DNA from: an uncultured Desulfuromonadales bacterium | GTDB lineage: Bacteria; Desulfobacterota; Desulfuromonadia; Geobacterales; Pseudopelobacteraceae | Direction of reading: 5' to 3' | NCBI GenBank assembly: GCA_903868145.1 | Contig: CAIPTY010000053.1 | Span: forward strand, 1-64,000 | Length of the DNA stretch: 64,000 bases | Shown here: piece after piece, positions 1 to 64,000 of the stretch | Numbering within the stretch: the first letter of the stretch is position 1 | Layout of the letters: every line of letters begins with the position of its first letter | The notes under the pieces: generated by a model | Told to the model about the DNA's origin: nothing | Database searches by the model: none | What the model saw: the letters and a program-made list of their open reading frames with translations, nothing else | Position numbers and translations under genes: made by a program

Positions 1-1489
1 ATGGGCGATGCAACAGATAATATTCCTGGCGTGACGTTATCCCCGACACCGGCGAGCCATCTGAAATACTCTCTCTCGTTCTGCGCTCACGATCCGCCAG
101 GACTGAACTGAGTGTTTCCATAATTGTCGGATGAGCCCGTAACAGCGTATCCATCTGATCCTTGGTAACCTCCGCCAGCCAGACTTCCCGGTTCACACGA
201 ACCGTGGCCATGCGCGGGGCACCGGTCAACAGGGACATCTCGCCGAAGAACGAATTGTGGACGATACGTCCAACAGACGTTCCATCCACAAAAGCCTCAA
301 GCTCCCCTCTCAGCACGACAAACAGCGAACTGCCACTGTCCCCCTGATGGACAACGAGTTCACCTGGCCCGTAGACCTTGACCGGCGCTAGTTCTGCAAG
401 TTTGCGTATATCTGCGTCGTCCAGCATGCCGAAGAGTTCTGAATCCTTGAGATCCGCCGCAACCTGCTCACGGGAAAATTCAAACGGAGCGCGCGCATCT
501 GCGGTGATGATCTGACGATGGGGGAAGGGGAAACTGAAACCCTGCCGGTTGACGGCATACCAGACACGGGTATAGATCAGATCCTGAACCGGCAGCCTGC
601 GTGACGGATCAGCAATCCAGAACTTTATCTGATAGGTAATGCCGCTGTCGTTGAGCGCAAACAGGCGCACAAGCGGATCGGGAGTTGGAAGCACCTCCTG
701 TTCATCCTGCACAACCTGCATCAGCAGATCTTTGGCCTGTTCCGGCGGCATGTCGTAGCCAAGCATGACATCAACCAGGACGGCAGGGCGGTCATCGGTG
801 GCCTGATTGCCGTGATACGTGACGATATTCTGCATGATAATGCTGTTGGGCACCATCACCAGGCTGTTTTCGGGGGTCCTCAGGGTGGTGTAACGAAATC
901 CCACATTGACGATCTCTCCAAAGATATTCTTTTCCTTGATGCTGATCCAGGTATGGGGAGAAAGCAGTGAATCCGTCTGGATGGAAAAACCGGACAGGGC
1001 GTTTGCTATTGTGCTCTGAAGGGCAAAAGCTATTGCGGCTGTTATGACGGTTGTTGTCACCGCAATAGCGGTCAGATCGATCTTGAATACCAGTCTTAGC
1101 GAGATAATGCCGACTGACAGGTAGACTGCCAGTCGCACTGTGTCACGCAGAAAGGAAGGGGCCTCACGCTGTGTATGGAGATAGATGTAGACATCTACTA
1201 CCAGATATATGACCAGTTTTGCAAGGCAGAGCAGGACGATGATCGTCTGAAATCCCTCCAGCAGGTTAAGGTAGCTGGGCATGCCCGACATAATGGTCTC
1301 AATGTACAGCAGGAGAAAACCAAACAGGGACAGCGCTATCGGGGTAGTAACACGGGAAAGGATTTCCTTCCGACGGATGCGCCGGATCAGAAACACCGTC
1401 AGAAAAAACAGCAGCGTAACCAGCAGTGCTACAATGCGGTTTATCAGGGTAAAATTGCCGTCAGTGAAGAGTGATGAGAGTTGCGACAT
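1..1489 (-). CDS. MscS-type channel with cyclic-nucleotide-binding domain (partial)
   Basis: Partial gene; the C-terminus lies beyond base 1. Start ATG at 1489 is preceded by AAGGAG. The 496 visible codons begin with several hydrophobic segments (about residues 13-33, 46-66, 72-92, 110-128) and then a pore-like Ala/Gly-rich helix (ITAAIAFALQSTIANALSGF) followed by an MscS beta/alpha-beta region with VPNSIIMQNIVTYHG. After about residue 345 comes a cyclic-nucleotide-binding domain whose phosphate cassette reads FGEMSLLTGAPRMATV, with Gly-Glu and Arg kept. MscS-family proteins gate ion flow across the inner membrane on tension; members with a cNMP domain (bacterial bCNG type) are reported to be modulated by cyclic nucleotide. 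Ligand is inferred, not shown. It lies 26 bases after the TauE-like gene and probably shares its transcript. Confidence 0.9.
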   Translation of the reverse strand, partial: MSQLSSLFTDGNFTLINRIVALLVTLLFFLTVFLIRRIRRKEILSRVTTPIALSLFGFLLLYIETIMSGMPSYLNLLEGFQTIIVLLCLAKLVIYLVVDVYIYLHTQREAPSFLRDTVRLAVYLSVGIISLRLVFKIDLTAIAVTTTVITAAIAFALQSTIANALSGFSIQTDSLLSPHTWISIKEKNIFGEIVNVGFRYTTLRTPENSLVMVPNSIIMQNIVTYHGNQATDDRPAVLVDVMLGYDMPPEQAKDLLMQVVQDEQEVLPTPDPLVRLFALNDSGITYQIKFWIADPSRRLPVQDLIYTRVWYAVNRQGFSFPFPHRQIITADARAPFEFSREQVAADLKDSELFGMLDDADIRKLAELAPVKVYGPGELVVHQGDSGSSLFVVLRGELEAFVDGTSVGRIVHNSFFGEMSLLTGAPRMATVRVNREVWLAEVTKDQMDTLLRAHPTIMETLSSVLADRERRTRESISDGSPVSGITSRQEYYLLHRP

Positions 1490-1515
1490 TTCCGATTATT
1501 CTCCTTTTTCTATCA

Positions 1516-2205
1516 TCACCACAGGTTCAGCGGTGAAATCACGCCCAGGCGCACCAGAGTTTTCATAAGCCCCATCATACCAAGGATGGCAACGGAGAAT
1601 CCCAGAATACGCAGGAAAATAGCGCTGGTTGCAGCCGAAAGTGTTGATGCCAGCTGCCCGTATACCAGAAGCGACGGCAGTGTTCCCAGACCGAAGGCCA
1701 GCATCATGCCACCCCCCTCAATCCAGGATCCCGTGGTTGCTGTCGTGATCAGTACTCCATACACCATCCCGCAGGGTATCAGCCCCATCACCAGACCCGT
1801 GCCCAGAAAAGCTGAAGCGGAAGATCGCTGCGAAGCCTGCCGCAACGCCCGCCCCATGAATCCCCATCCTGCCCCGTCCAGAGCCGCCAGACCCAGACGG
1901 TGCTGGCCGAAAGCGGTGGCCAGACCGATGATGATCACCATACCGTTGGCAGCGACAAACAGCCAGATCAGATACGGTTTGAGCGATGATACCATGGCCG
2001 CCTGTGAGGCCGCTCCGGCAACCATGCCCAGCAGGGTATAGGTGATGATTCGCCCCGCGTGATACGACAGGTTGCAGATCAGGCGACGGAGGAATTTGTC
2101 CTGTGGAGCAGCCACGGCCAGAGCAGCTACGATGCCGCCGCACATCCCAAGACAATGGCCGCTGCCGGACAGCCCGGCCATGAATGACAGCATCAGAAGC
2201 GTCAC
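1516..2205 (-). CDS. TauE/SafE-like (DsbD_2-type) polytopic membrane protein
   Basis: A 229-residue protein with about six hydrophobic segments. The first segment carries [11 protein letters not shown], the His-Cys-x3-Cys signature of the PF13386 group (annotated sulfite exporter TauE/SafE family or DsbD_2), whose members often sit near cytochrome oxidase or copper-handling genes and may move metals or thiols. A repeat of the small-residue pattern appears near residue 115 ([10 protein letters not shown]). The start overlaps the pyrD stop by four bases, so it is translated with pyrD. The substrate cannot be told from sequence; no copper or oxidase genes are visible in this window. Confidence 0.8.
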
Positions 2206-3122
2206 CGGCTGACATCCAGAGTGCCGATCAGGCTGTTCACACTGGCGATACCGTTTTCCCTCATCCAGAATTCCATACCTTCTGCAATGGACTGAACAGC
2301 CGACGGGTTGATGAAGCTTGCGGTTCCAACCTGGACGGCAGTCGCCCCTGCAACGATAAACTCGAGTGCGTCTGTGGCATTCATGATCCCGCCGATGCCT
2401 ATGATCGGGAGCTTCACTGCCTGAGCCACCTGCCAGACCATCCGCAGGGCGATCGGCTTGATGGCCGGCCCGGACAGACCGCCGGTGATGTTGGCCAGCA
2501 CCGGTTGACGGCGGTTCAGATCGATGGCCAGGCCGGTCAGGGTATTGATCAGGGAGAGGGAATCAGCGCCCGCATCGGCACAGGCACGGGCCATGACGAC
2601 CACATCGGTTACATTTGGGGATAGTTTGACGATCAGGGTCTTGGTAGTGGCCGCCCGACAGGCCGACACCACATCAGCGGCGCTTTTCGGGTCGGTTCCA
2701 AAGACGATCCCCCCCTGCTTGACAGTGGGACAGGAGATATTTACTTCCAGAGCGGCAATTTCGGGAATCTCATCCAGCCGGCGAGCCAGTTCTGCATATT
2801 CGTCGATGGTATTTCCAAAGAAATTGGCTATGGCCGGGGTGTCAACCGAACGCAGAAACGGCACTTTTTTCTCAATAAAAGCCTCGATGCCGACGTTCTG
2901 AAGACCGATGGCATTCAACATGCCGCCGGGGGTTTCGACAATGCGCGGCGTCGGGTTTCCGGCACGGGGACGAAGGGATAGGCCTTTAGTGACAAAAGCG
3001 CCGATCTTCGCCAGATCAACATATTCGGCAAACTCCTCACCATAGCCAAAGGTGCCTGAGGCGGCCATAACCGGGTTGCGCAAATTGATTCCTGCAATCC
3101 TGACATTCATATCCGGTTTCAT
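2202..3122 (-). CDS. pyrD: Dihydroorotate dehydrogenase B, catalytic subunit
   Basis: PyrD oxidises dihydroorotate to orotate in pyrimidine synthesis using FMN, and in the class 1B enzyme passes electrons to NAD through PyrK. About 306 residues, the usual length. Seen: [15 protein letters not shown] near the N-terminus, [11 protein letters not shown] with the class 1B catalytic Cys, and the FMN phosphate-binding [14 protein letters not shown]. The ATG at 3122 (MKPDMN) overlaps the pyrK stop by four bases and is preferred over an upstream in-frame start at 3137. Its partner pyrK lies immediately before it, which fixes the class. Confidence 0.95.
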
Positions 3123-3940
3123 ATCGCAGGCCCCCACTGAAGTAAACCAGCCTCAAAGACCGGGCCTTCGGTGCAGACGCAACGAAAATCGGGTTTTTCA
3201 ACCGAATGGCCGTGCCCCGGTGCCACACACCCGAGACAGGCTCCAACTCCGCACGCCATATAGCCCTCCAGTGAAACCTGACACGGGATCTGTCTGTTCC
3301 CGACAATGGCTGCAACAGCGTTCAGCATGCCATGAGGCCCGCAGGCGTAGATAGCCGCTCTGCCGGGCAGAGTGTCCAGACGCCGTACCAGAGCCTCAGT
3401 TACCAGACCACATTCACCCAGTGAACCGTCTTCAGTAGCGGTATAGCACTCCACCCCCAGACGTTCGAACTCGGTAATACAGAGGATGTCGTCACGGGTT
3501 CGTCCCCCGGCAAACAGTCTGACGGGAGACTGCTTTACCAGTTCTCTGGCCAGCAGATACAAGGGAGCCAGCCCTACCCCACCCCCCACAATAAGCTTCT
3601 CCTCACCAGCAGCGCCTAGTGTGAATCCCCTGCCCAATGGGCCGAGAATATCCAGCAGGTCGGTTTCGTGCAGGGTCGCAAGCATGGCAGTCCCCTTACC
3701 CACAACCCGATACAGCATTTCAAAATATGGTTGTGATACCGCGCCACTCTGCGGTGGCGTACTGACTCCGACATCAAAAACGCCAAAAGGGCGGCGCAGC
3801 AGCGGATCGATGGCGTTATTAACACGCACCATCACAAACTGACCGGGCGCGGCGGAAAACCCCTGCGGAGCGCTCAGGCGCATGCGCCAGTAGCCGGGTG
3901 AAATCTCAACGTTTGAGAGAATCATGGATATGAACTGCAT
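3119..3940 (-). CDS. pyrK: Dihydroorotate dehydrogenase B, electron transfer subunit
   Basis: PyrK is the FAD and 2Fe-2S subunit that carries electrons from PyrD to NAD. The 273-residue protein has the ferredoxin-reductase layout: FAD-binding barrel with LLRRPFGVF (about residue 48), NAD-binding [16 protein letters not shown] (about 116), and a C-terminal iron-sulfur cluster with [11 protein letters not shown] followed by a fourth Cys in DFRCVC. Start ATG at 3940 has AGGAG ten bases upstream. It begins 13 bases after rimI and overlaps pyrD, so the set is probably one transcript. Confidence 0.95.
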
Positions 3941-3953
3941 GCACGGGTATCTC

Positions 3954-4412
3954 CTAAAGTATTTTTTCCATCAGCACTGCATCGTTCATAGCTTCATAAT
4001 ATCTGGTACGCCGTCCGGTTCGGAGAAAGCCAAGCCGTTCATAGAGATAAAGAGCCGCCTCATTCGTCTCACGAACTTCAAGTGAAACAAATTCTGCTCC
4101 TTTCTCGCGTGCCAGTGAGAAGGCGTATTCCAGGAGCAAACGTGCTACCCCCCTGCCACGCTGCTCAGGCAAGACAGCAATATCGAGTATCTGTGCCTCT
4201 TCAAACAGTGCAGTGAGGCAGAGATATCCTGAAATTGCCCCGGAGCATTCAGCTACCAAAGGAGTTGAATGCGGCGCCGTAATCTCATGAATAAAGTGAT
4301 CCCGTTTCCAGGGTGAGGAAAATGACGCCTGCTCGATCACCAGGACAGCGTCAAGGTCGGACTCTCTCATGACTCTGAGAGTATGTTCACCAGAAGGAAG
4401 CATGCGGGACAT
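3954..4412 (-). CDS. rimI: RimI-like GNAT N-acetyltransferase
   Basis: A 152-residue GNAT protein. The acetyl-CoA-binding motif A is clear as LPEQRGRGVARLLLEYA (about residue 82 on), followed by FVSLEVRETNEAALYLYERLGF, the arrangement typical of RimI, which acetylates the N-terminus of ribosomal protein S18 in enteric bacteria; RimI-like proteins elsewhere acetylate several proteins. The ATG at 4412 is chosen over a TTG at 4421; neither has a good ribosome-binding site, so the start is uncertain. First gene of the run into pyrK-pyrD, separated from pilQ by a strong hairpin. rpsR, the classic RimI substrate gene, is also in this window but distant. Confidence 0.82.
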   Translation of the reverse strand: MSRMLPSGEHTLRVMRESDLDAVLVIEQASFSSPWKRDHFIHEITAPHSTPLVAECSGAISGYLCLTALFEEAQILDIAVLPEQRGRGVARLLLEYAFSLAREKGAEFVSLEVRETNEAALYLYERLGFLRTGRRTRYYEAMNDAVLMEKIL

Positions 4413-4470
4413 AGTAAGCAAACAGACAGTTATTGTAAACGTTTTTGAGCTGCATCAGATTCTACGCGCA

Positions 4471-4506
4471 CAAAGACCTTCGGAAGGTATATTCCGAAGG
4501 TCTTTG
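4471..4506. terminator. Perfect 15-bp inverted repeat between pilQ and rimI
   Basis: Arms CAAAGACCTTCGGAA (4471-4485) and TTCCGAAGGTCTTTG (4492-4506) are perfectly complementary around a six-base loop. It follows the pilQ stop by 22 bases in the direction of transcription. Neither side has a run of T, so it is not a standard intrinsic terminator; it may be a Rho-assisted stop, an mRNA 3' stabiliser, or a protein site. Confidence 0.55.
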
Positions 4507-4528
4507 TATCCTCGTATGCCTGCTCGAA

Positions 4529-7195
4529 TCAGATTGAAGTGAGAATTTTGGGAGTGATAAATATCAGCAGTTCCGACTTTTGTTTTAACTTGGAATTAGA
4601 TTTAAACAGATTACCGAGTAGAGGCACATCCATCAAAAACGGTACACCATCATCCGATGAGCTTTCCGTATCCACATAAATGCCACCTATGACAGTCGTT
4701 TCGCCATCACGCAGGAGAAGTTCTGTCGAAGCCTGTTTGGTGTTGATCGCAGGCGGAGTTCCCGTATCCGTTGCTGCGTCATTTTTCGCTTCGATTTTCA
4801 TGCCGATAGTGCCGTTTGCGTTTATATGCGGCGTAACTTCCAATGAAAGTGTTGCCGCAATAAATTGGGTGACTGTACCCGTGGTTGATGACGTGTTCTG
4901 ATACGGTATCTGCTGACCCTGGGATATCTTTGCGGTTTTATTGTTGAGAGTCGCAACCTTCGGTGAGGATATTATCTTGACCATCCCGGCGGATGCCGCT
5001 GCATTCAGTCGCATGTCAATCGAGGCACTGCTGCCGAAAATCGATCCGAACGATATCCCCATGCTGCCGCCCTTATCGGAGCCTACCGATGGAGTCATTG
5101 AACCCGACTTTGACGGCAAACCGCCAAACCCCATATTAGCATCCCTGATTCCCCAGAGCATGCCTGATGGATCGGTGGCATGAAAACCCCAGTTGACTCC
5201 CAGACTTTGGGTAAAGGTTGAGTCCGCCTGGACTATGCGAGCCTCAATCATCACCTGCCGTTCGGGTAAGTCAAGCTGTTTCAGAAGATTGCGCATTTCA
5301 TCAATAGCCTGCGGTGTATCCCTGACAATTATTTTGTTGGTTCTTGGATCCGGTGAAATCTGGCCGCGATCAGGTGTTTTCAGTTTATCAAACTGAGAAG
5401 TTATGTCAGCAACAGATGCGTAATTAACTGAAAAAGTCTCCGTCTTCAGCACTATTGACTTGGCTGCAATCTTTTTAATTTCCAGATCTTCTTCGGCCTG
5501 GGTCTTGAATTTACCCTTACCTTTAATTGTGAGAACATTACCGGTATCTCTCATATCAAGGTTTTTGGTATCCATTATGATATCAAGAGCCTGATCCCAG
5601 GGAACATTTACCAGCTTGAGGCTGATCGTGCCGGTAACCTCGTCCCCCAGAACAAAATTCTTTCCACTCACTTCTGAAAGCAGCTGGAATATCTTACGTA
5701 CTTCGGCGTCTGCAAACTCAAGGGTAACCTTCCTGCCTCTGTAAACTTTTGCCGTACTTGATGAAGCTTTGATTGTATCGGTTCCTGTGACCAGCTCGGT
5801 TCCTATATCGTCGTCCTTCTGTGAACGCCTGGCGCTGCTACGGGAATCGAGGGAAGTCTTGACTGCTGGCATGTCGGGAGGATTGGTGAAATCTACAAAC
5901 AAGGTATCGCCATCCTGCTTGAAATTATGAGATGCATCCACACGCATGGCAATACGGATCTTTACATCACTCCCCTTCTTGTTCTTAACCACGATCGGTG
6001 TGACCCGAAGAACGGGAGAAACAAATGAGTGAGCATCCAAAGTCCGCTGCAGGTGTTTGGCAATGGTAGCATTTTTCACGGTAAGTGTGACATAACCCGG
6101 AGTTTTGGCCGGTGGTTCTATTGACGGTTCCCCTGAAATCTTTACCGATACGCGGGTAATTCCGTCAAGCACCTGAAAATCAACTGATTCTACACTTGAT
6201 GGCGTAGCGCCCGAACGCCTGGCGGGCGCTAGCGAAGGCTTGACAACAGTTTTTTCAGGATTCTTACTTTGCACAACCGGCACTTTTGCCGACTGGGCTG
6301 CCACATATTTTGTGTTAGGATTGTCACCCTGTCTACCGCCCAGGGATACCACGACACCTCCCGATGTTGAAGATGCTGTTGCTTCGGGGAAGCTGCCGTT
6401 GACCGAATCAAGCACAATACGAATCTTGTCGGGATACAGCCCAATTCTGGCTGATGCCACTCCCGCAACATTCAGCGGAACAATTCGTGTAGACAGGATA
6501 CTTGTTGCACCCGGCACATCTATAACAAAACGTTCCGGTTTGTTGAGGCGGAAGGATTTAAAATCGGCAGCGCCCCCTCGTATTGCAATAAAGACCGTGT
6601 TGTTGCGCACCGTCACGTCAGTCAAGGCTCGTGGTCCAGCAGCCGCAGCCGATGATGGCGATGTGGTGGAATCAGTTTTGCTGGTAGTTTCAACAGCAGG
6701 TGCAGAAGGTTTCGCCTCCGATACGACCGGCGCAGGAGAAGTGAAAGAAGGAAAAGCGACGACCAACTCTCCCGGTTTCTCTTTAGATGCTGTAATCACT
6801 GCTTCTGCATCACTGTTAAGATCAATATAGATTCTGGTCAGGACTCCTGCGTCAGTATCGAAGCGGTTTGTGGAAACTGTTTTGAAGTTACCCTTGTTAA
6901 TGGTAATCGGCGAAGCGACGCTTCCCGGTGAAGTCTGCGAGATATCAACGACAAGACGCAGGGGAGATGTGGTCTTGTAACTTGTGTATGTTGCGGGCGA
7001 TGAAAGCGAGACAACCAGCTGGCTTGCAGCGCCGTCGCCTGCTATAGTGATGGATTGAACGGTAGAGAGTTTTGTCTTGGATGGATTTGCCGCCGCCTGA
7101 TCCGGTGCTGCCAGAGCGGTATTTACTGCCACCAGGCTTACAGCAGCAACAAAAGCATATACCAGAGCCATCGATGTTTTTGTTATCCACTTCAT
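4529..7195 (-). CDS. pilQ: Type IV pilus secretin PilQ
   Basis: PilQ forms the outer-membrane gate through which the pilus passes. The 888-residue protein has a signal peptide ending near ALAA (about residue 29), an AMIN domain at about 42-150, a second at about 190-290 and a third AMIN-like stretch at about 335-440 that in related proteins bind peptidoglycan, an STN/N0 domain (FADAEVRKIFQLLSEVSGKN, about 495), an N1 domain with DRGQISPDPRTNKIIVRDTP, and the C-terminal secretin barrel ending in SELLIFITPKIL. Longer than a minimal PilQ because of the extra AMIN-like region and Ser/Thr-rich linkers. Last gene of pilMNOPQ, ten bases after pilP. Confidence 0.96.
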   Translation of the reverse strand: MKWITKTSMALVYAFVAAVSLVAVNTALAAPDQAAANPSKTKLSTVQSITIAGDGAASQLVVSLSSPATYTSYKTTSPLRLVVDISQTSPGSVASPITINKGNFKTVSTNRFDTDAGVLTRIYIDLNSDAEAVITASKEKPGELVVAFPSFTSPAPVVSEAKPSAPAVETTSKTDSTTSPSSAAAAGPRALTDVTVRNNTVFIAIRGGAADFKSFRLNKPERFVIDVPGATSILSTRIVPLNVAGVASARIGLYPDKIRIVLDSVNGSFPEATASSTSGGVVVSLGGRQGDNPNTKYVAAQSAKVPVVQSKNPEKTVVKPSLAPARRSGATPSSVESVDFQVLDGITRVSVKISGEPSIEPPAKTPGYVTLTVKNATIAKHLQRTLDAHSFVSPVLRVTPIVVKNKKGSDVKIRIAMRVDASHNFKQDGDTLFVDFTNPPDMPAVKTSLDSRSSARRSQKDDDIGTELVTGTDTIKASSSTAKVYRGRKVTLEFADAEVRKIFQLLSEVSGKNFVLGDEVTGTISLKLVNVPWDQALDIIMDTKNLDMRDTGNVLTIKGKGKFKTQAEEDLEIKKIAAKSIVLKTETFSVNYASVADITSQFDKLKTPDRGQISPDPRTNKIIVRDTPQAIDEMRNLLKQLDLPERQVMIEARIVQADSTFTQSLGVNWGFHATDPSGMLWGIRDANMGFGGLPSKSGSMTPSVGSDKGGSMGISFGSIFGSSASIDMRLNAAASAGMVKIISSPKVATLNNKTAKISQGQQIPYQNTSSTTGTVTQFIAATLSLEVTPHINANGTIGMKIEAKNDAATDTGTPPAINTKQASTELLLRDGETTVIGGIYVDTESSSDDGVPFLMDVPLLGNLFKSNSKLKQKSELLIFITPKILTSI

Positions 7196-7205
7196 GCGAA
7201 ACTCC

Positions 7206-7766
7206 TTATTGTTTCCTGGGAAGGGTTATCTTTTGGTTTTCTTTACGCACCCTGCCACTCTCATCCTTGAACTGTTCAACAACATCAACACCGTTCGTAG
7301 TGATGGCAGTAACTCGTCCATTATTTTTTCCGATGGTCATGCCAACCTTTATAACATACCCCTTGCCTGTCGGGTCAACAACCATGGCCTGATTGTCCCT
7401 GGTGCTTGTCACAACCCCAATGAGTTTGAACTGATTCACCTCAAAGCTGTGGATCGGAAGAGCATTCTTGAGAGTTGATTTTTGATCCTGGGCACTGAGT
7501 ACGGGTAAAACCGGTTTAGGTGCAATATATGGCTTGAAAGGATCTTTTTTTGAACTGAAATCAAATTGATTGGCCGTTTTCTGGGTGGCTGTTCTGGCCG
7601 ATGAGCTGGCAACATTCTGAACAGGTTTAGGTTTTGCAACAGGCGCAGGCTGAGGTGCAGCCGGTGCCGGCTCATTTTTTTTACAACCCGAAGCAACGGC
7701 AATCATGGATGCAATTGCAAACATGGCGGCGCATCTCATACTATTTTTTTGCAGGTTTCTTATCAT
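7206..7766 (-). CDS. pilP: Type IV pilus lipoprotein PilP
   Basis: PilP is an inner-membrane lipoprotein that links the PilNO pair to the secretin. A short hydrophobic leader ends in a lipobox (AVASGC) followed by a charged, Pro/Ala-rich linker and a C-terminal beta domain (FELIGV-like FKLIGVVTSTRDNQAMVVDP, then KVGMTIGKNNGRVTAI), the family pattern. About 186 residues from the ATG at 7766, which has AAAGAG seven bases upstream and overlaps the end of pilO by 26 bases; an alternative ATG at 7739 directly follows the pilO stop. Confidence 0.93.
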   Translation of the reverse strand: MIRNLQKNSMRCAAMFAIASMIAVASGCKKNEPAPAAPQPAPVAKPKPVQNVASSSARTATQKTANQFDFSSKKDPFKPYIAPKPVLPVLSAQDQKSTLKNALPIHSFEVNQFKLIGVVTSTRDNQAMVVDPTGKGYVIKVGMTIGKNNGRVTAITTNGVDVVEQFKDESGRVRKENQKITLPRKQ

Positions 7767-8346
7767 CCTTAATCTCTTTCTTATCAAGGAAGCGGAATGT
7801 CGTGGCAAGGCACGTCACCTTTGTCGTCATCCTGTTGTTGACATTTTTGATATCTGAAAACGCCACATTGGTAATATTAACGATTCGGGGAAGACTCGAC
7901 ACCTGGGCAAAAAAGTTTGCAACGCTGAAGTAGGAGCCGGCTACGACTATATCAACCGGGACTTCTGCATAAAAATCCTTTGCCACTTCCGGCTTCGGTC
8001 TAAACACCAGAAACTCAAGACCGGCGCTCTTGCCATGTGAGGTAATATTGGTAAGCAGCGACGGTATCTCCTTGGAATTCGGCAGCTCGGTCAATGCCTG
8101 GGCAAGCTCCACATTCAACTGGTCATACTCTTTTTGAAGCTTGGGTACATTTGAGGCAATCCTGGTCTTATCTTCGATATCAGCATTCAGTTTTGTTAGT
8201 TCGGCTCTCAGGCCCAAAAGCGCCTTATGCTTCGGCAGGTACAGGAACCAGACCAAAGCCGCTGCCTCGATAATCACCACAAGAACAAGAATGAGAACCT
8301 TCTGTTTTGTCGGAAGCTTGAGTATTTTTTCTACTTGAGGATCCAT
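7741..8346 (-). CDS. pilO: Type IV pilus inner-membrane protein PilO
   Basis: PilO pairs with PilN to form the periplasmic alignment complex. 201 residues: short cytoplasmic start, one membrane helix (VLILVLVVIIEAAALVWFLY, about 19-38), a coiled-coil (about 45-95) and a ferredoxin-like periplasmic domain with SAGLEFLVFRPKPE and VVAGSYFSVANFFAQVSSL, as expected for the family. It lies 27 bases after pilN and overlaps pilP. The C-terminus is lysine-rich. Confidence 0.94.
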   Translation of the reverse strand: MDPQVEKILKLPTKQKVLILVLVVIIEAAALVWFLYLPKHKALLGLRAELTKLNADIEDKTRIASNVPKLQKEYDQLNVELAQALTELPNSKEIPSLLTNITSHGKSAGLEFLVFRPKPEVAKDFYAEVPVDIVVAGSYFSVANFFAQVSSLPRIVNITNVAFSDIKNVNNRMTTKVTCLATTFRFLDKKEIKDDKKPAKK

Positions 8347-8373
8347 AACCCATCCGCCCTAAATATTGAGAAG

Positions 8374-8955
8374 CTATTTTTTGGGTGTACCCGGCTGTGC
8401 TGCCTGAACGGTTGCATCTGTTTTCAGTTTGAATGCTAACTGGAAGCTCTTGATTTTGGTTCCCGCATCATCAACCTGCAGAGATTCCACCAGCTCTACA
8501 GCCGTGAAATCGCCGGAAGCCTGGATACTGCGCATGAACTGGGCTATCAGTTCCTCGGAAAGTGCCTTGCCGGAAACCTTGATGTCATTACCGCTCTCCG
8601 TATACCCAATCAACCAGAGCTGATCCGGCGTAATATCGCTTAAGGTTGCCAGGCGCTGTGCAGGTCCGGTTTTGTTTTTACGAAGCTGGGCCAGCACATC
8701 AAGTTTTTTCTTAACCTGCTCCTTGAGATTCTTCAGTTCCTCAAGCTTGCCTATTTTGGTCTTCAATTCGTTAATTTTGGCATTTGCCGCTGTTATGTCA
8801 TTTTTGGTGGTGGATATCTGAGCGATTTTAAAGAGATACATACCGCCAACGATGAGCAGTACAACTATGATCGAAGCGCAGAAGATCACAATCTGCTGTA
8901 CTGCAGTTTCTTTTTTCTTGGCTGCTCTGACCGGTAATAAATTGATCTTGATCAT
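8374..8955 (-). CDS. pilN: Type IV pilus inner-membrane protein PilN
   Basis: PilN binds PilM through a conserved cytoplasmic N-terminal peptide and PilO through its periplasmic part. Here the peptide is MIKINLLPVRAAKKKE, followed by a membrane helix (about 23-45), a coiled coil and a ferredoxin-like domain (TPDQLWLIGYTESGNDIKVSG). 193 residues, usual length. The start overlaps the pilM stop by four bases, implying coupled translation. Confidence 0.95.
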   Translation of the reverse strand: MIKINLLPVRAAKKKETAVQQIVIFCASIIVVLLIVGGMYLFKIAQISTTKNDITAANAKINELKTKIGKLEELKNLKEQVKKKLDVLAQLRKNKTGPAQRLATLSDITPDQLWLIGYTESGNDIKVSGKALSEELIAQFMRSIQASGDFTAVELVESLQVDDAGTKIKSFQLAFKLKTDATVQAAQPGTPKK

Positions 8956-10007
8956 TTGTCCCCGGCCCTCCTGATAGCAAGCCCGACCGTCACCGTCATG
9001 AGCGGACCGATTTCCTTAAGGTATTCAGGGTCAAATTCCTTCTCATTGAATTTAAGTCTGGCAAACGGATTTATGAGTTCGACTGCCAGTCCGATTCTAT
9101 CACACACTGCATCGACGAGGCCGTATCCCTTGAAAGCTCCGCCACTTGCGTAGATCTTGGAGATCCTGTCCTCTGATGCAGTTGAGTTGTAAAAATCAAG
9201 TGAGCGCCTGATCTCCTGCGTCACCGAATCGTTTACTTTGCACAAAACCTCGATAAGCGCCGTATTTCTCGACTCGAGAGCCAGCAGTTTCATTGATTCA
9301 GCCTCGGAGCCGCTCACGCCCAGTTGTTTCTGTATTTCTTCGGTGTAGAGGTTCCCGCCCATCTGGACATCACGGGTAAAGAGTGTCACTCCGGCTTTCA
9401 CCACATTGATATTCATCACGCTGGCGCCGATATTGATCAGGGCGACCACATCTTCCGTACTCACGTCATAATTCATTTCGAATGCATTCTGCACGGCGAA
9501 TGAATCAATATCCACAACCGTAAGATGCATTCCGGCGCTGTTAAAAACTGCAACATAATCGTTGATGATGTCCTTTTTACTGGCAACCAGCAGGACATTC
9601 ATCTTGGACGGGTCAATACTGTCGGGAGAGAGAATCTGAAAGTCCATATTTACGTCGTTGATATCGAAGGGAATATACTGCTCCGCCTCCCAGCTTATCT
9701 GGTCTTCCAGTTCTTCAGAGGACATTGCCGGCAGGACAATTTTTCTGATAATGACGGAGTTGCCCGAAATGGAACTGGCAACATCCCTGGCTTTGATCCC
9801 GAGGCCGGAAACAACATTTTTCACGGCATTGACAACAGCAGTGCTGTCCATCATGGTGTTGTCAACAATCGCTTCGGGCGGGAGCGGGACAATGCCGACA
9901 TTCAGAAGCTGGAAGGAGCCCTTGAGATCCTTAACCTGAACCAGCTTGACCGAACTCGATCCGATATCTATGCCGATGACTTCTTTTTTCTTGCTAAAAA
10001 GAAACAT
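8952..10007 (-). CDS. pilM: Type IV pilus assembly ATPase-like protein PilM
   Basis: PilM is an actin/FtsA-like cytoplasmic protein that binds the PilN tail and connects the alignment complex with the motor. The 351 residues show the actin-fold phosphate loops: IGIDIGSSSVKLVQVK at the N-terminus, ALINIGASVMNINVV near residue 195, and IYASGGAFKGYGL near 290. ATG at 10007 with AGGAA seven bases upstream. It begins 18 bases after the small XRE gene, so both are probably on the same transcript. Confidence 0.96.
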   Translation of the reverse strand: MFLFSKKKEVIGIDIGSSSVKLVQVKDLKGSFQLLNVGIVPLPPEAIVDNTMMDSTAVVNAVKNVVSGLGIKARDVASSISGNSVIIRKIVLPAMSSEELEDQISWEAEQYIPFDINDVNMDFQILSPDSIDPSKMNVLLVASKKDIINDYVAVFNSAGMHLTVVDIDSFAVQNAFEMNYDVSTEDVVALINIGASVMNINVVKAGVTLFTRDVQMGGNLYTEEIQKQLGVSGSEAESMKLLALESRNTALIEVLCKVNDSVTQEIRRSLDFYNSTASEDRISKIYASGGAFKGYGLVDAVCDRIGLAVELINPFARLKFNEKEFDPEYLKEIGPLMTVTVGLAIRRAGDK

Positions 10008-10025
10008 ATCTCATTCCTGTCGCCA

Positions 10026-10226
10026 TCAATCCTGAAATACTTTTTCTTTCTCTTCCAGTGTGTATCCGAATGCCAGTATGATCTTCCGCATCGTTTCCAT
10101 CCGACAAGGTTCACCACGCTCAACCCGATCGATAGTCAACGACGAGACACCAGCTTTACGGGCAAGCTCTGCCTTGCTCATCAGCTTCTGTTCACGAATA
10201 ATTTTCACTTTATTGGTTGGCTTCAT
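10026..10226 (-). CDS. Small XRE-family DNA-binding protein
   Basis: 66 residues, essentially one helix-turn-helix of the Cro/C1 type: KIIREQKLMSKAELARKAGV, then SSLTIDRVERGEPCRMETMR. Such single-domain proteins are transcriptional regulators; the target is not known, but its place as first gene ahead of pilMNOPQ suggests control of that operon and of itself. No Shine-Dalgarno is obvious before the ATG at 10226. A candidate sigma-70 promoter and a direct repeat of GTGTGTGATA type lie just upstream. Confidence 0.85.
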   Translation of the reverse strand: MKPTNKVKIIREQKLMSKAELARKAGVSSLTIDRVERGEPCRMETMRKIILAFGYTLEEKEKVFQD

Positions 10227-10252
10227 TTATACACACTATCACACACGTTTTA
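10227..10252 (-). promoter_or_regulatory. Possible operator: tandem GTGTG repeats before XRE gene
   Basis: On the minus strand GTGTGTGATA is followed directly by GTGTGTATAA, two ten-base units matching at seven or eight positions, ending at the ATG of the XRE gene. Helical spacing of ten bases and position over the ribosome-binding region fit an autoregulatory site. Inference only. Confidence 0.3.
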
Positions 10253-10265
10253 ACTTCTTGTGCAT

Positions 10266-10293
10266 GTTTTACAACAAATGTACTCAATGTCAA
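10266..10293 (-). promoter_or_regulatory. Candidate sigma-70 promoter for XRE-pilMNOPQ
   Basis: Minus strand: TTGACA (10288-10293), 16-base spacer, TAAAAC (10266-10271). The -35 is a perfect consensus; the -10 is moderate. It sits 40 bases ahead of the XRE start in an AT-rich stretch. Confidence 0.5.
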
Positions 10294-10333
10294 GCATTTT
10301 TTATAAAGTTATATAAAAAATATGCACAAAAGA

Positions 10334-10368
10334 AATGCCGGAATGTCTCCACTCCGGCATTGATGCTC
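10334..10368 (-). terminator. Terminator-like hairpin downstream of pilX-uma2
   Basis: Perfect 9-bp stem AATGCCGGA/TCCGGCATT (10334-10342 and 10353-10361 on the plus strand), loop of ten bases. Read on the minus strand it is followed by TCTTTTG, a weak T tract. It separates the end of the pilX-uma2 transcript from the XRE-pil promoter. Confidence 0.5.
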
Positions 10369-10455
10369 ACTACCTCTCACATTATCGGAGATAGTATTCT
10401 TATAACAATCTGTTTTTACGATAGAATACAGATAATTTAGCCTAAAAAATCATTT

Positions 10456-10587
10456 ACCACAGAGACACGGAGACACAGAGATAACATAAGCAGAGATTTG
10501 TACGAAAAAACAAAGTAACGTGTGTTCACCGACAAGGTTCTGGCTAAAAATCCAAAAACTCTTTGGTATTCTCCGTGTCTCCGTGGT
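10456..10587. repeat. Inverted pair of CCACRGAGACACGGAG repeats
   Basis: ACCACAGAGACACGGAG starts at 10456 (and continues with a further ACACAGAG), while 10571-10587 is its reverse complement with one mismatch in 17. The arms are 90 bases apart. The stretch 10227-10607 otherwise holds only the promoter and hairpin listed here; no gene is visible in it. Elements of the CACAGAGACAC type are scattered in many bacterial genomes; a diverged third copy is at 28815-28842. Confidence 0.7.
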
Positions 10588-10607
10588 TCAACTGCCGTTT
10601 TTTTAAT

Positions 10608-11198
10608 TCATTCCGCGAAGACTTCAGCCAGTTCAATTATCAAACCATCCAACATTTCAACAACGACCCGGTCTGAACTGCCAAAGCGGTCAGGCGGACC
10701 GTACACGCCATTTTTCTGCAACTTGAAAACCATAACTGCCTGCTCTCCAGGCATGACTATCCAGTACTCTTTGACCGCATATTTCTGATAGAGATCAAAT
10801 TTGGTGGTCAAATCGTATGAGCCTGTTGATGGTGAAACAATTTCCACAACAATTTCCGGTGCTCCCTTGCATCCCCGATCATCAAGCTTTGATGGGTCAC
10901 AGACGACAACCAAATCCGGTTGCACGACCGTTTCAATTGCATCATCGCTAAGACCTGACTGTTCAGAAAGTCTCACGTCAAAGGGTGCTGCAAAGACCTT
11001 GCAGGGTTTCCCTTTTAAATATGTTGAAAACTGTCGGGATAGATCCATGGAGATGCGTTGATGTATGCTTCCCGGCGCCGGACTCATATTGTAAGCGACG
11101 CCTTCGACCAGCTCCCAGCGTTCATCATCCGGCCAGGTGAGATAATCTGAGTACGCGAAGCGTTCCTGCCGGTTATGGCGTGGTGGTGACGCGGTCAT
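10608..11198 (-). CDS. Uma2-family (DUF820) putative PD-(D/E)XK nuclease
   Basis: 196 residues of the Uma2/DUF820 family, which has a restriction-endonuclease-like fold and unknown biology. Seen: FAYSDYLTWPDDERWELVEG at the start, VQPDLVVVCD (core Asp), PEIVVEIVSPSTGSYDLTTK (the E...S block) and KEYWIVMPGEQAV. The catalytic D-ExK-type residues look intact. It lies 16 bases after pilX on the same strand, so it may be the tail of the pilus operon or a passenger. A paralogue sits at 20892-21476. Confidence 0.85.
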   Translation of the reverse strand: MTASPPRHNRQERFAYSDYLTWPDDERWELVEGVAYNMSPAPGSIHQRISMDLSRQFSTYLKGKPCKVFAAPFDVRLSEQSGLSDDAIETVVQPDLVVVCDPSKLDDRGCKGAPEIVVEIVSPSTGSYDLTTKFDLYQKYAVKEYWIVMPGEQAVMVFKLQKNGVYGPPDRFGSSDRVVVEMLDGLIIELAEVFAE

Positions 11199-11214
11199 TG
11201 AGAGGACTCACCCT

Positions 11215-11835
11215 TCAATACTCGTACAAAACAGATATGTTTGATTTTTCGGAAGCGTTAGTAGTGCGTTCACCTGAAATTTCTATCCGGTAAACATAAT
11301 GGTTCAGATTTGTCGTTGTTCCTTCACTGCCCTGAGCAACACCACCTCCGATGAGCGGACCTCCCGGAGGTGTCGGAGGGTATTGCACACCGGGAATCGT
11401 ATCGATTATTTTTGAATTGACTACATAATTTCCTGCTACACCTGTTAAACTGAACGTTATATCAGGATTTACCTTGGCATCGAGGCTCGTTGAAGCGGCA
11501 CCACATACAGCGGTCGTCCAGCTACTCGTGGGATTATTAAGTTTTTGCTGGAGGCAGGCATTACCACTTTTAAATAACAAACCGATACCAGCATTGTAGT
11601 CACCAGAAAGGTTAGTCGTATTTTGATCTGTAAACAAACGGGGAATTATGTCCTGAGCAAGCAGGTCCGCCCCACCGTATGCGGCTTCAGTGACATTACG
11701 ATATGCCTTGTTTTTGCCGCTGGCTTTGGAGTTGTTCGCGATGACAAAAAGCACGCTCAATATCATTGCCAGTGTTATGAGTGTCAGCATGAGGGCTGTT
11801 ACAAGGGCAATGCCTTTATCGTTCAATGGTTTCAT
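11215..11835 (-). CDS. pilX: PilX-like minor pilin / pilus assembly protein
   Basis: About 206 residues. The N-terminus is NDKG followed by IALVTALMLTLITLAMILSV, a prepilin-peptidase site and hydrophobic helix without the usual Glu at position +5, as in PilX. The body carries a small Cys pair and Gly/Pro-rich C-terminal region. PilX, with PilV, PilW, FimU and PilY1, primes pilus assembly at the tip. ATG at 11835 has AGAGG six bases upstream; the upstream in-frame ATG at 11859 overlaps the pilW stop and is an alternative. Confidence 0.85.
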   Translation of the reverse strand: MKPLNDKGIALVTALMLTLITLAMILSVLFVIANNSKASGKNKAYRNVTEAAYGGADLLAQDIIPRLFTDQNTTNLSGDYNAGIGLLFKSGNACLQQKLNNPTSSWTTAVCGAASTSLDAKVNPDITFSLTGVAGNYVVNSKIIDTIPGVQYPPTPPGGPLIGGGVAQGSEGTTTNLNHYVYRIEISGERTTNASEKSNISVLYEY

Positions 11836-11855
11836 GGTAAACCTCTGGGGCAGTC

Positions 11856-13031
11856 TCATATCAGGTTTTTGGGTTTTACGACTATCCGGTATAATTTCCA
11901 ACGATAGTTCTGATAGCTTGATCCCGTAGTGTCTATCGAATGAGCGAGAGTGTTTGCTTCGCCTGCAACGCCAACCGGCATGGCGGTATCGGTGTTAACA
12001 TATTTAGTATCCCTGCCGCCGTCCTGGGCAAGAATATATATCTTGATCAGCTTCAGATGCTTGCGAACGTCCAGAGCATTTGACAGGTTCGGTGCCCAGG
12101 GGAGGGTGGTGGACAGGGTGCTCAGGTCGGCGTTCGTATAGGTGTCGGGGGCTGTTCCGGCCGGGTCTGTTGTACTCCAACCAAAGACAACCTGCATGTC
12201 TGCAACGCAGTCCAGTATCGGTATGTCATCCAACGATCCATCACTCTGACTCATGGTTGATTTATACAACACACCCGCGCCAGGCGCGCAGCTTGCGGGA
12301 GTCGTGCTGGTTCGTTTGACATAATAATCGGTGCGGTTGAAAGGGGCCCGCGGGTTTACCGTATCGATGCCGTAATAAAAGTACTGTACCGAATCCGACG
12401 GAGGCCCGAACGGATCGGCATACGCAGCGGCCGACCCTTTATATTTTAGAGAAAAAGAGCTCGGATTTGCAGTGTCATAGATCAGTTTCCTCGTCAATAC
12501 ACCGTTTACATATTTTTGACGGACGGCTATCACATAATCCTTGGTCGTATCAAAATCGTTGCTTCCCCATACTTTTGACGTACTCACACCATTTATATAC
12601 GTCCATTTTTGCGCCGTCTGATTTCGTGCTACGGTTGTTCCCTTGATCGTAAGATAGTCCGTATTGTCCAATACACCGGCGTCTCCGGTGATATTGTTGC
12701 CCGCCACAATCGGTCGCGGCACACCACTGGGGCTGTCATTGTAGGTGGCGGCACGGGTACCCGTGGCTTCAAGATATTGCGGTAATGCCGAACTGTCTGT
12801 ATCGGTAAAGAGTCCAAAACCGGCCTGTTCCAGATCGTGTCGAAACATTTCCAGGCCAATAACCCCTTCAATATTGCTCTCTTCACTTTTTGATATCTTT
12901 TTCGATTGGACCAATATCGTGTTGAAAGCGGTGGTTGTGATAATAATCACGACGATAAAAATCACCGTGACAATCAGCATTTCGATCAGTGAAAATCCGT
13001 CTTCCCGGCCAAGATAGTGTCTTCGCATCAT
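11856..13031 (-). CDS. pilW: PilW-like minor pilin
   Basis: 391 residues with a type III prepilin signal, GREDG then FSLIEMLIVTVIFIVVIII, keeping Glu at +5. The remainder is a long beta-rich domain rich in Thr/Ser/Asp with a Cys pair (SCAPGAG, LDCVADM), ending in a basic YRIVVKPKNLI. PilW-type proteins are large minor pilins of the tip complex. GGAG lies just upstream of the tandem ATGs. Follows pilV by 12 bases. Confidence 0.88.
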   Translation of the reverse strand: MMRRHYLGREDGFSLIEMLIVTVIFIVVIIITTTAFNTILVQSKKISKSEESNIEGVIGLEMFRHDLEQAGFGLFTDTDSSALPQYLEATGTRAATYNDSPSGVPRPIVAGNNITGDAGVLDNTDYLTIKGTTVARNQTAQKWTYINGVSTSKVWGSNDFDTTKDYVIAVRQKYVNGVLTRKLIYDTANPSSFSLKYKGSAAAYADPFGPPSDSVQYFYYGIDTVNPRAPFNRTDYYVKRTSTTPASCAPGAGVLYKSTMSQSDGSLDDIPILDCVADMQVVFGWSTTDPAGTAPDTYTNADLSTLSTTLPWAPNLSNALDVRKHLKLIKIYILAQDGGRDTKYVNTDTAMPVGVAGEANTLAHSIDTTGSSYQNYRWKLYRIVVKPKNLI

Positions 13032-13043
13032 CAGTTCTCCAGC

Positions 13044-13466
13044 TTAATTCGCCGTTTCGATAATTGTTGTTGAAATGGAATGGGTTTTCCTTGCACCCTT
13101 TTCACGCCAGGAAACCGTCACCAGCAATCTTTTTGCGCCGGAAATCTGGTTGGTAGCCAAAGAGTTACCCGTCAAACTTGTCACCGTGTTTGCAACCGAG
13201 TAGTTCACAAACCCCAGACCGGATTTATTGGTTTTTGATACCGTCGATGTAATCACCGAGTTGAAGGCGCTCGCTTTTGCTGTCCCGACCGCGTCATCGG
13301 CAAAGGTTATTGCATCATTTCTGAATTTGTTGCTCCTGTTATACTCGAGGGACACACCGACCGTCTGCAATAACGCCAGCAGGCCTATCGTCATGATAAG
13401 GACCGCCACCATTACCTCAACCAGCGTGAAACCCCTTTGATCAGCGTATATTGCATGTGGAAACAT
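13044..13466 (-). CDS. pilV: PilV-like minor pilin
   Basis: 140 residues, prepilin site YADQRG then FTLVEVMVAVLIMTIGLLAL with Glu +5. The small globular part includes LLVTVSWREKGARKTHSIST, close to the VTVxWxE pattern typical of PilV/GspI-like pseudopilins. GGGAGG seven bases before the ATG at 13466. It overlaps the fimU-like gene by 26 bases. Confidence 0.88.
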   Translation of the reverse strand: MFPHAIYADQRGFTLVEVMVAVLIMTIGLLALLQTVGVSLEYNRSNKFRNDAITFADDAVGTAKASAFNSVITSTVSKTNKSGLGFVNYSVANTVTSLTGNSLATNQISGAKRLLVTVSWREKGARKTHSISTTIIETAN

Positions 13467-13959
13467 TTTCCATCCTCCCGATATTCGTCCGTGCAGTACT
13501 CACCACTATGCAGTTGTCACCACCGCCGTAACTCACAGGCGTGACAACCAGCGTCATGTTGTTAAGCGTAAAGCCTCTGACATCAAAGAGAATTTTGTCA
13601 CTGGTCACATCCAGAACATTAAGTGTGGAACCGCTTTTTTTCTGCAGGGTATAGGGAAAAGCTGTGGTGTTGACGGTTTTGAAGCCTGTTGGCGTAGTTG
13701 CATAGAGCGAGGAGTAATCAAGCGACGTGTACACCTTGTAAACGTATTGACTCGGCCCCAGGTACAGAGCGCCGGGCTGCTTGTTCTGCATGGCAGCCAG
13801 GCGCGCATTCACAATCGTTGAATGCAGTTCTTTCGTCTCTTTCTCCATATTGGTCTTGGTCATGGTCGAATTGTAGTTTGGTATGGCTATCGACAGAATA
13901 ATGCCGATAATCGCAATAACAACGAGCATTTCAACGAGTGAAAATCCGCGGTTTCTCAT
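13441..13959 (-). CDS. fimU: FimU/GspH-like minor pilin
   Basis: 172 residues with MRNRG then FSLVEMLVVIAIIGIILSIA, a very short leader and Glu +5, followed by IPNYNSTMTKTNMEKETKEL, the helix typical of FimT/FimU/GspH. The C-terminal part carries two Cys (DNCIVVS, VSTCNIR). It starts two bases after the pilY1 stop with AGGAA in the end of pilY1. Assignment between FimU and FimT is by context. Confidence 0.85.
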   Translation of the reverse strand: MRNRGFSLVEMLVVIAIIGIILSIAIPNYNSTMTKTNMEKETKELHSTIVNARLAAMQNKQPGALYLGPSQYVYKVYTSLDYSSLYATTPTGFKTVNTTAFPYTLQKKSGSTLNVLDVTSDKILFDVRGFTLNNMTLVVTPVSYGGGDNCIVVSTARTNIGRMENVSTCNIR

Positions 13960-13961
13960 AA

Positions 13962-16900
13962 TCAGCGTTCCTGTATGTGCAGAATACGTTTAGATGGCGT
14001 ATGGTTTGTGTTAGTGAACATGGCCGGTTCTGTTACCGGTGGAACGCCTTGATACTGAACGGTTTCGCGACCCTTGGCCCCTCCGGCAGCACTCTGGGTA
14101 AAGGCCGACGCAGGGTTGATCTGCTGGAAAGCCCCGGTTGAAAGCTGTATCAGTATCTGACCCTTTACGTTTGTCGATCCAACACCGCCGGTGCTGTAGT
14201 TGACCATCCAGACCGATGTGGTTCCACCGTAGGTGCACACATCGGTAGATGGCGTGAACGTTGTGAATGTGACAGCGCCACTACTGCTTGCGACCGGGTT
14301 CGTAATTACCCGTTTTGGATAGTTGCTGCCGGTAGCCCCGGGGAGGTTAATGAACCAGCCATCCTTCCCTGTTGCAAGGGCAGCCACTCCGTTGACTGTT
14401 GTTGTTGTGATGGATGAGGTCTGATCTACCAGTGTAGAACCCGAAACACCCGTGGCAGTCGCGCTGGCAGATATGGAAGAGGTGCAGGGTGTTACCGTTG
14501 TAGAGGTTACGGTTTTGAAGGTGTTCGGTGTGTAGGGATTGTTCGTGTCATAGTAGCATGGATCCTTGATGCCGTATAAAGACTGCACATTCACGGGATC
14601 ATCACCTTTGGTAAAGTACCGCCCCGTACCGAAGAACAGCCAGAGGTTGTGACTCGCCACGTCCTGCAGCTTCGTAATGGCGGTCCGTACCGGGCCGATA
14701 TTATCTATGACCGTTGAGACCTGCCAATCAGCCAAGCCGCCTGTTATATGTGGCTGTGGCTGATTATACGTGAGCAGGCGCAGGATGCCACCCTTGCTCC
14801 ACGAAACCGGCGTACCGGTATCTGCCTTGGTGTAGCCGATATACACGGCATCGTCGCTGTAAAATCCCGGCAAGGCTGAGTTTGTCTTGTCCACATCTAT
14901 GCTGGCGTTTGACAGTGAACCGGCAAAGGCGTTGGAGGGCATGGCAGCAACCTGTGTATGAACCGTCGTAGAGGTCGACGTGCCGGACGCCGTATTGAAA
15001 GCGTGATTCCACGCCAGGTTATTGTAAGTCTTCACCAGATCACCGGTCCGCAGGTCCAGTATAAAGATCGTCAGCGGCTGGTCTGATTTCCCTTCGAATG
15101 AAAGCGTGCTGTTGGTAATCGGACCGGTCGGCCCCGATGCCAGAACCGCATACCACCTGCCGTTTCTGGTCGGACCGTATAACGAATCGTTACTGTCTTT
15201 CATGCGTATGATCGTTGGCGTTACCGTTGAGTAGCCCATCCGCGGGTCGCTGAATTCCCACAACAGATTGGGGCTGGAGGGAGTGGATGAGGTGCAGGTA
15301 CCACTGGAACAAGTGCTGTCAGCAATAGGGTTTGTGACATCAAGCGCGAAATATGATGAGTAGCCAAAGCCTCTGGTCGAATCGTTGGGATCAGTAATGG
15401 GCGTTTTTACATTATTCTGTACCAGGTTCACCGTTGCGGTTTCGTTCGTGAGCCCGGTGGCAGTTGAACAGGTGATTACCAGCGCGCTGATACCGGATAT
15501 TGTAAACGTGCTGTTGTTTCCGGCATTACTGAAGCCGTTAGCCGTGAATTGCATTCCAACTGCCCAGCCATCGGTGAGGAAGCTGCCACTGGTGCGGGTA
15601 AAGGTTTTACCGGCCGATGCTACAGCTATTGAAACCCCTGTGGTTGCAGCCTTCGTCTGACTCGTCGCCCCGCCCAATCCCAGACTCCCTATCAGCACGG
15701 TGCGCCAACTGGTTCCGCTGCCATCGGCAGTCGTGCTGTAATCAAGCTGACTGGAACCGCTCACGTATGTAGTTCTTCGTGCACAGTTATGATACGTGTG
15801 CGAAGAGGAAGGATTACAGGGGTTCGTCATAGTGCTGCCATCACTGTTCTTGATGTTTGTAAAACCGATGCTGGCATCAATCAGCAGCGGGGTAGAATCC
15901 ACAAAATACATATGCTGATAGTTGGGTAGCATCATGTACTGCAGGTACGGCAGGACATTTTTGGGGACAAAGGCCCACAATTCCTTACCAAGATCGGTCG
16001 CCGTCGTGCCGTCGGCATTCTTTATTTCTGCAACGATACCCTGTGTGTTGCCGATAAAGTTCGTACCGGTCTTGAACGCATGCATCATGCCGTCATTGGC
16101 GCCCACAAAAGCGGTGCCGCGCCAGCTGTAATCCTTGGATTTCGCGAATTTATCGTAGGTTGTATCGGAATAGCCAAAGGGCGCCTTCAGGTTGTAGGTG
16201 TTAAGGCGGACAGCCGATACCATCTTGGGAGTCGAGTCGATAACATCACCCAGTTTCCAGGTGTTGGTTGTCGATCCGATCTGGATAGCACGCGGGCGAA
16301 CAGAGTATGATGCGCTGATGTCTGTTCCGCGGGCATAGTTGATTACCTCGGTCGCCGTGGGAACCGCGCTTGATGCCGCTACATCGAGGTACGGCCGGAG
16401 TGTTGACGCATTGGAAGAATCAAAAGATATCAGGCTGCCGGTAACCGCCGTCACCGTCGGGTCGTTGACATAGATCGTACGATCGCTGGCACTGCGCGCC
16501 CAGAGCGTTTTTCCGGCCCGCCAGATATTTTTTACAGCTTCAAGATCAACCGTTGCATCCGGGCTGGCATGATTATCGATGACGCCATCGCCATTCGCGT
16601 CGGAAAACAGGTTCACCTTGGTATAGGTACCGTCAAACGTGAATTCCACAGCCTTATCTTCTGTCAGTTTGAGTTTCAGATCTTCAACCGTGTCTTCCCG
16701 CATTGTTATGTTGTTGAGGGTTGGATCCAGATAATACCAGAACGACTGGACCTCGCCGAGCCATGAGGCCTTGATGTTACCGTCAAACTGTTTTTCCGGA
16801 TAAAAGATTGCCTGCACAAGGGTCGCACCGGCGTTGTCGTTGTTCCCCAGAATCGATGCTGCGGTACTTGAAGAGGTTCTGGCCAGTATGTCATTTATGG

Positions 16901-19007
16901 CGTTGATCATGGCCTGCGCCAGCACGGCGCCATCGGTTGCCTCGAAATAGTTGTAGGGGAGGCCGGTGTGCTTAAGACCAATGGAAGCATCTGCCGGCGA
17001 CTTGTCCCACTCCGCACAGCTTGCGTTCCAGGTGCCGTTGGGGTTGCACTGATCCAATGGGAAGGTTGGTTGGTCATCAGCAAAAAAGAGTGTTGTCGAA
17101 CCGGCAACTGACGTGCTGCTCGTATATCCGGTTGTGTTCAATGCGGTTTTAAGAGCTGCCTGAGTGGATGAATACGGTGAGGGTACGGGGTATGACGTGA
17201 ACGGATAGGGTAAGCCGTTGTTATCCATGTCGTCGAACCCGCCGAATATAGCCGTGGTGATCAGGGCATTACGACCGGCGGCAGTGTCACCGAACGCATA
17301 GACAGTGTAGACCGTCACGCTCTGTGTGCCCGGCAATGCCGGTTCCGTGGCATCAGGCCGCAGGTCATACCCCGTATCACGACGATGCATGTGGTAGGCC
17401 GGCCCCACCGGGTCAGTCCCGCTATTCCATTCCCCGTCGGAAACAAGTATGACAAAGGACTTCCGGCAACTGGCTGCAGTGGAATTTGTGTTTGTGGCTG
17501 TCCCGCTGACGGGTGGGTCATAATAGGGATCAGAGTCCCCATTAGCCTTGGCTATCAGAGCTGTACCACTCGAAGGCACGTGAGTGCCTGAGGCTACAGC
17601 GACCTGCTGGAAAAACTTCTCGGCCTCCGCCAGTGCAGGGCCGGTATTGGTGGAACCGGACGAAGCCGAGCCGTTGACCGAAGCGATGTAGTTTGTCTGC
17701 GCCTGATTTTTAACGGTACTGTTCGTTGTCGAGCCGCCGGCATATGAAACACCGCCATTGGTATCAAAGAATGACAACTCTATGTCGGCTTTATTGTCGA
17801 TATTGCCGGGCCCCTTGTACAGGGTTTGAATCAGGCCGGTAAAGTCTGCTGCCGACGTTGTGGATTTTACGCGGACGTATGCTGTCAGGTTTTGCGTGAG
17901 CCGCGCAGCGGCGGCGGTTTCAGTCGTCAAGGTGCCGCTTGATATTGTAATTACATTTGAAGTCACGCTGGAGATGGTCCAGGAGCCATTACTCTTGTTG
18001 TTTCCGCTGTTGCTGAAACCGTAGCTATCAAAAACCATCCCGACCAGCCACCCATCGGTGACGAAGCTGCCCCCATCTGAGCGGGTAAAGGTCCTGCTGC
18101 CACTATTAATCGCGATCGGAACCGCCAGGGATTTCACCAGGACTTTGCAGGTAGGGCCGGTAAGAGTTGAGGCGGTTTTGATTGTTACACTCTTTTTAAG
18201 GCTTTCATTCACCGTACCGGCATTGGTCGTGATGGTGATGACCGTTGAAGTTATTGAGTCAATAGTCCATGTTCCATTGTTCCCTGAATTAGAAAAACCG
18301 CTGGTTACTATTTGCATCCCGGGAACGATCCCGGTAGTAGAGTACGATCCGGAGGCACGTGTGAATGTTGCTTTTGAAGAATTTCTTGCCACGGTAATCT
18401 TTACGGTGGAGGACGAAGATGAAATCGTTGTCGAAACCGTTGATGGATCGGGAGAACTGATATTGACCTTTCCCGCGGTGGAGTTATTAAAATCGCAGTT
18501 GGTAGTTGCTTCGTTCGCAAGGTTGTTGCTGACTCCCTGGTCATGCTCCAGCACCGTCGCGTCCGAAGACCACACACGGCCGCCGGTCAAAATCTTTCTC
18601 ATGATGTCAAGTTTGTTGGATGTTACGTAATTGAGCAGTTTTCCGGAGACGCAGTTTGGTGATCCAATCAGGTCTGAATTGGAGCAGGCGGCATTTTCCT
18701 GCCAATAATTATTGGCAGACACATCATAGGAGTAATACATGTTTTCCTTGAAATAACCCCAGTAGCCCGTTGCCGTATCATATGTGTTATCTGCCGAGAG
18801 ATAGGGATGGTCCTTCATCGAGCCGGTTATGTCGAGAACGAAGTGAATGTTCGGTTTCGCGGCCTGCGACAGAAATGGCGGCTGACAGGCGTATTGATTG
18901 TTCTGGGAACCGGAATTTGAAGCAGGCGTGGTAGCCGAAGCCATCTGAACACAAGCAAGACCGAGATAAATCGCCAAAAACCCCAGGCTCAGAAATATTT
19001 TCTTCAT
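13962..19007 (-). CDS. pilY1: Type IV pilus tip adhesin PilY1 with von Willebrand A domain
   Basis: A 1681-residue secreted protein. Signal peptide MKKIFLSLGFLAIYLGLACV to about residue 27; von Willebrand A domain beginning IHFVLDITGSMKDH (about 54-67, MIDAS-like DxTxS) and resuming at KSFVILVSDGEWNSG; C-terminal PilY1 beta-propeller with HAFKTGTNFIGN, LWAFVPKNVLPYLQ and a candidate calcium loop DVDKTNSALPGFYSDD near residue 1370. Around 20 cysteines. Three copies of a roughly 70-residue module are inserted (see repeats). PilY1 sits at the pilus tip and acts in adhesion, assembly and mechanosensing. The ATG at 19007 (GAGGTG upstream) is preferred over 19037. Between a DsbC-like gene and four minor pilin genes. 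Confidence 0.94.
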   Translation of the reverse strand: MKKIFLSLGFLAIYLGLACVQMASATTPASNSGSQNNQYACQPPFLSQAAKPNIHFVLDITGSMKDHPYLSADNTYDTATGYWGYFKENMYYSYDVSANNYWQENAACSNSDLIGSPNCVSGKLLNYVTSNKLDIMRKILTGGRVWSSDATVLEHDQGVSNNLANEATTNCDFNNSTAGKVNISSPDPSTVSTTISSSSSTVKITVARNSSKATFTRASGSYSTTGIVPGMQIVTSGFSNSGNNGTWTIDSITSTVITITTNAGTVNESLKKSVTIKTASTLTGPTCKVLVKSLAVPIAINSGSRTFTRSDGGSFVTDGWLVGMVFDSYGFSNSGNNKSNGSWTISSVTSNVITISSGTLTTETAAAARLTQNLTAYVRVKSTTSAADFTGLIQTLYKGPGNIDNKADIELSFFDTNGGVSYAGGSTTNSTVKNQAQTNYIASVNGSASSGSTNTGPALAEAEKFFQQVAVASGTHVPSSGTALIAKANGDSDPYYDPPVSGTATNTNSTAASCRKSFVILVSDGEWNSGTDPVGPAYHMHRRDTGYDLRPDATEPALPGTQSVTVYTVYAFGDTAAGRNALITTAIFGGFDDMDNNGLPYPFTSYPVPSPYSSTQAALKTALNTTGYTSSTSVAGSTTLFFADDQPTFPLDQCNPNGTWNASCAEWDKSPADASIGLKHTGLPYNYFEATDGAVLAQAMINAINDILARTSSSTAASILGNNDNAGATLVQAIFYPEKQFDGNIKASWLGEVQSFWYYLDPTLNNITMREDTVEDLKLKLTEDKAVEFTFDGTYTKVNLFSDANGDGVIDNHASPDATVDLEAVKNIWRAGKTLWARSASDRTIYVNDPTVTAVTGSLISFDSSNASTLRPYLDVAASSAVPTATEVINYARGTDISASYSVRPRAIQIGSTTNTWKLGDVIDSTPKMVSAVRLNTYNLKAPFGYSDTTYDKFAKSKDYSWRGTAFVGANDGMMHAFKTGTNFIGNTQGIVAEIKNADGTTATDLGKELWAFVPKNVLPYLQYMMLPNYQHMYFVDSTPLLIDASIGFTNIKNSDGSTMTNPCNPSSSHTYHNCARRTTYVSGSSQLDYSTTADGSGTSWRTVLIGSLGLGGATSQTKAATTGVSIAVASAGKTFTRTSGSFLTDGWAVGMQFTANGFSNAGNNSTFTISGISALVITCSTATGLTNETATVNLVQNNVKTPITDPNDSTRGFGYSSYFALDVTNPIADSTCSSGTCTSSTPSSPNLLWEFSDPRMGYSTVTPTIIRMKDSNDSLYGPTRNGRWYAVLASGPTGPITNSTLSFEGKSDQPLTIFILDLRTGDLVKTYNNLAWNHAFNTASGTSTSTTVHTQVAAMPSNAFAGSLSNASIDVDKTNSALPGFYSDDAVYIGYTKADTGTPVSWSKGGILRLLTYNQPQPHITGGLADWQVSTVIDNIGPVRTAITKLQDVASHNLWLFFGTGRYFTKGDDPVNVQSLYGIKDPCYYDTNNPYTPNTFKTVTSTTVTPCTSSISASATATGVSGSTLVDQTSSITTTTVNGVAALATGKDGWFINLPGATGSNYPKRVITNPVASSSGAVTFTTFTPSTDVCTYGGTTSVWMVNYSTGGVGSTNVKGQILIQLSTGAFQQINPASAFTQSAAGGAKGRETVQYQGVPPVTEPAMFTNTNHTPSKRILHIQER
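15415..15645 (-). repeat. PilY1 internal module, copy 3 (in propeller region)
   Basis: Encodes FTRTSGSFLTDGWAVGMQF, GFSNAGNNSTFTISGI and a final TNETATVNLVQN. It is homologous to two copies far upstream in the same gene, and the DNA around TCGGTGA-GAAGCTGCC is also similar, so duplication is fairly recent. Confidence 0.8.
17897..18125 (-). repeat. PilY1 internal module, copy 2 (inside VWA region)
   Basis: Encodes FTRSDGGSFVTDGWLVGMVF, GFSNSGNN then GSWTISSVTSNVITISSG and TTETAAAARLTQN. It lies directly after copy 1 and both interrupt the von Willebrand A domain. Confidence 0.8.
18188..18400 (-). repeat. PilY1 internal module, copy 1 (inside VWA region)
   Basis: Encodes FTRASGSYSTTGIVPGMQIV, then SGFSNSGNNGTWTIDSITST and VNESLKKSV. 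More diverged than copies 2 and 3 but with the same GFSN-GNN-x-WTI core. Confidence 0.75.
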
Positions 19008-19055
19008 GGCAGTCACCTCATCCTTTTTGGAAAACATGGTAGAACAGATACAAAA

Positions 19056-19841
19056 CTATTTTGTGCCATCAAGCATGATTTTAAGTTCTTCAGCGGTCTT
19101 GAATCCGGGATGGACACTTCCATCAGGGAGCACCACACTCGGTGTAACAGTAATACCATTGCGGCGTGCATAATTAATTATTTCGTTCAGTTCTGCGCTG
19201 CCGTCTTTACTACCCGTCACCGGCAGCTTTTCACCATTGAAGGCCTTGTCAAGTGTAGCCCGGTCTTTATGAGTCTGAACAGCGCGGGCTTTGTCGTAGG
19301 CCTCAGAATGTGAGGGCAGGGGATAAAGCATCACAAGAATGGCAACATCGGGTGCTATCTTCTCCAGTTTTTTCAGCTCGCCATGAAGTTGCCGACAATA
19401 GGGGCAGTCTGGATCGGTGAACACATATATTTTTTTCAGGGCCTTTGGATTCCCCATGACAATCGCGCTTTCCTTCGGTATGACTTTCAGACCTAAAAAC
19501 GCCGGCTGCTTCGGTGGAGACAACTCCGCCTCGTGGGCCGAGATCTTCTTCATGGTTTCAAAATTGACGATGAATCCCTGCATGAAGTTTTTTTTGGCGT
19601 AGTCAATGTAAACAACACCCTGCCTGCCGTCTTTCTCCATGAAAAGCTCGAACATGCCACTGATCGGCGCCTGTCTGATCGACTTCACCGTGCCGCCGAT
19701 CTTCTTGAGCAAGCCCTCGGCCTCTTGCGGGGAGAGTTTGTGACATGCGGCGCACTCACCAACACAACCATCCTTGGCGTGCGCAGGTGAATGTCCAATC
19801 GTCAGTAGCAATATGAGCGTACATAAAAATATCATCTTCAT
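19056..19841 (-). CDS. DsbC/G-like thiol:disulfide protein with CxxCH motif (copy 1)
   Basis: 261 residues. Signal peptide MKMIFLCTLILLLTIGHSPAHA, then GCVGECAACHKLSPQEA, then a DsbC-type dimerisation region (GGTVKS...FELFMEKDGRQGVVYIDYAKK), and a thioredoxin fold with active site FTDPDCPYCRQLH and a cis-Pro region TPSVVLPDG. DsbC family proteins isomerise or reduce disulfides in the periplasm. The N-terminal CxxCH is also the haem c attachment motif; whether haem is bound is not known. It ends 48 bases before pilY1, a Cys-rich secreted protein, so it probably serves its folding. Start ATG at 19841 chosen for the signal peptide. Confidence 0.85.
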   Translation of the reverse strand: MKMIFLCTLILLLTIGHSPAHAKDGCVGECAACHKLSPQEAEGLLKKIGGTVKSIRQAPISGMFELFMEKDGRQGVVYIDYAKKNFMQGFIVNFETMKKISAHEAELSPPKQPAFLGLKVIPKESAIVMGNPKALKKIYVFTDPDCPYCRQLHGELKKLEKIAPDVAILVMLYPLPSHSEAYDKARAVQTHKDRATLDKAFNGEKLPVTGSKDGSAELNEIINYARRNGITVTPSVVLPDGSVHPGFKTAEELKIMLDGTK

Positions 19842-19906
19842 AATACAATCTCTGTCCTGTCTCGCGGAGCGGGCCAGCAAGGCCCATCTATTATACCACC
19901 ACATTG

Positions 19907-19933
19907 CTGAAATCATAAGCACAGAGAGTGCCA
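19907..19933 (-). promoter_or_regulatory. Candidate sigma-54 promoter for dsbC-pilY1-pilin operon
   Basis: Minus strand CTGGCAC (19928-19934) and GTGC (19919-19922) place GG and GC twelve bases apart, the fixed -24/-12 spacing of RpoN promoters; the element reads TGGCACTCTCTGTGCT against consensus TGGCAC-N5-TTGC. Predicted start near 19907, about 65 bases before the dsbC-like ATG. A PilR-type activator (23082-24452) and rpoN itself are in the window. Confidence 0.5.
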
Positions 19934-20092
19934 GACACATAACCTGCTTAAATCAAAGCGTTATAAACAGAAAAACCAACCCGGTTACGCAAAAAAGTCA
20001 CAGTTTCCGGGCATCCGGCGATGGGTGGTATGCAAAAAGGTCAGGGGTTTCAATCAACAAAGAGACAAATACAACAGGCTCAAAACGAAAAA

Positions 20093-20479
20093 TCACCCCT
20101 TCAATGCCAAAATGCGCTTTGAAACCTCACAAATTTCATTTGCGGAACGCAACGCTTCGCTTGCATCTTCTTCATCAGCACTCATTCCTGGATATCGAAC
20201 CTCAACCGCCATGGCAGAAAGAATTCTGGCAAATTTCAAGACATCATGTATCGTTGGATGTAATGTCACAATCATTTTTACCAATACTTCAAGATCATGA
20301 ATCCGAGAAAATTTAACGGCATTTTCAACCAATATTGCCTTCAAATACTTTTCCGCACATTGCTGGGAGTGGAAACAGACAGCGTCATAATTTGGAAACT
20401 CGACTACACTAATTTCACGGCGGGCTGTACCCAAGTCAGCTTCGGCCTTTGCAATCCATTCAGCGGTTTCAGGCTTCAT
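20093..20479 (-). CDS. HEPN-domain protein (likely toxin of HEPN/MNT pair)
   Basis: 128 residues of the HEPN fold: WIAKAEADLGTARREI, then NYDAVCFHSQQCAEKYLKAI, then KFSRIHDLEVLV. HEPN proteins paired with minimal nucleotidyltransferases are RNase toxins or adenylation targets. The classic Rx4-6H catalytic motif is not obvious here; the R-x-H-D motif resembles the PF05168 subgroup. ATG at 20479 with AAAGG six bases upstream. Overlaps the MNT gene by 11 bases. Confidence 0.85.
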   Translation of the reverse strand: MKPETAEWIAKAEADLGTARREISVVEFPNYDAVCFHSQQCAEKYLKAILVENAVKFSRIHDLEVLVKMIVTLHPTIHDVLKFARILSAMAVEVRYPGMSADEEDASEALRSANEICEVSKRILALKG

Positions 20480-20780
20480 ACACAACCTTTCCCCTCGTCA
20501 TAATATCAGTTAAAAACGTATCGTTTATGGCCAGTCGCGCCTTCATCTGTTCTGGATTACGCACCAGAATATCCAAAGGAAAGCCGGGTTGAACCCGTTC
20601 TTTAATTGAAGAGGCGATACGCCATGCCTTCCCCTGATATGGTAGAATCACGAGGAGGTCAACATCAGAATCATCTCGAGGGGTTCCCCATGCATGTGAA
20701 CCAAACAAAACAATTTTATCGGGCTTAAACTCCCGCTGTATTTTCTCTGAAAGCTCCTGAATATCTATCAAACGAACCAT
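20469..20780 (-). CDS. MNT-type nucleotidyltransferase (likely antitoxin)
   Basis: 103 residues with the minimal nucleotidyltransferase motif IVLFGSHAWGTPRDDSDVDL, containing the GS and DxD catalytic signature; a third acidic site is probably in FPLDILVRN. In HEPN/MNT modules the MNT protein can AMPylate and neutralise the HEPN partner. Start ATG at 20780 has GGAG six bases upstream; an upstream in-frame start at 20837 lacks one. Part of a small passenger cluster between the two DsbC-like genes. Confidence 0.87.
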   Translation of the reverse strand: MVRLIDIQELSEKIQREFKPDKIVLFGSHAWGTPRDDSDVDLLVILPYQGKAWRIASSIKERVQPGFPLDILVRNPEQMKARLAINDTFLTDIMTRGKVVYEA

Positions 20781-20891
20781 ATTGACTCCACTACCTGCGA
20801 AAACCGGGACAGACCTATTTTCCACAACCATCCTCAATCCAAAACCCCATCACACTCCATCCCGTCTTGCTAACGTCCCTTCCTGCAAGGG

Positions 20892-21476
20892 CTACTCCCT
20901 GAAAACCTTTCCCATATCAACCGTCAGATCTCCGAGAAGAGATACCGGCACACTGTCTCCTTCACCAAAAACCTCTGGTGTCCCATATCTGCTATCATCA
21001 GAAAGCCGATACACAAGCAGCGTCCTGTCATTGGGGTACATAAGCCAATATTCCTTTACGCCGTGACGCTGGTAAAGCTCATATTTTGTTGTAATGTCAC
21101 GCTTTGCCGTGCGAGGAGAAATAATCTCAACCACAAGATCAGGAGCGCCTTTGACGCCTCGGTCATCAAGCTTGTCACGATCGCAGACAACCATGATATC
21201 CGGTTGTACAACCGTAATTGTTACTTCGTCGGAGGCATCCGATACTTCCGGCAGACGAACATCACATGGTGCGAGGTATACTTCGCATGGCTTGTCATCA
21301 AGGTAATTTGCAATTTGCCGATGCAATTCACCAAGCCATTTCTGATGAAGTCGGTTCGGCCCCGGACTCATGCAGAAGGCAACACCGTCAATAAGTTCCC
21401 ATCGCTGGCCGTCGTCCCAGGTCAGATAGTCCGCGTAGGTAAAACGATCCTCTGCCTTGAATTTGGGTAGTGCCAT
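20892..21476 (-). CDS. Uma2-family (DUF820) putative nuclease, second copy
   Basis: 194 residues, clearly homologous to the protein at 10608-11198: FTYADYLTWDDGQRWELIDG, CMSPGPNRLHQKWLGELHRQ, VQPDIMVVCDRDKLDDRG, PDLVVEIISPRTAKRDITTK, KEYWLMYPNDRTLLVY. The putative catalytic Asp and Glu positions are kept. Begins at ATG 21476 with GGGGAG twelve bases upstream; an earlier TTG start is possible. Ends 112 bases before the MNT start. Confidence 0.85.
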   Translation of the reverse strand: MALPKFKAEDRFTYADYLTWDDGQRWELIDGVAFCMSPGPNRLHQKWLGELHRQIANYLDDKPCEVYLAPCDVRLPEVSDASDEVTITVVQPDIMVVCDRDKLDDRGVKGAPDLVVEIISPRTAKRDITTKYELYQRHGVKEYWLMYPNDRTLLVYRLSDDSRYGTPEVFGEGDSVPVSLLGDLTVDMGKVFRE

Positions 21477-21566
21477 GGCGCTTATTATCTCCCCTGCCGC
21501 TTCACCCTGATTTGATATCAAAATCAAGCCCTTTCAAAAGGCCTCACACGAGAACCATTTGATATT

Positions 21567-22100
21567 TTAGAATTTTATCAGTTGCGGATTCAGAGCCAGT
21601 ATGACCCCGGCTGCAATGAGAACGATAACTACTGCGGCGATGATCATGTTCTTTGTGGAAAAAACCTTCAGCATCAGCAGTTCCGTCGGCGTCAGGATTT
21701 TCCCTCGGCAATAGACGCAAACCTTCAATTCAGCAGCAATCTGCTTGCTACAGTAGGGGCAGCGGATGAATTCGGGTTGTTTTTCAACATCTTTCTGTTT
21801 CTTGTCTTTTGTCTGTTCTGCCTTCAACTGCTTGTACTTTTCGTACTCACGGGCGTAATCCTTGTAGATCAACGAATTGGTTATCCGTTCGTACAGATCC
21901 CGAACCTGATCAATATTTGACTGAGCATTCTGGCGGGATTCGGGAGCTGCCACATGCAGCTCGCGGGTATACTTGGCCACGAGATCGTTATAGACCTTGT
22001 CAACCCGATCCGGCGGATCACTGAAGGTCAGCCCCATAACCTTGTAACAGAGATCGATGTCATCATAAATTTCCATCAGATTTTTTTCCGGTTCACTCAT
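21567..22100 (-). CDS. Zinc-ribbon membrane-anchored protein of unknown function
   Basis: 177 residues, not assigned to a known family. Layout: an N-terminal helical region (about 1-75) with YKVMGLTFSDPPDRVDKVYN that faintly resembles a J-domain-type helix bundle; a charged coiled coil (about 78-108, EYEKYKQLKAEQTKDKKQKD); a zinc ribbon with CPYCSKQ and CVYCRGK (about 113-133); and one C-terminal membrane helix (NMIIAAVVIVLIAAGVILAL). Starts 15 bases after the second DsbC-like gene, so likely cotranscribed with it. The tail-anchored topology would put the ribbon in the cytoplasm. Confidence 0.75.
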   Translation of the reverse strand: MSEPEKNLMEIYDDIDLCYKVMGLTFSDPPDRVDKVYNDLVAKYTRELHVAAPESRQNAQSNIDQVRDLYERITNSLIYKDYAREYEKYKQLKAEQTKDKKQKDVEKQPEFIRCPYCSKQIAAELKVCVYCRGKILTPTELLMLKVFSTKNMIIAAVVIVLIAAGVILALNPQLIKF

Positions 22101-22115
22101 GGTCGTTCACCTTGT

Positions 22116-22913
22116 CTAGTGGGATATTTTCTTGCCTTCCAGTATTTTTTTCAACGTTTCCGCATCCGGCATGCCAAGCTCGACCGTGCCATCGGGCATG
22201 ATCAGTGTCGGGGTGCCGGAGATGCCGTTAGCCTTGCCGAACGCGATAATCTCATCAATTGCTTTCCTGCTCTCCTCTTTGGCCGGTGTGGGAACGGATT
22301 TTCCTTCAAACACCCTGTCAAGGACCTCTGCGTTCATGGTCTCCAGCACGGCGCGCGATTTGTCAAAGGCCGCCGGATGCATGGCCAGTGGAAAGAGCAT
22401 GATATGGATCGCCACATCCGGTGCGATGGTCGCCAGTTTTTTCAGCTCCGTATGGGAATTTCTGCAATACGGACAGTCCGGGTCGGTAAAGACATAGATT
22501 TTTTTGGTGCCCTTGGGATTACCGATGATGAAAGCCCTGGCAACCGGTATGGTGGCGAGATCGACCCGCGTCACCTGCTTTGGCTTTTGGGAGTCCATGG
22601 CGTGGGCCATCACCGGCTGGAGGGTTTCCAGATTCACAATCATGCCCTGCAACAGATGTTTTTTCCCAAAATCGACATAGATGATGCCCTGCTTGTCATC
22701 CTTTTCCACAAAAAGCTCAAACAGTCCTTTGGCTGGCGCCTCTTTAACAGACTTTACCGTTCCGCCGATCTTGCTGAGAAGGGTGTTTGCCTCCTTTTCG
22801 GTGAGCGTGTGGCACATACTGCACAGACCGCCGCAACCCTCTTTGGCCATGGCGAAGGACGGAGACGCTACGATAACGGAGATTGCGAGGGTGAAAATCA
22901 GCTCTTTGATCAT
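22116..22913 (-). CDS. DsbC/G-like thiol:disulfide protein with CxxCH motif (copy 2)
   Basis: 265 residues, a clear paralogue of 19056-19841. Signal peptide MIKELIFTLAISVIVASPSF, then GCGGLCSMCHTLTEKEA, a dimerisation region (GGTVKSVKEAPAKGLFELFV), and thioredoxin active site FTDPDCPYCRNSH with TPTLIMPDG around the cis-Pro. The spacing GCx3CxxCH is identical in both copies. ATG at 22913 has AAAGGA upstream and gives a clean leader, so longer forms are rejected. It begins 168 bases after pilR, with the zinc-ribbon gene behind it. Confidence 0.85.
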   Translation of the reverse strand: MIKELIFTLAISVIVASPSFAMAKEGCGGLCSMCHTLTEKEANTLLSKIGGTVKSVKEAPAKGLFELFVEKDDKQGIIYVDFGKKHLLQGMIVNLETLQPVMAHAMDSQKPKQVTRVDLATIPVARAFIIGNPKGTKKIYVFTDPDCPYCRNSHTELKKLATIAPDVAIHIMLFPLAMHPAAFDKSRAVLETMNAEVLDRVFEGKSVPTPAKEESRKAIDEIIAFGKANGISGTPTLIMPDGTVELGMPDAETLKKILEGKKISH

Positions 22914-23081
22914 GATGTTTCCTTTCTGTTTTAAAAGCATGCCCAAACCTGCAAAAAAGATACCTTGAATGTATAAATTGCAACTAACTGGTATAATTAG
23001 CACTATTAGACGATGATCCGTGAAGCATGCAATATTTTCATAGTTTCCGGGTCTGATTATCCATTCCACCGCAACTTTTGC

Positions 23082-24452
23082 CTACTCAATCCCGAATTCC
23101 TTGAGTTTGTACAGCAGGGAACGATGGCTGATTTCAAGAATTTTGGACGCCTGGGTGCGGTTACCGCCGGTTCTGTCCAGCGCCTTGCGGATCAGGTCAC
23201 GCTCAATGGCATCCTCGGCCTTCTTGATGGAGAGATCTTCCGAGGCAGCAGATGGAGCAGATGAGACAGTGGCGGCATGAAGCGCGGGGGGAAGACAGGA
23301 TCCGGTGATGGTGATGCCGTCGCTCATTATCAAGCCCCGTTCAACAACATTTTCAAGCTCGCGGATATTGCCCGGCCAGGGATATGCCAGCAGAAGACGC
23401 ATGGCATCAGGGGCGAAACGGATTACTGAAGCGGCGCTGTCCGACGAACATTTCAGGGCAAGATGTTCGACCAGATAGGGAATATCCTCGATCCGTTCAC
23501 GCAGGGGGGGCAGTGCGATGCAGAAAACGTTCAGACGAAAATACAGGTCTTCGCGGAACCGTCCCGACCGGACATCCGCCTCCAGATCACGCGAGGTGGC
23601 GGAAACGATCCGCACATTGATCGTGCGGGAGACCGCCGCGCCGACCTTGCGAATCTCCTCCTCCTGCAATACCCGCAACAGCTTTACCTGCAGCGCCAGC
23701 GGCATCTCGCCGATCTCGTCCAGCAACAGGGTGCCGCCGTCGGCCTGCTCGAAGAGTCCGGTTTTGTCGCCGGATGCATCGGTAAATGCTCCCCGAACAT
23801 GGCCAAACAGCTCACTTTCAAGAAGATTTTCAGGAATGGCGCCACAGTTGACCGCTACAAATGGTTTGGCGGCCCTGTTTCCACTGCTGTGAACCGCACG
23901 GGCCACCAGCTCCTTGCCGGTTCCCGATTCACCCAGAATCAGCACCGATGTTTTGAGGTTCGCCACCTTGCGCACCTGGGAAAAAATCTCCTGCATGGCC
24001 GCATTGCGGCTGATCAGGCCACAGAAATTTTCACTGCCGGAAACAGACGCCTTGAGCCTGCTGTTTTCAGACTTGAGCCGCTCGCGCTCTTCTGCCTTCC
24101 TGAGCACCATGACGATTTCATCCTTCTTGAACGGCTTGGATATAAAGTCGTAAGCGCCCATTTTCATGCAGTCCACGGCGGTATCGACCGAGCCGTAGGC
24201 TGACATCATGATAATCGGAGACGAAACTTTTTCATCCAGCGCACGGGCCAGGAACTCCTTGCCATCCATCTCCGGCATGCGAATATCGCAGAGAATGAAG
24301 TCGTAGACCTTCTCACTCAGAAGTCGAAGTCCTTCCGCACCGTTTTTTGCCGTGTCGGCACGGTAGCCCTGGCGCGAAAGCATAGCGGAGAGCATGTGCC
24401 GGAGGTTCTCTTCATCATCGATAATCAGGATGGGTGAACCGCTTTCAATCAT
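23082..24452 (-). CDS. pilR: Sigma-54-dependent response regulator, PilR-like
   Basis: 456 residues: receiver domain (ILCDIRMPEMDGKEF, phospho-Asp near 54), AAA+ activator domain with Walker A GESGTGKELVARAV, the sigma-54 contact loop GAFTDASGDKTG, and a Fis-type HTH at the C-terminus (TGGNRTQASKILEISHRSLL). Such proteins open promoters held by RpoN. Adjacent pilS-like kinase and prepilin peptidase support PilR, though AtoC/ZraR-type regulators look alike. Overlaps the kinase gene by four bases. Confidence 0.88.
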   Translation of the reverse strand: MIESGSPILIIDDEENLRHMLSAMLSRQGYRADTAKNGAEGLRLLSEKVYDFILCDIRMPEMDGKEFLARALDEKVSSPIIMMSAYGSVDTAVDCMKMGAYDFISKPFKKDEIVMVLRKAEERERLKSENSRLKASVSGSENFCGLISRNAAMQEIFSQVRKVANLKTSVLILGESGTGKELVARAVHSSGNRAAKPFVAVNCGAIPENLLESELFGHVRGAFTDASGDKTGLFEQADGGTLLLDEIGEMPLALQVKLLRVLQEEEIRKVGAAVSRTINVRIVSATSRDLEADVRSGRFREDLYFRLNVFCIALPPLRERIEDIPYLVEHLALKCSSDSAASVIRFAPDAMRLLLAYPWPGNIRELENVVERGLIMSDGITITGSCLPPALHAATVSSAPSAASEDLSIKKAEDAIERDLIRKALDRTGGNRTQASKILEISHRSLLYKLKEFGIE

Positions 24453-25966
24453 ATCCCTTCCTCCTGCTCGGCAGACAGCGGCAGCCAGATGGAAAAGCAG
24501 GTGCCTGTTCCCTGCGTGCTCTGCACGGCGATCTTTCCTCCAAAACTCTCAATAATCCGGGCTGATATGGCCAGCCCAAGCCCGGTGCCCTTGCCGGGTG
24601 ACTTGGTGGTGAAGAATGGATCAAATATCTTTTTCAGATGTTCTTCGGGAATTCCGTTGCCGTTATCCAAAACTTCGATGCGAATGCCATCGGACTCGCC
24701 GGAACCGCTGACCGCGCCCGCTGCTTTTACCCTGACCAGGATTTTACCGCCCGGCGGCAGCGCATCCCGACTGTTGAGAATAAGGTTGATAAGTACCTGC
24801 TGGAGCTGATGCGGATCAACCGGGGCGGTCGACGGTTTTTCATCCAGCCTCATTGAAATTACGACGCCCTTGCAGGCGCCCTGTCGCGTAATCAGATCGA
24901 TGGTTTCCGTGACCAGCCGACCGATATTGCAGGGTTGAAGCGTGCTCCCCTGGGGGCGGGAGTAGTCCAGCAAGCCCCGCACAATACGGTCGATACGGGT
25001 GCAGTCGTCCGAGATGCGCCGGGCATAATCCTTGATGGTATCACTGTCAATCTGCTCGCCGGAGGCCATTTCGGCATACCCCATGATGGAGGCCAGGGGC
25101 GTGCCGATTTCATGAGCCATACCGGCGGCCAGCAATCCGATGGAGGCCATTTTCTCCGTGCGGATAGCCTCTTCCCGGGCCTGCTGCAGGTCGTGATTGG
25201 CTCTCTCCAAGGCGGCAACGTGTTTGATAACCTCCTGTTCCTTCTGCTGCAGGGTGACCGACATTCCATTAAAGGATTCCGCCAGCCGGGCAAGCTCGGA
25301 GCTCCCCGTGACCCTGACCTGGTGACCGTACTGCCCCCCGGTTATTTTCTCGGTGGCGGCAAGCAGGCGGTCGATCGGCCTGACCATGATGCGGGAGAGG
25401 ATGAACGATCCAAGAGCGAGCAGCAGGATGAAGTCGATGGCAAAATAGGCCATCAGCACCTGACGTGAGCGGGTCAGTCGGTCTTTTTCGGCGGACAGCG
25501 AAACGATCAGCCCCGCGCTTCCGACAGAAGAATTGTTGCGCAGAATCGGGATGATGTGGATGACCGCCCCGCCGTCGGGGGTGACAAAACTGCCTTCCTT
25601 TTGTCTGGCTGCGACTGAAAAGGGGCGATAGATGTCACTTTCGTCCCTGCCGAGGGTGAATACCGGTTTGCCGTTCACATCCAGGAGGGTCAGCCGGATG
25701 AATGAAACCTCTTCGGAAAGTTTCTGGGCAAACAGCGCGGCAGGCGAATTCATGGCGATCATACCCTCGGGAAAGGCAGGGATAACCTCCGGGAGCTGGT
25801 TTACGAAGGTTGCCAGCAGTACGCGGGCATGCTCCCCTTTCTGGGCATACAGGTCATTTGCGGCGGTTTTGAAAGCCAGTACGCTGAAGAGCAGCCAGGT
25901 CAGCAGAAGCAGACAACTGATAAAGGCCAGGATCGAGACAGTCAGGCTGAAGCGGAGTTTGCGCAT
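24449..25966 (-). CDS. pilS: Membrane sensor histidine kinase, PilS-like
   Basis: 505 residues: membrane helix (about 9-30), periplasmic domain (about 35-165), second helix (AYFAIDFILLLALGSFIL), HAMP (RPIDRLLAATEKITGG), coiled coil, HisKA with GMAHEIGTPLASIMGY (His near 284) and a HATPase domain with NLILNSRDALPPGG and GKGTGLGLAISARI. It phosphorylates the adjacent regulator. The two-helix layout differs from Pseudomonas PilS, which has six helices, so the name rests on context. Confidence 0.85.
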   Translation of the reverse strand: MRKLRFSLTVSILAFISCLLLLTWLLFSVLAFKTAANDLYAQKGEHARVLLATFVNQLPEVIPAFPEGMIAMNSPAALFAQKLSEEVSFIRLTLLDVNGKPVFTLGRDESDIYRPFSVAARQKEGSFVTPDGGAVIHIIPILRNNSSVGSAGLIVSLSAEKDRLTRSRQVLMAYFAIDFILLLALGSFILSRIMVRPIDRLLAATEKITGGQYGHQVRVTGSSELARLAESFNGMSVTLQQKEQEVIKHVAALERANHDLQQAREEAIRTEKMASIGLLAAGMAHEIGTPLASIMGYAEMASGEQIDSDTIKDYARRISDDCTRIDRIVRGLLDYSRPQGSTLQPCNIGRLVTETIDLITRQGACKGVVISMRLDEKPSTAPVDPHQLQQVLINLILNSRDALPPGGKILVRVKAAGAVSGSGESDGIRIEVLDNGNGIPEEHLKKIFDPFFTTKSPGKGTGLGLAISARIIESFGGKIAVQSTQGTGTCFSIWLPLSAEQEEGI

Positions 25967-25969
25967 GGG

Positions 25970-26758
25970 CTATCCCCTGATGGAAGTCCCCAGATTGAGG
26001 TACCAGTGGATCAGCTCCTGGCCGTAGAAGATGTACAGAACTGCCGCGGCGGCCAGATAAGGTCCGAAAGGTATGGCCAGCTTGGAATCTTTCTTCTGGA
26101 TCAGCATCATGGTTACGCCGAAAACAGATCCTATGAGAGAGCTGGCAAATACGATGAACAGCACCGACTTCCATCCCAGAAAAGCTCCCATCATGGCCAG
26201 GAGCTTGATATCACCGCCGCCCATCCCCTCCTTGCCGGTCAGCCACTGATAACCGGAGGCCACCAGCAGCAGGCTGCCCCCCCCCAGCAGGATGCCGAGC
26301 AGCGAGTCGAGCCAGTTCTGTCCGGGAAGAACCAACGAAAACAGGAAGCCGACCACAATGCCCGACAGCGATATTTCATCCGGTATGATCTGATGCTCCA
26401 GATCGATGAAGGTAATCACCACCAGCGCCGAACAGAACAGGAACATGGCTGAAAATGTGAGAGAAATACCGAATTTCACAAAGAGTGAGAGGGTCAGCAG
26501 GCCGTTCAGGAGTTCGACCATCGGGTATTGCAGCGAGATATGCGCGCCGCAGCCACGGCATTTTCCCCGCAGCAGCAGATAACTTAGCAGCGGGATGTTG
26601 TCAAACCAGCGGATCTGATAGTTGCAGAGCGGACAGTGGGATGGCGGTGATACGACAGATTCTTCGCGAGGCATGCGACAGATGCAGACATTCAGAAACG
26701 ACCCGACAACCGCACCGAAAAGAAAGGAGACTATGGAGAAATAGAGATGGGGAGTCAT
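25970..26758 (-). CDS. pilD: Prepilin peptidase / N-methyltransferase
   Basis: 262 residues, about eight membrane helices. It cleaves prepilin leaders and methylates the new N-terminus. Seen: the zinc-binding tetracysteine region CPLCNYQIRWFDNIPLLSY followed by CRGCGAHI, and the two aspartates of the aspartyl protease in DLEHQIIPD and GMGGGDIKLLAMMGAFLGW. Eleven bases after ptsI and three before the pilS-like gene. It would process the FimU, PilV, PilW and PilX precursors encoded in this window. Confidence 0.95.
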   Translation of the reverse strand: MTPHLYFSIVSFLFGAVVGSFLNVCICRMPREESVVSPPSHCPLCNYQIRWFDNIPLLSYLLLRGKCRGCGAHISLQYPMVELLNGLLTLSLFVKFGISLTFSAMFLFCSALVVITFIDLEHQIIPDEISLSGIVVGFLFSLVLPGQNWLDSLLGILLGGGSLLLVASGYQWLTGKEGMGGGDIKLLAMMGAFLGWKSVLFIVFASSLIGSVFGVTMMLIQKKDSKLAIPFGPYLAAAAVLYIFYGQELIHWYLNLGTSIRG

Positions 26759-26769
26759 GAATAATCCTG

Positions 26770-28512
26770 TCAGTCGAAACTTTCTGAAAAATGGTCGGTG
26801 ACTTCGCTCGTGAGATACTCCTCCACATCGGCTGCCGTGGCAAAGGTCATGCAGGTTTCGGCTATATGAGCGGCCTGTGAACGGGTGCAGTTCCTTAGAA
26901 CCTGTTTGACGCGCGGAATGGAGGATGCCCCCATGGAGAGTTCGTCAAATCCGAGCCCGAGCAGTATCGGCAGATAGAGAGGGTCTCCGGCCATCTCGCC
27001 GCAGATGGAGGCATCAATACCGGCCGCGTGGGCCACATCGACAATTCGCTGTAATGAGCGCAGCACAGCCGGATGCAGCGGCTGGTACAGATCCGTCAGA
27101 TGCTCGTTGGAGCGGTCAATTGCCAGGGTGTACTGTATCAGGTCGTTTGTGCCGACACTGAAAAAATCCGCCTCCCGGGCCAGCATGTCCGCCATCGTGA
27201 CGGCAGCGGGTATCTCGATCATGACTCCGATCTGAATGTCCCGGTCGAAGGGAATGCCCCCTGCTTCCAGTTCGGACGCACACTCCTCCAGCAGGCTTTT
27301 TGCCCGGCGCAGCTCCTCAAGTCCCGAAATCATGGGGAACATCACGCGCACCCTGCCCAGCGCACTGATCCGCAGAATGGCACGCAACTGTTTTTTGAAC
27401 TCTTCCGGCATTCTCATCGCCAGGCGGATGGCGCGCACCCCCAGGGCCGGATTCTGCTCCGTAATCAGGGGTACTCCCTCCAGGAGTTTGTCGCCACCGG
27501 CATCCAGGGTGCGAATGGTGAGCGGATGAGGTGCAACAGCCCGCTGCATGGCTGCGTATTCCCGGAACTGTTCCTCTTCGTCGGGCATCTGCCGACGGTT
27601 CATGAAGAGCACTTCGGTACGATACAGGCCGATCCCCTCGCCACCATGAATGAGAACCGATGCGGCTTCCCCGGGAGCCTCAACATTCCCCCTGAGCCGG
27701 ACCCGGTGCCCGTCAGGTGTAACCGGCGGCAGATCCCTCAGTTTGTGCAGTTCATCCTCCAGACATGCATAATGACGTTTGCGCTCGAGGCACTCCCGCA
27801 CAGCTTCCCGGTCGGGGTTTACAATGACGCAGCCGGTCAAGCCATCCAGAATAACCGGTGAACCGTCCAGCAGCAGATCGGCAATCCCGTCCACTCCGGT
27901 CACGGCTGTCAGTCCGAAGGCGCGCGCCAGAATGGAGGCATGCGAGGTTCTGCCGCCTATTTCGGTGGCAATACCGATGATGTGTGTACGATCAAGCTGG
28001 AGAATATCGGCCGGTGAAATATCATGGGCCGCGATGATGGTCAGGGTATCAGGGGGAAGAATGACGGTATGCACCATACCGGTCAAGGAGCTGAGGATCT
28101 TCTCGATCACTGTTTCCAGATCGACGATGCGCTCGCGGAGGTAGGAGTCCTCCATGGCGGCAAAGGTGGCGCGGTATTTCAGAAGCGTGCGCTGCAAGGC
28201 GGCTTCGGCATTGATCTGATCGGCCTCAATGGTGGCCGATGCTTCAGCAAACAGGCGCTCGTCAGCCAGAATCAGTATGTGCGCATCGATTATGAAGAGG
28301 TGCTCATCACCGGTTGCCCCTTCGAGTTTCTGCCTGAGGAGTTCCAGTTCTGTGCGGGTGGCACAGATTGCATCCCTGAGACGATCAATCTCAACTCCGA
28401 CCCCCGCCTCGCCAACCGGACGTTCATTGACGGACGGACGGTGGCGGTCAACAACCTTGAGTCTGCCCACGACAATCCCCGGCGAAGCCGCGATTCCCGT
28501 GAAGACACGCAT
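26770..28512 (-). CDS. ptsI: Phosphoenolpyruvate-protein phosphotransferase (enzyme I)
   Basis: EI takes phosphate from PEP onto a histidine and hands it to HPr. About 580 residues, usual length. Seen: GIAASPGIVVGR at the start, phospho-His region IGGRTSHASILARAFGLTAV, and the PEP-binding TIM barrel with GIGLYRTEVLFMNR, EIPAAVTMADMLAREADFFS, GTNDLIQYTLAIDR and CGEMAGDP. ATG at 28512 lies one base beyond the HPr stop with GAGGAG upstream. Confidence 0.96.
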   Translation of the reverse strand: MRVFTGIAASPGIVVGRLKVVDRHRPSVNERPVGEAGVGVEIDRLRDAICATRTELELLRQKLEGATGDEHLFIIDAHILILADERLFAEASATIEADQINAEAALQRTLLKYRATFAAMEDSYLRERIVDLETVIEKILSSLTGMVHTVILPPDTLTIIAAHDISPADILQLDRTHIIGIATEIGGRTSHASILARAFGLTAVTGVDGIADLLLDGSPVILDGLTGCVIVNPDREAVRECLERKRHYACLEDELHKLRDLPPVTPDGHRVRLRGNVEAPGEAASVLIHGGEGIGLYRTEVLFMNRRQMPDEEEQFREYAAMQRAVAPHPLTIRTLDAGGDKLLEGVPLITEQNPALGVRAIRLAMRMPEEFKKQLRAILRISALGRVRVMFPMISGLEELRRAKSLLEECASELEAGGIPFDRDIQIGVMIEIPAAVTMADMLAREADFFSVGTNDLIQYTLAIDRSNEHLTDLYQPLHPAVLRSLQRIVDVAHAAGIDASICGEMAGDPLYLPILLGLGFDELSMGASSIPRVKQVLRNCTRSQAAHIAETCMTFATAADVEEYLTSEVTDHFSESFD

Positions 28513-28513
28513 G

Positions 28514-28780
28514 TCACTCCTCGCCGAAGCCATTGGCAATCAGGTCGCCAATGGTCTGAAGGGCATCCGCTTCGTCACTGCCATCGACCGAGAGGCGGAC
28601 GGTCGTGCCTTTTGAAGCGGCAAGCATCATGATTCCCATGATGCTCTTTCCATTTACCTCGATCCCCTCCCTGGCCAGCTTGACCTCGGAAGCAAAACGG
28701 CTGGCCGTTTTTACGAAAAGCGCTGACGCGCGGGCATGGAGTCCAAGCTTGTTGACAATCAGAAATTCCTTTGTAAGCAT
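28514..28780 (-). CDS. ptsH: Phosphocarrier protein HPr
   Basis: 88 residues. His for EI-dependent phosphorylation in NKLGLHARASALFVKTA (His 16) and the regulatory serine in NGKSIMGIMMLAAS, the target of HprK, which is also encoded here. Ends in GFGEE. The EI gene starts inside its stop region. Confidence 0.96.
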   Translation of the reverse strand: MLTKEFLIVNKLGLHARASALFVKTASRFASEVKLAREGIEVNGKSIMGIMMLAASKGTTVRLSVDGSDEADALQTIGDLIANGFGEE

Positions 28781-28814
28781 AACGTTAATTGATACCTCGT
28801 GAGGTAAATGATTA

Positions 28815-28842
28815 CTCTCGTGTTCTCTGCGCCTCTATGTTT
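28815..28842. repeat. Diverged CACAGAG-type repeat between HPr and EIIA genes
   Basis: On the minus strand AACATAGAGGCGCAGAGAACACGAGAG-like sequence resembles the CCACAGAGACAC element at 10456 and 10571. Similarity is partial; nothing else is visible in the 79-base gap. Confidence 0.4.
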
Positions 28843-28859
28843 CAGAGCCGATTTCAAAG

Positions 28860-29252
28860 CTATTTCAACAGATCCCCGGCAACGATGATTCCTTCCCGTC
28901 CACAGTTTTGAAGCTGGGCGGCAAGTTCTGCCAACGGCAACCGCTCCCGTTTGGCGAAAAACTCGATGATCATCGGCAGATTGACACCGGTAAGAACCTC
29001 GACCCGACCCTCTTTCAGAAAAGACATGGCCATGTTGGAGGGTGTTCCGCCGAAAAGATCGGTCATGATGATTGCGCCATCAGCGCTGACACTGCCTACC
29101 GCTTCCACTACGCGAGCCATGATCTCGTCGGCCCGGTCGGATGGCGAAACCTCAACCGCAGCACAGACATCCACAGAACCGACAATCATCTCTGCCGCTG
29201 TCCGCAGCGCCCCGGCCAGTCCGGAATGTGTCACAAGAACGAGACCCGTCAT
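28860..29252 (-). CDS. Mannose-type PTS EIIA domain protein
   Basis: 130 residues, an EIIA of the mannose/fructose (PF03610) type: LVLVTHSGLAGAL with the phospho-His near residue 9 and IIMTDLFGGTPSNMAMSFL. It accepts phosphate from HPr. No EIIB/C/D genes are visible, so it probably has a regulatory role. Overlaps rapZ by four bases. Confidence 0.92.
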   Translation of the reverse strand: MTGLVLVTHSGLAGALRTAAEMIVGSVDVCAAVEVSPSDRADEIMARVVEAVGSVSADGAIIMTDLFGGTPSNMAMSFLKEGRVEVLTGVNLPMIIEFFAKRERLPLAELAAQLQNCGREGIIVAGDLLK

Positions 29253-30112
29253 TGCTTCCCCTTTTCAATATCACGGTGAGTTATGCGTACTGTCGGCCAG
29301 AGCGTCTGCAGATGCATGGCCGTGATCTCCGTCAGGGCAACGGAGCGGTGTCTTCCGCCGGTACAGCCGATGGAAATGGTCAGATATGCCCTGCCCTCCT
29401 GCTTATAGGCGGGAACAAGCATATCGAGCATCGGGAAAAAATAGTCGATAAAAGCCGCCGTCATCGGCTTGTCTACAATATACTCGCGCACCGTATCATC
29501 AAGTCCGGAAAGCTCCTTCAACCCGGGCTCAAAGAACGGGTTGGGGAGAAAGCGGACATCCATGACGATGCTGGATTCCATGGGGATTCCATAGCGGAAG
29601 CCGAAAGACTGTACAACGATCATGAAAGGGTCGAGCCCCTCGTCACCACGGATAATGCGCAGGATGTAATCTTTGAGCTGATGGACGTTGAACTCGGAGG
29701 TATCAATAACCCGCGTGGCCATCTGGCGCAGACCGGAGAGGTGTTCGCGCTCAATGCGGATTCCTTCGATGACGGAGCAGTGCTCATCCGCCGGGTGTCT
29801 GCGGCGGGTTTCGGAGAAACGCCTCATCAACGGTTCATCCTGGGCATCAAAAAAAAGAATCTCGACATTGTGGCCGGCCGCACGAATCTTCTTGAAGGCG
29901 TTCTCATATCCCTTCAGAAACTCGCGGCCGCGAATGTCCGCCACCAGCACTACACCCTTGAATGATTCGCCCGACTTGCCGATCAGATCGATGAAACGTT
30001 TGAAGAGACGGACCGGGAGGTTGTCGATGCAGTAGAATCCATCGTCTTCGAGCGCCCTGACCGCCGTGGACTTGCCTGAACCCGACATGCCGGTGACCAC
30101 GATAATCCGCAT
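29249..30112 (-). CDS. rapZ: RNase adapter / nucleotide-binding protein RapZ
   Basis: 287 residues: Walker A VTGMSGSGKSTAVRALED, the family signature DNLPVRLFKRF, DVRFLPNPFFEPGLKELSGL, and IGCTGGRHRSVALTE in the C-terminal ligand-binding domain. In E. coli RapZ senses glucosamine-6-phosphate and guides RNase E to the sRNA GlmZ; in other phyla the role is less clear. Location between hprK and PTS genes is conserved in many proteobacteria. Confidence 0.95.
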   Translation of the reverse strand: MRIIVVTGMSGSGKSTAVRALEDDGFYCIDNLPVRLFKRFIDLIGKSGESFKGVVLVADIRGREFLKGYENAFKKIRAAGHNVEILFFDAQDEPLMRRFSETRRRHPADEHCSVIEGIRIEREHLSGLRQMATRVIDTSEFNVHQLKDYILRIIRGDEGLDPFMIVVQSFGFRYGIPMESSIVMDVRFLPNPFFEPGLKELSGLDDTVREYIVDKPMTAAFIDYFFPMLDMLVPAYKQEGRAYLTISIGCTGGRHRSVALTEITAMHLQTLWPTVRITHRDIEKGKQ

Positions 30113-30115
30113 AAA

Positions 30116-31096
30116 TTACTCCACCTCGTCACCCAGCGGCCGGAACTCCATCCGGGCCATCAGGCGTTCCTGAAAGTCACGGGCCGAATGGTAGCCCATC
30201 CCCTTGAGCAGAAAATTGCGGGCCGCCACTTCGATGATCGAACCCAGGTTCCGTCCGGGCCGCACCGGGATGCAGATATGCGGTATATCGATTCCCAGTA
30301 TGGTCATTTTCCGATCGTCAACGCCCAGCCGGTCATATTCGTGAGCCGGGTCCCACTCCACCAGTTCAAGTTGCAGGTCAATGATCTTTTTCTCACGAAT
30401 GGATGAGACGCCGTAGAGATCCTTGATGTTGATGATCCCAAGCCCACGGATTTCCATCAGATGCTGGATGGCCTCCTCGGACTGCCCCACCAGAGCTGCC
30501 GGCATCTTTTTCTTGATGTACACCATATCATCCGCCACCAGCCGGTGCCCCCGGATGACCAGATCAAGCGCACACTCACTTTTTCCGATGCCGCTCTTGC
30601 CGGTCAGCAGGATACCGACGCCCATGACATCAACCAGCACGCCATGCAGATGCGTGGTCGGCAGAAGGCGTTCTTCGAGGAACTTGGTTATAAGCGAAAT
30701 AAACGTTGAGGACTGGTGGTGGGTATTGAGTACCGGAATGCCGGAGGCCTCGGCCAGATCGCACACATAGTGGGGCGGCATTAGCCCCTTGGTGATGATG
30801 AAGCAGGAAATTGGGAAGGAACAGAGTTTGCGGATACTCTCGGTGGCAACCCGTTCATCCCCCTGATCCAGATAGGAAATTTCAGTATTGCCGAGCACCT
30901 GGATCCGCTTCGGATGCAGGTGCTCGGTATATCCGGCCAGCGCCAGACCCGGTTTCTGGATACGCGAACTGAATACACGGTTCTTCAAGCCCTGTTCGCC
31001 CGCAAGCAGCGTCAGACCGAGACCGTATTCCGTGTCCGCCAGAATTTCCTCGATGGAGAGGCTGATTCCTTCCATGGGGGCTGTCGTTTCGTTCAT
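30116..31096 (-). CDS. hprK: HPr kinase/phosphorylase
   Basis: 326 residues. N-terminal MurF-like domain, Walker A GVGILLTGKSGIGKSECALD (P-loop near 165), and the HprK signature MEIRGLGIINIKDLYGVSSI. It phosphorylates and dephosphorylates the serine of HPr. Three bases before rapZ and eight after hpf. Confidence 0.96.
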   Translation of the reverse strand: MNETTAPMEGISLSIEEILADTEYGLGLTLLAGEQGLKNRVFSSRIQKPGLALAGYTEHLHPKRIQVLGNTEISYLDQGDERVATESIRKLCSFPISCFIITKGLMPPHYVCDLAEASGIPVLNTHHQSSTFISLITKFLEERLLPTTHLHGVLVDVMGVGILLTGKSGIGKSECALDLVIRGHRLVADDMVYIKKKMPAALVGQSEEAIQHLMEIRGLGIINIKDLYGVSSIREKKIIDLQLELVEWDPAHEYDRLGVDDRKMTILGIDIPHICIPVRPGRNLGSIIEVAARNFLLKGMGYHSARDFQERLMARMEFRPLGDEVE

Positions 31097-31103
31097 ACCA
31101 GGA

Positions 31104-31652
31104 TCAGCCTCGCTGCGGTTCTATCAGGCCAAAATTCCCGTCCTTGCGGCGGTAGAGGACATTTATCTCACTGCTGACAGAATCGGTGAATACGATGAAG
31201 TCCTTGTGCAGCAGATCCATCTGCATGACCGCCTCCTCCACCGACATCGGTTTGGCAACTTCGGTCTTGGTTTTGATAATGACCGGATCGGCGTTGGCCT
31301 CGATGCTCTCGGCTTCAAATATTTTTTTGGAGAGCTGGCGGCCGCGCTCATCGCCGTTCGGCTTGTGGGCCTTTATCTTTTCCTTGTAGCGCTTGAGCTG
31401 TCGTTCGATCTTGTCGATGACGGAATCGATGGCGGCATACATGTCGTTGGTCGCCTCGGATGCCTTGGTGCTGATGCCCTTGGCGGTGATAACGATCTCG
31501 ACGATATGCCGGATCTTTTTTTCCACGGCAAAATAAACCTGGGCACTGATCGGTCCATCGATATATTTTGACACCCGGTCCAGCTTTTCTTCGGCATATG
31601 ATTTGAGAGCCTCGCTCTGCTCCATATGCCTGAATGTTGTTGTTACCTGCAT
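31104..31652 (-). CDS. hpf: Ribosome hibernation-promoting factor, long form
   Basis: 182 residues. N-terminal HPF/YfiA domain (TTTFRHMEQSEALKSYAEEK, HIVEIVITAKG) and a C-terminal dimerisation domain beginning KPMSVEEAVMQMDLLHKDFI, so it is the long type that links 70S ribosomes into 100S dimers. The start is fixed by AGGAGG seven bases before ATG 31652; a longer in-frame reading into rpoN is not credible. It follows rpoN by 52 bases, the common arrangement. Confidence 0.95.
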   Translation of the reverse strand: MQVTTTFRHMEQSEALKSYAEEKLDRVSKYIDGPISAQVYFAVEKKIRHIVEIVITAKGISTKASEATNDMYAAIDSVIDKIERQLKRYKEKIKAHKPNGDERGRQLSKKIFEAESIEANADPVIIKTKTEVAKPMSVEEAVMQMDLLHKDFIVFTDSVSSEINVLYRRKDGNFGLIEPQRG

Positions 31653-31704
31653 ACCTACCTCCTGTTCATTGCCTGCGATAGTAAGCCTCATGCAGCACGA
31701 GGCG

Positions 31705-33144
31705 TTAAAAATGGCGTTTGCGCTCGGATGCACAGCCCAGTTTGAGAATCTCGCGATATTTGGTGACGGTTCGCCGGGCGATGTTGACCGTCTCTCCCGA
31801 AAGCATGTCGGCAATTTTCTGGTCAGACAATGGCTTGTGGGTGTCTTCCTTCTCGATGATCTCCCTGATGCGGTTTTTGACACTTTCCGAGGCCACGAAA
31901 TCGCCCTCACTGGTGGAGAGACCGCTGTTGAAGAAATACTTGAGCTCGAACAGCCCCTGGGGCGTCTGCATGTATTTATTGGTAGTGACGCGGCTGATGG
32001 TCGATTCATGCATGCCGATGTCGTCGGCCACATCACGCAGCACCAGCGGTCGGAGAAAGTCGATGCCGCGATCAAGAAAATCACGCTGGAACCTGGTAAT
32101 GCTCTTGGCAACCTTGTAAATGGTGCGCTGGCGCTGCTGGATGCTCTTGATCAGCCAGACTGCCGATCTGACCTTGTCGCTGATATACTCCTCGGCGCCC
32201 GCATCAACCTTTCCGCTGCTTCTGGCCTCGGCATAGTAGGGGCTCACCCTGAGATTGGGCAATCCTTCATCGTTGAGCATGACCAGGTATTCGTCACCGA
32301 CCTTGTACACAAAGATGTCGGCCGATATGTAGTGAACATCCTCACTCGAGTACATGCTCCCCGGCTTGGGGTCGAACCCCCCGATAATCTTCGCCGCCAT
32401 CAGAACCTGGTTGAAGTCGACCCCCAGATCGCGGGCGATCTGCTTGTATTTGCGGGTCTCCAGATCCTTGAGGTGATCCTGAAGGATTTTCTCGACCAGG
32501 CTGCCCTGCATTCCCATGAAGCGAGCCTGAATCAGCAGACACTCCTGTGCGCTGCGGGCAGCAATGCCGCAGGGATCAAATTCCTGGACACGGGACAAAA
32601 CCCCGGCCACCGCATCCTCATCGGATGAGCAGGCTGCGGCGATCTCGTCCAGAGACGCGCGCAGATAGCCGTCCTCATCGATGTTGCCGATGATCTCTTC
32701 CCCGATGCAGACTTCAACTTCGGAAAAGTGCCCCATATGGAGCTGCCAGAGCAGGTGATCCGTCAGCGTGCCGCGACGGGTCAGCAGGTTTTCAAACGAC
32801 GGACGATCCTCATCATCCCGGTACTGTTCCCCCGAACTGTAGGTATAGCCATCCAGATAGCTGTCCCAGTCACGCAGGGTTTCGTCACCTGCCTCAACCT
32901 CATTGAAACTCTCAAGCGACGTTTCAGGTGACTCTTCGCTCTCGACCAGCTCCAGCAGTTCCGTTTCAGACAGCTCCTCAGCCTCCTGGGCCTCTTCCAG
33001 CAACGGATTCTCTTCCAGCTCCTGACGCACCACATCCTGAAGCTCCAGGCGTGTCAACTGGAGCAGCTTGATAGCCTGCTGCAACTGCGGCGTCATCACC
33101 AGCTGCTGGGTCATCTTCAGTTGTTGGCGCATCTCCAGAGCCAT
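31705..33144 (-). CDS. rpoN: RNA polymerase sigma-54 factor
   Basis: 479 residues. Gln-rich region I (KMTQQLVMTPQLQQAIKLLQ) that contacts activators, an acidic region II, core-binding and HTH regions (HESTISRVTTNKYMQTPQG), and the RpoN box ARRTVTKYREIL near the C-terminus that reads the -24 element. Works with PilR-type activators such as the one at 23082-24452. Follows lptB by 48 bases. Confidence 0.97.
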   Translation of the reverse strand: MALEMRQQLKMTQQLVMTPQLQQAIKLLQLTRLELQDVVRQELEENPLLEEAQEAEELSETELLELVESEESPETSLESFNEVEAGDETLRDWDSYLDGYTYSSGEQYRDDEDRPSFENLLTRRGTLTDHLLWQLHMGHFSEVEVCIGEEIIGNIDEDGYLRASLDEIAAACSSDEDAVAGVLSRVQEFDPCGIAARSAQECLLIQARFMGMQGSLVEKILQDHLKDLETRKYKQIARDLGVDFNQVLMAAKIIGGFDPKPGSMYSSEDVHYISADIFVYKVGDEYLVMLNDEGLPNLRVSPYYAEARSSGKVDAGAEEYISDKVRSAVWLIKSIQQRQRTIYKVAKSITRFQRDFLDRGIDFLRPLVLRDVADDIGMHESTISRVTTNKYMQTPQGLFELKYFFNSGLSTSEGDFVASESVKNRIREIIEKEDTHKPLSDQKIADMLSGETVNIARRTVTKYREILKLGCASERKRHF

Positions 33145-33192
33145 GGAACTCCTACCTTGCCACCATCAGATTACTTAATCCGCCCATTCAAA

Positions 33193-33957
33193 TTAAAGGC
33201 GGAAGTCGTCGCCCAGATATACCGCCCTGGCCTTGCCGCTTGAAGCTATCTCGTCGGGGGTTCCGAACTCCAGCACCTCCCCGTTGCAGAGGATATAGGC
33301 CTGGTCGCAGACACCCAAAGTTTCACGCACATTGTGATCGGAGATCATCACCCCGATGTTGCGTTCCTTCAAAGAAACGATCAGACTCTGGAGATCATTC
33401 ACAGCAATGGGGTCGATGCCGGCAAAGGGCTCATCCAGAAGGATAAATGCCGGCTTCGTGATCAGGGCTCTGGCAATCTCGACCCGCCGCCGTTCGCCAC
33501 CGGAGAGTGAAAACCCCTTCGCTCTGGCGATATGGGTAATACCGAACTCCTCCAGCAGCTTTTCCATCCGCTGCTGCCGCACCCGCTGGTCGGGTTCCAC
33601 GGTCTCCAGGATCGCCAGCAGGTTATCCGACACCGACAGTTTGCGAAAGACCGAGGCCTCCTGGGGCAGATAGCTGATGCCGCGCCGGGCGCGCTGATAC
33701 ATCGGGAGATTCGTTATTTCATCGTCGCCAAGAAATACCTGACCGCCGTCGGGCTGGGCCAGACCGACTACCATGTAGAAGGTCGTGGTCTTGCCGGCTC
33801 CGTTAGGCCCCAGCAGGCCGATAACGGTTCCGGCGGCAACGGAGAGGTCAACTCCCCTGACCACCTGGCGGTCGCCGTAGGTCTTCCTCAGCCCCCGGGT
33901 CCAGAGACGGAGTTTTTCGGGAGCGGGATGTACCGGGTTTTTCAGGTTGGGCGTCAT
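33193..33957 (-). CDS. lptB: LPS export ABC ATPase LptB
   Basis: 254 residues: Walker A GLLGPNGAGKTTTFYMVVGL, Q-loop YLPQEASVF, signature LSGGERRRVEIARAL, Walker B ILLDEPFAGIDP and switch His in SDHNVRETL. LptB powers extraction of lipopolysaccharide from the inner membrane with LptFG (not seen here). Overlaps lptA by four bases. Confidence 0.95.
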   Translation of the reverse strand: MTPNLKNPVHPAPEKLRLWTRGLRKTYGDRQVVRGVDLSVAAGTVIGLLGPNGAGKTTTFYMVVGLAQPDGGQVFLGDDEITNLPMYQRARRGISYLPQEASVFRKLSVSDNLLAILETVEPDQRVRQQRMEKLLEEFGITHIARAKGFSLSGGERRRVEIARALITKPAFILLDEPFAGIDPIAVNDLQSLIVSLKERNIGVMISDHNVRETLGVCDQAYILCNGEVLEFGTPDEIASSGKARAVYLGDDFRL

Positions 33958-34439
33958 TTCTTTGATTTCGGGTGTATGACTGCCTCCACACGGTCGCCGT
34001 CACCCCTGACCTCGCTGCGGTCATCATCAATATAATAGCTTATGACCTTGCCGGAGACCGTATCGGAACCCTGGGTTACTCTGGGGGAGCCGCCTGTCAG
34101 CGTGATTTTTCCTTCCTTGCTCTCGTACACTGCGTGGGCCGACTGTCCGATCCGGTTTGATTGCACGATGCGAACATTGCCGTCCGCCTCGATCTTGTCC
34201 ACATCCCCCTGGACAGCGCCGTAATAAATGGTCATCCGTTCGCAATAGATGGTCACATCACCCTGCTTTGCCACTACCTTTCCGGTGAATGTGGCAACCT
34301 TGCCCTTGTTGTCTGCCGACAGCTCGTTGGACTTGATGGTGATGGGCAGGCCGGAAGCACCCCTGTGGGCTGCCGATGCGGACCAGGAGGCACCACAGCA
34401 GATCATGATGATACATGCAACGACACAATATTTTTTCAT
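33954..34439 (-). CDS. lptA: Periplasmic LPS transport protein LptA
   Basis: About 161 residues with signal peptide MKKYCVVACIIMICCGASWS and an OstA/LptA jelly-roll (ITIKSNELSADNKGKVATFT, EADGNVRIVQSNRI, KVISYYIDDDRSEVRGDG). LptA bridges LPS between LptC and LptD. ATG at 34439 is preferred for its leader; a GTG at 34481 overlapping the lptC stop is the alternative. Confidence 0.92.
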   Translation of the reverse strand: MKKYCVVACIIMICCGASWSASAAHRGASGLPITIKSNELSADNKGKVATFTGKVVAKQGDVTIYCERMTIYYGAVQGDVDKIEADGNVRIVQSNRIGQSAHAVYESKEGKITLTGGSPRVTQGSDTVSGKVISYYIDDDRSEVRGDGDRVEAVIHPKSKK

Positions 34440-34477
34440 GCTGTCACCCGTCGCTCCGGTAGTGTGCGCAGACAGAC

Positions 34478-35053
34478 TCACCTTGGCTGCGCCCCTTCAA
34501 CAACTGCATCAATCGCCCTGATAAAACGCACCCGCTCTTCGTGTACATTGAGTTCCATTCCGCTTGCCGACAGGGAGAGGCGATCATGATAAAAATCAAC
34601 CCGTTCCGCCGAGCGGAACTGTGCGGGGGCGGCCAGATAATCAAGCGACTCGGTATCAAACAGCATACCCGATTCGGTGACGACATGCACCTTGCCGCGC
34701 AGGCTCACATCACGGGTCTTGCTGGAAAATTCACCTTTGGACGATGTAACAATGATTGTCCCATGGGCGCGACTATTGACGCACTCCATATGGACACCGG
34801 TCAGATAGGCCTTGTCCCCTGTTTTATCATATTCTGCGGAAGCGGCAATCAGCTCCCATACTGTTGCGCCGTCACGCATTTCGGAAAAACGGGCATCGTG
34901 CATGACAACGTCAATATTCTTGGGGAGCTGTCTGGCGACCGGTTGCGTCTGAGCCTTGTGAGAGCTTTTCAGAAATATGGCGGCCATGATGCCGATACTC
35001 GCCGTTATGACAAGCAGAGCCAGCAATAACCTGATGTTTCGGGGCGATACCAT
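34478..35053 (-). CDS. lptC: LPS export membrane protein LptC
   Basis: 191 residues with one N-terminal membrane helix (LLLALLVITASIGIMAAIFL) and a periplasmic LptC fold (DVVMHDARFSEMRDGATVWE, ADSLDY-like FDTESLDYLAAPAQFRSAE). It receives LPS from LptBFG and passes it to LptA. Precedes lptA and lptB in the usual order. Confidence 0.92.
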   Translation of the reverse strand: MVSPRNIRLLLALLVITASIGIMAAIFLKSSHKAQTQPVARQLPKNIDVVMHDARFSEMRDGATVWELIAASAEYDKTGDKAYLTGVHMECVNSRAHGTIIVTSSKGEFSSKTRDVSLRGKVHVVTESGMLFDTESLDYLAAPAQFRSAERVDFYHDRLSLSASGMELNVHEERVRFIRAIDAVVEGAQPR

Positions 35054-35139
35054 TTGGTCGGCACTATAGCATTGAGGGGAGGGGCTGTCCAGTGAAACGT
35101 GACCGGATCAGTTGAGTTGGCACAAAGATTGAAAGATAC

Positions 35140-35655
35140 CTACAGTTGGTACCGCGCAGCGATTTCAGGCCACGCGCCGCAGCTTTTGAGAATGTGGTCG
35201 CACACCTCCCGAACGGCTCCATGTCCGCCACCGCAGCCGGCGACATAATCGACCACCGCACAGACTTCGGGAAGAGCGTCCAGGGGTGTTGCGGAGAAGC
35301 CGACCCGTCGCAGTACCGGCACATCAATGACATCGTCACCCATGTATGCGATTTGATGGTCAGCAAGTCCGGTTTTTTGAAGGATATCCTCGTAGCTGTC
35401 CAGTTTTCTAAGTGATCCCTGATACACCAGGGTGATTCCCAGTTCCCGGGCACGGTTCTCAACGACAATCGACGTGCGGCCCGTGATGATGCCGACCTCG
35501 ATGCCATGGCGCTGCAGCATCTTGATGCCATGCCCGTCCCTCACATTGAAGCGTTTGGTTTCAAGGCCGCTCGAATCATAGATGATTCCGCCATCGGTCA
35601 TGACACCGTCAACGTCCAGGAGCAGCAGGCGGATATGTTTCAGTTTGTCGTGCAT
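35140..35655 (-). CDS. kdsC: KDO-8-phosphate phosphatase
   Basis: 171 residues of the HAD superfamily C0 type: LLLDVDGVMTDGGI (nucleophile Asp), GIITGRTSIVVENRARELGI and YMGDDVIDVPVLRRVG. Removes phosphate from KDO-8-phosphate. The start shares one base with the kdsD stop. An 86-base gap separates it from lptC. Confidence 0.94.
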   Translation of the reverse strand: MHDKLKHIRLLLLDVDGVMTDGGIIYDSSGLETKRFNVRDGHGIKMLQRHGIEVGIITGRTSIVVENRARELGITLVYQGSLRKLDSYEDILQKTGLADHQIAYMGDDVIDVPVLRRVGFSATPLDALPEVCAVVDYVAGCGGGHGAVREVCDHILKSCGAWPEIAARYQL

Positions 35656-36623
35656 CAGGCGATCCCGGCCCTGAGGATGTCATGCAGATGGATCACGCCG
35701 CAGGGGATGCAGCCGGTTTCATCCTCAAAGACAAACAGCGACGTGATGCTGTGGTGCTCCATAATCTGAAGCGCCGCAGCCGCCAGCTCGTGCCGCCTGA
35801 TCCGTCGCGGATTCAGCTTCATCAGCTCTGCGGCTCGCTGACCGAGTATATCGTACCCCTTTTCCAGTGCACGACGCAGATCTCCATCGGTAATCACACC
35901 TCGCAGGCCGCCATCCGTGGCCGTTACGCCGACAACCCCCAGTCCCTTGGCGGAGATGACAAAAAGGGCATCCTTCATCAGGGTGTCCTCCGAGACGAGC
36001 GGCACCGTATCACCGCTGTGCATCAGATCTTCCACCCGCAGCAGCAGCTTTTTGCCCAGCGAACCGCCGGGGTGAAAAATAGCGAAATCCTCGGCCCTGA
36101 AACCCCGTTGCACCAGCAGCGCAACCGCCAGAGCATCTCCCATGGCCAGGGCCGCAGTGGTGGATGCGGTCGGCGCGAGACCCAGCGGGCAGGCTTCCTC
36201 CCTGACGGAAACATCCAGAAACACGTCACTGGTGCGGGCCAGTGTGGAATTGCCGTTGCCGCTCATGGCAACGAGATAAGCGCCGATGCGCTTGATGGAG
36301 GGCAGAATCCGAAGCATCTCGTCGGTCTCACCGCTGTTGGAAATGGCGATAACCACATCGCCGGTCATGATCATGCCCAGATCACCATGAATGCCCTCGG
36401 CCGGATGGAGAAACAGGGCTGGGGTTCCGGTAGAGGCCATGGTTGAGGCGATCTTCTGGCCCACCAGTCCCGATTTGCCCATGCCGCAGACAACCACCCT
36501 GCCGGTGCCGGCAAGAATCAGTTCGACCGCCCGCTGAAACGACGCGTCAATACGACCGGCCAAGGCATAAAGTGCATCGGCTTCGACCCGGATAACCCGC
36601 TGCGCCTCCGCAATGATGCTCAT
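35655..36623 (-). CDS. kdsD: Arabinose-5-phosphate isomerase
   Basis: 322 residues: SIS domain ([40 protein letters not shown]) followed by two CBS domains ([20 protein letters not shown] and [19 protein letters not shown]). Converts ribulose-5-phosphate to arabinose-5-phosphate for KDO. Overlaps kdsA by four bases. Confidence 0.94.
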
Positions 36624-37450
36624 GAAGACGCCTGCTTGACCAGAGCGTCAATCGCCTTGAGGTTTCGGAGCAGCGACGGCAGTTCGTCAAGAGGAATTGA
36701 GTTGGGTCCGTCACAGAGCGCCTTGTCGGGATCTTCGTGAACCTCCAGAAAGATCCCGTCAATGCCTGTAGCAACCGCGGCCCGGGAGAGATATTCAACG
36801 AACTCGCGCTGGCCGCCGGAGCTGTCACCCTGCCCGCCCGGCAACTGGACACTGTGGGTGGCGTCGAAGACCACCGGATAACCGGAGGCGCGCATGACGG
36901 GGAAACTGCGCATGTCCACCACCAGGTTATTGTATCCGAAAGAGGCTCCCCGCTCGGTCAGGATGATATTTTCATTGCCGGAAGCAGCAAGTTTGCCCGC
37001 CACATTCTGCATGTCCCAGGGTGCCAGAAACTGCCCTTTTTTGACATTGATGACCCTGCCGCTCCTGGCCGCTGCGATCAACAGGTCGGTCTGGCGACAG
37101 AGAAAAGCCGGAATCTGGAGCACATCCAGCACCTCGGCCGCCGGTGTGACCTGCTCGATGGAATGGATATCCGACAGCACCGCAAGCCCCAGCGATTCCT
37201 TTACCTTTGCCAGAATCTTTAGGCCTTCCCGCAAGCCGGGGCCACGGAACCCCCCGATCGATGTGCGGTTTGCCTTGTCATATGAGGCCTTGAAAACAAG
37301 CGGGATGGACAGGCCGTTGCAGATTGCCATCAGCCGCTCGGCATGCCGCAGGGTCGCGGCCTCGCTCTCGATCACACAGGGACCGGCGATCAGAACAAGC
37401 GGCCGCCCTGCGCCGATCTTGAAACTGCCGATGGTGATTTCACGTGTCAT
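36620..37450 (-). CDS. kdsA: KDO-8-phosphate synthase
   Basis: 276 residues, condensing PEP with arabinose-5-phosphate. Seen: [74 protein letters not shown] and [12 protein letters not shown]. Six bases after pyrG. Confidence 0.96.
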
Positions 37451-37456
37451 GATCCA

Positions 37457-39064
37457 TTACCTCGCGTTGCGGTGAAGCAGAGCGGCTCCGGTGAAAGCCC
37501 TGAACAGGGGGTGGGGAACCAGAGGCTTGGACTTGAATTCGGGATGGAACTGGCACCCCAGAAACCATGGATGATCGGGAATTTCAATAACCTCAACCAG
37601 ATCCTTGTCAGGATACACGCCGGAGAGCACCAGGCCTTTGCCGGTGAGCACATCGCGGTAACGATTGTTGAACTCGTAGCGGTGGCGGTGACGTTCGGAC
37701 ACATCTGCGACGTTGTAGGCGGCGTGTGCCAGAGTCCCTCTGGTGATGGCACATGGATAGGCGCCCAGTCGCATGGTGCCCCCTTTTCTGCTTACCGACT
37801 TCTGCTCTTCCATCAGATGGATGACCGGATCGCCCCCATCCCTGCGGAACTCGCTGGAACAGGCTTCCGTCAGCCCGCAGACGTTACGGGCAAACTCGAT
37901 GGCGGCCATCTGCATCCCGAGACAGATGCCGAAAAAGGGGATTTTATGGGTGCGCGCAAATTCGATCGCCTTCACCTTCCCCTCCGTTCCCCGCTCACCG
38001 AAACCGCCCGGCACCAGGATGCCGTCAACATCATCCAGATGACCGTCGATGCCGTCCAGCTCCAGTTTTTCCGAATCAACATATTTGAGATACACCCGGC
38101 AATCGTTGGCGATGCCGCCGTGGGTAAGAGCCTCGGCCAGAGATTTGTACGACTCGGTCAGGTTGACGTATTTGCCGACCACAGCGATGCGCACCTCTCC
38201 ATGGCTGGGGTGTCGCAAGGTCTCCACCACGTTGTGCCAGGGGGTCAGGTCAGGGGCCTTGGTCCAGATGTTGAGTTTTTCAACCACCTGATCGTCCAGC
38301 TTCTCCTTGTTGAGCGCCATCGGCACGGCATAGATATGCTCGGAATCGACCACCTGGATGACATCTTTCTCTTCCACGTTGCAGAACAGGCCGATTTTTT
38401 TCCTCATCTCCTGCGGCAGTTCCCGATCGCAGCGGCAGAGCAGGATATCCGGCTGGATGCCGATCTTGCGAAGCTCCATGACCGAGTGCTGGGTCGGTTT
38501 TGTTTTCAACTCCCCGGCTGTGCGGATATACGGCACCAGGGTAACGTGGATATAGAGCGCATTGCCGTGTCCACGGTCGAAACGAAACTGGCGGATGGCC
38601 TCCAGAAAGGGGAGAGACTCGATGTCGCCCACCGTACCACCAACCTCGATGATGGCCACATCGGCCCCTTTGGCGTTTTCCATGATCTTGGACTTGATTT
38701 CATCGGTGATGTGGGGGATGACCTGCACCGTTCCCCCAAGGTAGTCACCGTGCCGCTCCTTGTTGATGACCGAAAAATAGACCTGACCGGTGGTGAAGTT
38801 GCTTTTCTTGGAGAGCACCGCGCTGGTGTAGCGCTCGTAGTGCCCCAGATCCAGGTCGGTCTCGGCGCCGTCGTCGGTCACAAAAACCTCTCCATGCTGA
38901 AAGGGAGACATGGTGCCGGGATCAACATTGATGTAGGGGTCAAGCTTCTGCAGGGTGACGCGCAGTCCGCGGGCTTCCAGCAAAGCACCCAGCGATGCGG
39001 CGGCCAGACCTTTGCCGATGGACGAGACCACGCCGCCTGTTATGAATATGAATTTTGTTTTCAT
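37457..39064 (-). CDS. pyrG: CTP synthase
   Basis: 535 residues. Synthetase half starts [20 protein letters not shown] and includes the [20 protein letters not shown] region; glutaminase half has [35 protein letters not shown] (catalytic Cys) and [14 protein letters not shown]. Makes CTP, needed here directly by KdsB for CMP-KDO. Eleven bases after kdsB. Confidence 0.97.
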
Positions 39065-39075
39065 AGCTGCTGCTC

Positions 39076-39861
39076 CTATGACTGAAGGGGAGTTTTTTCG
39101 GACATCATCTGGCGGAAACGCTCCTGGGCCTTGCCCAGATCATCCGGTGTATCAACACCTATTGAGGCGAATTCCGTCTCTACCACCCGGATAGGCACAC
39201 CGTTTTCCAAAGCGCGCAACTGTTCGAGTTTCTCCGATATCTCCAGGAAGGTCGGAGGCATAGCGGCGAATTCAAGGAGAAAATCGCGGCGATAGACGTA
39301 CAAGCCCACATGTTTGTAGCAGAGCAGCTTTCCAATGACAAACGATTCGTCCTTGAGGTCCTGCCACTTGTCACGGAAAAACGGCAGCGGCGACCGCGAG
39401 AAAAAGAGCGCATCGCCCATGGCATTGGTAACGACCTTGACAACATTGGGGGAAAGGAAATCGTGAAGGCAGCAGATCCTGGTCTTGAGGGTGCCCATCC
39501 TGAGATCGTGAGATGTGAGAAATGGAGTGACGGCTTGGTCGATCATGGCCGGTTCGATCAGGGGTTCGTCCCCCTGTACATTGACAATCAGGTCGGAATC
39601 CAGGTTGCGGGCAACCTCGGCCAGACGATCGGTGCCGGTTTCATGGCTGGCGGAGGTCATGACCGCTTCACCGCCCGCCTTGGTTATAACATCAGCGATA
39701 CGCCGGTCATCGGTTGCCACGATGACGCGCGAAACAAGCGATGCCCTGCATGTTCGCTCATAAACATGCTGGATCATCGGCTTTCCGCCAATATCCGCCA
39801 GCGCCTTGCCCGGGAAACGCGTTGATGCGTAACGGGCTGGAATAACTGCTGTGATCTTCAT
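39076..39861 (-). CDS. kdsB: CMP-KDO synthetase
   Basis: 261 residues: [59 protein letters not shown] and [16 protein letters not shown], all typical of 3-deoxy-manno-octulosonate cytidylyltransferase. It activates KDO for lipid A core assembly. ATG at 39861; a TTG four codons earlier is possible. First gene of the block running down to the PTS genes. Confidence 0.95.
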
Positions 39862-39921
39862 ATGCGAGTGCAACCTTGATTGAAGGAATACGTCGGAATG
39901 TGTCCTGTGGCAGGACGTGCC

Positions 39922-39950
39922 AAGCTACATCAAATGCTCAGGGGTGTCAA
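39922..39950 (-). promoter_or_regulatory. Candidate sigma-70 promoter for kdsB operon
   Basis: Minus strand TTGACA (39945-39950), 17-base spacer, TAGCTT (39922-39927). Predicted start near 39915. The leader contains a small hairpin GTCCTG-tggcc-CAGGAC (39902-39916). Confidence 0.55.
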
Positions 39951-40000
39951 GGCGGTAATCAATGAACAGGGGATATGCCAACTGCCGTTTCCGGCCCGCT

Positions 40001-41656
40001 TCATGCGTTGTCATGACTGGTTGTCATCACCTCATTGATGGCCGCCAGCAACCCCTCTTTTCTGACCGGTTTTGACAGATAGGCATTCATTCCAGCCCGG
40101 AAGCAGCGCTCCCGATCCTCCTTCATGGCATTGGCTGTCAGGGCAATGATCGGCACATCATGGTTAAGAACGGCGGATGATTTATCACGAATCAGGGAGG
40201 TTGCTTCATAACCGTCCATCTCCGGCATCTGGCAATCCATCAGTACCAGATCATAATTTATCTGTTCCAGAGCCTTCAGCGCCTCAAGACCGTTGGCAAC
40301 GACATCGGCCTTGTACCCCAGTTTGCTCAGCAGGCTCTGGGCGACCTTCTGATTGATGATGTTGTCTTCGGCCAGCAGAATGCGCAAATCAGGGGGTGCG
40401 ACAATCTCTTCTGCAACGGAGTGGATTACCGCCGATCTGTGATCAGCAAGAGGATCTTCAGACTGTTTTTCAAAACGAATGGTAAACCAGAAGGTCGAGC
40501 CTTTACCCTCTTCGCTCTCGACACCAATCTGCCCCCCCATCAGTTCTGAAAGCTGTTTGCAGATGGTCAGTCCCAGCCCGGTTCCGCCATATTTACGGGT
40601 AGTGGAACCATCCACCTGGGTAAAGGGTGAGAAGATTGCGGAGCGGCGGGTCGCCGGTATGCCGATGCCGGTATCGCAGACACCGAAGCGGATAACGACG
40701 TGATCGGGTTCAGCGGACTCAAGCCCCACATGTATGACAATGTCGCCGCTGTCGGTAAACTTTATGGCGTTGCCGACCAGGTTGGTAATAATCTGCTGAA
40801 CCCTTCCGGAATCACCCTTCAACAGTAACGGCACGTCAGGATCGATCCGGTCACGCAGCCCCAATCCTTTTTCCGTAGCCCGCAATTTAAGAATATCTAT
40901 GGTGTCATCAAGGGTTGACCGCAGGTCAAAATCAAGCACCTCCAGTTCCAGCTTGTGAGCCTCAATCTTGGAAAAGTCCAGAATATCGTTAATCAGCGCC
41001 AGCAGATTTTCTCCGCTCTTTCTGACAATTTCGGCATACTCACGCTGCTCAGGCGTAAGGTCAGAGTCCAGCAGCATGCTGGTCATGCCGATCACGCCAT
41101 TCATCGGGGTGCGTATCTCATGACTCACAACGGCCAGAAACTCGCTCTTGGAGCGGGTTGACTCCTCCGCTATGACCAGTGCGTTGGAAACCTCGTTGTT
41201 CTTCTTTTCCATATACTCGGAAAAAGCCATCAGTGTTTCTTCAGCCGCCTGGCTGTCGGTGATGTCCCGGGCATAACCGGTTGTGCCGACAACTTCGCCG
41301 TTGGCACCAAAGACCGGCGAGGTGAAGATTTCAAACAGGCGCACACGCCCGGCAATGGGGAGATAGCCGGTCTGCGATATCTGCTTGCCGCTTTTGAGCA
41401 CCGTCTGATCGTTTTTGATAGACTCATTCGCAAGTTCAGGCGGGAAGATATCAACGTCCGTCCTGCCCAGAACCTGATCCGGATTTCCACGTGAGAAGGC
41501 ATTACTGAAGGCTTTATTTACCGCAAGAAAACGGCCTTCACCGTCCTTCAGCCACACCATGCCGGGGAGATTATTCATCACAGCGGACAACTGAAGTGAG
41601 TGAACTTCCGACTGAGACGCGATCAAACTATTGGTGGTACCGCTACCGCTGTTCAT
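40001..41656 (-). CDS. Cytoplasmic PAS hybrid histidine kinase
   Basis: About 551 residues without a membrane helix: PAS domain ([37 protein letters not shown]), coiled coil, HisKA with [18 protein letters not shown] (His near 177), HATPase ([35 protein letters not shown]) and a C-terminal receiver ([18 protein letters not shown], Asp near 471). A self-contained sensor with its own receiver; output partner unknown. ATG at 41656 with AAAGG is preferred over a TTG at 41725. Stands alone, with the rhlE promoter divergent from it. Confidence 0.88.
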
Positions 41657-41801
41657 GGCTGGCCTTTGACAACCCGTTATGATTGAACTGGTTAAGAAGT
41701 ATATATCAAGAGATTCGTTAGTCAACCATAATCAGTTCAGAAATCAGCGCGCCACGACATATCCGGTGTACTGCCGTTTTGAGAGATGCCTGAGTAACTG
41801 C

Positions 41802-41830
41802 TTGACATTCATCGACTAAAGCGGTAAAGA
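41802..41830 (+). promoter_or_regulatory. Candidate sigma-70 promoter for the rhlE leader
   Basis: TTGACA (41802-41807), 17-base spacer, TAAAGA followed by T (41825-41830). Predicted start near 41837, about 95 bases ahead of the helicase ATG. Confidence 0.6.
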
Positions 41831-41836
41831 TACGAC

Positions 41837-41903
41837 AGGTAGCATACATTTCCCGGAACATCGCGTCTAACGTAAGCCCCGAAATATCTCCGGGGCTTTT
41901 TTT
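41837..41903 (+). ncRNA. Putative short leader RNA or small RNA upstream of rhlE
   Basis: Defined only by a predicted promoter start and the intrinsic terminator. About 65 bases, with no convincing ORF in it. It could be a 5' leader subject to attenuation or an independent small RNA. No known RNA family was recognised. Confidence 0.35.
41875..41903 (+). terminator. Intrinsic terminator in the leader of rhlE
   Basis: Stem AGCCCCG/CGGGGCT (41875-41881 and 41891-41897), nine-base loop, followed by seven T. It stands between the promoter at 41802-41830 and the helicase start at 41931, so it either attenuates the helicase mRNA or ends a small RNA of about 65 bases. Confidence 0.8.
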
Positions 41904-41930
41904 ATTCAGCATCACAGAGAGAAGGCTAAC

Positions 41931-43274
41931 ATGGAATTCAGGTCATTCAATTTTCATCCGCACGTCGCAGCCGGGGTTCAATCGGCCGGTTACACAACCC
42001 CCACCCCAATCCAGGAGCAGGGTATTCCTCCCGTCATGCAGGGCCTGGACGTCATGGGGCTGGCCCAGACCGGCACCGGAAAAACAGCCGCCTTCGCCCT
42101 GCCGATCCTGCATCGGCTGATGCAGGGAGAGAGGGGCAAAGTCCGCGCCCTGATCGTTGCCCCGACGCGCGAGCTGGCCGAACAGATCAACGAGGCCATC
42201 AACCAGTTGGGAAAGCTGACTCGTCTGAGGAGCATTACGATTTACGGCGGTGTGGCCGTCAACCCTCAGATCGACAAACTGAAACAGGGGGTCGAGATCA
42301 TTGTGGCCTGCCCCGGAAGGCTGCTTGACCACATCGGCCAGGGCACCATCAACCTCTCACACCTTGAAGTCCTGGTGCTGGACGAGGCTGACCAGATGTT
42401 CGACATGGGGTTTCTGCCTGACATCAGAAAGATCCTCACGCATATCCCCCGGAAACGCCAGACTCTGCTGTTCTCCGCCACCATGCCGGATGACATACGT
42501 CGCCTGGCCAGCGACATCCTGACAAAACCGGTCACGATCCAGGTCGGCAGCACCGCCCCTCCGGTCACCGTGACCCACGCAATCTACCCGGTTGCCCAGC
42601 ATCTGAAAACCCCTCTGCTGCTGGAGCTGCTGAAACATACTGATACCGAATCGGTACTGATCTTTACCCGCACCAAGCACCGGGCAAAAAGGCTCGGCGA
42701 GCAATTGGAGAAGGCCGGATACAAAGCCGCATCACTGCAGGGCAATCTTTCCCAGAACCGCCGCCAGGCAGCCCTGGACGGATTCCGCGACGGCAGCTAC
42801 CAGATTCTGGTGGCTACCGACATCGCTGCCCGCGGCATCGATGTGTCACAGATTTCACATGTCGTGAATTACGACATACCTGACACCGCCGAGGCTTACA
42901 TCCACCGCATCGGCAGAACCGGTCGGGCAGCACGCAGCGGGGATGCCTTCACCATGGTGACCCCGGACGATGCAGCCATGGTACGCATCATTGAGAAAAA
43001 ACTGGATGCCCAACTCGAACGGCGGAGTGTCGATGGATTCGATTACGCTGTCCCGGCGCCCCATAAGGATCAGGAGTTTGCCCGGCCGCCGCGTCCACCA
43101 CAGAATCATAAAAAACCGGCAAAAAGAGACACGACACACGCAACCCCGGGAAGACCGGGCGCACCCAAATCGCCTGCCACTGGAAGGCCTCAGCCCCCCT
43201 CCGGCAGCAAGCCCGCCCATCCTTCGTCCGCGCCTGCTGCACGCCATCCGCAGCGGGCTCCCCGGGCACGTTGA
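41931..43274 (+). CDS. rhlE: DEAD-box RNA helicase, RhlE type
   Basis: 447 residues. Q motif region (GYTTPTPIQEQGIPPVMQG), Walker A AQTGTGKTAAFALPIL, PTRELAEQI, DEAD box LDEADQMFDMGFLPDI, SAT in LLFSATMPDDIRRLA, and C-terminal motifs VATDIAARGIDVSQI and HRIGRTGRAARSGD. The last 70 residues are Pro/Lys/Arg-rich and disordered, as in RhlE proteins. RNA unwinding in ribosome assembly or cold adaptation is the usual role. AGAAGG seven bases before ATG. The only plus-strand gene between 1 and 45 kb, with its own promoter and terminator-bearing leader. Confidence 0.94.
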   Translation: MEFRSFNFHPHVAAGVQSAGYTTPTPIQEQGIPPVMQGLDVMGLAQTGTGKTAAFALPILHRLMQGERGKVRALIVAPTRELAEQINEAINQLGKLTRLRSITIYGGVAVNPQIDKLKQGVEIIVACPGRLLDHIGQGTINLSHLEVLVLDEADQMFDMGFLPDIRKILTHIPRKRQTLLFSATMPDDIRRLASDILTKPVTIQVGSTAPPVTVTHAIYPVAQHLKTPLLLELLKHTDTESVLIFTRTKHRAKRLGEQLEKAGYKAASLQGNLSQNRRQAALDGFRDGSYQILVATDIAARGIDVSQISHVVNYDIPDTAEAYIHRIGRTGRAARSGDAFTMVTPDDAAMVRIIEKKLDAQLERRSVDGFDYAVPAPHKDQEFARPPRPPQNHKKPAKRDTTHATPGRPGAPKSPATGRPQPPSGSKPAHPSSAPAARHPQRAPRAR

Positions 43275-43319
43275 CCGGCACTCCTGCTCCCGTCAGGCTA
43301 CAATGGCCGTCGGCGCGAA

Positions 43320-44945
43320 CTACAGTCCCAGCTGTTTGAAAAAGTCGTTCCCCTTGTCATCCACCAGGATGAAGGCCGGGAAGTTTTCCACCTCGATTTT
43401 CCAGACCGCTTCCATCCCCAGTTCCGGGAAGTCAATGCACTCGACCTTCTTGATGTTCTCCTCAGCCAGCACGGCGGCCGGGCCGCCGATCGATCCCAGG
43501 TAGAACCCGCCGAACTTCTTGCAGGCATCGGTCACCTGCTGGCTGCGATTGCCCTTGGCGATCATGATCAGCGAGCCCCCTTTGGACTGCAGCTCGTCCA
43601 CATAGCTGTCCATGCGGCCGGCGGTGGTGGGACCGAAGGAACCGGAGGCCTTGCCTTTGGGAGTCTTGGCCGGACCGGCATAGTATATCGGGTGATTGAG
43701 CAGATATTCAGGCAGCGGCTTGCCGCTGTCCATGATCTCCTTGAACTTGGCGTGTGCGATATCGCGACCGACCACGATGGTGCCGGTCAGCAGCAGCGGT
43801 GTTGAAACCGGGTGCTTGGTCAGTTCGGCCAGCATCTCCTTCATCGGCATGTTCAGGTTGATTTTGACGCCATGCTCATGCTTGCCGCGGTACGCATCAG
43901 GGATCAGGCGGCCCGGATTTCTATCCATCTCCTCGACGAAAAGTCCGTCACGAGTGATTTTGGCCTTGATGTTGCGGTCGGCCGAGCAGGATACCGCCAT
44001 GCCGACCGGGCAGGAGGCGCCATGACGCGGCAGCCGGATAACCCGGACGTCGTGGGCAAAATACTTGCCGCCGAACTGGGCACCGATACCCAGCTTCTGA
44101 GCCGCCTCCAGCAGTTTGTCTTCCAGCTCGACATCGCGGAAGGCCTGGCCATGCTCGTTACCCGCTGTCGGCAGCCCGTCCAGCTCCTTGGCGGTAGCCA
44201 GCTTGACGGTCTTCATGCACTGGTCGGCGCTGGTGCCGCCGATGACAAAGGCGATGTGATACGGCGGGCAGGCGGCTGTACCCAGATATTTCATCTTTTC
44301 CACCAGAAACTTGTAGAGCTTGTCCGGTGTCAGCAGCGCCTTGGTTTCCTGATACAGCATGGTCTTGTTGGCGGAACCACCCCCTTTGGCCATGAAAACA
44401 AACTTGTAGTAGTCCCCGTCGGTGGCCAGGATATCGATCTGGGCAGGCAGGTTGGTGCCGGTGTTGATCTCCTCGTACATATCGAGCGCCACAGTCTGCG
44501 AATAGCGCAGATTTTCTTCGGTATAGGTCTTGTAGATCCCCTTGGAGAGCCACTCTTCATCCTTTACGCCGGTCCAGATCTGTTGTCCCTTTTTTGCCGC
44601 AACCGTGGCGGTACCGGTGTCCTGGCAGACCGGCAGGTCCAGTTGCGCAGCAATCTCGGCGTTGCGCAGGAAGGCCAGCGCCACACCCTTGTCGTTCATG
44701 GATGCTTCCGGGTCACCCAGAATCTTCGCAACCTGCTCGTTGTGGGCCGGACGCAGCAGAAAAGAGACATCTTTCATGGCTTCATTGGCCAGGATGGACA
44801 AGGCCTCTGGGCAGACCCGAACCACATCGTCACCGGCAAATTTTTCCACAAGGATGTATTTTTCGGAACCTTCAATCTTGCGGTAGGTGGTCGCATCTTT
44901 GCCGAGCGGGAACGGGTCCTGATAAACGAAGGGCTTGGTCGACAT
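43320..44945 (-). CDS. Class I (iron-sulfur) fumarate hydratase
   Basis: About 541 residues, alpha and beta parts fused as in FumA/FumB. Interconverts fumarate and malate in the citric acid cycle using a 4Fe-4S cluster; cluster cysteines are probably in [29 protein letters not shown] and [17 protein letters not shown]. The beta part has [27 protein letters not shown] lies nine bases before ATG 44945, better placed than for the ATG at 44954. Stands alone; convergent with rhlE. Confidence 0.94.
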
Positions 44946-45013
44946 GTTCTGCATCTCCTTTCATTGCTTCTGAATAGGCCTCAAGGGACCGGGATTGTGT
45001 ATACGGTTTTGGC

Positions 45014-45042
45014 ATACTAGATAAATAATGACTCTTTGTCGA
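45014..45042 (-). promoter_or_regulatory. Candidate sigma-70 promoter for fumarase
   Basis: Minus strand TCGACA (45037-45042), 17-base spacer, TAGTAT (45014-45019). About 60 bases before the AAAGGAG site. Confidence 0.5.
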
Positions 45043-45073
45043 GAGGTAAGTTTGAACGGCAAAAGGATTAAAA

Positions 45074-45103
45074 TTGACAGTTTCAGAGGGGCTATGCTAG
45101 GAA
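45074..45103 (+). promoter_or_regulatory. Possible sigma-70 promoter for cysE-lpxC
   Basis: TTGACA at 45074-45079; the best -10 is TAGGAA after an 18-base spacer, which is poor. Offered because the divergent gap to fumarase must hold the cysE promoter. Confidence 0.3.
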
Positions 45104-45142
45104 GTACATGAATGTTTGCTACTGACTATCGAGGAATCTGGC

Positions 45143-45826
45143 ATGTTTAAAAACATCCGCGAGGACATACATTCCGTCTTTGAACGTGATCCGGCGGCAC
45201 GGAATGTCCTGGAGATCATCTTCTGCTATCCGGGGCTGCACGCCCTCTGGATCTATCGCATCGCCCACTGGTTCTGGATCAGCAAGCTCTACTTTCTGGG
45301 GCGTTTAACCTCCCATATCGGGCGTTTTCTGACCGGCGTCGAGATTCACCCCGGCGCCAAGATCGGTCGTAAATTCTTTATCGATCACGGAATCGGGGTT
45401 GTGATCGGAGAGACCGCAGAAATCGGTGACAATGTGACCCTGTACCACGGGGTAACACTGGGCGGGGTGACCTGGGATAAGGTAAAGCGCCATCCGACGC
45501 TGGGAGACAACGTTGTAATCGGTTCCGGGGCCAAGATTCTGGGGCCGTTCACTGTCGGTAAAGGCGCCAAGATCGGTTCAAACTCCGTTGTCGTCAGGGA
45601 GGTGCCGGAAAATGCCACGGTAGTCGGCATACCGGGACGGATCGTCATGGCCCAGGAGAGAAAGGAAGAGGGGAGAGCCGACCTGCAGCACGGACAGCTG
45701 CCCGATCCCGAGGCCAAGGCCATCTCCTGTCTGTTCGACCAGATACGTGAACTGGAAAGAAAGTATGCCCTGCTTGCGGATGAGCATGAAACGCTGAAAA
45801 AGCGCCTGGATGAGCAATCCCGATGA
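45143..45826 (+). CDS. cysE: Serine O-acetyltransferase
   Basis: 227 residues: N-terminal helical region ([20 protein letters not shown]) and a left-handed beta-helix with the family signature [30 protein letters not shown] and [20 protein letters not shown]. It acetylates serine for cysteine synthesis. The C-terminus has a short coiled coil. GAGGAA lies seven bases before ATG 45143. Overlaps lpxC by four bases, an unusual pairing. Confidence 0.94.
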
Positions 45827-46650
45827 TCAAACGCCAGACCACCATCAACCGCATCTTCAAGATCACCGGTATCGGCCTGCACACCGGTCAGTCGGTCACC
45901 CTGGAATTCCTACCCCGTCGCGAGTTCGGCATTGCGTTCGTCTTCAACGGCATCACCATTCCGGCCCGCTACGACATGGTCGCCGATACACGGCTTTCAA
46001 CCCTGATCGCGAAGGACGGCGCGACTATTTCCACCATCGAACATCTCATGGCGGCCTTCTATTTTTCCGGCATCACCAACTGCCTGGTCTACATCAACGG
46101 ACCGGAGGTGCCGATTCTGGACGGTTCTGCCTGGGAGTTCTATCAGGGGATGTGGAAGGCGGGGGTGTACGAGTTTCCTGAAAACGGAGTCTACCTGAAG
46201 GTACTGCGCACAGTCGAGGTCAAGCACAACGATGCCTGGGCCCGCATCAAGCCGCACAACACACTCGACATCACCATGACCATCGAATTCCGCCCGCCGG
46301 TCGGTAAACAGAAAAAACGCGTTACCGATGTGGAAAACGCCTTCGCGATCATCAACTCACGCACCTTCACCCTGCTGGAGGAGATCGAAGCCATCAAGAA
46401 AGCCGGACTTGCCAAGGGTGGCTCGCTCGACAACGCCGTCGTAATCGGCATGGACGAGATTGTCAATCCCCATGGGCTGCGCTACCGCAAAGAGCTGGTA
46501 AATCACAAGATCCTCGATCTGATCGGCGATCTCTACACCAGTGGCTACCGCATCATGGGAAGGGTCGAAGCATTCAAGACCGGCCACCATCTCAATAACC
46601 TGCTCTTGAAGGAGCTCTTCTCCGACTCCGGCAATTACGGCATTTATTGA
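45823..46650 (+). CDS. lpxC: UDP-3-O-acyl-N-acetylglucosamine deacetylase, short form
   Basis: 275 residues. LpxC is the zinc amidase committing to lipid A. Seen: [17 protein letters not shown], zinc His in [27 protein letters not shown]-like [34 protein letters not shown], second zinc site [12 protein letters not shown] with His and Asp, and catalytic [12 protein letters not shown]. All active-site residues appear present. It is about 30 residues shorter than E. coli LpxC: a loop after residue 38 and the C-terminal tail are missing. Could be the only LpxC or a second paralogue. Coupled to cysE. Confidence 0.88.
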
Positions 46651-46660
46651 TTCCAATTCC

Positions 46661-46751
46661 ATATCAAGGCCCTATCTTCGTTGGCTCGTCTTCGGCAGCT
46701 CAACGTACGAGAAAGTACGCCTCGCCGCCTCAATCCTCGCCGCCTTGATAT
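46661..46751. repeat. Long hairpin repeat between convergent lpxC and AsmA genes
   Basis: Outer arms ATATCAAGGC (46661-46670) and GCCTTGATAT (46742-46751) are perfectly complementary; inside, CGTAC-gagaaa-GTACG (46704-46719) makes a second stem, with GGCTCGTC/GCCTCGCC-type flanks. It looks like a palindromic interspersed element at the shared 3' end of two converging genes and may end both transcripts. Confidence 0.65.
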
Positions 46752-46773
46752 CATCCTTGATCTGAAATTGAAA

Positions 46774-49700
46774 TTATTTCCCCAGCAGCACCTCTCCCGT
46801 ATCCGTAAACAACCTCACCGGCAGTTCAAATACCCGTATGAAAACATTCAGCACCCCCTTGGCCATGGACTTGGCCGGAATAGCGGTCACCTTCGGATCA
46901 GACCATGTTCCCTTGGCCTCAAAGCAGACCGTGAGGAAGTCCTTGTCCTTGCCGGTCAGGATCCAGCCGAGCACCGGGATGCGGTTGACGATCTTGTCCA
47001 CCGTCTGCAAAGGCTGTACACCAATCGTGAAATCCAGATCCTCCTTGACGATATCTGTTTTGCCGATTACGGAAATATTAATGGCATCGCTGTTGATAAA
47101 GAGATCCTGGGTGGCAATGACACCGTCGCTGACGGAGAAACTCCCCGCGATCTCCCGGAACGGCATGCCGTTTGAAACCATGTCCGGCATTTGAAACTTG
47201 AGCAGTTGGGATACATTGAGAATCGAGAACATCTTGGAAAGTACGTTGAACTTGCGCAACGAGCCTTTTTCCAGCTTCAACCGGACATTGCCCAGAGCGG
47301 TTTTTTTGATATCGGCGATGCTTCCGCCCCGGGCCGTCACATCCCCCTGCAGACTCAGGGTGCCGGTAACCTCGCGGCTGAACTCCATAAGCTGCAGGCA
47401 GCGCTCGGCATTGACACGGTCAAGGTTGAAATTGAGGTCATAGCGGTTGCCCTCTCCATCGCCGGGGGCCACCCTCCCCTTCGCGCTCAGTTTGCCGCCG
47501 AAAAGCCCGGCATCAAGACTGTGAAGGTAGATGACGCCGGACTCCTGGCTGACAGAGGCATTCAGTCTGGTAAAAGGCAGTCGGCCATATCTCCCTGCGT
47601 CCACAGCCAGTTTGAGTTTCAGGTCGGCCTGACGCACGGACTGGGGCAAGGGGTTTGAGGGTCCGGGAGGTGGGCCTTGCCCGTTCTGCTCTTCCCGCTT
47701 GACCAGCAGAATCAGGTCATCCACATCGAGATTTGATGATTTCACCGAGAAATTTGCCTCCGGTGAACGCCCACCCGAGTAGACGCCGTTGATATTCACG
47801 TTTGAGGTGTTGAGGTTTCCTGAAAAATCCTTGACGGTGTATCTGCCATCCTTGACCGACACCATGCCGCGCAGGCGGCGAATTGCCGCATCCGATTTCG
47901 GCAGTGACCGATTGATATCCCGCAGGAACAACTGGGGGGATTCAATCTGAATCTCCGCCTCGGCGTTTTTCAAGCTCTTTATCCGTCCGATGATATTGAG
48001 TGGTGAATCGCCGTAGCGACCGGACATGCCGGATGTTTCCAGGCTGTTGCCCCGAAAGTTGACCGTGCCTTTGATCCCGGTCACCGCTTTCATTTTTTCA
48101 TCAGGAAGCAGGGAAAATGCGTTGAGCACAATACTGCCATGGTAGTCCATGCCGGAAAAATCTTCGGGATTACCGCTGCCTATGATGTGCGCCTGCACTC
48201 TGCCGCGAGGGCGGTACTGCTGCCAGCCGGTCAGAATCGGGAGTGCTTCGTTGAGCAGGAACGGATTGCTTTGGAGCTCAAAGGCGAGACTGGGCTGATC
48301 ACGGTACTTGAGCAGAGCCGTTGCGGAGATGACCAGGGGTTGCAGGGTATAGGTCAGGCTGGTCAGCCTGGTTTGACCATCGTTGATGATTGAGGTGAAA
48401 CTGAGCTGACTGTTCATACCGGCCGGTTTGCGGATGACTCCCGGAAATGAATAGACCGCCGGTTTCAGTTCCCAGTTGCCGTCCAAGTGATAGGAGGAAT
48501 AATGTCCACTCCCATTGAGCACCAGCGTTGAAGGGCCTCCGAACTCAAGTTTGTTTGCACCGGCAATTCGCGCCAGCCAGGCGACCTCTGAGGGTTGAGG
48601 TGTAATCTCCATGCGAACGGGGTATTCAGAGTCTTTACCGGTATTGTATTCGGTGATGGATCCGCTCAGCTTGAGCGGTGACACCCCGAATTGAGCCGTC
48701 ATGCCGAGCAGGTTGAAGTTCTTCTCCCTGAGCTCGATTGTACCCTTGATATTTGAAAAGACGGGGGCTTTTGGCCCGTAGCTGAGTACCGCTTTTTCAA
48801 CCGGGCCCCGTATCAGCAGCGTCTTGCAGTTATCCCCCTTCTCCATATGGGAAATCTGGCTGATGCGGCCGTCAAGGATTCCGGTATCAAGCTTGAAAAT
48901 TCCCGACTTTATCTTGTGCTCGATGTACTCCGTCGTATCGGCCGGGATGATACCGTAGGGCACGTACTGGCGGACGTCTTCGTACCGGAACGTGGGGGTG
49001 CTTGCCATGGCTATGATGCGCGGATCCTTCCCGGCATAGTCATGCATCTGAAAGCTCCCCTTGATGCGGAATCCGTCTGTATCCAGAATCAGGTTGGGAA
49101 TGTCGATCAAAGCGTTGGAAAGCCGCAGATCGTAGTCAAGCTGTGTGGCGCGTGGCGCAACCGTGTAGTGAAATATTGACGGCCAGACCACCGAGGCCCC
49201 GCTGATCCTGATCCGGCCTTTGGCGGCAAACTCCCGTATCTTGCCCTTGAAGGTCGTAGCCCAGTCCAGTCGTCCGCCCGAATTGGCAAAGGGGATGAAG
49301 CGACCGTAATAGGGCCAGTACAGGCCGATATCCGCCTGCTTGATATCTCCCGTAAGATTCAGCTCCGTGTTGCCGAGGGGAACGCCCTCTGCAGGAAGCT
49401 TCAGCGAACCGGCAAGTGACACCTGCCCCGGATTGCCTGATCGGGCAGGCAGATCCAGGGACAGCTTGATACTTCCCTTTCTTCCGCGGGTCAGGTGATC
49501 AAGATCCAGTGAGACATTCCGAACCACCGCTGAAAAAACATCATTCTGTATCGCCGCATCATCCCACTGCACGGTGCTGCGGCGAAGCTGCAGTTTTCTG
49601 AGATGAACCTTGACCGCGTCACGGGATGGTTTGAGGAGGTCGTCGATGGTAAGCGTGCCGTCTTTCCGGCGTCCAATATGGAGAACGGCTCCATCCGCCT

Positions 49701-50028
49701 TCAGATCCTGCAGCACGACCTGTTTTTCCAGCAGCGGCAGCAACGCCAGGCGCACGGTCAGCGTGTCCGCGCGGAGGAAGTCGCTGCTGCCGTCCGGTTC
49801 TTTGACGGTAACACCGGTAAAATCGAAGGATGGTCCGAAGTGCCAGGCAAATTCACCGTTTTTGAAATTTACTTTACGATTGAGGGAGCTTTGGAGGGCA
49901 GCGATGATTTCGTCGCGGTAGGCATTGATATCAAGCAGTTTTGGCAGAAAGAGCGCAAGGCCGATGATGATCGAACCGGCAATCAGCAGCAGGATCCCGG
50001 AAAATTTAATGTACGTTCGTTTCTGCAT
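46774..50028 (-). CDS. AsmA-family (YhdP-like) envelope protein
   Basis: 1084 residues: one N-terminal membrane helix (ILLLIAGSIIIGLALFLPKL), an AsmA N-terminal region (VNFKNGEFAWHFGPSFDFTG, LTVRLALLPLLEKQVVLQDL) and a long repetitive beta region ending in the AsmA_2-type C-terminus (GNVRLKLEKGSLRKFNVLSK, TIGVQPLQTVDKIVNRIPVL). AsmA-like proteins are thought to form grooved bridges that move phospholipid to the outer membrane. 84 bases after the CBS protein gene. Confidence 0.88.
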   Translation of the reverse strand: MQKRTYIKFSGILLLIAGSIIIGLALFLPKLLDINAYRDEIIAALQSSLNRKVNFKNGEFAWHFGPSFDFTGVTVKEPDGSSDFLRADTLTVRLALLPLLEKQVVLQDLKADGAVLHIGRRKDGTLTIDDLLKPSRDAVKVHLRKLQLRRSTVQWDDAAIQNDVFSAVVRNVSLDLDHLTRGRKGSIKLSLDLPARSGNPGQVSLAGSLKLPAEGVPLGNTELNLTGDIKQADIGLYWPYYGRFIPFANSGGRLDWATTFKGKIREFAAKGRIRISGASVVWPSIFHYTVAPRATQLDYDLRLSNALIDIPNLILDTDGFRIKGSFQMHDYAGKDPRIIAMASTPTFRYEDVRQYVPYGIIPADTTEYIEHKIKSGIFKLDTGILDGRISQISHMEKGDNCKTLLIRGPVEKAVLSYGPKAPVFSNIKGTIELREKNFNLLGMTAQFGVSPLKLSGSITEYNTGKDSEYPVRMEITPQPSEVAWLARIAGANKLEFGGPSTLVLNGSGHYSSYHLDGNWELKPAVYSFPGVIRKPAGMNSQLSFTSIINDGQTRLTSLTYTLQPLVISATALLKYRDQPSLAFELQSNPFLLNEALPILTGWQQYRPRGRVQAHIIGSGNPEDFSGMDYHGSIVLNAFSLLPDEKMKAVTGIKGTVNFRGNSLETSGMSGRYGDSPLNIIGRIKSLKNAEAEIQIESPQLFLRDINRSLPKSDAAIRRLRGMVSVKDGRYTVKDFSGNLNTSNVNINGVYSGGRSPEANFSVKSSNLDVDDLILLVKREEQNGQGPPPGPSNPLPQSVRQADLKLKLAVDAGRYGRLPFTRLNASVSQESGVIYLHSLDAGLFGGKLSAKGRVAPGDGEGNRYDLNFNLDRVNAERCLQLMEFSREVTGTLSLQGDVTARGGSIADIKKTALGNVRLKLEKGSLRKFNVLSKMFSILNVSQLLKFQMPDMVSNGMPFREIAGSFSVSDGVIATQDLFINSDAINISVIGKTDIVKEDLDFTIGVQPLQTVDKIVNRIPVLGWILTGKDKDFLTVCFEAKGTWSDPKVTAIPAKSMAKGVLNVFIRVFELPVRLFTDTGEVLLGK

Positions 50029-50111
50029 CAGATGTATGCAAGCCTTGCCTGGTACACGGAATTGTTCTCTGAAAATAGACCGTTACTTACGATGCGTCAA
50101 CTGCATTTCCA

Positions 50112-51434
50112 TCAGCCGATTGAAACAGGAGGATCAGGAGACAGTCCGGCGATGCGCACCTTGAGGATGGACGTATGGGTCACCTCGTCGCAGACAAGAC
50201 GGTAGTCATGCCAGACAACCGACTCACCGCGCAGCGGAAATCGTCCCAACTCATGCAGGATCAGCCCGGCTACGGTCTCGTAGGGGAGATCATCCTCAAG
50301 CTTCAGAGCCATTGAATCGGCAAGATCAAACACGGATAGCAGTCCATCCACCAGCAGGCTTCCATCAGGCAGATACTGGATCTGGACGGCCTCGAAACCA
50401 TCATGCTCATCCCGGATCTCTCCCACCAGTTCCTCAATCAGGTCTTCGGTGGTGACCAGGCCGCTCAAGCCCCCGTATTCATCCACCACCAGAGCCATCT
50501 GGTTGCGGGACCGCTGCATCTCCTTGAGCAGATCGCTGACCTTCTTTCCCTCCGGGACAAAAACCGGCGGCAGCATGATAAGCCCCAGATCGAATGTTTC
50601 ACCGGCAACCAGTCGGCCAAGCAGGTCCTTGCCATGCACAACTCCGGCAACGTCCTCGATGGTGTCGCGGTAGACCGGATAGCGCGAGTACTTGTTCTCG
50701 ATCACGATGCTGATCGCCTCGTCGCGCGTCGATGACAGGTTCAGCCCGACCATGCGGGTGCGTGGCACCATCACTTCACGCACACAGGTGTGGGAAAATT
50801 CAAAAACGTTGCGGATATACTCATGTTCCGATTCGCTGAAAACACCGCTTTCGTGCCCTTCAGCCACGATGTGCTGTATCTCTTCCCGGGTGACGAACAC
50901 CTCCCGATCACCACGGATGCCCAGCAGACGCATGAACGCCTTGCTTGAAGCCGTTAATATGCTGACCACTATGGTGCCGGCTCGGGACAGTACGCTGATC
51001 GTTCGCGCCACCTTGAGAGCAATGGTGTCGGCGTATTGAAGTCCGATGGTCTTGGGGGCCAGTTCACCCAGCACCAACAGGAGATAGGATATGAAAATGA
51101 CCATGCCGGTCACTGCAACCGGTTCAGCGGCGTGCCTGATAATCTCGATCTCGAGGCCTTGCAGCCAGGGGCGCAGGTAATCAACCGCAATTATTCCGCC
51201 CATGGTCGAGGCGGTTGCACCGGTCACGGTAACACCAATCTGGACCAGCGCCAGCAGCCGATGAGGATCCTTCTGCAGCTCTTCAATCAGCATCGCCCGC
51301 TCATCACCTTCGGACACGAGCTGCGCAATCAGGCTCTTGCGGACCGATATGACGGCGAATTCGGAACAGGCAAAGAATCCGTTCAGCACAATCATCAGAC
51401 ATATCACCAGCACTTCTATTAAAACGGTATCCAC
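50112..51434 (-). CDS. CNNM/CorC-type membrane protein with CBS pair
   Basis: 440 residues: DUF21/CNNM membrane domain with about four helices (VICLMIVLNGFFACSEFAVI, VFISYLLLVLGELAPKTIGL), two CBS domains (VMVPRTRMVGLNLSSTRDEA and LMLPPVFVPEGKKVSDLLKE) and a C-terminal transporter-associated CorC_HlyC domain. Family members export or sense magnesium; older names are hemolysin-like. 150 bases downstream of rplI and probably with its own promoter. Confidence 0.9.
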   Translation of the reverse strand: MDTVLIEVLVICLMIVLNGFFACSEFAVISVRKSLIAQLVSEGDERAMLIEELQKDPHRLLALVQIGVTVTGATASTMGGIIAVDYLRPWLQGLEIEIIRHAAEPVAVTGMVIFISYLLLVLGELAPKTIGLQYADTIALKVARTISVLSRAGTIVVSILTASSKAFMRLLGIRGDREVFVTREEIQHIVAEGHESGVFSESEHEYIRNVFEFSHTCVREVMVPRTRMVGLNLSSTRDEAISIVIENKYSRYPVYRDTIEDVAGVVHGKDLLGRLVAGETFDLGLIMLPPVFVPEGKKVSDLLKEMQRSRNQMALVVDEYGGLSGLVTTEDLIEELVGEIRDEHDGFEAVQIQYLPDGSLLVDGLLSVFDLADSMALKLEDDLPYETVAGLILHELGRFPLRGESVVWHDYRLVCDEVTHTSILKVRIAGLSPDPPVSIG

Positions 51435-51523
51435 TCAATCCTCCGCTATCGACAGTTGCGCATTTTTACCCTGGAAGCGATGAAAGTCAACCAACAGATG
51501 CAGATGAGGAACTTCGGGAACGC

Positions 51524-51556
51524 AAAAAGCCTGGCGGAGAATTACCGACAGGCTTG
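51524..51556 (-). terminator. Intrinsic terminator of the rpsF-rplI operon
   Basis: Minus strand AAGCCTG, 15-base loop, CAGGCTTTTT: a 7-bp stem ending in five T, 30 bases after the rplI stop. Confidence 0.75.
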
Positions 51557-51585
51557 GTGCACTGGCTGCGTGAAAATTGAAACTC

Positions 51586-52029
51586 TTATGCGGCGGAAAC
51601 CAGAACCTTAAGGGTCGCGGACACTTCGGGATGGATCTTGACCGGCACGCTGAACTCGCCGATGTGCTTGATGGGCTCAGTCAGGACGATCGTCTTGCGG
51701 TCGATCTCGAAACCTTTGTCATGCAGATAGGCGGCGATTTCCATATTGGTAACGGAACCAAACAGCTTGCCCTCCTCACCCGCCTTGTGTAGCAGCTCGA
51801 CCGTCAAACTTCCCAGCTTTGCAGCCAGGTTTTTTGCAGATTCCAGCGCCTTGTTCTTCTTGTAGGCCATCTGGCGTTTGACATGTTCAAGCGCCTTGGC
51901 GTTCTTCTCGGTGGCCTCGACAGCCAGTGCCTTGGGGAGCAGATAATTGCGGGCATACCCGGGAGCGACCTTGACAATGTCTCCAATGTGGCCGAGGGTC
52001 TCGATGTTTTCCTTCAAAATTACTTTCAT
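51586..52029 (-). CDS. rplI: 50S ribosomal protein L9
   Basis: 147 residues: MKVILKENIETLGHIGDIVK, the conserved GYARNYLLPKALAVEAT, a long central helix, and the C-terminal domain with LFGSVTNMEIAAYLHDKGFE. Binds 23S rRNA. Last gene of the rpsF operon, 24 bases after the DUF2232 gene. Confidence 0.97.
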   Translation of the reverse strand: MKVILKENIETLGHIGDIVKVAPGYARNYLLPKALAVEATEKNAKALEHVKRQMAYKKNKALESAKNLAAKLGSLTVELLHKAGEEGKLFGSVTNMEIAAYLHDKGFEIDRKTIVLTEPIKHIGEFSVPVKIHPEVSATLKVLVSAA

Positions 52030-52053
52030 GTTGCTCTCCTTTCAAGCCTGTTA

Positions 52054-53019
52054 TTACAGGTTTTCCTGTTTTCTGGGGGTGCGAAAATCACCCCACAGGT
52101 CAAATATTCCCAGAGTTGCAATAAGTGCTGCCAGATAGGGCTGCAGGACCAGCATGATATGCAGACCCACCCGCAGGACACCAGCGATATTCTGCCGTGC
52201 AATAACCGTGTACAGCACCGCCAATCCCTGTAAAAAATATAACACTACCAGAATCGCCAGAACATTGAGAGCCGGTGTCGTGATAACCGGATCAGCCGCC
52301 AACTGCGCGAATCCCGCAGCGATGAGACCCCAGACCAGTACATCCGGGTTTCTGTAATCCCGGAATAAACCGATCGTGAGGGTCTGGCTGAATCCTGCGG
52401 CAAAACGTCGCAGAAGCGCCAGATTACATCCTGCCATGGCAATCAATGAAATCGTCACCAGAGCCGGATACAGCCTTATGACCAGATCGGCCGCCGATGA
52501 CATGGCCTGCTTCAAGGCAACTAGTTCGTCACCCTTGATGCCGCTCTTTTCGTAGATGGCAATCGCCTGGGCGACACTTTTCTGGATCTCGGCAACCGCC
52601 AGCAGATGCACGCTCTGGCCGCTACTCATGGTAAAAAAAACAATGGCACCGGACAGCAGCACCAGATTGGCGGCGGTCGTCCAGACGATGGAACGGGTAG
52701 CGCTGAATCCCCTCAGCAGCAGCTCTGACATCATCAGAGCAATCAGCCCACACTGCACCAGATAGAAAATCCCGGCGGCAACACCAAAAAGAGCCGACAT
52801 TGCCGCAGTTGCGCCAAAAATAACAATGACCGCCGTAGGGCGCCCGTATCGAAAACGGCAGTAAGCCGCCGGAAAGGGGGCCAGCAGTCCGGAAAATATT
52901 CCGGCGGGCGGTATGACCAGATATGCCGCAAAGAGAACAAACGAACCGGCCATGCCGAGACCCCCCGCAAGAATGCGGGAAATAGGGGTGTGGCCGGTTT
53001 TTTCAGACAGGTTTTCCAA
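52054..53019 (-). CDS. DUF2232 (YybS-like) membrane protein
   Basis: 321 residues with about eight to nine membrane helices, for example VLFAAYLVIPPAGIFSGLLA and AIVVLYFLQGLAVLYTVIA-type stretches. The DUF2232/YybS family is regularly found between rpsR and rplI in Geobacter-like and Firmicute genomes; function unknown. Eight bases separate it from rpsR, so it is part of the ribosomal operon. Confidence 0.85.
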   Translation of the reverse strand: MENLSEKTGHTPISRILAGGLGMAGSFVLFAAYLVIPPAGIFSGLLAPFPAAYCRFRYGRPTAVIVIFGATAAMSALFGVAAGIFYLVQCGLIALMMSELLLRGFSATRSIVWTTAANLVLLSGAIVFFTMSSGQSVHLLAVAEIQKSVAQAIAIYEKSGIKGDELVALKQAMSSAADLVIRLYPALVTISLIAMAGCNLALLRRFAAGFSQTLTIGLFRDYRNPDVLVWGLIAAGFAQLAADPVITTPALNVLAILVVLYFLQGLAVLYTVIARQNIAGVLRVGLHIMLVLQPYLAALIATLGIFDLWGDFRTPRKQENL

Positions 53020-53027
53020 GCGGGTTA

Positions 53028-53348
53028 TCAGGGCAGCACGTGATTTGAAGCGACCGGAAGCAACGCGATATTCCGGGCACGCTTGATCGCCTCGGTAATT
53101 TCCCGCTGATGCCGTGCGCAGTTGCCGGAGATGCGACGCGGGACAATCTTGCCGCGCTCAGAAATGAAGTAACGGAGTGTGCGTGGCTCCTTGTAATCGA
53201 TGGACAGGTTCTTCTCGGCACAGAAACGGCATACCTTGCGACGCTGAAAAGGACGTTTCTTGCGGGGGCCGCCAGGTCCGTTCGACGGACGCTGACCCTG
53301 ACCGGAAGAGGGGCGCTGATAGGTGCTTGCTGGTCTTTCGTCACTCAT
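53028..53348 (-). CDS. rpsR: 30S ribosomal protein S18
   Basis: 106 residues. The core is [60 protein letters not shown]. The first 30 residues (Ser/Gly/Pro/Gln-rich) are an extension over the 75-residue E. coli protein. Two Cys in CRFCAEK plus NCARH fit the zinc-binding-type S18. Classic RimI substrate. Confidence 0.96.
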
Positions 53349-53369
53349 AATGATCTATCCTCCAGGAAA

Positions 53370-53753
53370 TTATTCGTTAGCTGTTTCAACAACGGCTTCA
53401 TCCGCATCGGCAATTTCAGGCAGTTCGGGCTCGATCACCGGCGCCTTTTTTTCCACCTTTTCCGGCTCATCCGTAATGTTGACGCTCTGGTAGCGCAGAA
53501 CCTTTTCATCCAGCCTGAGACGGCGCTCCAACTCGGCAATCAGCTCTGCACCGCCGTCGAAACGGGCATAGTAATAGCGCCCACGGGCACATTTCCTGAT
53601 GGGATAGGCCAGTTTCCTGACACCCCAGTCATCCATCCGGTGCAACTCGCCTTTATAGGACGCGATAACGTCCTGTGCCTTGCCGGTAACGACTTTGATG
53701 TCGTCTTCGCCAAGATCGGGCTGGAGGATGAAAATAGTTTCGTACTTCCTCAT
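53370..53753 (-). CDS. rpsF: 30S ribosomal protein S6
   Basis: 127 residues: MRKYETIFILQPDLGEDDIK, RKLAYPIRKCARGRYYYARF, LDEKVLRYQSVNIT and an acidic C-terminal tail. GGAGG lies seven bases before ATG 53753; a longer start at 53768 is less likely. S6 and S18 pair on 16S rRNA and often bind their own leader. Confidence 0.95.
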   Translation of the reverse strand: MRKYETIFILQPDLGEDDIKVVTGKAQDVIASYKGELHRMDDWGVRKLAYPIRKCARGRYYYARFDGGAELIAELERRLRLDEKVLRYQSVNITDEPEKVEKKAPVIEPELPEIADADEAVVETANE

Positions 53754-53834
53754 GTGATGCCTCCTCACGGTTTACGAGCCCCGGTCCTACCCGGAGCAAG
53801 GAGATACGGCCTGAGCCGTTTTTAAAGAACGAGT

Positions 53835-53863
53835 TTTGTACTACAGTTTCAGACTGAGTGCAA
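53835..53863 (-). promoter_or_regulatory. Candidate sigma-70 promoter for the rpsF operon
   Basis: Minus strand TTGCAC (53858-53863), 17-base spacer, TACAAA (53835-53840), giving a leader of about 75 bases with GC-rich pairing CTCCGGGTAGGACCGGGGC that could host S6:S18 binding. Confidence 0.4.
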
Positions 53864-54766
53864 TCATTTTGTTTTCCGGCGCAATCTGAATTTCTTCACC
53901 AGCTCAATGGGATGGTAGGAAAGCTTTGCATTTCTCAGACCGGGTTCCCCCAGATCCTGTTCGCGGTTGATATGGCGACAATCGGTAAAAAGGAGGCGAC
54001 AGAACTCCCGGTTGACCAGTTGCGACAAGCCCTCCATGAAGTGATTCGCCTTCTCGAAATGACAGACCGCCGTGTCAGCATTGAGACGTTCGCCAACGGC
54101 AAAAGCGCCCACCTTCCCCTCCACCACCACAACAACACCCACCAATCCCAGCGCATCGGCCCGCGTCAGCGCTTCGACCGCTGCACCCATCTCCAGCCCG
54201 AACGAGCGATTCCCTTCAAGCCCGGCCGCCCTGCCCCACCCGTCCAGCAGTTCCAGACATCCGGTCAGGTGGCGCGCTGAAAATTCATCTGCCTCCCAGG
54301 CATGTCGCGCAGCAAAATAACTGATCCGGTTTTTCTTCTTGTGGAAACGGTTTCCCGGCAGCAGCGCCAGATCATCGCGCAGATACAGATAGTCGAACGA
54401 GTCCCGTTCCTCGATGATCTCATAACCCGAATCCGTGAGGCTCGCCGACACGAATGATTCATCGGCACCGTAAATTTCGATGCCACCTTCCAGCAGATGC
54501 GCACAAGCAGCGGCCACATCGCCACCCAGCGGCAACATGCAGTAGCTGTCGCCGGCATATCCCTTGCCACGTATTACGATGGAGTCGCCGAGTCGCGAGA
54601 CGTGGTAGTCGTGCGCCGCGCGAAACAGATACAGACCGGCGAAGGTAAGCTCGGAGATGCGCGGCTGAATCAACGCAAAGATAGCATCAAAAAGGGCTTT
54701 GTCCGAAAGGTCGAGCGGACGGGCGGCGGGCCAGCGAGGAATTTCTGTTGAGTTTTCCGGAATCAT
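53864..54766 (-). CDS. DUF2156 (lysylphosphatidylglycerol synthase C-domain-like) protein
   Basis: 300 residues, two tandem GNAT-like halves as in DUF2156 proteins and the catalytic domain of MprF. Seen: RISELTFAGLYLFRAAHDYH, GNRFHKKKNRISYFAARHAW, VVVVVEGKVGAFAVGERLNA and a basic end (KLSYHPIELVKKFRLRRKTK). No membrane flippase domain, so it acts alone. Substrate unknown. The rpsF promoter overlaps its end. Confidence 0.85.
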   Translation of the reverse strand: MIPENSTEIPRWPAARPLDLSDKALFDAIFALIQPRISELTFAGLYLFRAAHDYHVSRLGDSIVIRGKGYAGDSYCMLPLGGDVAAACAHLLEGGIEIYGADESFVSASLTDSGYEIIEERDSFDYLYLRDDLALLPGNRFHKKKNRISYFAARHAWEADEFSARHLTGCLELLDGWGRAAGLEGNRSFGLEMGAAVEALTRADALGLVGVVVVVEGKVGAFAVGERLNADTAVCHFEKANHFMEGLSQLVNREFCRLLFTDCRHINREQDLGEPGLRNAKLSYHPIELVKKFRLRRKTK

Positions 54767-54985
54767 GGAATGAAATAAAACCTGCTGATATTAAATAAGA
54801 TATCGTATTTTCGATGGAATTTCGTCCGGGTTGTATCAGTTTCGCGTCGAAAAGTAAAGCAGCAAGGTTTCTTTTACGCAATCGAGCAGTTTTGATTGTG
54901 CCCTTTTTTGTTGACAACGTGTGGCCTGATACGGTAAACATTCTCCTCCATCAGGCGCGGATATTTTATCATTCCGGTAACTTCC

Positions 54986-55013
54986 TTGATGTGACGCTGT
55001 CAGGGGTTATATA
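54986..55013 (+). promoter_or_regulatory. Candidate sigma-70 promoter for tRNA-Met
   Basis: TTGATG (54986-54991), 16-base spacer, TATATA (55008-55013). The stretch 54767-55116 has no convincing gene; a second TTGACA at 54911 with TAAACA after 18 bases is another candidate. Confidence 0.4.
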
Positions 55014-55078
55014 AACGAACTACGCTCACAAGCTGAAAGTCTGTGTTAACGGTGAACCCTCCGCACCCAAGAACGTAT

Positions 55079-55111
55079 CGCCTCTTTGGTACAAACCCGG
55101 AGAGGCGTTTT
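55079..55111 (+). terminator. Hairpin with short T run just upstream of tRNA-Met
   Basis: CGCCTCT (55079-55085) pairs with AGAGGCG (55101-55107), followed by four T. Six bases ahead of the tRNA; it may be a weak terminator, or a processing structure in the tRNA precursor. Confidence 0.4.
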
Positions 55112-55116
55112 AAAAT

Positions 55117-55193
55117 GGCGGTGTAGCTCAGCTGGTCAGAGCAAGCGACTCATATTCGCTAGGTCCGGAGTTCAAATCTCTGCACCGCCACCA
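55117..55193 (+). tRNA. tRNA-Met (anticodon CAU)
   Basis: 77 bases including an encoded CCA. Acceptor stem GGCGGTG/CACCGCC, D arm GCTC..GAGC, anticodon stem AGCGA/TCGCT around loop CTCATAT with anticodon CAT, T arm CGGAG/CTCTG with TTCAAAT. First pair is G-C, so elongator type is likelier than initiator; a lysidine-modified tRNA-Ile2 cannot be excluded by eye. Confidence 0.93.
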
Positions 55194-55226
55194 TTAAATA
55201 GTCCGGCAACGTCCGGTTTAGTCCAT

Positions 55227-55254
55227 AAGCCCCTTGAGAACAGGGGCTTTTTTA
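55227..55254 (+). terminator. Intrinsic terminator of tRNA-Met
   Basis: AAGCCCC (55227-55233), nine-base loop, GGGGCTT (55243-55249) and a T run through 55253. Confidence 0.85.
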
Positions 55255-55303
55255 TTATCTATTGTCCTATATGGTTCACTATGATTATGCTCAAATCCAT
55301 AGT

Positions 55304-55360
55304 TTTTGGCGGTATTCATGACGGTATACCGCCAACCAATCAAAGTGGATACCGTCAAAA
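55304..55360. repeat. Inverted half-sites GGCGGTAT / ATACCGYC before integrase stub
   Basis: GGCGGTAT (55308), GACGGTAT (55320), ATACCGCC (55326) and ATACCGTC (55349) are packed within 50 bases. Such half-sites are common ahead of tRNA-associated P4-type integrase genes and may be integrase or excisionase binding sites. No other gene is visible from 55194 to 55503. Confidence 0.5.
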
Positions 55361-55373
55361 AGGCGAAGAAGCC

Positions 55374-55433
55374 ATGCCTAAAAGGATTGCGCCTTTATCC
55401 TTAGTGCCCCTTTTGCAATATAATCAGTTATAA
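55374..55433 (+). pseudogene. Stub of a P4-type tyrosine integrase
   Basis: Encodes MPKRIAPLS followed by ten unrelated residues and a stop. MPKR-I-x-PLS/T is the usual first strand of P4-family integrases that insert at tRNA genes. It lies 180 bases downstream of tRNA-Met in the expected orientation. The remainder of the gene is absent. Because only nine residues support it, the call is tentative. Confidence 0.4.
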
Positions 55434-55502
55434 TTTTAGTACGATACTTACACTATGGATTCACCATCTATTGGGGATTTGCTAGTAACGTGTGCAATTC
55501 CT

Positions 55503-55678
55503 AAGGGAGTCATTAAATTGAAGAATCGGGGAGATTTTCCCGGTGACGTGGCTATGATAACCTGATATATCTGGCATTGAAAAACATCGCAAAAAAGTGG
55601 ACAATGCCGATCGGAGACTGGAAGTCGGCATTGAATCAGTTCAGTATTATGTTTGAAGAAAGACTACCGAACTTCTAA
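55503..55678 (+). mobile_element. Degenerate C-terminus of an IS256-type transposase (copy 1)
   Basis: Reading with one frameshift near 55556 gives VIKLKNRGDFPGDVA, then DNLIYLALKNIAKKW, then TMPIGDWKSALNQFSIMFEE and a stop at 55676. The KKWTMPI-x-DW-x-ALNQF ending is diagnostic of IS256-family transposases. Everything upstream is lost. A second, shorter copy lies at 59311-59394 in the same direction. Confidence 0.8.
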
Positions 55679-55764
55679 ACCCGGAAAACCATTTACACAA
55701 AATACTTTACAGGCCCGTTTTGTAGCGAAGAAGAACTACCGTGGCAACTCGACGGAGGAAACGT

Positions 55765-58700
55765 ATGAACTTTGATATTTTTCAGTTCCGCTCGCTCAAG
55801 ACAAAAGTAACTCTCTTTACGTTGACCATCTCACTGTCGCTCTTCTTATGCCTGTTTCCATCCGCCATCATATCTGCTCCTCTTGATTCCCTTTCTTACC
55901 GGCAGGAACCAAAACATGTGTTTGTCTTGAACTCGTTCAACCGTGGCTATACCTGGACAGATAACATGCTACGTGGAATCGACGATGTTTTCGGCAGTTC
56001 GGGGGTAAATGTCGAGACGTATGTGACCTTCATGGATACGAAAAGGATATCGCCTACACCACAGTATTTACAGCAGTTAAAGGAGTTGATCCGGGATAGC
56101 TACAAGGGTGTCCGCTTTGATGCTGTACTGGCCTGCGACAACGATGCCTTCGAGTTTGCTAAAAAGTACCGGGACGAACTCTTTCCCGGTGTGCCGGTAG
56201 TCTTCTCATCCATCAACGATTTTGACGAGCGGATGCTGGAAGGACGAAGGGATATAACCGGAACAAGCGAAAACACTGATTACGCAGGCACAATAAAAGC
56301 AGCCCTGCAACTACTCTTCCTGCCACAAAAAACATTGTGGTGGTGACTGACGGCACTACAACCGGAAAAGCGCACCGCTCCGCAGTTGAAAAAATCAGCC
56401 CCAATTTCTTTCAAAACCTCGGTTTTACCTATATTTCCCTCGCCGATATGACAATGGACGAATTGGCCGGAAACCTATCGAAGCTTGAAAAAAACAGCAT
56501 TGTTCTTCTGCTCCAGCATTTTAAGGACAAGAATGGGACGAGCTACACAGTCCAGTACAGTACACCTCTGCTCACAAAAAGTTCCTCCGTGCCAGTATTT
56601 GTATTGACCGATATTCGTATTGGTCTGGGTGCGCTGGGAGGGCATGTTGTAAGCGGCTATCATCACGGAGAGGCCGCTGCACAGATGGTTGCGAAAATTC
56701 TCAAGGGTGCTGATGTGAAATCTATTCCCGTACTCCTCGATAGTCCGAACAAATATATGTTCGATTACCGGGTTATGGAACGATTCCATATTCCGGCAAA
56801 AGCACTTCCGCCAGAAAGCATCATAATCAATAGACCTGACACTGTTCTGGATCTGTACAAGAAATATCTGGTTCTCGTGACCCTCTCGATTGTTGCTCTC
56901 GTCGGCATTATTGTCTGGATGTGGCGAGAGTTCAAATCTCGCAAAAAAACCGAGGAGTTGCTGCGTGAATCCAATGAAACATTATCCCTCTTTGTGCACA
57001 ATTCACCGATATACACTTACATCAAGGTGGTAACTCCCACAGAGAGCCGTGTACTGCAAGCCAGTGAGAATTTTTTGGAGATGGTTGGAATACCGGGGTC
57101 TCAAATGGTTGGCAAGACCATGGCAGAGCTTTTTCCGGCTGAATTTGCTGCGAAAATTACCGAGAACGATTGGGCTGTCGTTTCTAGTGGTGTCGTAATG
57201 AAAGTTGATGAGACTTTTAATGGTCGCAACTATACCACCGTAAAGTCCCCGCTCATTAAGGGTGAGAAGACACTGTTAGCAGGTTTTACGATGGATATAA
57301 CCGAGCGTAAGAGAGCAGAAGAGGAACTCCGAGCAAGCACAGAAGACCTAAAAGACTCACAGCGAATTGCACATGTGGGCAGTTGGCGAATGGACTTGGC
57401 CAGCAACGAGGTCTTCTGGTCTGAAGAACTATATAAAATGTATGGCTTTGATCCAAAACTCCCCCCGCCGCCATACACTGAACACCAGAAACTATTTACC
57501 ACTGAAAGTTGGGAAAAGTTGTCATCAGCCCTTCAAAACAGCCAATTTAATGGAATCCCTTACGACCTTGAATTAGAAACAGTTCGAGATGATGGAAGTT
57601 TTGGGTGGATGTGGGTATACGGCAAACCGGTACTTGATGCAAAAGGAGTAATAGTTGGCCTTCGAGGAATGGCCCAGGATATAACTGAGTTCAAGATGAA
57701 AGAGAATGCCCTTAGAGATAGTGAAACGCAGTACCGGATGCTCGTGAATAATCTTTCGGCTGGTGTTGTAGTGCACGTTACGGATTCTTCAATCATATTC
57801 GCCAACCAAATGGCTTCTACACTCCTTGGTCTGAGCAGGGATCAGTTGATGGGAAAGACAGCCATAGACCCTGCCTGGTGTTTTTTGCTGGAAAACGGCA
57901 CACCAATGGATCTTGAAGAGTATCCGGTAAATCAGGTGCTAAAATCAGGCAAACCTTTGTCCGGTTTTACTATAGGCATCTGTCGCCCCGATCTCTCAGA
58001 CCCGCTCTGGGTGTTATGTAATGCATACCCGATTGAAAGTTCTGAAGGGCTCTTACAGCAGGTCGTAGTTGTATTTTCTGATATAACCAAGCTCAAGAAG
58101 GCCGAAGATGATAAATTGATATTTGAACAGCAAATCCAGCATACTCAAAAGCTGGAAAGCCTTGGTGTACTTTCGGGCGGCATTGCTCACGACTTTAATA
58201 ACATCCTGGCAATCATCATGGGGTATTGCTCCCTGACAAAGATGGACTATGAAACGGCAGAGCACAATATCCAAGAGATTGAAAAAGCTGCTGAACGTGC
58301 TGCTGCACTTTGTCGCCAAATGCTTGCCTACGCAGGTAAAGCCCAACTTGCTATGTCTCAGCTCAATATGTGTACGCTGTTGGATGAAATGGTCACCATG
58401 TTGAAAGCGACCCTCCCCCAGAATGCTGAAATCAACCTCGATCTACCCACTGACATTCCTTTCATCAATGGTGATGCCAGCCAGATCAGACAGATCGTCA
58501 TGAATCTAATCATCAATGCTTCTGAGGCTATTGGTAAAGAGCATGGTGAAATTCAAGTATCGCTCGCCACAATTGCAATAAAAACTGGACAATCTGAAGA
58601 GGAGTACAACGGCAAATCAATCCCTTCAGGATGGTACGTCTGTCTTAAAGTCACCGACAATGGCTGCGGCATGGATGAGGAAACAAAATGGCGAATTTTT

Positions 58701-59276
58701 GAACCCTTCTACACTACAAAGTTCACTGGTCGAGGTTTGGGGATGTCTGCGGTACTCGGAATTATCAACTCACATGGTGGATCATTACAACTCCAGAGCC
58801 ATCTCGGTCAGGGTACAACCTTTAAAGTATATCTGCCTGTCCCGAAAACGAATTCTACCGAGAGTGATGATCAAAAACATATTCCCTCAGCACCTTGGAA
58901 GGGGAGTGGCACAATACTACTGGTAGAAGATGAAGATCAGGTTCGGCAAATTGCAAAGGCACTGCTGAAAAACTTCGGATTCGCTGTTCTGGAAGCGGTA
59001 AATGGCAAGGATGCGTTGGAACTGTACCAAACTAACGCCACAGACATTACCTTGGTTTTGACCGACATGGGTATGCCGATTATGGATGGTTATGAGTTGT
59101 TCTCTGAGCTGAAAAAACTAAACCCCGAACTGCCGATCATAATTTCCAGCGGCTATGGAGATGCCGAAGTCGGTTCAAGGATTGGCATTGATAATATTGA
59201 TGGCCTTATTAGCAAACCATACGGCCCTGATCAGTTGCGGGAGGTGCTAAAGGGTGTCATTGAAGGTACACTCTGA
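55765..59276 (+). pseudogene. Frameshifted periplasmic-binding / PAS hybrid histidine kinase
   Basis: ATG 55765 has GGAGG six bases upstream. Frame 1 (to 56346) has a membrane leader (VTLFTLTISLSLFLCLFPSA) and an ABC_sub_bind-type sensor domain (KHVFVLNSFNRGYTWTDNML, FPGVPVVFSSINDFDERML). It breaks near 56315; the next frame resumes with KNIVVVTDGTTTGKA and continues as a 979-residue stretch from 56337: remaining binding domain, membrane helix (LVTLSIVALVGIIVWMW), three PAS domains, HisKA with SGGIAHDFNNILAIIMGY (His near 617), HATPase (GRGLGMSAVLGII) and a receiver (LVLTDMGMPIMDGYEL). One base insertion or -1 slip would restore it. AT-richer than its neighbours; bracketed by IS256 remnants. 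The downstream part could still be made without the sensor's first half. Confidence 0.85.
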
Positions 59277-59310
59277 ATGTAATCGGTAGAAAATTATCGA
59301 AGAATATACT

Positions 59311-59394
59311 GCTTTGTAAAATCCGAAGAAATGGACAATGTCGATCGGAGACTGGAAATCGGCTCTGAATCAATTCAGTATTATATTTGATTGA
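59311..59394 (+). mobile_element. Degenerate C-terminus of an IS256-type transposase (copy 2)
   Basis: In one frame reads WTMSIGDWKSALNQFSIIFD then stop at 59392. The 59 bases 59332-59390 match 55598-55656 with about six differences, in direct orientation. Only the tail of the gene survives. No other gene in 59277-59432. Confidence 0.78.
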
Positions 59395-59432
59395 ATGTCC
59401 TTCAACCGCTTAATCCTTAGTGTGAGGTTGTT

Positions 59433-59651
59433 CTATCTATCGGGTGTAATGGCCACCGGTCGGCCGCCACTGTCCATACGATAACCCGGATCTGTCGGGT
59501 TCGGAGCGGAAGGTTGTGACAATGGCTTGTCAGAATTACCGTAGGAAAAGCCGCTACTTTGCTCGCCCTGATATGACTGATATTTTGCCCCGCTCATTGA
59601 GCCGCAAGAAGCCAGCAAACTGACCGTAAAAAATACTGCCAGATATTTCAT
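59433..59651 (-). CDS. Small lipoprotein
   Basis: 72 residues: MKYLAVFFTVSLLASCGSMS is a lipoprotein leader with lipobox LLASC (Cys 16); the mature part is short, Gly/Ser/Pro-rich and carries no known fold. Function unknown. Its ATG overlaps the stop of the truncated PAS gene by four bases. Confidence 0.75.
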   Translation of the reverse strand: MKYLAVFFTVSLLASCGSMSGAKYQSYQGEQSSGFSYGNSDKPLSQPSAPNPTDPGYRMDSGGRPVAITPDR

Positions 59652-59860
59652 AAATCCTCCCGTTCAATAATCTTGATCCCTTTGGTAAGAGAGAGCACAT
59701 CAACAGTCGAAATGTGACTGCCAATAAGCTGCTCGCTTGAATACCCCACCATACGGCAGTAGGTGTCATTGGTTTCAATGATGGTACCGGTCAAGTCGAC
59801 CAACAGGAAGGCATCGATTGATGTTTGTATGATGTTGTGGAAATCATCGGCGTGCAACAT
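59648..59860 (-). CDS. Truncated PAS-domain protein
   Basis: 70 residues: ADDFHNIIQTSIDAFLLVDL, TGTIIETNDTYCRMVGYSSE and QLIGSHISTVDVL form the first two thirds of a PAS fold; the last strands and any output domain are missing. It ends over the lipoprotein start. Likely a relic of a larger sensor, though a free small PAS protein is possible. 180 bases after the HD-GYP gene; that gap shows no convincing gene. Confidence 0.6.
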   Translation of the reverse strand: MLHADDFHNIIQTSIDAFLLVDLTGTIIETNDTYCRMVGYSSEQLIGSHISTVDVLSLTKGIKIIEREDL

Positions 59861-60040
59861 GATGCTCCTCGAAAAATCTGCTATGCAGAGATTTTTGTAA
59901 AGCAGCTTGATCAGAAGGGGAGTAGGAATTTGCCTTTTCGGTGCAGACTGTATACCACCGGTAATAAGCTGCCGTCAATGCGTTGGCGTGCTTACAAATA
60001 TTGACAGTAACCTTTTGGAAGAGCTTAACGATACCGGAAA

Positions 60041-61084
60041 TCATAAACCGCATACCTGATCGGCTAACTGTTCCTGTATAGCCTTCAATTCCGGCAGTTT
60101 CATCAAAAATGCATCGACAATCTGCGGATCAAGATGTCCTCCACGGCAGCGCACGACCTCAGCAACGGCCTTATCGACCGGCCACGGCTTCTTGTAGGGG
60201 CGCAGACTGGTCAGGGCATCGAACATATCGGCAATCGCCACAATCCTCCCATGGAGCGGGATGATATCCCCCTTCAATCCGTGAGGATAGCCGCTGCCGT
60301 CCCAGCGTTCGTGATGGGTCATGGCGATCATTGCCGCAGCCTTCAGCAGATAGTTTTCGCCGGTGCCGATTATATTGTAGCCGATCTCACTGTGAGTCTG
60401 CATGATCTTCCATTCATCGTCGTCAAGCTTTCCCGGTTTGAAGAGAATACTGTCCGGGATGCCGATTTTCCCGGTATCATGGAGTGCAGCGGCATTGTAG
60501 AGCAGCTCCGCCTCGCTTTCCGGGAGACCGATTGCCTGGGCGATAATGCGGGAATAACGGCACACCCTGCCAACATGCTGCCCGGTTTCGTTATCCCGAT
60601 ATTCACCGGCGATGCCGAGCCGATGGAGAATTTCAAAACGGGATTCGTTCAACTCGGCGGTGCGTTCCCGGACAAGCTTCTCAAGGGTGCGGTTCTGGTT
60701 GTAGAGGGCAACATGCGTCCTGACCCGTGCCCGGACTGTGGATGAATTAATCGGCTTATTGATGTAGTCAACGGCGCCGCAGGTAAAGCCGACCGACTCG
60801 TCGTTGACCTCTCCCCTGGCGGTTACAAATATCACCGGAATAGCACTGGTCAGCGGATTTTCCTTGAGGAGTCGGCATGTTTCAAAACCGTCCATCACAG
60901 GCATCATCACATCAAGCAGGATAAGATCGACCGGCACGGAGAGGCAGATGTCGATGGCCTGTTTTCCGCTGTTAGTAGCCTTTATTGCGTAATTGTCAAT
61001 CGTCAGTGCGGCGTTGAGCAGACTGATATTCTGCGGTTCGTCGTCAACAATCAGAATTGTCGCAGGAGATGATGGCGTTGTCAT
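60041..61084 (-). CDS. HD-GYP response regulator (cyclic-di-GMP phosphodiesterase type)
   Basis: 347 residues: receiver domain (ILIVDDEPQNISLLN, LILLDVMMPVMDGFE, Asp near 58) and an HD-GYP domain with HDTGKIGIPD and HHERWDGSGYPHGLKGD, metal and GYP motifs intact. RpfG-type proteins hydrolyse cyclic di-GMP, which commonly controls type IV pili and attachment. It overlaps the hybrid kinase gene by four bases, so is its likely output. Confidence 0.94.
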   Translation of the reverse strand: MTTPSSPATILIVDDEPQNISLLNAALTIDNYAIKATNSGKQAIDICLSVPVDLILLDVMMPVMDGFETCRLLKENPLTSAIPVIFVTARGEVNDESVGFTCGAVDYINKPINSSTVRARVRTHVALYNQNRTLEKLVRERTAELNESRFEILHRLGIAGEYRDNETGQHVGRVCRYSRIIAQAIGLPESEAELLYNAAALHDTGKIGIPDSILFKPGKLDDDEWKIMQTHSEIGYNIIGTGENYLLKAAAMIAMTHHERWDGSGYPHGLKGDIIPLHGRIVAIADMFDALTSLRPYKKPWPVDKAVAEVVRCRGGHLDPQIVDAFLMKLPELKAIQEQLADQVCGL

Positions 61085-63747
61085 GGTGTCCCCGGTTCAA
61101 GTTCGATCCCGTGTTTTTCTGCCAGTGCCAGCAGAGCCTCGTGTGCCGCTGCAAAATCAAAATTCTTCAGGTGTTTCCCGAGAATGTCCATATCCTGCTT
61201 TGGCAGGCTCTTCAGCTCATTTTGATGATCGTCAAGATACTGCTCTACGGCACAATCATTCCCGCGAATGGAGAGTAACAGGCTCTGCAGTGCCGGAGTC
61301 ACGCTCGCTCCGTCAACCGGGCCAGGGGAGAGCGAATTATCGCTGACTGGTGCGGCAGGTGGCAGAGTGTTCGCCAGAACGGTAACCACCCGTTCCATCT
61401 CGATCGCAAAATGCCTGAGTGCAGCGGTGACAATCTCCCCTGATTCTTCACGCCCTATGGCGTTTTCAAGGTTCTGCGCCAGAGACTCCAGTTCTACAGC
61501 ACCAATGGTTCCGGCACTGCTTTTAAGCGTATGGGCGGTACGTTCGGCCAGTGCAGTATCGCCGCTCTGCAGCGCCTCGTCAATAATCTTCACGGTTTTC
61601 GCTTTGTTATCGACAAACGAACGGAGCAGCCGGTTGTATAGCGCAACATTGCCGTCAAGCCGATCCAGTGCAGCAGCAACGTCAAACCCCTCAATAAAAG
61701 CAATTTCCGCCGCATTGCCATCGCTCTTGGCGTGTGTGTTCAGAAGAGGCATGTCCACTGTCGGCTCTCCCAGAAAAAGGCGCATAACCCGCAGGAGGGT
61801 GTGGACATCAATCGGTTTGGGTATGTGAGCGTCCATGCCCGACTTCAGGATCTTCTGCTGTTCCTCTTGCATGGCGTGGGCAGTCATGGCGATGATCGGC
61901 ATTGTGGCAAAGCGGCTGTCAGCCCTGATCAGCCGGGTAGCTTCATAGCCGTCCATCACCGGCATCTGAATATCCATCAATACAAGATCGTACTCTCTGC
62001 TCCCTTCGGTAATCATCGATACCGCTTCCAAGCCGTGAGAAGCCACCGACACTTCAACTCCGGTGTCTTTCAGCAGTTCCCGCACCAATTGCTGATTAAC
62101 TTCATTGTCTTCCACCAGCAGTATATGGTAGTCGCTGAAATTATATGCAGCCGCCGAGGTTGCAGCGGCGTGTGTCGGAATAATGCTGGCAGGATCCCCT
62201 ATGCCGAACCAGGCGGTAAAGGTGAAGGTACTCCCCTGCCCCGGTATGCTTTCGCAGCGGATCTCGCCTCCCATCCGCTCCACAATCTGTTTGCAGATGG
62301 AGAGCCCCAGTCCGGTTCCGCCAAAACGGCGGGTGATGCTTTCGTCGGCCTGGGTAAATGGCTGAAAGAGTGTGGCTATCTGTTCGGACTGGATGCCGAT
62401 ACCGGTATCGCGGATGGTAACGGTAAGCTGCTGCCGGCAATCTTCTTCCTTCAGCAGCGCCGCCTCAAGGGTAACTTCACCCCGTTCGGTAAATTTAACG
62501 GCATTGCTCAGCAGGTTGAGAATGACCTGACCAAGACGGAACGGGTCGCCCGTCAGGCACGGAGCGATGTCTGCAGCTATACTTGCCCGGAGTTGCAACC
62601 CCTTGTCCGCAGCTTTCTGCCGTACCATTTCAGTGCTGGTAGCTAGGGTGGTTGCCACGATGAAAGGGATCAGTTCTATGCGCAGTTGCCCGGCTTCAAT
62701 CTTTGAAAGATCAAGGATGTCGTTGATAGTGTTCAGCAGTATTTCGCCGGCGTCGTTGACTTTCTGGACATGGTCGCGCTGACGGGGCAGCAGCTCCGAC
62801 TCCAGCAGAAGCGTAGAAAAGCCGATGATGGCGTTCAGAGGTGTACGAATTTCATGGCTCATGTTGGACAGAAACTGGCTCTTGGCAGCGTTGGACTTTT
62901 CTGTAGCAATCAAGGCCGCGCTCAGTTCGATGTTCTGTTTGCGCTCGGTGATGTCGCGTAGCGTCGAAATCACCGTCGGCGACCCTTCCATGACAATCGG
63001 TCGATCTTCCACTTCTACATCAAAAACGGTTCCATCAAGCTTGACATAGCGATCTTCAACCAGTGCTGCGGCAATGCCCTGCTCAGTGCAGTTCCTGGAC
63101 CGCTTTGTGACGATGTGCTGAGAATCCGGATGAACCAGCTCCATGAGCGGCCTGTCCATGAGTTCATGTACTGATGATGCGCCAAACATTGACACGGCAG
63201 CCGGGTTGACAAATACCAGTCTGCCGCCGCGATGCAGAACAATCGCATACGGAATCGCCTCCACAACACTGCGGAATCGCTCCTCGCTCTCCCGACAGAG
63301 CGATACCGCCTTGGCCAGATTGGCCATGACCGGCTGAAAAATGTCTACTAGTGGCAGTACATTTTTCGGCGTCCGCGACGAGAGCAGCAGAAAAAAAATG
63401 GCCTCATTGACCGGTAATCTCAGACAGTGTGAATAGTGTGCCGCCTGGCTCAAGGCGCTCAAATCGGCGGCTTCCAGAAGTTCAGCCGGACCGGTAAGCA
63501 AGGCCGAAGGAAGTCGCAGCATGCTGCCGGTCTGCTGACCCAGCAGAAAGTTGCCATGAGCTGCCAACAGGCGCACCTCGAATTCATCGCCTGATCGCTT
63601 CGCAATCTCGATTACCACGCCGACCGGAAAGCCTGTGTGAAACATCAGGCGGCTCAAGGTCTTTTCAAGCAATGGCCGCGACTCAACTTCGCTGCCGGTG
63701 GTCAGCGCCAGATCGTAGAGGACGGCGAGAATCAGTTCCCGATTCAT
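61081..63747 (-). CDS. Hybrid histidine kinase with receiver and HPt domains
   Basis: 888 residues: N-terminal domain of about 160 residues without a clear match ([20 protein letters not shown]), PAS ([20 protein letters not shown]), HisKA with [18 protein letters not shown] (His near 297), HATPase ([35 protein letters not shown]), receiver ([18 protein letters not shown], Asp near 592) and HPt with [15 protein letters not shown] (His near 739), so a full phosphorelay in one chain. No membrane helix. ATG 63747 with GGGA upstream. Its start overlaps the stop of the FIST gene, suggesting that FIST supplies the input. Confidence 0.92.
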
Positions 63748-64000
63748 GACAGATCCCACGGCGTACAGACCTGGGCAGCATTGTGGAACATCGGATAATC
63801 ATCGATCTGCGTTGAACCGATTTCACCCTGCGAAACGGCACCAAACATTTCTGTGACGCCGAGACTCCCTGCAAGTATGTCCAACTCGGCCTGCGCGCCA
63901 TTTCCGAGATGCTTGCGCCGTCCGGCACAATAAAAGGTCATCAGGCGTCGCCCGTGCAGCGAACCGTTTTCGTTTTCCACTGTTTGCGCCAGGCTGCGGA
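63744..64000 (-). CDS. C-terminus of FIST-domain sensor protein (partial)
   Basis: The last 84 codons: RSLAQTVENENGSLHGRRLM, TFYCAGRRKHLG and AVSQGEIG then MFHNAA, the ending of FIST_C domains (CxGR, GEIG, FHN motifs). FIST proteins are intracellular sensors thought to bind small ligands such as amino acids and are linked to signal transduction. The N-terminus is beyond base 64000. Confidence 0.8.
   Translation of the reverse strand, partial: RSLAQTVENENGSLHGRRLMTFYCAGRRKHLGNGAQAELDILAGSLGVTEMFGAVSQGEIGSTQIDDYPMFHNAAQVCTPWDLS

Follow-up and report, generated by a model that had tools for sequence, protein, structure and literature searches.

We propose that the element lying directly ahead of an RhlE-like DEAD-box RNA helicase gene in the window (the whole 64,000-nucleotide stretch of DNA analyzed here, from an uncultured Desulfuromonadales bacterium) is probably a cis-acting transcription-attenuator leader of that gene. 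From comparison across relatives, the leader is best read as a new RNA family, of an attenuator kind that is already known. An earlier note had seen in this place the form of an attenuated leader or of a small RNA: a promoter-leader-terminator unit is kept beside the helicase gene, and complementarity spanning the terminator speaks more for the first of these alternatives, the leader, than for a small RNA that stands alone. The features of the window copy are collected in Table 1. The best NCBIfam models for the helicase were RhlE2, CshA, and RhlE, all under their cut-offs, and the curated RhlE cut-offs were not reached (425.6 versus 743 bits for PRK10590, 395.2 versus 750 bits for RhlE1, and 436.5 versus 925 bits for RhlE2). 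We call the gene RhlE-like because its scores against the RhlE/CshA-type models fall below these cut-offs.

Table 1. Features of the predicted leader and of the helicase gene in the window
Feature	Position	Strand	Basis
Leader promoter: TTGACA (41802-41807), 18-nt spacer, weak -10 AAAGAT (41826-41831)	41802..41831	+	aligns to TTGACA-N18-TAnnnT in relatives
Short terminated leader RNA (predicted, ~66 nt)	41838..41903	+	deduced from the place of the -10 and the end of the U-tract; R1 match 65.7 bits
Conserved motif, consensus GUUCC[A/C]GGA, window AUUUCCCGGA	41848..41857	+	GGA invariant in 28/28 A1 leaders
P1 small hairpin	41863..41873	+	ACGA-loop-UCGU in many relatives; 3 pairs in window
Terminator hairpin P2	41874..41898	+	stem AAGCCCCG (41874-41881), 9-nt loop, CGGGGCTT (41891-41898)
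Segment that may pair with the motif as antiterminator: GAAAU in window, GGAAU consensus	41881..41885	+	sequence reading
Intrinsic terminator U-tract, seven T	41897..41903	+	sequence reading
27-nt spacer with ribosome-binding site (AGAGAGAAGG)	41904..41930	+	sequence reading
RhlE-like DEAD-box RNA helicase gene, 447 aa	41931..43274	+	Pfam DEAD 175.9 bits, Helicase_C 112.8 bits

Folding bore out the strong terminator that had been noticed ahead of the helicase: the hairpin region 41866-41907 reaches -13.8 kcal/mol with a z-score of -4.2, none of 200 shuffles was equally stable, and the stem (41874-41898) runs into seven T. By sequence, an intrinsic terminator is present between the promoter and the first gene of the unit, and the 27 nt claimed to separate it from the ATG are confirmed by a U-tract end at 41903 and an ATG at 41931. 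The hairpin is missing from the output of a simple terminator scanner run over the window, probably because its 9-nt loop exceeds the scanner limit of 8. A plus-strand gene ending at this terminator from upstream seems unlikely, since the nearest upstream gene (40001-41668), encoding PAS, HisKA, HATPase_c, and receiver domains, diverges on the minus strand; a promoter-like TTGACT-N16-TATACT (10/12) lies ahead of this divergent PAS/histidine-kinase/receiver gene at 41698-41725 on the minus strand. In 38 of 50 helicase orthologs, a terminator stands no more than 90 nt ahead of the gene start, as against 3 of 45 other gene starts of the window, these controls being the starts of the longest non-overlapping ORFs of at least 450 nt.

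The promoter had been called good, which holds for its perfect -35 and for its retention in relatives, where TTGACn-N14-16-TGnTA occurs in 75/92 leaders versus 0.06 expected in shuffles. It does not hold for the window -10, which matches the consensus at 3/6 positions (our own reading, at the 18-nt spacing of the relatives), and the promoter is absent from the promoter-scan list of the window. On this reading, transcription would start at about 41838, some 36 nt ahead of the terminator stem. A second promoter downstream of the terminator, at 41904-41925, which would have spoken against an attenuated leader, is unlikely because a whole promoter and the ribosome-binding site would not both fit into the 27 nt that follow the U-tract, and the window scan lists no plus-strand promoter there; a promoter overlapping the terminator hairpin could nonetheless be present, in the window or in any relative.

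Amino-acid biosynthetic attenuators place alternative hairpins and a terminator ahead of the gene. The window leader differs from them in that it lacks a translated leader peptide: no ATG, GTG, or TTG occurs in the window from 41838 to 41930, and attenuation through a leader peptide was rejected on this ground (an ATG lies within 15/92 leaders). A start-like reading of the ACG of P1 was likewise rejected by eye, as the loop length breaks the frame.

The unit is widely kept in the order and class. The helicase had a match at E ≤ 1e-60 in 57/57 relatives, paralogs included, and upstream regions were taken from 50 orthologs, 31 of which, aligned and read by eye, display the architecture of promoter, leader, and terminator, with TTGAC in 29/31 at 86 to 105 nt ahead of the terminator 3' arm. 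From these 31, the 28 leaders with the GGA motif (three divergent ones were omitted) made up alignment A1, on which the covariance model R1 was built. At E ≤ 0.01, R1 matched 216/277 class genomes, a count whose weak matches include ordinary terminators. Among 90 matched class loci that were examined, the helicase follows on the matching strand in 79 (the partly masked L138 being counted by direct reading). The helicase was present in all 69 examined loci scoring at least 42.4 bits, and the 11 loci without it all scored at most 42.2 bits, five of them being deliberately chosen second hits of their genomes. Absence of the terminator in close relatives, which would also have counted against the earlier reading, was not observed: three relatives of the same genus keep it (R1 scores of 79.5, 75.2, and 67.8 bits), though its distance to the ATG is 74 to 150 nt longer than in the window. 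The inserts between terminator and helicase in these relatives of the window's genus (L070, L074, and L091) carry CCTGATAAACAGGATA-like hairpins, none of which is found in the window copy.

A broader model, R2, built from 77 sequences, matched 24/395 genomes of the phylum, 12 of the 24 lying outside the class, and in three further orders it matched 2/3, 22/96, and 2/12 genomes, five of which were already among the 12. The matched loci outside the class are followed by the helicase in 32/34 cases (exceptions L259 and L266; the start codon is only approximate in L256, L257, L261, and L263). Judged by these matches, the leader element is common within the class and patchy beyond. For the analyses below, 92 leaders were compiled from 78 of the 79 linked class loci (the masked L138 dropped), together with the window and 13 first-set loci; counted on 91 loci, they span 19 families and 42 genera.

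The spacing to the gene divides these leaders. In 66/92, window included, at most 116 nt separate the model start from the ATG; because the start codon follows so closely, leaving little room for another promoter, the helicase mRNA most likely arises by readthrough. The remaining 26 have longer spacers, and there the helicase gene could have its own promoter. Several loci show spacers of their own kind: 346 to 351 nt separate terminator and helicase in L252, L264, and L267, and GAGATCGGCT, found before the gene in L249 and L252, is complementary to AGCCGATCTC just past the U-tract of L252, which perhaps marks a further structured domain. In family f6 (L114, L118, L122, L123, L128, and L131), about 91 to 113 nt lie between the U-tract and the ATG, and a CCUG/CCUA segment of the spacer seems to change alongside CAGG/UAGG in the motif (L123 and L128).

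Read by eye, the consensus runs from the promoter through about 20 nt to GCUGUUCC[A/C]GGA, an A-rich stretch, P1 (ACGA-UCGU), the P2 terminator (AAGCCCCGGAAU...CCGGGGCUU), the U-tract, bases resembling GGAAC, and the ribosome-binding site. No part is better conserved than the terminator. In P2, 98.5% of cells are paired and 5/9 pairs have two-sided changes; these values come from an alignment fitted to the structure, as does the 83% of cells paired in P1 in alignment A4. The cross-locus pairing test for P1 was not significant (1173/20000). Across the 77 rows of this fitted alignment, two-sided changes affect 9/13 pairs against a shuffle mean of 3.4 (0/500 as high); covariation on the first 28 close sequences showed no excess over expectation and was uninformative. 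In the folds of some leaders, the A-rich stretch pairs with the U-tract, and the GGA motif is a candidate CsrA site. A known RNA family was rejected, as Rfam 15 scans gave no match to the leader element: at gathering score, the sole match in the window was a tRNA at 55117-55190, and none was obtained in 13 further element-bearing loci or in the element-less L028; L249, L252, and L264 gave no match. A relaxed scan of 41700-42000 returned two matches far below threshold (22.1 versus 52 bits and 19.4 versus 70 bits).

In relatives, the motif is complementary to the bases just after the U-tract, which are of the GGAAC type and can pair back to it across the terminator (P0). Examples are GUUGUAC/GUACAAC, GUUGCA/UGCAAC, CGUUCC/GGAACG, and CAGUAAC/GUUACUG. 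The MAFFT alignment A3 loses the P0 register across genera, and P0 was instead tested by swapping partners among 65 of the 66 short-spacer leaders (L147 was dropped, its start being uncertain). Under a first definition, 124/20000 permutations reached the value of the own partners; under a tighter definition, chosen after the first one, 0/20000 did so when swapped by genus and 3/20000 by family, and shuffles of the 3' strand gave 0/200. Whole-leader folding of the short leaders predicts at least 3 P0 pairs in only 36/66. Outside the class, complementarity of 22 leaders exceeds shuffles (0/200), and the permutation with families swapped is not significant (2077/20000), perhaps because many of them share GUGUUCC/GGAACAC; this set consists of the 24 loci with a parsed terminator within 60 nt minus two without a recognizable motif, and it includes L272, for which the rule picked a wrong motif. 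In the window copy a clear P0 is not evident, its own duplex (-6.9) being in another register.

Since P0 can form only in RNA that has been read through, it speaks for a leader acting in cis. A separate small RNA gene, ended by a terminator of its own, acting in trans and merely followed by the helicase gene, is in our estimation unlikely. Such a gene would account for the compactness of the terminated RNA and for its conserved motif, for the persistence of the unit in same-genus relatives despite the insert before the gene, and for orphan copies without the helicase, L266 and L139. Yet the helicase linkage (79/90 and 32/34 loci) speaks against it, it makes complementarity beyond the RNA's own terminator meaningless, and the short-spacer loci leave little room for a further promoter. 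The two orphans deserve description: L266 (G725:C27, 1501-1592, minus strand) scores 58 bits and precedes a gene that by eye is nitronate-monooxygenase-like, its genome having a second, helicase-linked copy (L280), and L139 (G011:C59, 301-375) is a weak match of 40.9 bits with GUUACCGGACAAAC and a terminator, for which no helicase was found in the ~2-kb locus and only a paralog-like best helicase match in the genome (6.9e-95). At most, these copies hint at a possible dual role of the leader, in cis and in trans, like that of GraL (below).

For the attenuator leader that we favor, a competing structure is expected, and the motif can pair with the 5' arm of the terminator and the start of its loop. 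When the RNA was cut before the 3' arm, a motif:5'-arm helix of at least 3 expected pairs was predicted in 80/92 leaders, and it vanishes in folds once the 3' arm is present. Expected motif:5'-arm pairs amount to 4.82 versus 0.86 in 30 dinucleotide shuffles, whereas all upstream pairs with the 5' arm amount to 6.16 versus 4.90 (range 4.53 to 5.17); likewise, the motif pairs beat 90% of the leader's own shuffles in 76/92 leaders, all upstream pairs in just 22/92. The excess over shuffles is unspecific, because the motif also beats shuffles against the terminator 3' arm (0/200), a pairing that was itself rejected (cross-locus 3029/20000, not significant, and CCAGG variants break it by eye). Covariation of the motif:5'-arm helix by partner swapping was null, with 17541/20000 swaps by genus and 11529/20000 by family as good or better. 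Genus g50 (L129, L133, L134, and L151) has GUACC with GGUAU in place of GUUCC with GGAAU, where GGUA also pairs inside the terminator stem, and the window has AUUUC with GAAAU; these variants fit compensation between motif and 5' arm, but they are few and ambiguous. Taken from folding models, an antiterminator role for the motif:5'-arm helix is plausible.

The null covariation of the antiterminator is also what a merely leaky terminator would give, one that, free of any regulation, keeps helicase mRNA at a constant low level or insulates the gene. The terminator being the best-conserved part agrees with this simpler account, as does the fact that some orthologs keep just the terminator after csp or other genes; on the other side, it leaves both the conserved motif and the P0 covariation of the class unexplained, and we hold it to be quite improbable. 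An operator at the DNA level, in which the motif and the post-terminator bases would be protein-bound inverted repeats, could draw on the near-palindrome UUCCnGGAA of the motif (by eye) near the expected transcription start, but the paired segments drift together between genera, unlike what is expected of fixed binding sites, and this account is very hard to credit.

We propose a model in which a single promoter-like site drives a short leader that ends at the strong intrinsic terminator, helicase mRNA being made by readthrough. In the nascent RNA, the motif GUUCCnGG would pair first with the terminator 5' arm (CCCCGGAAU) as a transient antiterminator, from which the terminator 3' arm would then displace it. 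The rate of this exchange, which may depend on temperature, polymerase speed, or an RNA chaperone or helicase, would set the readthrough. In readthrough RNA, the motif would re-pair with the bases that directly follow the U-tract (P0), so that the leader would be closed ahead of the ribosome-binding site. This may form a circuit in which scarce helicase or cold would slow refolding and raise readthrough, and abundant helicase would speed refolding and terminate its own mRNA. Several of the features concerned are weak in the window copy, namely the -10, the 3-pair P1, and P0, which is not clear there.

By analogy, control of the leader by helicase feedback or by cold is plausible, given the genes that precede the helicase in some relatives and the cases of Caulobacter rhlE and cyanobacterial crhR. 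Among orthologs without the leader, a cold-shock-domain gene lies directly upstream of the helicase in L009, L014, L028, and L052, and rpsU in L008 and L011 (identities rest on Pfam results for a single protein of either type); the terminator before the helicase is kept in all of these except L011. In Caulobacter crescentus, rhlE is induced at low temperature, transcriptionally and post-transcriptionally, with maximal expression requiring the 5' UTR, and cspA is cold induced through transcription attenuation at the optimal temperature (PMC5472812). For the window gene, such a dependence on the 5' UTR would be a putative likeness; a difference is that the Caulobacter rhlE UTR has 186 nt and, in the cited portion of that report, stem-loops are described and a terminator is not mentioned (PMC5472812). 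The RNA helicase encoded by cyanobacterial crhR adjusts its own expression with temperature; the cited portion names the half-lives of transcript and protein and an accumulation of transcript that depends on CrhR, with no leader terminator in that account, unlike the window leader (PMC3485376). A likeness in form, by description and not by sequence, is offered by the greA leader of Escherichia coli, where the small RNA GraL and an intrinsic terminator precede a transcription-factor gene; there, the greA product feeds back in cis through GraL, which also acts in trans on nudE (PMC6829880). The window leader is likewise a predicted short RNA with an intrinsic terminator before a gene; the downstream gene here is instead a DEAD-box helicase, and feedback or trans action would be hypothetical for it.

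Among the matches listed from open-access PMC titles and abstracts, none describes the leader element, which would add a structured RNA unmatched in the searched Rfam copy. To our knowledge, the tuning of DEAD-box helicases in bacteria is poorly understood. A more far-reaching possibility, which we put forward tentatively and regard as doubtful, is a helicase-sensing RNA switch across much of the phylum: in its own nascent leader, the helicase would hasten the replacement of the motif:5'-arm helix by the terminator, the cell would thus gauge its unwinding capacity (and hence cold) and adjust synthesis, and P0 re-pairing would lock the readthrough mRNA in an active state. With a compact leader carrying a predicted folding switch beside one helicase gene, across the class and parts of the phylum, self-sensing of a helicase via its own mRNA would become directly testable.
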